Virus record (IMG/VR): IMGVR_UViG_3300008113_000507
Location: 1 to 27,402 of that record
DNA: 27,402 nucleotides
Origin: a virus
Reading direction: 5' to 3' (one strand)
The notes under the pieces are model-generated. The model searched no databases and was not told the DNA's origin. It saw only the letters and a program-made list of their open reading frames with translations. Positions 1 to 27,402 of the stretch are shown one piece after another (position 1 is the stretch's first letter; each line of letters starts with the position of its first letter). The position numbers and the translations under genes were made by a program.

Positions 1-1
1 T

Positions 2-823
2 TTCCAGATGGTAGTTCCTGCCGAAACAGTAGAGGAAACGATCAATGAGTTACTACGATTTTGTGGTGAAGGAGATATTATTATTGATCATGGCAATAGC
101 AATTTTAAAGACAGACGGAAGAGAGCAGAACGCTTGGCAAAGTTGGGTATCCAATATATTGATTGTGGCACTAGCGGTGGTGTTTACGGTTTGGATCGTG
201 GATACTGTCTTATGGTTGGCGGTGGAGATACTGCAGTCTCCACTTGTAAAAGCATTTTTAATGCCCTCGCTCCAGGAATCAACGCTGCCGAGAGGACTGA
301 GTTTGACTCACCTGTAACTTCAGCAGAGTATGGTTGGTTGCACTGTGGTGGTCCAGGAGCAGGACATTTTGTAAAGATGGTGCATAATGGTATTGAGTAT
401 GGTATTATGCAAGCATATGCCGAAGGATTTAACATTATCAAGAATGCTAACAACGGAGCACAGTATGTTAGAGAAGGAGACGCAGAGGTTGCCCCTATGG
501 CAGATCCAGAATCTTACTGCTATGATATTGACGTTGCTGAGGTTGCTGAGTTATGGCGTCGTGGTAGCGTTGTTGGTAGTTGGTTACTTGATCTTACTGC
601 TGATGTGTTGCGCCGCAGCCCACAGCTTTCTAACTTCTCTGGAGGGGTATCCGATAGCGGTGAGGGTAGGTGGACGGTTAATGCTGCTGTGGATTTGGGG
701 GTTCCCGCTCCTGTCATCACAACTGCGCTTTATGAAAGATTTAATTCACGCAATCTGGGCACTTTCGCTGCCAAGATTCTAAACGGTATGCGTTATATGT
801 TCGGAGGACATCACGTTAGATGA
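2..823 (+). CDS. gnd: 6-phosphogluconate dehydrogenase, 5'-truncated by window edge
   Basis: Oxidises and decarboxylates 6-phosphogluconate to ribulose 5-phosphate with NADP in the oxidative pentose phosphate pathway. The frame is open from base 2, so the N-terminal Rossmann part with the dinucleotide-binding loop lies outside the window. Visible family motifs are MVVPAE, IIIDHGNSNFKD, GTSGGVYG, and the catalytic block GAGHFVKMVHNGIEYG with its Lys and Asn. The C-terminal helical domain ends normally at TGA 821-823. The length fits the short (about 300-residue) 6PGDH subfamily. In cyanophages this gene is a known auxiliary metabolic gene, usually discussed with zwf, talC and CP12; a CP12 gene lies at 20866 here. 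The stop overlaps the next start (ATGA). Function is confident; only the 5' end is unknown. Confidence 0.93.
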   Translation, partial: FQMVVPAETVEETINELLRFCGEGDIIIDHGNSNFKDRRKRAERLAKLGIQYIDCGTSGGVYGLDRGYCLMVGGGDTAVSTCKSIFNALAPGINAAERTEFDSPVTSAEYGWLHCGGPGAGHFVKMVHNGIEYGIMQAYAEGFNIIKNANNGAQYVREGDAEVAPMADPESYCYDIDVAEVAELWRRGSVVGSWLLDLTADVLRRSPQLSNFSGGVSDSGEGRWTVNAAVDLGVPAPVITTALYERFNSRNLGTFAAKILNGMRYMFGGHHVR

Positions 824-951
824 TTACATCAACAACACCTTATAAACTTGCTGATATTATTCGGGACACTTGGCCTGGTCTTTACAGAAAACCTCAAGTG
901 TCCTATAATAATAAAAAGATTTCTGACAAGGATCCCATTAATACTAAATAA
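820..951 (+). CDS. small hypothetical protein (43 aa)
   Basis: This short ORF starts inside the gnd stop (ATGA overlap at 820-823) and ends with TAA at 949-951. The product begins MITSTTPYKLADIIRDTW and is basic towards the C-terminus. I do not recognise a family. Support comes from the translational-coupling overlap with gnd, from filling an otherwise empty gap of about 150 bases, and from ordinary amino-acid composition. Its last codons overlap an ACTAAATA element (943-950) that may belong to the next gene. No function can be given. Confidence 0.55.
   Translation: MITSTTPYKLADIIRDTWPGLYRKPQVSYNNKKISDKDPINTK
943..950 (+). promoter_or_regulatory. late-promoter-like element ACTAAATA
   Basis: An ACTAAATA octamer ends 21 bases before the glutaredoxin ATG at 972. 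It is one of seven NNTAAATA sites found 20-29 bases upstream of start codons in this window, resembling the T4 late promoter TATAAATA. It differs from that consensus at two positions, so it is only a candidate. Confidence 0.35.
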
Positions 952-971
952 TTTTCAGTTTTATAAGAATT

Positions 972-1208
972 ATGAAGTTTACAGTATATTCAAAAGAAGG
1001 TTGTCCTTATTGCAGCAAAGTAGAGCAAGTATTACAATTAGCAAATCTTGAACACGTTGTGTATAAACTCAATGAAGATTTTACAAGGGATCAATTTTAT
1101 GCTGAGTTTGGTCAAGGATCTACTTTTCCCCAGGTAATTGTGGATGATCATCACATTGGTGGATGTACTGACACTGTTCAATATTTAAAGGAGCAAAATT
1201 TAGTTTGA
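972..1208 (+). CDS. nrdC: glutaredoxin (T4 NrdC-like)
   Basis: A small thiol-disulfide oxidoreductase of 78 aa. T4-type glutaredoxins reduce ribonucleotide reductase and so supply dNTPs. The redox motif CPYC is at residues 11-14 after a beta-strand (KFTVYSKEG). The TFPQV segment carries the expected cis-Pro at about 53, and a GG pair at 63-64 matches the glutathione-binding end of the fold. Length is normal for the family. A candidate late-type element lies 21 bases upstream; no strong Shine-Dalgarno is visible. It sits after gnd and before several small conserved cyanophage genes. The family call is firm; the specific partner is inferred from T4. Confidence 0.92.
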   Translation: MKFTVYSKEGCPYCSKVEQVLQLANLEHVVYKLNEDFTRDQFYAEFGQGSTFPQVIVDDHHIGGCTDTVQYLKEQNLV

Positions 1209-1227
1209 GAGATGCCTGGAAAATATT

Positions 1228-1434
1228 ATGCAAAATGACCATGGCAATAAAAAAAGAAAACTAAATAACTCAGATCCTCAGATTAATCGAGGTGTTGAAT
1301 TACTACTTAGGAATAGGAGAAGAAAATCAGAAAAACCAAAAACTTTTCAAGTGAAATTTGGTAAAATGATTTCTCTTTTCCGCAGAGAGTTTCATTTTTT
1401 TATAGAATTTCATTTTGATATCAGAAAAAAATAA
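1228..1434 (+). CDS. small basic hypothetical protein (68 aa)
   Basis: The ORF lies between the glutaredoxin and a membrane protein. The product is strongly basic (NKKRK, RNRRRKSEKPK) and ends in an aromatic-rich segment, FRREFHFFIEFHFDIRKK. I do not recognise the family. The start is uncertain: ATG 1228 has no clear Shine-Dalgarno, an internal ATG at 1365 would give only the aromatic C-terminal part, and a tiny ORF at 1211 overlaps out of frame. It is kept because it fills the gap and the composition looks protein-like, but it could be spurious in its N-terminal half. Confidence 0.45.
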   Translation: MQNDHGNKKRKLNNSDPQINRGVELLLRNRRRKSEKPKTFQVKFGKMISLFRREFHFFIEFHFDIRKK

Positions 1435-1452
1435 ACTCTCTGGAGAAAACAA

Positions 1453-1680
1453 ATGGAAACAGCATATGTAATAACATTCACCGTAATGTTCACGTTGCTC
1501 TTTTTTATGACAGGAGGTATAATAGGTTGGTTAACTTACAGACATCTGTTGGAATCAAAACCTCCATATTTGCATCCAGAGTTCTTTGATGAAAATGGGC
1601 AAGTAATACCAGACGAAATAGTATCCGTGAGATTTGAAAACGATTATGACTACACAGACGAAGACGAAGAGGAAGACTGA
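1453..1680 (+). CDS. small single-span membrane protein (75 aa)
   Basis: One hydrophobic segment at residues about 5-27 (YVITFTVMFTLLFFMTGG, then IIGW) should cross the membrane. It is followed by a short basic/aromatic stretch and a very acidic tail (YDYTDEDEEED). A GGAG element lies a few bases upstream of the ATG. The 3' end overlaps the next gene in another frame by about 47 bases. I recall small membrane proteins of this shape beside the glutaredoxin gene in other cyanomyoviruses, but I know no function. It could sit in the host inner membrane or thylakoid. Confidence 0.75.
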   Translation: METAYVITFTVMFTLLFFMTGGIIGWLTYRHLLESKPPYLHPEFFDENGQVIPDEIVSVRFENDYDYTDEDEEED

Positions 1681-2221
1681 ATCAAAGATCGAAGATCTTC
1701 CTACAAATCCTTTTGCATTTGAAGTACTTCAATTAGTATCAAAGCAAAGGTCAAATGCAAAAAAAGTTGAGATTCTTCAAAAGTATGAGGATCCCTCTCT
1801 TAAAACAATTTTAATTTGGAATTTTGATGAATCTGTAATTTCATTACTTCCTGTTGGTGAAGTTCCTTATGCTAGTACTGGAGAACAGAATTCATTTAGT
1901 GGAACTTTAAGTAATAAAATTGAAGATGCAGTTTCCAAGATGCAAGAGTTGAGTACAAATTCTCTTGGATCTTCAGATCAAGGAAAATCTTCAATTCGTA
2001 AAGAATATCATATGTTCTATAACTTTGTTAAGGGAGGAAATGATAGTCTAAGTTCTCTTCGTAGAGAAACTATGTTTATTAACATTCTCCAGGGACTTCA
2101 TCCACTTGAAGCTGAAATTGTTTGTTTAGTAAAAGATAAAAAATTAGAAACTAAATATAAGATAACAAAAGAAATTGTAAGTGAATCTTATCCCGATATT
2201 CAATGGGGTGGACGTTCGTGA
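1634..2221 (+). CDS. conserved cyanophage protein, DUF6433-like
   Basis: A protein of about 195 aa matching the DUF6433 family pattern as I remember it: an early VLQLVSKQRSNAKKVEILQ helix, a central PVGEVPYAS segment, an HMFYNFVKGG block, RRETMFINILQGLHPLEAE, and a closing ITKEIVSESYPDI. The family is common in T4-like cyanophages and has no established function. The start is ambiguous: ATG 1634 and ATG 1646 both lie within the 3' end of the preceding membrane-protein gene, and the first ~20 residues are basic and low-complexity, so 1646 is equally possible. The stop is followed closely by the next gene. Confidence 0.8.
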   Translation: MKTIMTTQTKTKRKTESKIEDLPTNPFAFEVLQLVSKQRSNAKKVEILQKYEDPSLKTILIWNFDESVISLLPVGEVPYASTGEQNSFSGTLSNKIEDAVSKMQELSTNSLGSSDQGKSSIRKEYHMFYNFVKGGNDSLSSLRRETMFINILQGLHPLEAEIVCLVKDKKLETKYKITKEIVSESYPDIQWGGRS

Positions 2222-2247
2222 CAGTAACAGTGGAGAGAAAAAATAAA

Positions 2248-2556
2248 ATGGCAGGATCTTCAAAAAAAGAAACTCAAATTCTGCCTCATGAGTATGGTTG
2301 CCAGATTCTTTTAGAAAAAACAACTATAGAAAAAGCAAAGGATCCATCCTATCCAAATGATGCTTATTTGATTTGGTATATTGAGGATGGAAAACAGTGC
2401 ATTGATTTAACTCGTTGTCATAAGAGAGTTCAATTATTTGATATGTACTATGACAAGTATGGTCCAGGTGCTGTTCAAAAAATTGATTTTGGATATGGAA
2501 GAGTAAATCCCAGGATTTGGGGATATAAACAACCTGAGAAAAAGAAAAGAAAATGA
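2248..2556 (+). CDS. conserved hypothetical cyanophage protein (102 aa)
   Basis: ATG 2248 is preferred over the in-frame ATG at 2203, because 2203 lies inside the previous gene and its extra residues look like read-through. A GGAGAG element precedes 2248. The protein has clear conserved-looking blocks (LPHEYGCQILLEKTT, DAYLIWYI, FDMYYDKYGPGAVQKIDFGYG) and a lysine-rich C-terminus. I recall similar small proteins next to this cluster in other cyanomyoviruses but know no function. The stop overlaps the next start (ATGA at 2553). Confidence 0.72.
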   Translation: MAGSSKKETQILPHEYGCQILLEKTTIEKAKDPSYPNDAYLIWYIEDGKQCIDLTRCHKRVQLFDMYYDKYGPGAVQKIDFGYGRVNPRIWGYKQPEKKKRK

Positions 2557-2765
2557 GTGCTGGATTTGGTGGAGATCCTAATCAAGGTAGAATTGGTAAG
2601 GATGCAAAAATTACTATTGATTTGGACAATATAGATATTGTTCTTAAACAATATAAAAAAATTAAAAAATATCAAAAATCATCTCTGTATGCTATCAAAT
2701 CAATGGACGGCACAGAAGATATTGTCAGTTCATTGATAAAGGAAGCGGAGGAGAATCCACTGTAA
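2553..2765 (+). CDS. hypothetical protein (70 aa)
   Basis: Starts within the ATGA overlap with the preceding gene, which suggests translational coupling. The product begins MSAGFGGDPNQGRIGKDAK, has a central DIVLKQYKKIKKYQKS helix that is basic and possibly coiled, and an acidic end. No domain is recognised. The next gene (speD) begins two bases after this stop, so the gene is tightly embedded in the operon. Confidence 0.65.
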   Translation: MSAGFGGDPNQGRIGKDAKITIDLDNIDIVLKQYKKIKKYQKSSLYAIKSMDGTEDIVSSLIKEAEENPL

Positions 2766-2766
2766 A

Positions 2767-3093
2767 ATGGGGAAGCATTATCTACTTAACTTGTATGGAT
2801 GCTCGTTTGTCCTTTTGGACGACGAGCGTTGTCTTATAGACTTACTTGAAAACGCAGCAGTTGCTAGTGGTGCCACCGTAGTTCAGACTATTTCAAAGAA
2901 GTTTGACCCACAAGGAGTTACTGTTATTTGTTTGTTGTCTGAAAGTCATATTAGTATCCATACTTGGCCAGAGGAAGGTAAAGCAGCAGTAGATGTTTAC
3001 ACTTGCGGAGATTGTAATCCAAAGATTGGATGTGACATAATTATTCAACAGTTGTATGCAACTAATCATACATTGAGTTATATTGAAAGATAA
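2767..3093 (+). CDS. speD: S-adenosylmethionine decarboxylase proenzyme
   Basis: Makes decarboxylated AdoMet, the aminopropyl donor for spermidine synthesis. The protein is the short bacterial (class 1b) type, 108 aa. The self-processing motif LSESHISIHTWPE is at residues 57-69. Cleavage would fall between E59 and S60, turning S60 into the pyruvoyl cofactor. H65 and C80 (in TCGDC) match the other catalytic residues. Length is slightly below the usual 115-130 aa, but the key residues are present. speD is a known cyanophage gene. It is the last gene before an inverted repeat and a new promoter. A role in polyamine supply for DNA packaging or host stress is inference. Confidence 0.92.
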   Translation: MGKHYLLNLYGCSFVLLDDERCLIDLLENAAVASGATVVQTISKKFDPQGVTVICLLSESHISIHTWPEEGKAAVDVYTCGDCNPKIGCDIIIQQLYATNHTLSYIER

Positions 3094-3095
3094 AC

Positions 3096-3111
3096 TGTAA
3101 CAAAAGTTACA
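3096..3111. repeat. perfect inverted repeat TGTAAC-AAAA-GTTACA
   Basis: Six-base arms with a four-base A spacer lie between the speD stop and the -35 box at 3119. No T-tract follows, so it is not a good terminator. The position just upstream of a strong promoter would suit an operator or activator site. Confidence 0.5.
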
Positions 3112-3118
3112 AAAGTGC

Positions 3119-3148
3119 TTGACTATATAGTGTGAATAGAGGTATAAT
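3119..3148 (+). promoter_or_regulatory. sigma70-type promoter TTGACT-18-TATAAT
   Basis: TTGACT at 3119-3124 and a perfect TATAAT at 3143-3148 are separated by 18 bases, about 20 bases upstream of the ATG at 3169. This is host-RNA-polymerase style and would be active early, before phage late factors. It would drive the 3169-3727 cassette, which ends at the terminator at 3734. Confidence 0.8.
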
Positions 3149-3168
3149 ACTCCTCTAACGTTCATCCT

Positions 3169-3375
3169 ATGACTAAAGCACTTTTGCTTTTAGCATGGGT
3201 TCCACTTCTCTCTGTTTCAACGCCACAAGTTATTGCTACCTCACAAGTATCAGTAAGTTGTGACACTGCGATGGAACTAATGGACATCGTTAAAAACGAC
3301 GATGTGGTTGTTCAAAGAGTAGAAGACCGATTGCTATTAGAACTCCGAAAGGATTTCATAAAAGTGTGTAATTGA
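3169..3375 (+). CDS. small exported protein with signal peptide (68 aa)
   Basis: The N-terminus (MTKALLLLAWVPLLSVSTPQ) is a typical signal peptide, with likely cleavage after an Ala near residue 23 (VIATS). The mature part is about 45 residues with two cysteines, C31 and C67, which could form a disulfide in the periplasm. The remainder is charged and probably helical. The gene directly follows a strong sigma70-type promoter and sits 5' of a riboswitch-like leader. I do not know the family. A periplasmic role such as modifying the host envelope or blocking a second infection is a guess from context only. Confidence 0.7.
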   Translation: MTKALLLLAWVPLLSVSTPQVIATSQVSVSCDTAMELMDIVKNDDVVVQRVEDRLLLELRKDFIKVCN

Positions 3376-3403
3376 ATAGGACGGAAGTAAGCCGACGCGG
3401 AAC

Positions 3404-3460
3404 GGATCGTTCATTCTCTATTCGCAAATAGAGAACGCAAACGCCGACTGAAGGAACGCT
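3404..3460 (+). ncRNA. putative glutamine riboswitch (downstream-peptide type)
   Basis: The RNA can form P1 (CGTTC 3408-3412 with GAACG 3454-3458) enclosing a hairpin (TCTCTATT 3415-3422 with AATAGAGA 3427-3434). The 3' strand reads ACTGAAGGAACGC. The ATCGTTCA start and GAAGGAACGC end match, from memory, the glnA/downstream-peptide RNA class that binds glutamine in cyanobacteria and marine metagenomes. The context fits the class: it lies directly upstream of a very short peptide ORF (3492). The junction (ACGCAAACGCC) departs from the GACGGAAGTAGG form of the glnA subtype. An incomplete GGACGGAAGTA...GGAACG copy lies just 5' (3379-3404). Confidence 0.68.
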
Positions 3461-3491
3461 CTTTAACCTAAAAAACTAAGGAGAAAACCTA

Positions 3492-3629
3492 ATGTCTAAA
3501 GTAGTATATCGCGGTGTTGAATATGATACGGAAAAACGTATTGCATATCAACAACAAATGATGCAACAACCTCAACAATACAATGAAACCTATCGTGGTG
3601 TTAAGTTTGTAAAGGAGGGGCACAAATGA
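3492..3629 (+). CDS. short DUF4278-like peptide (45 aa)
   Basis: ATG 3492 follows a strong AAGGAG at 3478-3483. The product contains two YRGV motifs (VVYRGVEYDTEKR near the N-terminus and TYRGVKFVKEG near the C-terminus) separated by a Gln/Met-rich linker. This resembles DUF4278, small proteins of cyanobacteria whose function is not known to me. The leader upstream looks like a glutamine-sensing RNA, so this is the probable regulated peptide. The stop overlaps the next start (ATGA at 3626). Confidence 0.75.
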   Translation: MSKVVYRGVEYDTEKRIAYQQQMMQQPQQYNETYRGVKFVKEGHK

Positions 3630-3727
3630 ATACTTACTTCGTTCGTTATCTTAAGAAAAAAGCAAAGAAGGAACAACTCCTTCATAATGCACAACTGAAT
3701 ATGGCAAAGCAACCTCAAGTTGCTTAA
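3626..3727 (+). CDS. tiny basic peptide (33 aa)
   Basis: Starts in an ATGA overlap with the preceding peptide and has a strong AGGAGG at 3613-3618. The product begins MNTYFVRYLKKKAKKEQLL, is rich in Lys, and is probably helical and amphipathic. It ends just before an intrinsic terminator, so it closes the cassette. No family is recognised, but the good ribosome site and coupling argue that it is translated. Confidence 0.6.
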   Translation: MNTYFVRYLKKKAKKEQLLHNAQLNMAKQPQVA

Positions 3728-3733
3728 TAAATC

Positions 3734-3763
3734 AGAGAGGGACTTGACTCCCTCTCTTTTTTT
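3734..3763 (+). terminator. intrinsic terminator
   Basis: A 9-bp stem (AGAGAGGGA 3734-3742 with TCCCTCTCT 3749-3757) has a 6-base loop and is followed by a T-run. It ends the 3119-3727 transcript. The loop (CTTGAC) also supplies most of the -35 box of the next promoter. Confidence 0.88.
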
Positions 3764-3772
3764 ATGTATAAT
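3744..3772 (+). promoter_or_regulatory. sigma70-type promoter overlapping the terminator
   Basis: TTGACT at 3744-3749 lies in the terminator loop and right arm. TATAAT at 3767-3772 follows after exactly 17 bases. Expected initiation is near 3779, a short distance before ATG 3793. It would start the thyX-phoH-gp33-gp59 operon. Confidence 0.78.
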
Positions 3773-3792
3773 TACCTTTGTGAGGGTTAATC

Positions 3793-4032
3793 ATGATGGA
3801 TAAAGAAAAACTTAAGTTAATCATCAAAAATCTTGAGTCTCTTGTGGATTGTCTTAAATCAGAAGTCTATTCTGATGTTGATTCATATAAACCACAATAT
3901 GAAGAGGTTGCTCCTTATATTGATGATTTTGATGAAGTCTTTTATGATGAAGAGGATGATGATGTATTTGGATCAGTAAAAGTTAATAGAAAATATAAAC
4001 TAACAAACGACGATGATGGAGATGGATTGTGA
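3793..4032 (+). CDS. acidic hypothetical protein (79 aa)
   Basis: First gene after the 3744-3772 promoter. The N-terminal third is a helical segment with Lys and Leu ([17 protein letters not shown]). The rest is highly acidic ([16 protein letters not shown], and an NDDDGDGL end). Two adjacent ATGs (3793 and 3796) could start it. The stop TGA overlaps the GTG start of thyX. No family is recognised; the acidity would suit a protein that mimics or competes with nucleic acid, but that is speculation. Confidence 0.65.
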
Positions 4033-4751
4033 AGGACATGTTTGAAGAATTTGAATTCATGAAACCAGAAGTAAAACTGGTGTCAGTAACACCAGATGCT
4101 GAGAAACATATGGCATATTGTGCCCGTGTTTCAAATCCAAAAAATCAAGACAATGAAAGTTTTGATGGACTTCTTAAGTACTGTATTAAACATCAGCACT
4201 GGAGCATTTTTGAACAAGCATCTATGACTGTAGAAATCAATACGACAAGAGGTATTGCAGCTCAGATTTTGCGTCATAGGTCTTTCACTTTCCAAGAGTT
4301 TTCTCAACGGTATGCTGATACCAATCTTCTAAACGAATCTATTCCTCTTCCTGAACTTCGTCGTCAAGATACAAAGAATCGTCAGAACTCGATTGATGAC
4401 CTTCCAGACTATATGAAACTCACTCTACTGGAAGATATTCGTGTTCTGTTTGAGCAGTCTCAGAGAGTCTACAATCGTCTTCTGGAGAAGGGAGTAGCAA
4501 AGGAGTGTGCAAGGTTCGTACTCCCCTTGGCGACCCCTACAAGACTCTATATGACGGGTTCTGTGAGGTCTTGGATTCATTACATTGATTTGAGAGCAGG
4601 GCATGGTACACAAAAGGAACATATGGATATTGCTGAGGCAATTCGTTGTATTTTTACTTGTCAATTCCCTGCAGTTTCTGCTGCTCTTGGTTGGAATCGT
4701 GATAACTGTGCTGATTGTGAAAGTATTCAACCATCAGTTCGTATAGACTAA
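4029..4751 (+). CDS. thyX: FAD-dependent thymidylate synthase ThyX
   Basis: Converts dUMP to dTMP using methylenetetrahydrofolate, FAD and NADPH, independently of ThyA. The ThyX signature RHR-x7-S is present: R82 H83 R84 then S92 within [14 protein letters not shown]. The length (about 230-240 aa) and the flanking ARVSNPKNQ and [15 protein letters not shown] blocks fit the family. The start is uncertain: GTG 4029 overlaps the previous stop, while in-frame ATGs at 4038 and 4059 are alternatives. ThyX family members often begin just before the [11 protein letters not shown] strand, which would favour 4059. It supplies dTTP for phage replication. Confidence 0.93.
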
Positions 4752-4754
4752 ATA
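4747..4754 (+). promoter_or_regulatory. late-promoter-like element ACTAAATA
   Basis: ACTAAATA overlaps the thyX stop and lies 20-26 bases upstream of the next gene's start (ATG 4775 or TTG 4781). It is the same octamer as at 943-950. It departs from T4 TATAAATA at two positions, so it is a candidate only. Confidence 0.35.
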
Positions 4755-4780
4755 TTCTCATATAAAATGGAGGAATGAAT

Positions 4781-5029
4781 TTGGCAACTTATCCTGTTGT
4801 TAATACAAAGACTGGAGAACAAAAAGAAGTAGTTCTCAGTGTTCATGAGTGGGATCAATGGAAAAAAGATAATCCAGACTGGACAAGAGATTGGTCAGAT
4901 CCATCTACTTGTCCTGCTGCTGGAGAGGTTGGTGAAGTTTATGATAAGTTAAAGAAATCTCATCCAGGGTGGAATGATGTTCTTCATCGAGCATCAAAAG
5001 TACCGGGTTCAAAAGTAAAACCAGTTTAA
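4781..5029 (+). CDS. conserved hypothetical cyanophage protein (82 aa)
   Basis: I favour the TTG start at 4781. The GGAGG at 4769-4773 is 7 bases upstream of it but only 1 base from the in-frame ATG at 4775, and the protein would then begin (M)ATYPVVNTKTGEQKEV, as I remember relatives beginning. The body has DNPDWTRDWSDPSTCP and ends with HPGWNDVLHRASKVPGSKVKPV. I recall small proteins with this TYPV...NPDW...KVPGSKVK layout in many cyanophages, with no function assigned. It sits between thyX and phoH. Confidence 0.72.
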   Translation: MATYPVVNTKTGEQKEVVLSVHEWDQWKKDNPDWTRDWSDPSTCPAAGEVGEVYDKLKKSHPGWNDVLHRASKVPGSKVKPV

Positions 5030-5035
5030 TTCTAT

Positions 5036-5788
5036 ATGGCAAGAAAAAGAACGAATGATCAACCGATTGGTGTTGGACTTACTGCAAAGCAAATGAAGCG
5101 TAAGAAACCAATCAATGCTGATTTGATGAGGGATATTGAACCTCTTACAGAAAATCAAAAATTACTTTATAAAGCATACGAATCAAATCAAAATATCGTT
5201 GCTTATGGTGCAGCAGGTACTGGTAAGACGTTCATTACTCTCTATAATGCTCTCTGTGATGTTTTGGATGAAAGATCTCCTTATGAAAAAATTTACATTG
5301 TAAGGTCTCTTGTTGCCACTCGTGAGATTGGATTTCTTCCTGGGGATCATGAAGACAAATCCTCACTTTATCAAATACCATATAAGAATATGGTAAAGTA
5401 TATGTTTCAACTTCCAACAGATGCAGACTTTGAGATGCTTTATGGAGGACTCAAAACTCAAGGAACGATTAGTTTTTGGAGTACTTCTTTTATTCGCGGA
5501 ACTACTCTGGATAATGCAGTTATCATCGTAGATGAATTCCAAAATCTCAACTTTCATGAATTGGACTCTATTATTACCCGTGTTGGTGAGCACAGTAAAA
5601 TTATGTTCTGTGGTGATGCCACTCAAAGTGATCTAATCAAAACAAACGAAAAGAATGGTATTATTGACTTTATGAAGATTCTACGGGTAATGCCTTCTTT
5701 TGATATTATTGAATTTGGTATCGAAGATGTTTGCCGCAGTGGATTGGTTAAAGAATATCTTGTTGCAAAAAATGAATTAGGACTGTAA
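5036..5788 (+). CDS. phoH: PhoH-like P-loop ATPase
   Basis: PhoH-family ATPase of 250 aa. Walker A is GAAGTGKT at residues 58-65 and Walker B is VIIVDEFQN at about 162-170 (D166, E167). The CGDATQSDL segment behaves as the following motif. The basic N-terminus (about 35 residues) precedes a QKLLYKAY Q-motif-like helix, as in many PhoH proteins. phoH is common in marine phages, where its role is unproven; links to phosphate starvation or RNA metabolism come from the family, not from this sequence. The stop TAA overlaps the next ATG (TAATG). Confidence 0.93.
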   Translation: MARKRTNDQPIGVGLTAKQMKRKKPINADLMRDIEPLTENQKLLYKAYESNQNIVAYGAAGTGKTFITLYNALCDVLDERSPYEKIYIVRSLVATREIGFLPGDHEDKSSLYQIPYKNMVKYMFQLPTDADFEMLYGGLKTQGTISFWSTSFIRGTTLDNAVIIVDEFQNLNFHELDSIITRVGEHSKIMFCGDATQSDLIKTNEKNGIIDFMKILRVMPSFDIIEFGIEDVCRSGLVKEYLVAKNELGL

Positions 5789-6468
5789 TGACATTTATTC
5801 ATCATAATTTTCTAGGTGATATTGAATTAGAAAAGAAAGAATCAAACGGCATCCGTCTGTATCATCTTCCCGATGGGCAATGGGTGCCTTCCATCACTTC
5901 AGTCACTTCATTTTATAATCGTCAGATCTTTGTGAAATGGCGTGAGCGTGTTGGTCTTGAAGAAGCAAATCGTATTACGAAAAGAGCAACTGCAAGAGGA
6001 ACTGATTTTCACCAAGTTTGCCAAGATTATCTTGAAAACAAAGAACTGAATTGGAATGATTATCAACCCCTGACAAAGATTATGTTTCATCACGCGAAAC
6101 CTTATCTGAATAAGATAAATAATATTCATGCGATTGAAAGAACTCTCTATTCTCAGTACTTCGGTCTTGCTGGTCGAGTTGATTGTATTGCGGAATATGA
6201 AGGGGAGTTGGCAGTAATCGACTTTAAAACTTCAGAAAAAATTAAACCTGAGAAATGGATTGAGAACTATTTTGTTCAAGAGATGTTTTATGCATCTGCT
6301 TATTATGAAATGACAGGTAAACCAATTAAAAAACTTATTACATTGATGGTCACTCCTGGTGGAGAAGTGGAAGTATTTGACAAAAGAAACAAAGGGGATT
6401 ATATTAAACTACTAGTTCGTTATATTAAAGAATTTGTATCTCACAGTACTAGGCCAGATGGAGAATGA
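5788..6468 (+). CDS. PD-(D/E)XK exonuclease (RecB/MGME1-like)
   Basis: A 226-aa nuclease. The RecB-family catalytic set is readable: H75 in ATARGTDFHQ, D132 in GLAGRVDCIAEY, D145-x-K147 in LAVIDFKTSE, and Q164 in NYFVQEMFYASAYY. This order (H, D, D-x-K, Q) is typical of RecB-like and MGME1-like single-strand exonucleases. It likely processes DNA ends in recombination-dependent replication or degrades host DNA. It is coupled to phoH by TAATG and overlaps gp33 in a different frame by 11 bases. Activity is inferred from the motifs. Confidence 0.85.
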   Translation: MTFIHHNFLGDIELEKKESNGIRLYHLPDGQWVPSITSVTSFYNRQIFVKWRERVGLEEANRITKRATARGTDFHQVCQDYLENKELNWNDYQPLTKIMFHHAKPYLNKINNIHAIERTLYSQYFGLAGRVDCIAEYEGELAVIDFKTSEKIKPEKWIENYFVQEMFYASAYYEMTGKPIKKLITLMVTPGGEVEVFDKRNKGDYIKLLVRYIKEFVSHSTRPDGE

Positions 6469-6715
6469 GTTAGAGAAGGTATTAGAAAGTAAATTTTTCT
6501 GTCCCTCACGGTTTGCACAGGAAATCGAAAATCTTGTGCAGATTAATATTGAAATGAATTATATCGATGCGATTATTCATTTCTGTGAACAGAATAATAT
6601 TGATTTAGAATCAGTTCCTAAACTCATCTCAAAACCACTGAAAGAAAAGATTAAGTATGAAGCAATGGAACTCAACTTCTTGAAAAAGAGTTCTCGTGCA
6701 AAATTACCTCTTTGA
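6458..6715 (+). CDS. 33: gp33-like late promoter transcription accessory protein
   Basis: Resembles T4 gp33, which bridges RNA polymerase and the gp45 clamp to activate late promoters with gp55. The 85-aa product shares the gp33 layout: an N-terminal FFCPSRFAQEIENLV helix, then MNYIDAIIHFCEQNNIDLESVPKL, then LKEKIKYEAMELNFL. ATG 6458 is chosen over the in-frame ATG at 6434, which lies deeper in the nuclease gene. It is shorter than T4 gp33 (112 aa), as I remember for cyanophage versions. Presence of gp33 supports reading the TAAATA octamers in this window as late promoters. Confidence 0.85.
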   Translation: MENELEKVLESKFFCPSRFAQEIENLVQINIEMNYIDAIIHFCEQNNIDLESVPKLISKPLKEKIKYEAMELNFLKKSSRAKLPL

Positions 6716-6718
6716 TGA

Positions 6719-7315
6719 ATGATGCCATTTGATTCTTATAAAACTTATCTGTCCTTGAAGAATCACTTCACCAAGGACAGTTATGATTACTTTAAATATT
6801 GTGGTAAAAGTCGTGCAACATTACAATCTTTCTATAAACGAAAAGATCGAATGTGGTTTGAGAAAGTATCCAGACAAAAAACAGATCAGGAAGTTGTAGA
6901 TTTTTTTGTTGCTAATTTTGTTTCTTGTAATGATCCAGAAACTCTTTGGATTGGTGAAATGATTAAAGAAGGAGAAGATAGATATCAAAAGTGGCAAAAG
7001 AAAATACAATCTCTTTCCTATCTTTTTAAAGAAGAAAGTCAGTCTCTGTTTGAAGAGAATAAATTTCAAGAAGTCTTTAGTTGTTCTAAAGGTCATCCTC
7101 CATTACTTAAAAGGTTTCTAACAGGTAAAGTAAGTCTAGAAACTCTTGTGATTTATGATAAAATCTTTTCTTACTCAAATAATTTTGATAAGAAACTTAA
7201 GGATCCAGTGTGGGAAACCGTCAGTCGTAGGATTAAAAAATATAATCCATTTCTAAATATTGATATATTTCGATTTCGTAAGATTTTAAAAGAAATCGTT
7301 TTGGAGGATTCATGA
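6719..7315 (+). CDS. 59: gp59-like helicase loader
   Basis: T4 gp59 loads the gp41 helicase onto gp32-coated forks. This 198-aa protein follows the T4 pattern: YKTYLSLKNHF, then SYDYFKYCGKSR, KRKDRMWFEKVSR, FFVANFVS, WIGEMIKEG, and a C-terminal helical half with LKRFLTGKVSLETLVIYDKIF. Length is close to T4 gp59 (217 aa). The start is ATG 6719, or the adjacent 6722. It lies three bases after gp33, overlaps the next gene by 4 bases (ATGA), and is two genes from gp32, its partner in T4, so the context agrees. Confidence 0.87.
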   Translation: MMPFDSYKTYLSLKNHFTKDSYDYFKYCGKSRATLQSFYKRKDRMWFEKVSRQKTDQEVVDFFVANFVSCNDPETLWIGEMIKEGEDRYQKWQKKIQSLSYLFKEESQSLFEENKFQEVFSCSKGHPPLLKRFLTGKVSLETLVIYDKIFSYSNNFDKKLKDPVWETVSRRIKKYNPFLNIDIFRFRKILKEIVLEDS

Positions 7316-7653
7316 GTTTCTTTAGTTCAGAAGTTGTCCGTGCTGAGATGACTGAGATTGCAGAGTTACAAGAAGAAGTTTATTCAAACATCTTTAAGTT
7401 TCCTACGATGACTAAAGAAGAAAGACTTGATCATGTTGAACTTCTTGAACGTCTTTTAGATAAACAGAAAGTTCTTTATACAAGAATGAGTTTGTCTGAT
7501 GATCCCGAAGCACAACAAATGAAAGATCGTATTGTTCAATCTGCAATGATGATGGGTATGCCTCCTGGCACTGATATGAATATCATTCTTAATAATATGT
7601 CAAGAATGCTTGAGATGATGAAGCAACAGATTGACAAGCACGATCCCGACTGA
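7312..7653 (+). CDS. DUF1825-like conserved protein (113 aa)
   Basis: The N-terminus MSFFSSEVVRAEMTEIAELQEE and the heptad-like LLERLLDKQKVLYTRMSLSDDPEAQQM resemble DUF1825 proteins, short helical proteins found in cyanobacteria and in cyanomyoviruses at this position between gp59 and gp32. The C-terminal part is Met-rich (SAMMMGMPPGTDMN). No function is known to me. It overlaps gp59 by ATGA. Its 3' end contains the gp32 promoter (7631-7659). Confidence 0.78.
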   Translation: MSFFSSEVVRAEMTEIAELQEEVYSNIFKFPTMTKEERLDHVELLERLLDKQKVLYTRMSLSDDPEAQQMKDRIVQSAMMMGMPPGTDMNIILNNMSRMLEMMKQQIDKHDPD

Positions 7654-7659
7654 TAGAAT
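7631..7659 (+). promoter_or_regulatory. sigma70-type promoter for gp32, TTGACA-17-TAGAAT
   Basis: TTGACA at 7631-7636 lies inside the 3' end of the DUF1825-like gene. TAGAAT at 7654-7659 follows after 17 bases. Expected initiation near 7666 gives a leader of about 58 bases before the gp32 ATG. It would let gp32 be made apart from the upstream operon. Confidence 0.65.
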
Positions 7660-7662
7660 ATG

Positions 7663-7697
7663 GGCTGGACGATCCCTTAAGCAAAGTCCCAAAAGCC
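7663..7697 (+). promoter_or_regulatory. structured gp32 leader, possible autoregulatory site
   Basis: GGCT-GGAC (7663-7670) can pair with GTCC (7686-7689) and AGCC (7694-7697), leaving a 4-base bulge. The helix sits near the predicted transcript start and is followed by an unstructured A/T-rich run to the GGAG at 7713-7716. T4 gp32 represses its own translation through a leader structure followed by an unstructured region, so a similar role is plausible but unproven. Confidence 0.35.
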
Positions 7698-7723
7698 AAA
7701 TCCAATTAATACGGAGAAATCTA

Positions 7724-8668
7724 ATGTCTTTTTCAGATCTAAAAAAACAATCCAAACTTGGTTCTTTGACTGCTAAACTAGTCAAAGAAGTTGAAAAAAT
7801 GAGTGCCACCAGTGGTGGTGAAGATGATCGTCTCTGGAAACCCGAACTTGATAAAACTGGAAACGGTTTTGCAGTGATTCGTTTCCTTCCTGCCCCTGAA
7901 GGTGAAGATGTTCCTTGGGCAAAGATTTATTCTCATGGTTTCCAAGGTCCTGGTGGTTGGTATATTGAAAACTCTTTGACTACTCTTGGTCAGAAAGATC
8001 CTGTTTCTGAATATAATCGCAAACTGTGGAACAGCGGTAGCGAGAAAGATAAAGAAACTGTTCGTAAGCAGAAGCGTAAACTGTCTTATTACAGCAACAT
8101 CTATGTTGTAAAAGACCCTACCAATCCTCAAAATGAAGGTAAAGTCTTCCTGTTCAAGTATGGCAAGAAGATCTTTGATAAGATTATGGAAGCAATGCAA
8201 CCTGAGTTTGAGGATGAAACTCCTATCAATCCTTTTGACTTCTGGCAGGGTGCGAATTTCAAACTCAAAATCGTCAAGAAAGATGGGTACTGGAATTACG
8301 ACAAGTCAGAATTTGGTTCTGTTGAACCACTGCTGGATGATGACGATGCTCTGGAAGCCCTCTGGAAGAAAGAGTATTCTTTGGCAGCAGTAACTGCTCC
8401 TGATCAGTTCAAGTCTTATGAAGAACTGGAAGCACGTATGAATGCTGTTCTTGGTCTTCAAACTTCCTCTCCTACACGTTCTCGTGCAGTAGTTGAACAA
8501 GAAGATGACCTGGAAGAGTATGAACAAACTCCTTCTGTTCAGGATCGTGTCGTAGAAGAACTGGAACAGTCTTATACTCGTTCTAAGTCTCCTTCACTTC
8601 CTAAGATCACTCAAGATGATGATGAAGATGATGCACTTGCATACTTCTCAAGGCTTGCGAATGATTGA
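7724..8668 (+). CDS. 32: gp32 single-stranded DNA-binding protein
   Basis: Coats single-stranded DNA during replication, recombination and repair. The 314-aa product follows T4 gp32: N-terminal basic LKKQSKLGSLTAKLVKEVEK for cooperativity, an OB-fold core with WYIENSLTTLGQ, the basic LAST-like KRKLS at 117-121, SNIYVVKDPTNPQNEGKVF, and a very acidic C-terminal tail (DDDEDDALAYFSRLAND) that in T4 recruits partners. Only H71 of the T4 zinc ligands appears kept; the protein contains no cysteine, so there is no classical zinc ribbon. ATG 7724 has GGAG upstream. The stop abuts the convergent gp53 stop. Confidence 0.95.
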   Translation: MSFSDLKKQSKLGSLTAKLVKEVEKMSATSGGEDDRLWKPELDKTGNGFAVIRFLPAPEGEDVPWAKIYSHGFQGPGGWYIENSLTTLGQKDPVSEYNRKLWNSGSEKDKETVRKQKRKLSYYSNIYVVKDPTNPQNEGKVFLFKYGKKIFDKIMEAMQPEFEDETPINPFDFWQGANFKLKIVKKDGYWNYDKSEFGSVEPLLDDDDALEALWKKEYSLAAVTAPDQFKSYEELEARMNAVLGLQTSSPTRSRAVVEQEDDLEEYEQTPSVQDRVVEELEQSYTRSKSPSLPKITQDDDEDDALAYFSRLAND

Positions 8669-9334
8669 TCATTCATAAAGTCTAATATTATCACCTTTCT
8701 TAAGGTTCTCAGCAACATACTGTTGAGAACCTTTTTTATATGGCATAATTTCTTTAATATCATCAAATACAATACTTAGATATCTTGGTTTTAATACATA
8801 GATATTTCTTTTCTTTTCTTCTAGTTCTATTTCATATTCAAAATTTGTGACTGCAATTGTAAAGTTTCTTGCTTCTTGGTATTCTCCATTATCGTAATAT
8901 TGAAGACTGAATTTTTCATCAACAATTAGACCTTCTGGAATAATTATAGTTCCATTGGAGTCTATAATTTCTGTAGTCTTATAATATTTAATTCCATTAT
9001 AAAGAGTATTATAGTCATTGTATTTGTCTAGAACATACTTATCAAATGTTCTTTGAGTCATGGGCCATTCTGTTTTTACGTCAAGTATGTTATTGGAAAG
9101 AAGAACTATCCAATCTAGGGTTTCATCATCATAAATTTTGAATGCAACATTGTCGGGTCTTTCATCTCCAACAATTTGATATTTTTCAAAGTATGCTAAA
9201 TTTTGAAAAATGTCATCACGAAGTTTTGCTCTTTTGAAAAGATTTTTTGTAACGGTATAATCGGAAAGATTTTTTCCTTCTTTTGTGCGATTGATATACG
9301 CAAAGTTTGGGACTTGTCTGAAGTATGTTGCCAT
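8669..9334 (-). CDS. 53: gp53 baseplate wedge protein
   Basis: Structural protein of the baseplate wedge; in T4 gp53 joins neighbouring wedges around the hub. The N-terminal half has the gp53 pattern I know from cyanophages: YFRQVPNFAYINR, AKLRDDIFQNLAYFEKYQI, GDERPDNVAFKIYDDETLDWIVLLSNNIL and EWPMTQRTFDKYVLDKY. Length 221 aa is near the T4 size (196 aa). It is the last gene of the - strand late block after gp48 (2-base gap). Its 3' end carries the terminator of the convergent gp32, and the two stop codons lie side by side with no spacer. Confidence 0.92.
   Translation of the reverse strand: MATYFRQVPNFAYINRTKEGKNLSDYTVTKNLFKRAKLRDDIFQNLAYFEKYQIVGDERPDNVAFKIYDDETLDWIVLLSNNILDVKTEWPMTQRTFDKYVLDKYNDYNTLYNGIKYYKTTEIIDSNGTIIIPEGLIVDEKFSLQYYDNGEYQEARNFTIAVTNFEYEIELEEKKRNIYVLKPRYLSIVFDDIKEIMPYKKGSQQYVAENLKKGDNIRLYE
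8702..8737 (+). terminator. gp32 terminator inside gp53 coding sequence
   Basis: AAGGTTCTCA (8702-8711) pairs with TGAGAACCTT (8724-8733), a 10-bp stem with a 12-base loop, then a T-run to 8737. It can act only on + strand transcripts, because the - strand reading lacks a T-tract. It lies within the last codons of the opposite-strand gp53. Confidence 0.88.
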
Positions 9335-9336
9335 TT

Positions 9337-10629
9337 TTAGTAACCTATTTCTGTATCTGAGTCTCCACCTGGGAGTTGTGTATAATCATCATCGTAGATT
9401 GGTTCAAGTTCACCGAATGTTAATAATAGATCATATTGTGTCATTGCACCATCTGAGTAAGTAGCATAATTTCCAGCGGGAGTATAGTTTACAGTAAAAC
9501 TTTGGAGAGCACATTCTTTAATACGATTTATCCAAGGATGGTCTTTTCCAGATCCTCCATAAATGTATGAGATTTTAAACGTGTTTGGTGATTTTAAATA
9601 CAAGGATGTACTTGCTCTTTTGACAGACATACCTTGTTTGAAAAATCTAATAATTTCTCTGATTTCTTTTGCTTCTTTTTCTTCCCTTGCTGATAGGGAA
9701 AAGGTAAAGGAGAATGATCTTAATCCTGGACCTTGGAATAATAGTTCTAAGTTTGGATTGACAATCGCACCAGTTAATCTTGTAAATAAATTTGAGTTTG
9801 TTCCTGTTGCTGCCTTTGCTGCTTCAGCCATTATTTGGGTCTTTATATCTGCTGCATTAGTTTTAACAGTATTACCTAAATTGTCAATCCCTTCTTTACT
9901 TTTTTCTCCACCTTGCATTAAGGATAAAGATAACTTTGCTCCCTCTGCACCTAAAGCACCTAGTCTATCTTCTCCCCATACAACTTGATTTGTATCTGTG
10001 ATAGTTGGATTTATTGGTAAACTAACTGTTCCTAATGCACTGCCACTTTGCCTGGACTTACTAAATTCATCACCTCCTAATCCACCAGTTCCAGAGGAAA
10101 CTCCTCTGGTAGAGTATCTAAACATTGAAAATTTGATGTAATCTTGTTTAGGATCTCTTGTAATAGGATAACTTAAATCTTGTCTATATTTTGTTCTTAC
10201 TCCACCGTCTCCAACTGACTTAACAATATCTCCATCAGTTACATCACTGGAAGTAGTTGAATCTCCTGCTCCTGGTTTTCCATTAGCATTTCCAGAACCA
10301 CCAGCTGCTTTTGCTAAGTTTTGTTTTTGTGTTGCAGTTGGATTGCTTCCATATGGATTTTGAGATTGAACTTGCTGAGAATATGCTTGTCTTTCTGGTG
10401 ATTTTGGGTCTGAGAATGCTGCTTTTTCTGCTGTTGTTGCTCCACTTTCAAATGACCGAGTTGAAGTTCCATCTGCTGTAGTATTGACAGTTGATACTGC
10501 TACAGCATTTTCTCCTTTTACATCAGTTCTAAACGTAGTTGCCTTTAATGAACCATCAGCATTCGTTGTGACTGATGTTTTATAAAAGTTAGTTCCTACC
10601 TTTGAAGGAGCACTAGTCGTTGTTGCCAT
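9337..10629 (-). CDS. 48: gp48 baseplate tail-tube cap
   Basis: Forms the ring between the baseplate hub and the tail tube. The C-terminal half carries the recognisable tube-like region: NPNLELLFQGPGLRSFSF, TFSLSAREEKEAKEIR, EIIRFFKQGMSVKRA, HPWINRIKECALQSFTVNYTP and AMTQYDLLLTFGELEPIYDDDY. The N-terminal 180 residues are low-complexity (Thr, Ser, Gly, Ala and Gln rich), unlike T4, making the protein longer (430 aa) than T4 gp48 (364 aa). ATG is preceded by a TCTAAATA element 20 bases upstream. It lies downstream of gp4 and an unknown gene on the - strand. Confidence 0.88.
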   Translation of the reverse strand: MATTTSAPSKVGTNFYKTSVTTNADGSLKATTFRTDVKGENAVAVSTVNTTADGTSTRSFESGATTAEKAAFSDPKSPERQAYSQQVQSQNPYGSNPTATQKQNLAKAAGGSGNANGKPGAGDSTTSSDVTDGDIVKSVGDGGVRTKYRQDLSYPITRDPKQDYIKFSMFRYSTRGVSSGTGGLGGDEFSKSRQSGSALGTVSLPINPTITDTNQVVWGEDRLGALGAEGAKLSLSLMQGGEKSKEGIDNLGNTVKTNAADIKTQIMAEAAKAATGTNSNLFTRLTGAIVNPNLELLFQGPGLRSFSFTFSLSAREEKEAKEIREIIRFFKQGMSVKRASTSLYLKSPNTFKISYIYGGSGKDHPWINRIKECALQSFTVNYTPAGNYATYSDGAMTQYDLLLTFGELEPIYDDDYTQLPGGDSDTEIGY

Positions 10630-10644
10630 TCAGACACAAGGTTT

Positions 10645-11040
10645 TTATTTATTTAGACGGAATTTTGCATACTGCAAAGACATCAATTCATCTAACTCAT
10701 TGTACTTAACAACGTGAAGTTTTCCTGCAACTTCTTGCCAAGTATAGTTTCTATATTTTCTCCAATGAAAATTCATTCCTCTAAATCCCCATTTTTGAAT
10801 TTCAGTACAAGCAATTAGAGGATGTTGGTCATATTCAATATTTGGTGTTTTGGGATTGTAGATAAAGGTATAAAATTTTCCAACTTCTGGAGTAAATACT
10901 TGTTCTTTAAAAATTTCTATAATCATTAACATTATATCTTCTGGATCTGTGCTTCCAGAAATTTGAACTCTTTTTAGAAGTTCTTTTACTCTTGGAGTGG
11001 TTGATGCTTTTTGTACATATTGACCGAAACCTTCTGCCAT
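10645..11040 (-). CDS. conserved hypothetical, probable structural protein (131 aa)
   Basis: Lies between gp4 and gp48 in the late - strand block and overlaps gp4 by one base (TAATG). Residues 1-50 are helical (KASTTPRVKELLKRVQ, IMLMIIEIFKEQ). The C-terminal half has FYTFIYNPKTPNIEYDQHP and GFRGMNFHWRKYRNYTW. The block IEYDQHPLI followed by a GxNxH motif resembles a pattern I have seen in other phage structural proteins, but I cannot name the family. A late virion or assembly role is inferred from neighbours only. Confidence 0.7.
   Translation of the reverse strand: MAEGFGQYVQKASTTPRVKELLKRVQISGSTDPEDIMLMIIEIFKEQVFTPEVGKFYTFIYNPKTPNIEYDQHPLIACTEIQKWGFRGMNFHWRKYRNYTWQEVAGKLHVVKYNELDELMSLQYAKFRLNK
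10650..10657 (-). promoter_or_regulatory. late-promoter-like element TCTAAATA
   Basis: On the - strand TCTAAATA occupies 10657-10650, 20 bases before the gp48 start and inside the last codons of the preceding gene. It matches T4 TATAAATA at 7 of 8 bases. It would allow separate late transcription of gp48 and gp53. Confidence 0.45.
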
Positions 11041-11483
11041 TACTTGATACCTAATTCTTCTTCTGTAATGACTTTGAACTCTAACATTCTATCCGCACAC
11101 CACTCTTGTGCTGCTTTCCATTTTGCTTGATTGACTGCATAGGTTCTACATTCGTGTAGATATGATTTAGTCACTCTTGACTTTTGTTTTGGTGGCACTG
11201 TCTGTTTCTTTGGTTTGACTTCAATCACGTAGGTTTTTATTTGTCCTGATTGTTCTTTTACTTTGATTAAGTAATCTGGAAAGTATCTATGTATTCTACC
11301 ATCTACTGGTGATACATATCCAATACAAAATTCTTCTGATGCCCAAGAAATTATGCTTGGATTGTGGTCGCAATAATAACAAAATCGTCTTTCCCAACTG
11401 CTTCTGCAAATAATATTATTTGCGTCACCTTGATATTTTTCTGGATACGATGGTTTGTAGATACTTTTTATGCTTTCTGCCAT
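11040..11483 (-). CDS. 4: gp4 head completion protein
   Basis: In T4, gp4 (also called gp50/65) completes the DNA-filled head before the tail attaches. The 147-aa product matches T4 size (150 aa). It shows a PD-(D/E)XK or TnsA-like nuclease pattern: IICRSSWERRFCYYCD, a HRYFPDYLI strand with Asp, and YVIEVKPKKQT with the E-x-K pair. The start is MAESIKS at 11483; an in-frame ATG at 11492 (MLEMAES) is possible, while longer upstream extensions would run into the divergent gene. A TATAAATA late promoter lies 20-29 bases upstream. It is first in the gp4-unknown-gp48-gp53 block. Confidence 0.9.
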   Translation of the reverse strand: MAESIKSIYKPSYPEKYQGDANNIICRSSWERRFCYYCDHNPSIISWASEEFCIGYVSPVDGRIHRYFPDYLIKVKEQSGQIKTYVIEVKPKKQTVPPKQKSRVTKSYLHECRTYAVNQAKWKAAQEWCADRMLEFKVITEEELGIK

Positions 11484-11512
11484 TTCCAGCATACATAATA
11501 TAACAGTAAAAA

Positions 11513-11520
11513 TATTTATA
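11513..11520 (-). promoter_or_regulatory. T4-type late promoter TATAAATA
   Basis: A perfect TATAAATA on the - strand (11520-11513), the T4 late consensus recognised by gp55 with gp33 and the sliding clamp. It precedes gp4 and ends two bases before the ATG of the divergent gene at 11522, within a palindrome ATTTATAAAT (11514-11523). Confidence 0.75.
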
Positions 11521-11521
11521 A

Positions 11522-12370
11522 ATGCCAGCTCCAACTCCAAGAGTAAGGGACGTATCATTTTTAAGAACGAAGATAATGCAACCAGCATTAACTTCGCATT
11601 ATGAAGTTTATATCTTGCCTCCGCCCGAAGCAAAATCATTTATAGATCAAAGTAGATTTCCCTTTGATATTACTGATTTATTGACAGTATCTTGTACTGA
11701 AGCATCCCTTCCTGGTTCTCAACTTGCAACTCATGATTTGAATAATGATTTTACTGGAGTTACTCAGAGACATGCTTATAGAAGAATCTATGATGATAGA
11801 ATAGATTTTACCTTTTATGTGAATGGTACTGGGTACGATCAAATCAGATATTTTGAAGCATGGATGAGATATATTTCTGGAGAACAAGTAACAGGAGCAG
11901 AAGATCTTAATAGGAATTATAGATTTACATATCCAAAAAAATACAAATCAGGATCTGTTAGCATTACTAAATTCGAAAGAAATTATGGTTCTAAGACTGG
12001 AAAATCTTCTGGTTCTATTACTTATAAATTTATTAATGCTTTCCCTATATCAGTGACTTCAATGCCGTTGTCTTATGACTCTTCTCAATTATTGAAGTGT
12101 ACTGTTGCCTTTTCTTATGATAGGTATGTTGCTGGAAATATAGAGGGAACTATTCCGCAACAAGAACCAGGACAATCTCCAGCAACTGGAGTTCCTAATC
12201 CTAATGATATTTCTTATACTGGAGTGACTGTAAAACAGCAAGATATATTTGAAGGTAATGCATCAATAAGTGGTAACTATTTTAATACATCACCAAATCA
12301 AAATAATAGACAAACAAATCTTGGTATAGGTGCTAATGATTTGTCTGGAACAACATCAAATATTGCATAA
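11522..12370 (+). CDS. 54: baseplate tail-tube initiator, gp54-like
   Basis: A 282-aa protein with a tail-tube-like fold. It shows LTVSCTEASLPGSQLATHD early, a central DRIDFTFYVNGTGYDQIRYFE strand-helix unit like the tube-protein core, and FINAFPISVTSMPLSYDS followed by LLKCTVAFSYDRYV, the usual C-terminal strands. T4 gp54 (320 aa) shares this layout, and the gene sits close to gp48 and gp26. The last 70 residues are Asn/Gln/Gly/Ser rich and probably flexible. A gp19-type tube protein is an alternative, though it would be shorter. No Shine-Dalgarno or + strand promoter is obvious, since the divergent promoter abuts the ATG. A terminator follows at 12369. Confidence 0.7.
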   Translation: MPAPTPRVRDVSFLRTKIMQPALTSHYEVYILPPPEAKSFIDQSRFPFDITDLLTVSCTEASLPGSQLATHDLNNDFTGVTQRHAYRRIYDDRIDFTFYVNGTGYDQIRYFEAWMRYISGEQVTGAEDLNRNYRFTYPKKYKSGSVSITKFERNYGSKTGKSSGSITYKFINAFPISVTSMPLSYDSSQLLKCTVAFSYDRYVAGNIEGTIPQQEPGQSPATGVPNPNDISYTGVTVKQQDIFEGNASISGNYFNTSPNQNNRQTNLGIGANDLSGTTSNIA

Positions 12371-12395
12371 AAAAGAGAGTCCGAAGACTCTCTTT
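12369..12395. terminator. bidirectional intrinsic terminator
   Basis: AAAGAGAGTC (12372-12381) and GACTCTCTTT (12386-12395) form a 10-bp stem with a CGAA tetraloop. Six A residues on the left give a T-tract for - strand transcripts; the + strand has a weaker T-run. It closes both the gp54-like gene (its TAA overlaps) and the opposite-strand gene at 12400. Confidence 0.85.
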
Positions 12396-12399
12396 ATAT

Positions 12400-12720
12400 T
12401 CACTGATTGTTATTGCAAAACAGAGTTTCAAATTTGTTAGATGCGTACTCTGCATCTTTTTCATTTCCTCCAGCAGAAAACATGAACTGTTTTTGAAATT
12501 CTACGTTTCCGCAAGCAACTGTTGCTGTTTTGATGATGGTATTTGCTCCTGGAGTATTCAAGAGATTAGTGAATTTACTTCCTGTTTCTGAATCTACTTG
12601 CTTAATAAATTCAATTTGACTCTCTGTAAGGTCTGTACTATTACTTACAGTTGATGCAATTGAAGGAACTGCAGTTGCTCCAATAATACCTGCAAGTACA
12701 AATCCAATGTTTTTAATCAT
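12400..12720 (-). CDS. small exported protein with signal peptide (106 aa)
   Basis: Start chosen at 12720 because the sequence then begins with a signal peptide (MIKNIGFVLAGIIGATAVPS), with likely cleavage after IAS. The frame stays open further upstream, but that would pass through the promoter. The mature part is about 83 residues, polar, with two cysteines (C70, C102) that could form a disulfide. No family is recognised. The gene is on the strand opposite its structural neighbours and has its own sigma70-type promoter and terminator, so it behaves as an independently expressed insertion. A role at the host envelope is a guess. Confidence 0.68.
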   Translation of the reverse strand: MIKNIGFVLAGIIGATAVPSIASTVSNSTDLTESQIEFIKQVDSETGSKFTNLLNTPGANTIIKTATVACGNVEFQKQFMFSAGGNEKDAEYASNKFETLFCNNNQ

Positions 12721-12751
12721 TTTAGTGATGGTTATCTTTGGTTTCAATGTA

Positions 12752-12780
12752 AGTGTAGCACTTGTTTTTGATATTGTCAA
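12752..12780 (-). promoter_or_regulatory. sigma70-type promoter TTGACA-17-TACACT
   Basis: On the - strand, TTGACA (12780-12775) and TACACT (12757-12752) are separated by 17 bases. This is a near-consensus host-type promoter, 31 bases upstream of ATG 12720. It contrasts with the TAAATA-type elements of the neighbouring structural genes. Confidence 0.8.
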
Positions 12781-12814
12781 TGGATGATAGACGGTTTTTC
12801 TTTCGTCCATAGAA

Positions 12815-12822
12815 CATAAATA
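12815..12822 (+). promoter_or_regulatory. late-promoter-like element CATAAATA
   Basis: CATAAATA lies 25 bases before the gp26 ATG (12848), differing from the T4 consensus only at the first base. It is the likely late start for the gp26-to-fibre block. Confidence 0.6.
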
Positions 12823-12847
12823 AAGTACCTGAATTGTATAGGAGATT

Positions 12848-13567
12848 ATGCCTTTACCAAAAATTGCAACTCCAACATATGAGTTGGAACTACCTTCAAC
12901 TGGAGAAACAATTAAGTACCGTCCTTTTCTGGTTAAGGAAGAAAAACTTTTAGTTATTGCATTGGAATCTGAAGATACTAAACAGATTACAACCGCAATC
13001 AAAACTGTTATTAAAAATTGTATTCAAACTAAAGGAATTAAAGTAGAGTCTCTTCCTACTTTTGATATTGAATATTTGTTCTTGAATATTCGTGGAAAAT
13101 CTGTTGGTGAAGAAATAGAAGTTAATATTGTTTGTCCTGATGATGAAGAGACGAATGCAACGGTAAAAATAAATGTAGATGATGTTAAGGTTCAAAGAAA
13201 CGAAGAGCATACTAATAAGATTAAACTAGATTCTCATCTGATGATGGAAATGAAGTATCCTTCACTGGATCAATTCATTAAGAGTAATTTTGATCTTTCT
13301 GATAATAATGCAATGGACCAATCATTTGAGTTAATTGCTTCTTGTGTAGATAAAATTTACAGTGAAGATGAAGTTTGGGCTGCTGCTGATGTAACCAAAA
13401 AAGAATTGATGGAGTTCTTAGATCAGATGAATACAACTCAATTCAAGCAAATTGAGAATTTTTTTGCAACAATGCCTAAACTTTCTCATAAAGTTATAGT
13501 GAAGAATCCTAAAACAGAAGTTGAAAGTGAGGTAGTTCTGGAGGGTCTTTCAAGTTTTTTCGCATAG
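12848..13567 (+). CDS. 26: gp26 baseplate hub subunit
   Basis: A 239-aa homologue of T4 gp26. The family start is clear (MPLPKIATPTYELELPSTGE, then IKYRPFLVKEEKLL), followed by TAIKTVIKNCIQT, FDIEYLFLNIRGKSVGE and a C-terminal helical region. An AGGAG lies just before the ATG and a CATAAATA element 25 bases upstream. The last codons, AGT TTT TTC GCA TAG, contain a slippery heptamer (13555-13561). A -1 shift there would join the next ORF, giving a product of about 302 aa instead of 239. T4 gp26 is required for hub assembly; a chaperone-like use of the long form would be by analogy to lambda G/GT and P2 E/E'. Confidence 0.9.
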   Translation: MPLPKIATPTYELELPSTGETIKYRPFLVKEEKLLVIALESEDTKQITTAIKTVIKNCIQTKGIKVESLPTFDIEYLFLNIRGKSVGEEIEVNIVCPDDEETNATVKINVDDVKVQRNEEHTNKIKLDSHLMMEMKYPSLDQFIKSNFDLSDNNAMDQSFELIASCVDKIYSEDEVWAAADVTKKELMEFLDQMNTTQFKQIENFFATMPKLSHKVIVKNPKTEVESEVVLEGLSSFFA

Positions 13568-13585
13568 CACTGATCCATATGGATC
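13555..13585 (+). other. candidate -1 programmed frameshift site
   Basis: The heptamer T TTT TTC (13555-13561) is in the correct phase with gp26 codons TTT TTC, two codons before the TAG. After a 10-base spacer comes a perfect palindrome, GATCC-ATAT-GGATC (13572-13585), able to form a 5-bp hairpin. The -1 frame is open from the slip to 13755, through the downstream ORF. Confidence 0.6.
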
Positions 13586-13755
13586 TTGAAAATTATTTTC
13601 GACTCAATTTTTCGTTGATGCAGTATCATAAATACTCATTGACGGAAATAGAAAATATGATACCTTGGGAAAGAGACATTTACGTTGAACTTCTCAAGCA
13701 ACATTTAGAAGAAGAAGAGTACAAACAGCAGGCACAACAAAGTAATGGCTGGTAA
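13579..13755 (+). CDS. gp51-position ORF, probable frameshift extension of gp26
   Basis: A 58-aa ORF beginning MDLENYFRLNFSLMQYHKYS, then LTEIENMIPWERDIYVELL and a Glu/Gln-rich coiled end. It starts 11 bases after the gp26 stop, has no Shine-Dalgarno, and its ATG lies in the loop of a small hairpin. It is in the -1 frame of gp26 and open back to the slippery site. In T4, gene 51 (hub assembly) is next to gene 26, so it may be a short gp51 counterpart. Helix-rich extensions with EIExMxPWER-type motifs also occur in tail-assembly chaperones. It overlaps the next gene by 11 bases. Confidence 0.72.
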   Translation: MDLENYFRLNFSLMQYHKYSLTEIENMIPWERDIYVELLKQHLEEEEYKQQAQQSNGW

Positions 13756-16309
13756 TCCTACCTCAACACGACCAAAAATAACGTCAAGTAGTTTTGGATT
13801 ATCGACTGCTGGTGAAAGATTGGGTGGAAAATATAAAACCATAAAAATTTCTTCTCCGGAAAAGGCAACATCAAATAGTCTCAATAATATTAATAAGACT
13901 CTTGATTCTATTTTAAATACACTTTCAGGTCTTAATAAACAAAGTCTAAGAGAAAGTGAACTTTCTCGAAGAGAATCTGAAAAGAAAAAAAGACAAAGTA
14001 GAGAACAGGGGTTAGAGTCAAAGACTTTTGATGGAATAAAAAAAGCACTATCAGTAATTACAAAACCATTTGAATCTATCTTTGATAAGATATGGAATTT
14101 TCTTTATTATACTATACTTGGAAAGATAGGAATTAAATTAATTGATTGGTTTGCAGATCCGAAAAATCAGGGTAAAGTTAAATCTCTAATTCGATTTGTA
14201 ACTGATTGGTGGCCTGCTTTACTTGGTGGATATATTTTATTTGGAACTACGTTTGGAAGGTTAATTCGTTCTACCACCGGGATGGTAGGTAGATTTATCT
14301 TCCAAATAGGTAGAGTTGCAATTCCTCAACTTTTAAGATTTATATCTTCCAATCCATTAATTGCTGCTGGAGCAGTAACTGGATTGGCTGCCGGTGGTGC
14401 TGAAATGTGGAGGCAGGGTGAAGAAGAAAAACAAATACAAAAGGAAGCAAAGAAACGTAATCTCAAACCACAAGATGTAAAGAGTGAAGTAGAAAAATCA
14501 AAGGCATCACCATTTGCATTATTCGGACAGGGGATGTCTGCTGGATTTTCTGGAGGTGGATTTGCTACCTCTGGATTGATACGTGGTCCTAAAGGGGTAG
14601 ATAAAGTTCCTGCAATGCTTACTGATGGTGAGTTTGTTATGTCTGCGGGGGCAGTTCAGAAATATGGGGTGGATACTCTTGAATCAATGAATGCTGCAGG
14701 GGGTGGAACTAACCAACCTAAAATTATTAATGGTGCTACTTATGCTTATGGTGGAGGAAGTATAGGTGGGGGATCGGAAAAACCTTATTCAGGTCTTCCT
14801 GGAGAAGATTCTGTTGCTAAATTGAGAAAAGATTTTAATAATTTTTTTAAAAACAACGGTGCTGGTCCAAACTTTGATATTGGTAATCCAAGAACCTGGG
14901 GAGGAGGTGGTGGATTTAATATTCCGAACATTCCTGGATTACCTTCGGCTGGAGGTAGTGGATTTAGATTGCCAGGATTGCCGAGAGGAGGTAATATTCC
15001 CGGATTACCATCTGGACTAGGAAGAGATTTTAATAGAGGAAAGAAATATTTAAAAGATACTTACAATCAGATTATAAATGATCCTCGTGTAAAGGAGGGT
15101 GCTGCTGCGGCAAGACAAGTTTACAATAAGGGAGCACAATTTGTTGAAGGTATAAAGAAAAAGGGCATAGAAAAGGGGTATCTAAATGAAAAGGGACAAC
15201 TATCTGGGGCTGCAAAAAATCAAGCAACAAATTTTTTAAGTGATTTACTCCCCAATCTTCCAGGAGTTAATCAGTTAAATAAAAAACTTACAGAAAACTA
15301 TTTAAAGAACATTGGACTTACTAGAGAAAATGCTAAGTATGGAGACATGTCTTCCCAAGCTTTATTAACAGGAAAATCTGGTATTGATAGTGCGTATAAT
15401 ATCGGGCAATTACAACTGAATAAAATGAGTAAAGAAAGTAAGCAAATTTATATGAAAATATTGAAGGAAAAAATGGCATCTGGAACTTTAAAAAGTGGTG
15501 ATGTTATTAATCCTTATAGTAAAGTTAATAAGAGTGATCCTAGATATAGAGAACAAGGAAGTGTTAGATTTTATGTGGATCCAAAAACAGGAAAGGGTTA
15601 TTTACTTGATACTTATGGATTTGATCCTGGAAAAGTTGATTTAGGTGGTCCTGGTTCAGCAGCTGATAAGCAATATAAGGAACAGTTAAAAACCTTTCAA
15701 GATCCAAATAAAAAAATTAAACTTGGTCCTCTTGATATTCCAATTGGAAAAATTGCTAAAAAGTTAGATTTGAGACCAATGCAAGATGCCACAGAGGGAG
15801 GTGGATTACCTCAATACATTCTTGCATTACGAAATAAGATATTTGGTTATGATCCAAGAAAAGAAGGTTCTAAATTAGATCCTAAAAGATTTAAAACCAA
15901 AGCTCAGATTGATGAATTAAAAGAACTTGGTGATCTTAAAAAGTTTGCGGCAAAACAATTAACTCCACAGCAAAAAAAATTGATTGATGAAAAATTAAAA
16001 AAAGAAAAAAGAGAAGAAGAAAAGAAAAAATTTGAAAAGAAAAATCCAGGAGCAATACTCTACAATAAACCGCAAAAAAATACGGGACAGTCATACAAAT
16101 CAAATTTTTCCCGACCAAGAAATGCTGGAGTTCCTCCGGTAAAACCACCAGTAAAACCTGCACCAAAAGTAGTTAGAGTATCTAAACCAATTGGAACTGG
16201 TGGTGGAGGAATAAGTAAGGGTTCTAATAGTCAAAAAGCACCAAGTCCATCACCAAGACATCCAAAGGGAACAGGGACAACTCAAAGGACGACAGGAACT
16301 AAGAGATAA
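13745..16309 (+). CDS. tape-measure-like tail protein (854 aa)
   Basis: A large structural protein, recognised by general tape-measure features. The charged, coiled N-terminal 100 residues are followed by hydrophobic segments at about 155-178 (WWPALLGGYILFGTTFGRL) and 183-218. At about 270-316 is the motif GLIRGPKGVDKVPAMLTDGE, then FVMSAGAVQKYGVDTL, which recurs in many tail tape-measure proteins. Gly/Pro-rich repeats (NIPGLPS, RLPGLPRGG) lie at about 395-425 and the C-terminus is Lys/Pro rich. T4 gp29 is the counterpart by position, though sequence identity is not visible to me. It starts inside the preceding ORF and ends two bases before the next large gene. Confidence 0.68.
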   Translation: MAGNPTSTRPKITSSSFGLSTAGERLGGKYKTIKISSPEKATSNSLNNINKTLDSILNTLSGLNKQSLRESELSRRESEKKKRQSREQGLESKTFDGIKKALSVITKPFESIFDKIWNFLYYTILGKIGIKLIDWFADPKNQGKVKSLIRFVTDWWPALLGGYILFGTTFGRLIRSTTGMVGRFIFQIGRVAIPQLLRFISSNPLIAAGAVTGLAAGGAEMWRQGEEEKQIQKEAKKRNLKPQDVKSEVEKSKASPFALFGQGMSAGFSGGGFATSGLIRGPKGVDKVPAMLTDGEFVMSAGAVQKYGVDTLESMNAAGGGTNQPKIINGATYAYGGGSIGGGSEKPYSGLPGEDSVAKLRKDFNNFFKNNGAGPNFDIGNPRTWGGGGGFNIPNIPGLPSAGGSGFRLPGLPRGGNIPGLPSGLGRDFNRGKKYLKDTYNQIINDPRVKEGAAAARQVYNKGAQFVEGIKKKGIEKGYLNEKGQLSGAAKNQATNFLSDLLPNLPGVNQLNKKLTENYLKNIGLTRENAKYGDMSSQALLTGKSGIDSAYNIGQLQLNKMSKESKQIYMKILKEKMASGTLKSGDVINPYSKVNKSDPRYREQGSVRFYVDPKTGKGYLLDTYGFDPGKVDLGGPGSAADKQYKEQLKTFQDPNKKIKLGPLDIPIGKIAKKLDLRPMQDATEGGGLPQYILALRNKIFGYDPRKEGSKLDPKRFKTKAQIDELKELGDLKKFAAKQLTPQQKKLIDEKLKKEKREEEKKKFEKKNPGAILYNKPQKNTGQSYKSNFSRPRNAGVPPVKPPVKPAPKVVRVSKPIGTGGGGISKGSNSQKAPSPSPRHPKGTGTTQRTTGTKR

Positions 16310-16311
16310 AA

Positions 16312-19296
16312 ATGGCAAATTTAATTCCTACTAAAAAAGGCACTTCCCCTATTGCAAAAGAAAAAATTATAGGAACGTCTTTTCTTAGTTCTAATAAAAA
16401 GGTTATTGGTAGTATTGAGAAAAAAGTAATCAAGATAGATCAACTTTTAAAGGATTCTTTTTTAATAAAGAAAAAAGAAACTGAAATAAAAAGAAAAGGT
16501 AGAGAAAGAGAAACTTTTGAAAAAAGAGAAGGTGAGTTAGAAAAGAAAAAACCAAAAGCAGTAAAGGGATTTAGTCTACCATCATTACCTAAAGTTGGAA
16601 TAGTTGATTGGATAAAGAATTTTATACTGAATACTTTCTTGGGAATTGTTGGTGTTAAATTAGTAGATTTTTTACCAACACTACTTAAGATTCTTCCTGT
16701 AATTGAAAAGGTTTCTAATTTCTTTATAGATGTTGGTGGAAAACTTTTAGATGGATTAGTTACTTTTATTGATTGGGGTTATAAAGCATATGATGCGACT
16801 CGTGGATTTGTTAAAAATATCTTTGGTGAAGGTGGAGTAAAACAGTTCGATCAACTTTCAAGTCTTCTTAATAGGTTTTTAAATCTTGCATTGATTGCAG
16901 GAATGATTGGACTTGGTGGTCGTGGTCCAAGAATCGGTGGTTCAAAAGGTGGTGGAGCAAAACCGAGACCTGGAACGGGAGGAAGGCCAAGAGTAACAAC
17001 ATCGGGTGGTGGTCGTGCTGGTGGAGTTGATGTAAGAAATCCTCTTAGACAAAGACCACAAGTAACTACTGGAGGAAAACCTCAATTTAGACTTCCTGGA
17101 ACTGGACCCAAAATTACTGGAAGTGGTGCCAAGGGTCTTCTTTCTACTGTAAGACCATTTTTAAAAAGAATTCCTTTGCCAGTTGTTGGTGCATTAATTG
17201 ACTTTGGATTATCTGTTGCTCTTGGAGAAAATCCTGGTAGAGCAGCATTTAGAGCAATTGGAGCAGGACTTCTTGGTGCTGTTGGAGCTGCAGCAGGATC
17301 AGTAGTTCCTGTTGCTGGTACTTTTATTGGTGGATTACTTGGAGGAGCAGCAGGAGATGCCGTTGGTGGTGCTTTATATGATGCATTCTTTGGAGGAAAG
17401 ATAAAAAGTAAAGGAGGAAAAACTGTTAAAGCTGCTGGTGGAGGAAAGGCATCAAAACGTGGAAGAGTATCTAGAACTCTTACAAAATCCAGAAAGGCAA
17501 AAAGAACATTATCATTTACTCCAAGAAGAGTAAGACCGGGTGCTTCTATTGGAGGAGCAGATAAAATTCAAAATATTTTCCCAAATCCAGATCAACCAAC
17601 AGGATTTTTTGGGTGGTTAGGAGGTCTTTTTGGTAAAAAACCAGAACCAGTTCCTACAAAAGAAGATAAGAAAGTACAAAAAAGGTCAGTTAACTCCCAA
17701 GAGTTTTTAGCTAGAAGTAATGATATTTTAGGAAAGTCTAATTTCTTTGGTCCATTCTTCACAATTGCAATTAAAACTTTACTAGGACAAAAACCAGATT
17801 CTTTAGATTATAAGAATGTTGGTTCTGGATTAAATTCTTGGATGCAAAATATTTTTAAATCTGGACCTCTTGGATTTGCTGGTGGTGGTGAGGTAGATGC
17901 AAGACAGTTTTTTAGAGGTGAAGATTATACAAATATAATTTCTAAATCAGTTGAAGAATCGGTATCTAAAGAAGTTGATTCTACTTTAAGAGACTTAGCA
18001 AAGGAGATTTCTTTGAGACCTGTTGGTAAAGAAGAAATGATACAAGAGAATATTGAAAAAGCAAAAGAACAACCCGGATTAGAAGTTGGTCCTGAAGGAG
18101 TAAGTGTAAGTGGTGGAAATGCTGACTTTTGGACTCTTGTTGCTATTGCCTCAAGAGAAGATAGTGATCCTCAATCTTGGGCTGATGTAGCACAATCAAT
18201 TTATAATAGAGCAGCAACTGGAATGTATACTGGAGGCAAAAGTATTAAAGGTATTATTACTGCTCCGGGACAGTATGAACCTACCTTCAGTAACCCTAAA
18301 GATTGGAAAGCAATTAGTGACTTAGCATCAGCTGCAAGAGCCTCTGGTAAATCTCAAGCACATCTTCAAAGAGTAGCAGCTGCACTTAAAAATCCTAAAT
18401 TGCAAGCAAATGCTGCAAGTTTTGTTGGTGGTAGAAGTGACTTTATGGGTGAGAGTCAAAAAGGTTCGATGAGACCTGATAGAGGTGATGTTACTCGTGG
18501 ACCTGGAGATAATTATTTTGGTTGGTTTTACAATGCAAAATTAAAAGGACCAGCAAAAGCACCTTCTCTTGGTGATATTAGAATTATGTCGGGTGGAGGT
18601 GGTGTTCTTGGTGGTAAGGGTGGAAATCTTCAGACTGCTAAGCAAATTGCAGAAAGTATGGGACTTTCTTTAACAAGTTATAAGAGAGGTCCTCGATATC
18701 CTGGAGATAGAAGCCTTCATATACAAGGAAGAGCTATGGACTTTTCTAATGATTCTGTGGGAAATGGAACTCCGCAGCAATTGGCATATGCTAAAAAAAT
18801 GGTTTCTGAATATGGTTCGTCTTTAGCACAATTAATTTATACACCTCTTGGTTATGGTATTGCAAATGGTAAAAAGGTTGGTCTTGACTACTGGGGAGAG
18901 GCAACAAATAAACAACATTATCATCACGTTCACGTTGCTTATGAAAAAGGTGGAGCAACTTTAGATGGTCCTCATATGGCAATGATAGGTGAAAAGGGAA
19001 CAGAGTATGTTATTGATGCTGATTCATATGAGTCTACTGAAAAAGTTGCTCCAGGTCTCCTTGATATTCTTAACTACAATGTTAATGACAAGACATCATT
19101 ACAAAAAAATATGCCATCAATCATTGCATCTTTGACAAGATATGCTTCCTATGAGGATGGTTCTTCTCAAGAATTTATAGCAGTTGATGATGAACCATCA
19201 TATCTTAATTCATTTGTTATGGGTGGTGGTTCTTCCTTGATTGTGAGTGGAGGTGGTATAGATAATACAGACTACGAAACTCTGGAGATGTTGTAA
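16312..19296 (+). CDS. tape-measure-like hub protein with SleB and M15-like hydrolase domains
   Basis: A 994-aa tail protein. The N-terminus is charged, then a hydrophobic part near 105-150, a Gly/Arg-rich linker, and a glycine-zipper stretch at about 315-350. Residues about 604-740 resemble SleB-type cell-wall hydrolases: FWTLVAIASREDSD with candidate catalytic E616, then VAQSIYNRAATGM and IITAPGQYEPTF. Residues about 780-880 resemble M15-type peptidases: S801-L-H803-x-x-G-R-A-M-D810 and H869-Y-H-H-V-H874, the usual zinc-site pattern. A MIGEKGTEYVIDADSYE segment, like the tape-measure EKGPE motif, follows. It would locally cut peptidoglycan during injection. Enzymatic activity is inferred. 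Confidence 0.75.
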   Translation: MANLIPTKKGTSPIAKEKIIGTSFLSSNKKVIGSIEKKVIKIDQLLKDSFLIKKKETEIKRKGRERETFEKREGELEKKKPKAVKGFSLPSLPKVGIVDWIKNFILNTFLGIVGVKLVDFLPTLLKILPVIEKVSNFFIDVGGKLLDGLVTFIDWGYKAYDATRGFVKNIFGEGGVKQFDQLSSLLNRFLNLALIAGMIGLGGRGPRIGGSKGGGAKPRPGTGGRPRVTTSGGGRAGGVDVRNPLRQRPQVTTGGKPQFRLPGTGPKITGSGAKGLLSTVRPFLKRIPLPVVGALIDFGLSVALGENPGRAAFRAIGAGLLGAVGAAAGSVVPVAGTFIGGLLGGAAGDAVGGALYDAFFGGKIKSKGGKTVKAAGGGKASKRGRVSRTLTKSRKAKRTLSFTPRRVRPGASIGGADKIQNIFPNPDQPTGFFGWLGGLFGKKPEPVPTKEDKKVQKRSVNSQEFLARSNDILGKSNFFGPFFTIAIKTLLGQKPDSLDYKNVGSGLNSWMQNIFKSGPLGFAGGGEVDARQFFRGEDYTNIISKSVEESVSKEVDSTLRDLAKEISLRPVGKEEMIQENIEKAKEQPGLEVGPEGVSVSGGNADFWTLVAIASREDSDPQSWADVAQSIYNRAATGMYTGGKSIKGIITAPGQYEPTFSNPKDWKAISDLASAARASGKSQAHLQRVAAALKNPKLQANAASFVGGRSDFMGESQKGSMRPDRGDVTRGPGDNYFGWFYNAKLKGPAKAPSLGDIRIMSGGGGVLGGKGGNLQTAKQIAESMGLSLTSYKRGPRYPGDRSLHIQGRAMDFSNDSVGNGTPQQLAYAKKMVSEYGSSLAQLIYTPLGYGIANGKKVGLDYWGEATNKQHYHHVHVAYEKGGATLDGPHMAMIGEKGTEYVIDADSYESTEKVAPGLLDILNYNVNDKTSLQKNMPSIIASLTRYASYEDGSSQEFIAVDDEPSYLNSFVMGGGSSLIVSGGGIDNTDYETLEML

Positions 19297-19299
19297 GGA

Positions 19300-20049
19300 A
19301 TGACATTAGATGCTCTAGCAAAGGCTAATATAACTAAATTTACAATATACCCAAACTCTGGCGGAAAGGAAGCAGATTTTAAAGGAGGTGTTGTTGAATT
19401 AAGTTATTATGAAGATATTATGTCTCCTACTATTCGTATATCGGCAAGTATTATTGATACTGGACGTGCTGCTGCTGGAAATGATGGAACTGGAGGAAAG
19501 ATAACAGCATCTGAATCAATCAAACTAACAGGTATGGAAAAATGTGAAATAGATATGGAGGATGCAGTAGGACAAAAACTTACACTTAAAGATATTAATA
19601 TTAGTTCTAGAGAAAGAATAACTGAAAAATTTAATGATATGGAATTTTTGGAAATAGTTTCCAAAGAATACTTGAAGAATGAAAGTGTTCGTGTAGTTGA
19701 GAGATATGATGGTAAAATTTCAGACTCAGTTCAGAAGATTTTGAAGACAGTTTTACAATCTAATAAAACTTTAGATATTGAAGTTACTGAGAATCAAAGA
19801 TCATTCATTGGTACTACAAAAAAACCTTTCTGGTTTATTACTTGGTTAGGAACTCAATCAATTCCACAAAAAAATCCACAGTCTGCTGGTTACTTTTTCT
19901 GGGAAACACATAAAGGATTTAAATACAAATCCGTTGATACTTTGATGGCACAGACAACATCAACTTCTGGTTCTGGGTCGAAGCAGTTATTCCTGTTGGT
20001 TATACTGGAAAAATTATTAATTACGATTCAAATAATACTTCAGATATGA
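19300..20049 (+). CDS. 27: baseplate hub gp27-like, N-terminal part (frameshifted)
   Basis: Lies between the tape-measure-like genes and gp5, where the gp27 hub trimer is expected. The first ~220 residues look normal: FTIYPNSGGKEADFKGGVVE, MEKCEIDMEDAVGQK, MEFLEIVSKEYLKNE, and FFWETHKGFKYKSVDTLMAQ. After TTSTSGSG the frame turns into low-quality hydrophobic sequence (LFLLVILEKLLITIQIILQ), while the -1 frame reads VEAVIPVGYTGKIINYD and continues into the ORF at 20046. A one-base loss near the GGG at 19975-19977 explains the split. Sequencing error, true mutation and programmed shift are all open. The gp27 name rests mainly on position and size (about 510 aa joined). Confidence 0.65.
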   Translation: MTLDALAKANITKFTIYPNSGGKEADFKGGVVELSYYEDIMSPTIRISASIIDTGRAAAGNDGTGGKITASESIKLTGMEKCEIDMEDAVGQKLTLKDINISSRERITEKFNDMEFLEIVSKEYLKNESVRVVERYDGKISDSVQKILKTVLQSNKTLDIEVTENQRSFIGTTKKPFWFITWLGTQSIPQKNPQSAGYFFWETHKGFKYKSVDTLMAQTTSTSGSGSKQLFLLVILEKLLITIQIILQI

Positions 20050-20831
20050 AGGATAAACTCACAATGGGTGCGTTTAATTCCTCTGTAAATTTATTCAATT
20101 CTTTTGAAAGTTCTTTTGGATGCAATCCACTAGACTTGAAATCACAAGAACCTAATATTAGTTTTTCTGGAACTGAGTTTGGAAAAAATTTAAACTTAGA
20201 TTTTGTTAAAGATCCATCTCGTTTCTTTACTAGCAATGAAGCAATTGGTGGGTTAACAACTGTAGATGAATCAAAAAATTATGATGTTGAAAAATCAAAG
20301 ATACTATCAACATCAACATCTAGATATAATCAAGTCTTTACTGTAAAAGTTAATATTACAATACCAGCTGACTTTAGTTTGGAAGCAGGAGAACTTATTT
20401 TTATTGATGTGCCAGAACAGTCATCAAAACCAAATCCTACTAATAATGAAAGAATGGGTGGTGTGTATATGATTTCTGCACTGTGTCATAAGATAACTCC
20501 TGGTAAAGGCAATGATGGATTTCAAGCAATTACTTCATTAGAACTAGTTCGTGATTCTTATGGAAGAAAACCAAATAGTTCTTCTAGTTCGAGTTCAACC
20601 ACAGGAGCAACTCCAGTCAATTCTCAAATGAGTTCTTCTGAAAAAGGAGTTACTCAGGCAGATATTGCTGAAGGATTATCTGATGAAAATGCACTTATGT
20701 CTCAGCAAGAACAGGTAATAGCACAAACACCTCCAAATGGAACTAAATATGATGATGAAGGATATCCTGCAGATGCTGGTAGTGAGTTTGAGTATAATCC
20801 AGTTACAGGAAGACTTGATCCTAAAGATTAG
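20046..20831 (+). CDS. 27: baseplate hub gp27-like, C-terminal part
   Basis: Continuation of the same protein. The frame is open upstream to about 19938 and reads sensibly from about 19976 (VEAVIPVGYTGKIINYDSNN) before the ATG at 20046, so the ATG is probably not a natural start; no Shine-Dalgarno is present. The body has beta-rich segments (YNQVFTVKVNITIPADFSL, ELIFIDVPEQ, GGVYMISALCHKITPGKG) typical of hub proteins, then a Ser/Gly/Pro-rich flexible tail from about residue 180. It is followed by an AATAAATA element and CP12. Translation of this part alone would depend on an internal start. Confidence 0.62.
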   Translation: MKDKLTMGAFNSSVNLFNSFESSFGCNPLDLKSQEPNISFSGTEFGKNLNLDFVKDPSRFFTSNEAIGGLTTVDESKNYDVEKSKILSTSTSRYNQVFTVKVNITIPADFSLEAGELIFIDVPEQSSKPNPTNNERMGGVYMISALCHKITPGKGNDGFQAITSLELVRDSYGRKPNSSSSSSSTTGATPVNSQMSSSEKGVTQADIAEGLSDENALMSQQEQVIAQTPPNGTKYDDEGYPADAGSEFEYNPVTGRLDPKD

Positions 20832-20832
20832 T

Positions 20833-20840
20833 AATAAATA
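20833..20840 (+). promoter_or_regulatory. late-promoter-like element AATAAATA
   Basis: AATAAATA lies 25 bases upstream of the CP12 ATG (20866), directly after the hub gene stop. It matches T4 TATAAATA except at the first base. The spacing equals that before gp26. Confidence 0.55.
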
Positions 20841-20865
20841 ATAAAAACTATTTTAGTGTGTTCAT

Positions 20866-21081
20866 ATGGACAGAACACTTCAACAACATATTAACGATGA
20901 TAGAGATGAACTGGATAACCCAAATACCAGTGGTCAACGTCGTCGTCACCTAGAAGATGAACTTGATGCTTTAGAACAGTATCAAGTCAATCATCCAGAC
21001 GAAAATCACGATCCAACTTCTTTGGAATTATATTGTGACACTCATCCCGATGCTCTTGAATGTAGAGTTTATGAAGATTAA
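20866..21081 (+). CDS. cp12: CP12-like Calvin-cycle regulator
   Basis: CP12 ties up GAPDH and phosphoribulokinase to switch off the Calvin cycle. The 71-aa product ends with the CP12 signature: TSLELYCDTHPDALECRVYED, with a C-x8-C pair and central Pro. A helical, charged N-terminal part (RRRHLEDELDALEQYQ) precedes it. The N-terminal cysteine pair of plant CP12 is absent, as I remember for cyanophage versions. Together with gnd at the start of the window it fits the idea that cyanophages redirect carbon to the pentose phosphate pathway for nucleotides. Oddly, it sits among baseplate hub genes behind a late-type element. Confidence 0.85.
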   Translation: MDRTLQQHINDDRDELDNPNTSGQRRRHLEDELDALEQYQVNHPDENHDPTSLELYCDTHPDALECRVYED

Positions 21082-21083
21082 TT

Positions 21084-22892
21084 ATGTCTGATGTAACTAC
21101 AGGATCTGCTTTTAATCCTCAATTCTTTATGAATCCTCCTTGGTGGATTGGAAGAGTTGAGGATAAAGAAGTATGGAAAGATAATATTAAAGGTGAAACT
21201 TTTAATGGTGTAGCAGAAATAAAGGGTTGGGGTCAAAGATATAAAGTAAGAGTTTTTAATTGGCACACTGGGGATGTAAATAAACTTCAACCAGATCAGG
21301 TTGCATTTTGTCAGGTTTTGATGCCTGTAACTGCTGGTTCCGGGCATGGTGGAGCATCAATTACTCCTGCTATCGAATCTGGATCTGTTGTTTTCGGATT
21401 CTTCATGGATGGAATGGCGGGACAGGAAGGATACATTGTAGGACTTCTTGGAAACTCTAACAATAATGTCCCCAAAGAAAGAGCAGAACCTGCACCAAAT
21501 CAACCAACAACAACTGTTCCTCCAACATCAACGACCGGAGGAAAACCAACACCAACTGTAGTCAATCCACCCACACCACCAACAGGTCCTGGTAGTTTAG
21601 CAACTAAACCAGTACCCGACAATGTAGATCAACTGAGTACAGACCAATTAAAAAAACTTTTAGACCCATCTAAAACTCCATCTTCTGCAGTTTTTAAAGC
21701 AGCATCGGAGGCAAGGCAAAAAGCAAAAGCAGCAGGACTCCCTACAAATGAAGTTGAAAGACTGGTTCTTGCAGCAACAGTAAAATCCTCAAGACAACCA
21801 GGTGCTGATGCTGGTGGAAGTGCAAATTGCAATAAAGGATATCAACAGTTTAATAATACCTATACTGATGGAAGTCCTCAAACGGCCGCAAAAGTTCCTG
21901 ATGATAGAATCATTGGAGGAACTCCTTTATCAACTATCGAAGCACTTCATATTGGAGTTAAGTCACAAGACCAGCACGATAAGTCCAGTAAAATAAAAAT
22001 TCCTTTACTTGATGTTACTAAAAAGAATAATAGTGATATGAAAGGAATTCAACGCACTATGAAAAATTTAATTAATAGTGTAGAAGAACTTAAAAAGACT
22101 TACAATCAAGTCTCTGCTTTTGCATCTGATGTAACTGAATTTTCTAGTCAAATTCAAAATGAAATTAGTGGAGCTGTTACAGAACTTTCTGGATTTACTA
22201 AAAATATAATGGGAGGTATTCGTGCTTATACACTAACCAAACTTTCTGATGCTACTAAAAAAGTAACACCCAATCTTTTCCCATCAGAAATTCCTGGATT
22301 TTATAAAAAAGTGGAGAAAGGAATTAAATCTTTAAATTGTGCTTTTAATAAAATTACCTCTAATATGCCCAATTTATTGAATTCTATTCTTAAAGATACT
22401 TTAGATAATATGATTAATACTCCTTTGTGTGCTATTGAAAGTATGGTTTCTAATATTCTAGATAATGTTCTGAATGAAGTTACTGGAATTATGGATGATG
22501 TTTTTTCAACTTTTAATTCTACACTTGGATCTATTACTGGTGCTTTAGATTCTATTGGTGGTATTGGTGGAAATATGTTTAATGCTCTGGAATATGTAAA
22601 TGGGATTAAACAATTCTTTGCTTGCGATGATATAGAAAGTCCAGTAAAATATAATGAATTGGCTTACGGATATCCTGCTCTTCCTGGGGGAGATGCTTCA
22701 CCAGTTCCAGGTGCCGCAAATGAATCTCCTACAGGTAAGGGTGCAGTTGCTTCTCAAGCACCTTCTGGAAATATTGTAAATAATAGAAGCACCACTGTTA
22801 CTCCAACTGCTCCAACTGCTCCAAAGATAAGAGAACAGATACAAAGTCCGGAGGATGATAACAGTGGAACATCGACATTTACTTTATTCTAA
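21084..22892 (+). CDS. 5: gp5-like baseplate hub protein (OB-fold, no lysozyme domain)
   Basis: The N-terminal ~130 residues match the T4 gp5 OB-fold: FFMNPPWWIGRVEDKE, RYKVRVFNWHTGD, CQVLMPVTAGSGHGGASI, and SVVFGFFMDGMAGQEGYIVG. In T4 this domain caps the gp27 trimer. A Thr/Pro-rich linker (about 132-190) follows, then helical segments with coiled-coil character (about 320-500), and a short Pro-rich end. The T4 lysozyme domain and the C-terminal beta-helix repeats are not visible in this 602-aa protein. They may be replaced by the hydrolase domains encoded at 16312 and the repeat protein at 24055. It follows CP12 by two bases. Confidence 0.82.
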   Translation: MSDVTTGSAFNPQFFMNPPWWIGRVEDKEVWKDNIKGETFNGVAEIKGWGQRYKVRVFNWHTGDVNKLQPDQVAFCQVLMPVTAGSGHGGASITPAIESGSVVFGFFMDGMAGQEGYIVGLLGNSNNNVPKERAEPAPNQPTTTVPPTSTTGGKPTPTVVNPPTPPTGPGSLATKPVPDNVDQLSTDQLKKLLDPSKTPSSAVFKAASEARQKAKAAGLPTNEVERLVLAATVKSSRQPGADAGGSANCNKGYQQFNNTYTDGSPQTAAKVPDDRIIGGTPLSTIEALHIGVKSQDQHDKSSKIKIPLLDVTKKNNSDMKGIQRTMKNLINSVEELKKTYNQVSAFASDVTEFSSQIQNEISGAVTELSGFTKNIMGGIRAYTLTKLSDATKKVTPNLFPSEIPGFYKKVEKGIKSLNCAFNKITSNMPNLLNSILKDTLDNMINTPLCAIESMVSNILDNVLNEVTGIMDDVFSTFNSTLGSITGALDSIGGIGGNMFNALEYVNGIKQFFACDDIESPVKYNELAYGYPALPGGDASPVPGAANESPTGKGAVASQAPSGNIVNNRSTTVTPTAPTAPKIREQIQSPEDDNSGTSTFTLF

Positions 22893-22894
22893 TT

Positions 22895-24049
22895 ATGTTT
22901 TCTAGAAATATTCCTCAAGATACTGCTATTAAGGTTGCTTTCTTTGATGATGATGGGAAGAAAGTAGGTGGATTAACTGTCGAAGAAGCTAATAGAGTTC
23001 ATCAGATAGATCCTACAAAACTATTTTACTTTCAAAATGGTGATGGAACTGAAGAAGAACTTACAATAGTAGAAGTCAATCAATTGACTCCAGAAAAAGA
23101 TTTACTTCCAACAACTTCTGATTGTCCTACACAACCTCAAGTTTGTGGTCCACCATTGGTTAAGTTTTTTGGGGGTGGGGCTGGATTTGGTGCTGCTGCG
23201 AATGCTGTGATTAGTCCAATTTCATCTTCTGTAATTGGATTTGATATTGTAAATCCGGGAAAGGGATTTGAATCACCTCCAAATGCAGAGTTAATTGATA
23301 ACTGTGGTAAAGGTGCTGGAGGAAATCTTACTGTAAATATGAATTCCGATGGTAAGTCGGTTAAAAATATAACTATTAATGCACCTGGTGATGGATATCT
23401 TGCTGCTCCTGATGGCAGTCTAGGTGGAAATGAGAGAGTATGGAAAGAACCTGATGAAGGTTATGTCAGAACTCCAATTAGTGGATATCACGTCGTTCAA
23501 CCTTTAAGGCCTATAGGAGTAAAATCAGGAAGTACTTATTATCCACCAAATGGTTCACCGAGAGTTCTAGAACGAGATGAGGTCATTACCTTACCATTAG
23601 TTCCAGTAAAACCAAAAGATCCTACATCATTTGGAACACCATATTCGGTTATTCTTTGCATTGAAGAGATAAAGGTTTTAGATCAAGGATTTGGTTATAG
23701 ACCTGGAGATGAACTAATTATCACTCCTGATAATGGAACTAAAACCGAATTAGTAATCAATGAGTTTGGGAGTATTACCTCAGTAAAAATTATTCAAGGT
23801 GGATGTGGATATGATGATTTGCCTGAAATTAGAACAAATTCTCCTACAGGATTTAATGCTACATTTAGTCCAATCTTTAAGGTTACACGAATTGATCCAA
23901 CTAAGCCAATAGAATCTCAGGTTTCTCCCGTTACACCTTCTACAACAGTGGAACAAATAAGTGTTGTTCCTCAAGAAGTTCGTTTAGTGACAGTTATTGA
24001 TTGTGTAGGTAAAATTCCACAAACAAGTACTTTTAATGTGCCGAGGTAA
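22895..24049 (+). CDS. structural protein with GxGY repeats (384 aa)
   Basis: Contains at least four related repeats: IVNPGKGFESPP, INAPGDGYLAAP, VLDQGFGYRPGDEL and IIQGGCGYDDLPEI. Each is a strand-turn unit with a conserved GxG(Y/F), separated by linkers. This repeat recurs in virion proteins of cyanophages as I recall, often annotated as structural or baseplate. The N-terminal ~75 residues form a separate acidic domain. Position after gp5 and before the needle-like protein points to the baseplate or hub tip. Function is unknown. Confidence 0.7.
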   Translation: MFSRNIPQDTAIKVAFFDDDGKKVGGLTVEEANRVHQIDPTKLFYFQNGDGTEEELTIVEVNQLTPEKDLLPTTSDCPTQPQVCGPPLVKFFGGGAGFGAAANAVISPISSSVIGFDIVNPGKGFESPPNAELIDNCGKGAGGNLTVNMNSDGKSVKNITINAPGDGYLAAPDGSLGGNERVWKEPDEGYVRTPISGYHVVQPLRPIGVKSGSTYYPPNGSPRVLERDEVITLPLVPVKPKDPTSFGTPYSVILCIEEIKVLDQGFGYRPGDELIITPDNGTKTELVINEFGSITSVKIIQGGCGYDDLPEIRTNSPTGFNATFSPIFKVTRIDPTKPIESQVSPVTPSTTVEQISVVPQEVRLVTVIDCVGKIPQTSTFNVPR

Positions 24050-24054
24050 TTAAA

Positions 24055-24651
24055 ATGGGTAAATCTTTAAATTTAGAAACAAAAGATATAAGAACTAAAG
24101 ATGGAAATTTGAGGTTAGGTCATATTCACTTGGACCAAGTAAAGTCATCGATTATGATGCAGGGTCAGGGTGGATTGGAGTATATTACTATGGACCAAAC
24201 TGCACCCAGAAATGGATGGATTACGTCAAGATGTAGAGGAAGATATCAAGTTGTATGTGGAGACAATATTCCTGAGGGTGATGTAGCAATGTATCTTAAT
24301 TCTTGTGGTGACAAAGGATTAAGTAGAGGAAATATAGAGATCATTACAAAGGGAGTTTTTAAAGTTAACGCAAAAGATATTCAGTTAATTGCAACAGGAA
24401 CTGATAATAGTAGTGGACGGATTACATTAAAATCAAATGAAGAAATTAAATTAGATTCAAAACAAATAAATGTTAATGCTGCTGAGGCAATGAGTTTGTT
24501 CTCTGACGGAGAACTAAATACTACAGCAAAAAATATTATGAAAATGACCGCAGGATCTTTTCAAAAATTAAGTGCAGCAAGTGCATTAAAACCTCCTGCA
24601 CTTTCTATCAATCCGAGAGCACTTGGTTCTGTAAAACCCGGTTCAATTTAA
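24055..24651 (+). CDS. beta-helix needle-like protein (gp5C/VgrG-like)
   Basis: A 198-aa protein whose central part (about 95-175) is a run of short beta repeats: IEIITKGVFKVNAKDIQLI, GRITLKSNEEIKLDSKQINV, and ELNTTAKNIMKMTAGS. This pattern is like the triple beta-helix of the T4 gp5 C-terminal needle and of VgrG spikes. The N-terminal part holds IMMQGQGGLEYITMDQTAP and a CRGRYQVVCG segment. The end is Pro/Ala rich. It may form the membrane-piercing spike separately from gp5; that is inference from repeats and position. No PAAR tip protein was recognised next to it. Confidence 0.62.
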   Translation: MGKSLNLETKDIRTKDGNLRLGHIHLDQVKSSIMMQGQGGLEYITMDQTAPRNGWITSRCRGRYQVVCGDNIPEGDVAMYLNSCGDKGLSRGNIEIITKGVFKVNAKDIQLIATGTDNSSGRITLKSNEEIKLDSKQINVNAAEAMSLFSDGELNTTAKNIMKMTAGSFQKLSAASALKPPALSINPRALGSVKPGSI

Positions 24652-24666
24652 TAAGGAGATATACTT

Positions 24667-25476
24667 ATGTCGTCGTTTAGTGATTCTGAATATATACAAA
24701 GACTTTTTGTTGCAAAGGATGAGGTAAAACCTGAAATTTTAGGTAGAGGGAAATCAGAAATTCGTGGATCTACTTATGAACAAGGTCCTGTTCTTCAGGG
24801 ATTAGATAAAATTTTTCCTGATATTTGGGCTACTACAATGATAGGACCTCTGGAAAACAGTGATTCTCCAGACCCTTTTATTCCCGGTTCCGTTAATGCT
24901 TGCGGACCAGTTAATAACTCTCCATACTCTTTAGCAGTTCTTGGAGATGCTGCAATTTTTAATAACTTGGATGTTGATGATAATATTATAGCAGGAAATA
25001 ACATTAAAGCAGGAAATAATATCATCGCACAAGGAGAAGTAAAATCTCAATGCGGTACTCATGTTTTATCAAGAAAGAAAAACTTTGATATCCCACACCC
25101 ATTAAAAGAGGGATGGAGATTGACACATACTTGTGTGGAAGGTCCAGAGGCAGCAGTTTATGTTCGAGGAAGAGTTAGAAATAAAACAGAAATACTTTTA
25201 CCAGCATATTGGAAAAATTTTGTCGATATACAGTCAATTACAGTAAATTTAACTCCAATTGGTTCTCATCAAGATGTGATTATAAAAAGATGGGATGAAG
25301 AAAAAGTTTATCTTCAATCTAGGGGGGGAATGCCCATAGATTGTTTTTATCACATCTATGCAGAAAGAATAGATACTGAAAAATTAATTCCTGAATATAA
25401 AGGAACTATTGAGGATTATCCTGGAGACAATTCCCAAAGATCTATTGCTGGATATCACTATGATACTAAAAAATAA
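24667..25476 (+). CDS. tail fibre/baseplate structural protein (269 aa)
   Basis: A very good AAGGAGATATA site precedes ATG 24667. A short beta-repeat stretch (NLDVDDNIIAGNNIKAGNN) leads into a C-terminal domain from about residue 125 that begins CGTHVLSRKKNFDIPHP and continues EGWRLTHTCVEGPEAAVYVR, LLPAYWKNFVD, and LIPEYKGT. This C-terminal domain recurs at the ends of cyanophage fibre and structural proteins, as I remember it, and may be a trimerisation or self-processing module; no catalytic residues can be assigned here. The host-facing role is inferred. Confidence 0.68.
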   Translation: MSSFSDSEYIQRLFVAKDEVKPEILGRGKSEIRGSTYEQGPVLQGLDKIFPDIWATTMIGPLENSDSPDPFIPGSVNACGPVNNSPYSLAVLGDAAIFNNLDVDDNIIAGNNIKAGNNIIAQGEVKSQCGTHVLSRKKNFDIPHPLKEGWRLTHTCVEGPEAAVYVRGRVRNKTEILLPAYWKNFVDIQSITVNLTPIGSHQDVIIKRWDEEKVYLQSRGGMPIDCFYHIYAERIDTEKLIPEYKGTIEDYPGDNSQRSIAGYHYDTKK

Positions 25477-25492
25477 ATGAAAGGATAAATTT

Positions 25493-26353
25493 ATGACTAA
25501 GCAAGTAAATATAGGGTTTACAACTAGACCAGTACCAGAAATACCAGCGGATCCATATCCAGTAACTATTGTTACTTCTAATGACACTCAATATGAATTT
25601 GCCAGAAGACACACAACAGGAGAACCACCTGCTGATGTTGGAAGTTTGGCAACAGGAAAACTTGTCATTTATGGTACTCAAACTTCACCTGGTTTTTATA
25701 AAGGTGTTGATATTGTTTCCGAAGATGCAAGTTCAATAACTCAACATGCATCGGTTCATTCCGAACCAACTCTTTTTACTGGAACTGTAGAACTTAATAA
25801 CACAAGGTTAACTAATGCTTGGCACTTTAGAGCAGATACTTTTACGGGAACTCAAGGAATTGGAGTAAGTTGGGGAATTCAAAATGAATTTGGATTTGCA
25901 TTTAAAACTCCACCTCCACCATTAGCAGATAATTCATATGCATTTTATTATGGTCCTCCTGGTGCTCCTGTAACGACTGGAGATTGGGGAGTTTTTATTG
26001 ATGCTGAGAATATTCCAAACTATTTTAGAGATCGTGTTTTAATAGGAGATTATGTATCAATAGGTGCTGGTGGGGCAACAGAACCAGAACCGATTTTACA
26101 GGTCTTTGATAATGATATACGAAAGGGGCAATATGTAGAAAGTATTGTTGGAGTTGGAGTTCGTCCTGATACTAGATATCAACTTCTGGTTAAAAAATCA
26201 GTAACAGCAACTGAAGCGGCAAGATTTGATGGTGATGTGTCCGTTACCGGAGCATTAAGTGTTGGTGGAAACAAAATGACATTTGCTGTGGTTGGTTCTA
26301 ATTTAACAATATCTGTTGCTGGTATTGGGTCAACAACATTAAAACTTGCTTGA
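25493..26353 (+). CDS. fibre-like structural protein (286 aa)
   Basis: A GGA-containing site (GAAAGGATAAATTT) precedes the ATG. The sequence is beta-rich: LFTGTVELNNTRLTNAWHF, GIQNEFGFAFKTP, and near the end ARFDGDVSVTGALSVGGNK, a typical fibre shaft repeat (D-x-x-V-x-G-x-L-x-V), then a short hydrophobic C-terminus, ISVAGIGSTTLKLA. It is the last gene of the structural block, and a new host-type promoter starts right after its stop. I infer a tail-fibre or baseplate decoration role. Confidence 0.65.
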   Translation: MTKQVNIGFTTRPVPEIPADPYPVTIVTSNDTQYEFARRHTTGEPPADVGSLATGKLVIYGTQTSPGFYKGVDIVSEDASSITQHASVHSEPTLFTGTVELNNTRLTNAWHFRADTFTGTQGIGVSWGIQNEFGFAFKTPPPPLADNSYAFYYGPPGAPVTTGDWGVFIDAENIPNYFRDRVLIGDYVSIGAGGATEPEPILQVFDNDIRKGQYVESIVGVGVRPDTRYQLLVKKSVTATEAARFDGDVSVTGALSVGGNKMTFAVVGSNLTISVAGIGSTTLKLA

Positions 26354-26358
26354 ACCCC

Positions 26359-26387
26359 TTGACACTAGCACCTGACTGTGCTATGAT
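26359..26387 (+). promoter_or_regulatory. sigma70-type promoter TTGACA-17-TATGAT
   Basis: TTGACA at 26359-26364 and TATGAT at 26382-26387, spacing 17, directly after the fibre-like gene. The predicted start near 26394 is about 20 bases before ATG 26414. It likely also feeds the following small ORF. Confidence 0.8.
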
Positions 26388-26413
26388 ACTTAGGTAATCA
26401 CGGAACGAACCGA

Positions 26414-26596
26414 ATGAAAGATGAGTACCTGGCACGATGTGTCGTTGATCCAATCAAACGAACCGTGTATCTGTATTCCAGTGAGGGGTCAGAACGTGAA
26501 GTGGTCTGTGATACGGTTGATGAGTTTATGAATGTGCTAGAATTTGTACGTTCGACAGTGGATGAGGAAACACTTTCTTATGCAAGTCCTCTCTGA
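26414..26596 (+). CDS. small hypothetical protein (60 aa)
   Basis: First ORF after the promoter at 26359. The product begins MKDEYLARCVVDPIKRTVYL and includes SSEGSEREVVCDTVDEFMNV. It looks like a compact alpha-beta protein with two cysteines and no signal peptide. No Shine-Dalgarno is obvious. I recall small ORFs of this look in cyanophage early regions, without known function. It is followed by a 78-base gap. Confidence 0.62.
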   Translation: MKDEYLARCVVDPIKRTVYLYSSEGSEREVVCDTVDEFMNVLEFVRSTVDEETLSYASPL

Positions 26597-26674
26597 AACC
26601 AAAATTGACTTTTAATTCCATTTAGGTCGAAAAAAATCTCCCGGTAAAATTCTCACACGATACTTTTTCAAAAA

Positions 26675-26854
26675 ATGCGTCCAGAAACAAGAGAATCAAT
26701 GGAAATGCTGTTTAGTGCTCGTTGGAATGTTCCAAAAGCCGCAGCAAATTGTAATCTTACAAACAAAGAAATGAAGATTACGTTTAATGAATACTGCACT
26801 TTACATCCTCAGACTTATACAGTAGAATCTGATAATCAACTCAAACTCTTTTGA
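26675..26854 (+). CDS. small protein with possible helix-turn-helix (59 aa)
   Basis: The ORF runs from ATG 26675 to TGA 26852-26854. The product begins MRPETRESMEMLFSARWNVP, and residues about 17-42 (WNVPKAAANCNLTNKEMK, then ITFNEYC) read like a small helix-turn-helix with Ala-rich first helix and Thr-capped second helix, so a DNA-binding role is possible. An intrinsic terminator overlaps its stop, which supports a real gene end. The 78 bases upstream (26597-26674) hold no recognised promoter pair beyond a lone TTGACT at 26605. Confidence 0.62.
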   Translation: MRPETRESMEMLFSARWNVPKAAANCNLTNKEMKITFNEYCTLHPQTYTVESDNQLKLF

Positions 26855-26861
26855 GTTTTTT
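26838..26861 (+). terminator. intrinsic terminator before the tRNA
   Basis: AACTCAAA (26838-26845) pairs with TTTGAGTT (26850-26857) around a CTCT loop, followed by a T-run to 26861. It overlaps the stop of the 26675 ORF and ends three bases before the tRNA 5' end. Confidence 0.78.
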
Positions 26862-26863
26862 AT

Positions 26864-27144
26864 GCGAGTATGGTGGAATCGGTAGACACACCAGACTTAT
26901 GAAAATTGAGCCTCATTTGAGAAATCTTATGAGTGTAATTCCTCAAATTCGGTGAAACCTGTAAAATGGCAATACCGAGCCAAGCATCGTAAGATGAAGG
27001 TGTAGAGACTAGACGGGGAACACCTAAACTGAAAAGTATGGTGAAGGTATAGTCCAGACCACAAACCGAAAGGGTAGTGAAAACTATAGTGGTACGAAAA
27101 TCTGTTGGGCATTGCCCGTGGGAGTTCAAGTCTCCCTACTCGCA
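26864..27144 (+). tRNA. trnL-UAA: tRNA-Leu(UAA), interrupted by a group I intron
   Basis: The 5' exon is 26864-26898 and the 3' exon 27097-27144. The acceptor stem GCGAGTA pairs with TACTCGC (27137-27143), with A73 at 27144 and no encoded CCA. The D-arm has GTG with CAC around GAATCGGTAGA. The T-arm is GGGAG-TTCAAGT-CTCCC. The long variable arm (GGGC-ATT-GCCC) is typical of Leu. After removing 26899-27096 the anticodon loop reads CTTAAAA with anticodon UAA between stems CCAGA and TCTGT, leaving one C-U mismatch at the top of the anticodon stem. The intron splits U34 from A35, the site used in cyanobacterial and plastid tRNA-Leu(UAA). Confidence 0.92.
26899..27096 (+). ncRNA. group I intron (IC3-like) in tRNA-Leu
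   Basis: 198 bases without an ORF of note. P1 pairs exon CTT (26896-26898) with GAG (26908-26910), giving the U-G at the 5' splice site. P2 is CTCAT with ATGAG. P4 is TCGGT (26949-26953) with ACCGA (26974-26978). The conserved segments GAGCCAAGC and GACTAGACGG are present. P7 is GACTA (27007-27011) with TAGTC (27050-27054). P9 parts include ACCAC with GTGGT and a GAAA-capped TAGT/ACTA hairpin. The intron ends in G (27096). The order and core sequences match the Anabaena tRNA-Leu intron as I remember it, but this one is shorter (about 249 there). Confidence 0.9.
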
Positions 27145-27157
27145 CTGAGGTTTAACC

Positions 27158-27165
27158 TCTAAATA
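27158..27165 (+). promoter_or_regulatory. late-promoter-like element TCTAAATA
   Basis: TCTAAATA, identical to the site before gp48, lies 24 bases before ATG 27190. It differs from T4 TATAAATA at one base. Confidence 0.4.
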
Positions 27166-27189
27166 AACAAAAGTATAAGGAACTATTCT

Positions 27190-27402
27190 ATGAAATACAG
27201 AATAGACGCCAGATATGTTTGGTACAACAGAGGAACACAACTTGTTCTGATGTATTTCATACAAAGTCTTCCTTTTACTTTTGACGACGTTCCTGATAGT
27301 TACATTTACGATCCGGAAGTCCTTGAATGTGCAGACAACGAAAGACGATTTGAACCAGAGGATTTATATCAAGCATCCTACTATCTTATGATGGAAGAAT
27401 GT
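27190..27402 (+). CDS. hypothetical protein, 3' end outside window
   Basis: ATG 27190 has an AAGGA about 8 bases upstream and stays open for 71 codons to the window end. The product begins MKYRIDARYVWYNRGTQLVL, with YIYDPEVLECADNERRF and EDLYQASYYLMMEEC further on. It is rich in Tyr, with no signal peptide or membrane segment in the visible part. The family is not recognised. It follows the tRNA gene and a TCTAAATA element, so it probably starts a new unit. Confidence 0.65.
   Translation, partial: MKYRIDARYVWYNRGTQLVLMYFIQSLPFTFDDVPDSYIYDPEVLECADNERRFEPEDLYQASYYLMMEEC

Follow-up and report, generated by a model that had tools for sequence, protein, structure and literature searches.

Are gp26 and gp51 of T4-like cyanophages two separate proteins, or are they the products of a single gene whose reading frame is shifted by the ribosome? 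The question is raised by a 27,402-nt window (positions 1-27,402 of the IMG/VR record IMGVR_UViG_3300008113_000507) from a T4-like phage of ocean cyanobacteria, to which the coordinates below refer unless another locus is named. On the sequence evidence presented here, gp26 and gp51 very probably belong to a single tail assembly chaperone (TAC) gene, whose long form would be produced by a -1 slip at T_TTT_TTC.

Vladimirov and colleagues reportedly found frameshifting to be conserved across several groups of T4-like phages, with T4 itself using genes 26 and 51. Our literature search for gp26 or gp51 together with frameshifting returned unrelated phages only, and a 2016 recoding review describes G-T frameshifting as conserved 'except T4' (PMC5009743). 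Two later articles cite Vladimirov, Gautam & Davidson 2022 (Virology 566:9-15; doi 10.1016/j.virol.2021.11.003), one for some T4-like phages that encode the short form and a longer fusion in separate genes and do not frameshift (PMC10885494) and the other for poly-T slippery sites within the TAC-N genes of T4-like phages (PMC12846349). As far as these citing passages go, the chaperone genes had already been identified, so that the novelty for T4-like phages suggested in the first-pass annotation is not borne out and the present finding is correct without being new in kind. What we contribute, with no claim to priority, is how far this conservation reaches among the loci of cyanophages and pelagiphages, the absence of start codons, a selected and mobile RNA structure and the fold match.

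The 3' end of gp26 and the -1 frame

The gp26 gene (12848-13567, + strand) encodes a protein of 239 aa that matches PF12322 (T4_baseplate, 2.1e-75) and phrog_150 (1.3e-80), and its 3' end reads AGT TTT TTC GCA TAG. The heptamer T_TTT_TTC (13555-13561, +) lies in zero-frame phase and fits the pattern X_XXY_YYZ, while the -1 frame stays open between 13531 and a stop codon at 13753-13755. A -1 shift at the heptamer would therefore add an extension (13561-13755, +) carrying the gp51 domain or TAC-C, with matches to phrog_150 positions 242-281 and to phrog_634, and would complete a 302-aa fusion (TAC-NC) beside the 239-aa gp26 (TAC-N), the pair of short and long forms that is characteristic of a TAC. 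The predicted fusion junction is SSFF-RIALIHMDLENYF, and IALIHMDLENYFR in the predicted fusion begins before the ATG at 13579. That ATG has no Shine-Dalgarno (SD) site and opens the 58-aa ORF (13579-13755, +) that is usually listed as a gp51 gene of its own (phrog_634 'baseplate hub assembly catalyst', 6e-27); since this ORF matches phrog_150 positions 242-281, the phrog_150 profile already includes fused members. The first-pass annotation had described an in-phase heptamer, a -1 frame open into a 58-aa ORF lacking a ribosome site and a protein pair of about 239 and 302 aa; the first two were confirmed at these positions and the predicted sizes agree with the third.

Counting heptamers within the window was uninformative, as TTTTTTC occurs 23 times where 23.4 are expected by chance. 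Evidence from the single sequence is therefore weak, and conservation must carry the case.

Conservation of heptamer and phase among relatives

Relatives were taken from IMG/VR and a phage collection and provided 155 distinct junctions, of which 153 (153 of 154 true junctions) carry the heptamer in phase, as TTTTTTC (137), TTTTTTT (15) or TTTTTTG (1). Only Vibrio phage D504, with a divergent junction, and a T4-type gp51 locus (L167) that has no junction depart from this pattern. Alignment of the gp26 3' ends of many relatives, which had been proposed as a check on the first reading, thus bore it out. The heptamer is kept at identities to the query proteins as low as about 25%, and it is kept while the stop codon moves, the latter being found 7, 10, 13 or 31 nt past the heptamer start. 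This conservation is not due to chance and extends beyond the protein code: slippery codons were found at 152 of 152 Phe-Phe sites at the junction, compared with 60 of 732 Phe-Phe pairs elsewhere in these loci (8.2%).

The same heptamer is present in P-SSM2 and in Pelagibacter, Stenotrophomonas, Delftia, Vibrio KVP40, Aeromonas, Cronobacter, Nitratidesulfovibrio and Sinorhizobium phages. In a further set of annotated records, TTTTTTC or TTTTTTT was found in Aeromonas CC2 and Ah1, Cronobacter LPCS28, Caulobacter Cr30, Ochrobactrum OC and the jumbo phage Phosso, and was absent from Serratia KNP4 (Ackermannviridae). An open -1 frame is kept in both D504 (L090, 2410-2620) and KNP4 (L181, 3160-3370), where CTTTTCA or GTTTTCA replaces the heptamer; these phages possibly use a different shift site or reinitiation.

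Probable upstream and downstream stimulators

An SD-like GGAGGG (13540-13545, +) lies 9 nt upstream of the heptamer. At this spacing, the mean anti-SD duplex energy in the 153 relatives is -6.5 kcal/mol versus 0.2 within gp26, a strength that is partly imposed by Glu-Gly codons (synonymous null -5.1 kcal/mol). Downstream, GATCCATATGGATC at 13572-13585 (+) begins 10 nt after the heptamer and is a perfect palindrome whose predicted fold has a stem of 5 bp and an AUAU loop (GATCC-AUAU-GGAUC), in line with the hairpin noted at first reading. In the window alone the signal is modest, with a minimum free energy of -8.4 kcal/mol for the 45-nt region (z -1.7). Across relatives, mean downstream folding energy is -8.4 kcal/mol versus -5.5 kcal/mol when synonymous codons are permuted among them (z about -12), and this signal is limited to roughly 6-69 nt past the heptamer start, being weak elsewhere (z 0 to -5); as the permutation breaks the shared ancestry between codons, these control windows are the fair yardstick.

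The position of the stem is lineage-dependent, with GATCC-AUAU-GGAUC in the window and longer outer stems elsewhere, for example AUAGCUCUC...GAGAGCUAU. RNAalifold gave no consensus structure on the relatives, a perfect 12-nt palindrome occurs in only 33 of 153 of them, and the inner stem columns alone scored 3.13, not above the synonymous null (mean 3.04, maximum 3.15). On the first two results we reject a fixed, alignable hairpin, although selection for local structure is clear. Together, GGAGGG and the downstream structure are probable stimulators of the frameshift.

Gene order and fold of gp26

Upstream of gp26 lies a tail tube paralog (11522-12370, +; PF23849 Phage_TTP_2, 1.7e-16; phrog_45 tail tube, 1.9e-32), and the next gene after the fusion (13745-16309, +) encodes an 854-aa product with weak phrog tape-measure matches, whose positional equivalents in Cr30 and phiM12 are annotated as tape measure. 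The predicted chaperone gene thus stands between tail tube and tape measure genes, as is usual for a TAC, and the product of 13745-16309 would be its client. A reverse-strand ORF (12400-12720, -), opposite to the tail genes, occupies the space between the tube paralog and gp26, and its final 107 codons, counted from an internal ATG, resemble a small secreted protein. Near the end of the window there is also a Group I intron (26889-27078, +; Rfam RF00028, 64.9 bits).

For the structural model of gp26 (pLDDT 86.5), Foldseek ranked the HK97 tail assembly chaperone as the most probable match, at a non-significant E of 1.2. Structural realignment placed 3fgx (Z 8.1), 2ob9 (the HK97 chaperone, 7.9) and 3klu YqbN (7.3), matching over gp26 residues 1-96, ahead of the next row, at 4.9; the match to 2ob9 covers residues 1-86, with 84 residues aligned at 8% identity. 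A sequence search of solved structures returned no match, and a model of the T4-type gp51 long form had no chaperone match in the PDB. The N-terminal domain of gp26 thus resembles the HK97 tail assembly chaperone in its modelled fold, with moderate support, and gp26 adds to this fold a second domain of about 140 residues.

In phage lambda, gpG and gpGT are likewise a short/long pair made by -1 frameshifting upstream of the tape measure gene (PMC5009743). The likeness to G/GT proposed for our locus holds on gene order, short/long architecture and fold, whereas there is no detectable sequence similarity and gp26 is larger. The slippery site also differs, being G_GGA_AAG in lambda and T_TTT_TTC here.

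T4 and the two-gene state

T4 gene 51 consists of a gp26-like domain followed by a gp51 tail and is colinear with the frameshift product, the -1-frame extension of the window corresponding to the C-terminal part of T4 gp51, and T4 gene 26 corresponds to the short form. T4 therefore has homologous short and long forms, but as two divergently oriented genes without a frameshift. The gp26 genes of five two-gene phages (T4, 44RR, RB49-type G5211, ZZ1 and EC-F2) end without the heptamer, and the two-gene phages alter the Phe-Phe codons or residues; T4 has lost the slippery site and reads TTC TTT there. In a tree whose root is not established, one branch (support 99/97) splits the two-gene from the frameshift proteins. 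Since KVP40, Aeromonas CC2, Ah1 and phiAS5, and LPCS28 are Straboviridae with the frameshift arrangement, a duplication inside this family would be the simplest origin of the two-gene state.

Several two-gene loci have peculiarities of their own. A frame change interrupts the long-form gp51 in a Klebsiella-type phage contig (L169, 2501-3246) and in Acinetobacter ZZ1 (L174, 2487-3255), in the latter near a run of nine T; in these single records it reflects either sequencing error or slippage. Whereas the T4 pair is divergently oriented, the Pseudotevenvirus EC-F2 (L172, 2501-3794) has its gp51-like gene next to a divergent gp26-like gene, both on one strand.

Alternative explanations

If gp26 and gp51 were two separate proteins, gp51 would be made by translational coupling: ribosomes would terminate at TAG 13565 and reinitiate at ATG 13579. 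An ATG at the position seen in the window is indeed found in 77 of 153 relatives, and in KVP40, PhiW-14, Yut3 and Cr30 the gp51 ORF begins at an ATG overlapping the stop codon, so some separate gp51 may be made by reinitiation. However, 61 of the 153 junctions have no ATG, GTG or TTG ahead of the conserved -1-frame core, and there the domain cannot start alone from a common start codon; only 2% of relatives have an SD of -5 kcal/mol or better for the gp51-ORF ATG; the -1 frame between heptamer and ATG stays open and conserved; reinitiation leaves the heptamer unexplained; and T4 has both parts fused. We consider this explanation quite improbable. Three products may instead be made, namely short gp26, the fusion and, where the hairpin-loop ATG is kept, a gp51 domain on its own; the hairpin would then serve two purposes, as a stimulator of the shift and as a gate on initiation at the ATG. 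We regard this scheme as unlikely. In CC2 (L175, 3254-3420), Ah1 (L176, 3260-3425) and LPCS28 (L178, 3230-3392) the -1-frame gp51 domain is unannotated and shows as a gap ahead of the next gene, which likely explains why gp51 has been reported missing in a related phage.

The fusion might also come from slippage of the RNA polymerase on the T run, which comprises six or seven T and reads TTTTTTT in 15 relatives, but six T is short for efficient transcriptional slippage, the C after them is kept in most relatives, and an SD-like site and a selected RNA structure at distances typical of frameshifting favour the ribosome, leaving this origin barely credible. We give next to no weight to the heptamer as a mere by-product of the Phe-Phe at the gp26 end: the protein does have a conserved G-[LIM]-x-x-F-F motif, yet the rarity of slippery codons at other Phe-Phe pairs contradicts this account, and the two-gene phages have changed these codons or residues.

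A proposed model of one frameshifted chaperone gene

In a single frameshifted gene, the majority of ribosomes would terminate at TAG 13565 and yield the 239-aa short form, and a minority would slip by -1 on T_TTT_TTC (13555-13561) to produce the 302-aa long form with the gp51 domain, aided by pairing of the upstream GGAGGG with the ribosome and by the downstream RNA hairpin. As in the lambda G/GT pair, the gp26 portion would be expected to coat the tape measure protein from the following gene, and the gp51 portion to recruit subunits of the tail tube. What the sequences show is the heptamer and its phase, the open frame, the conservation, the selected RNA structure and a chaperone-like fold; the slippage itself, its efficiency and this division of labour are inferred.

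In cyanophage genomes a 'gp51 baseplate hub assembly catalyst' is routinely annotated apart from gp26, and in some relatives the second part is wholly missed; the reading as one frameshifted chaperone would correct hundreds of records. It would also explain why cyanophage gp51 appears about 80% shorter than T4 gp51 (PMC3037559), and it suggests why some Aeromonas phages seemed to be without gp51. For T4 itself, the role of gp26 and gp51 would become clear, the former being the short and the latter the long chaperone, and the switch in Straboviridae between a single frameshifted gene and a two-gene arrangement would provide a natural experiment on why frameshifting persists in phages.
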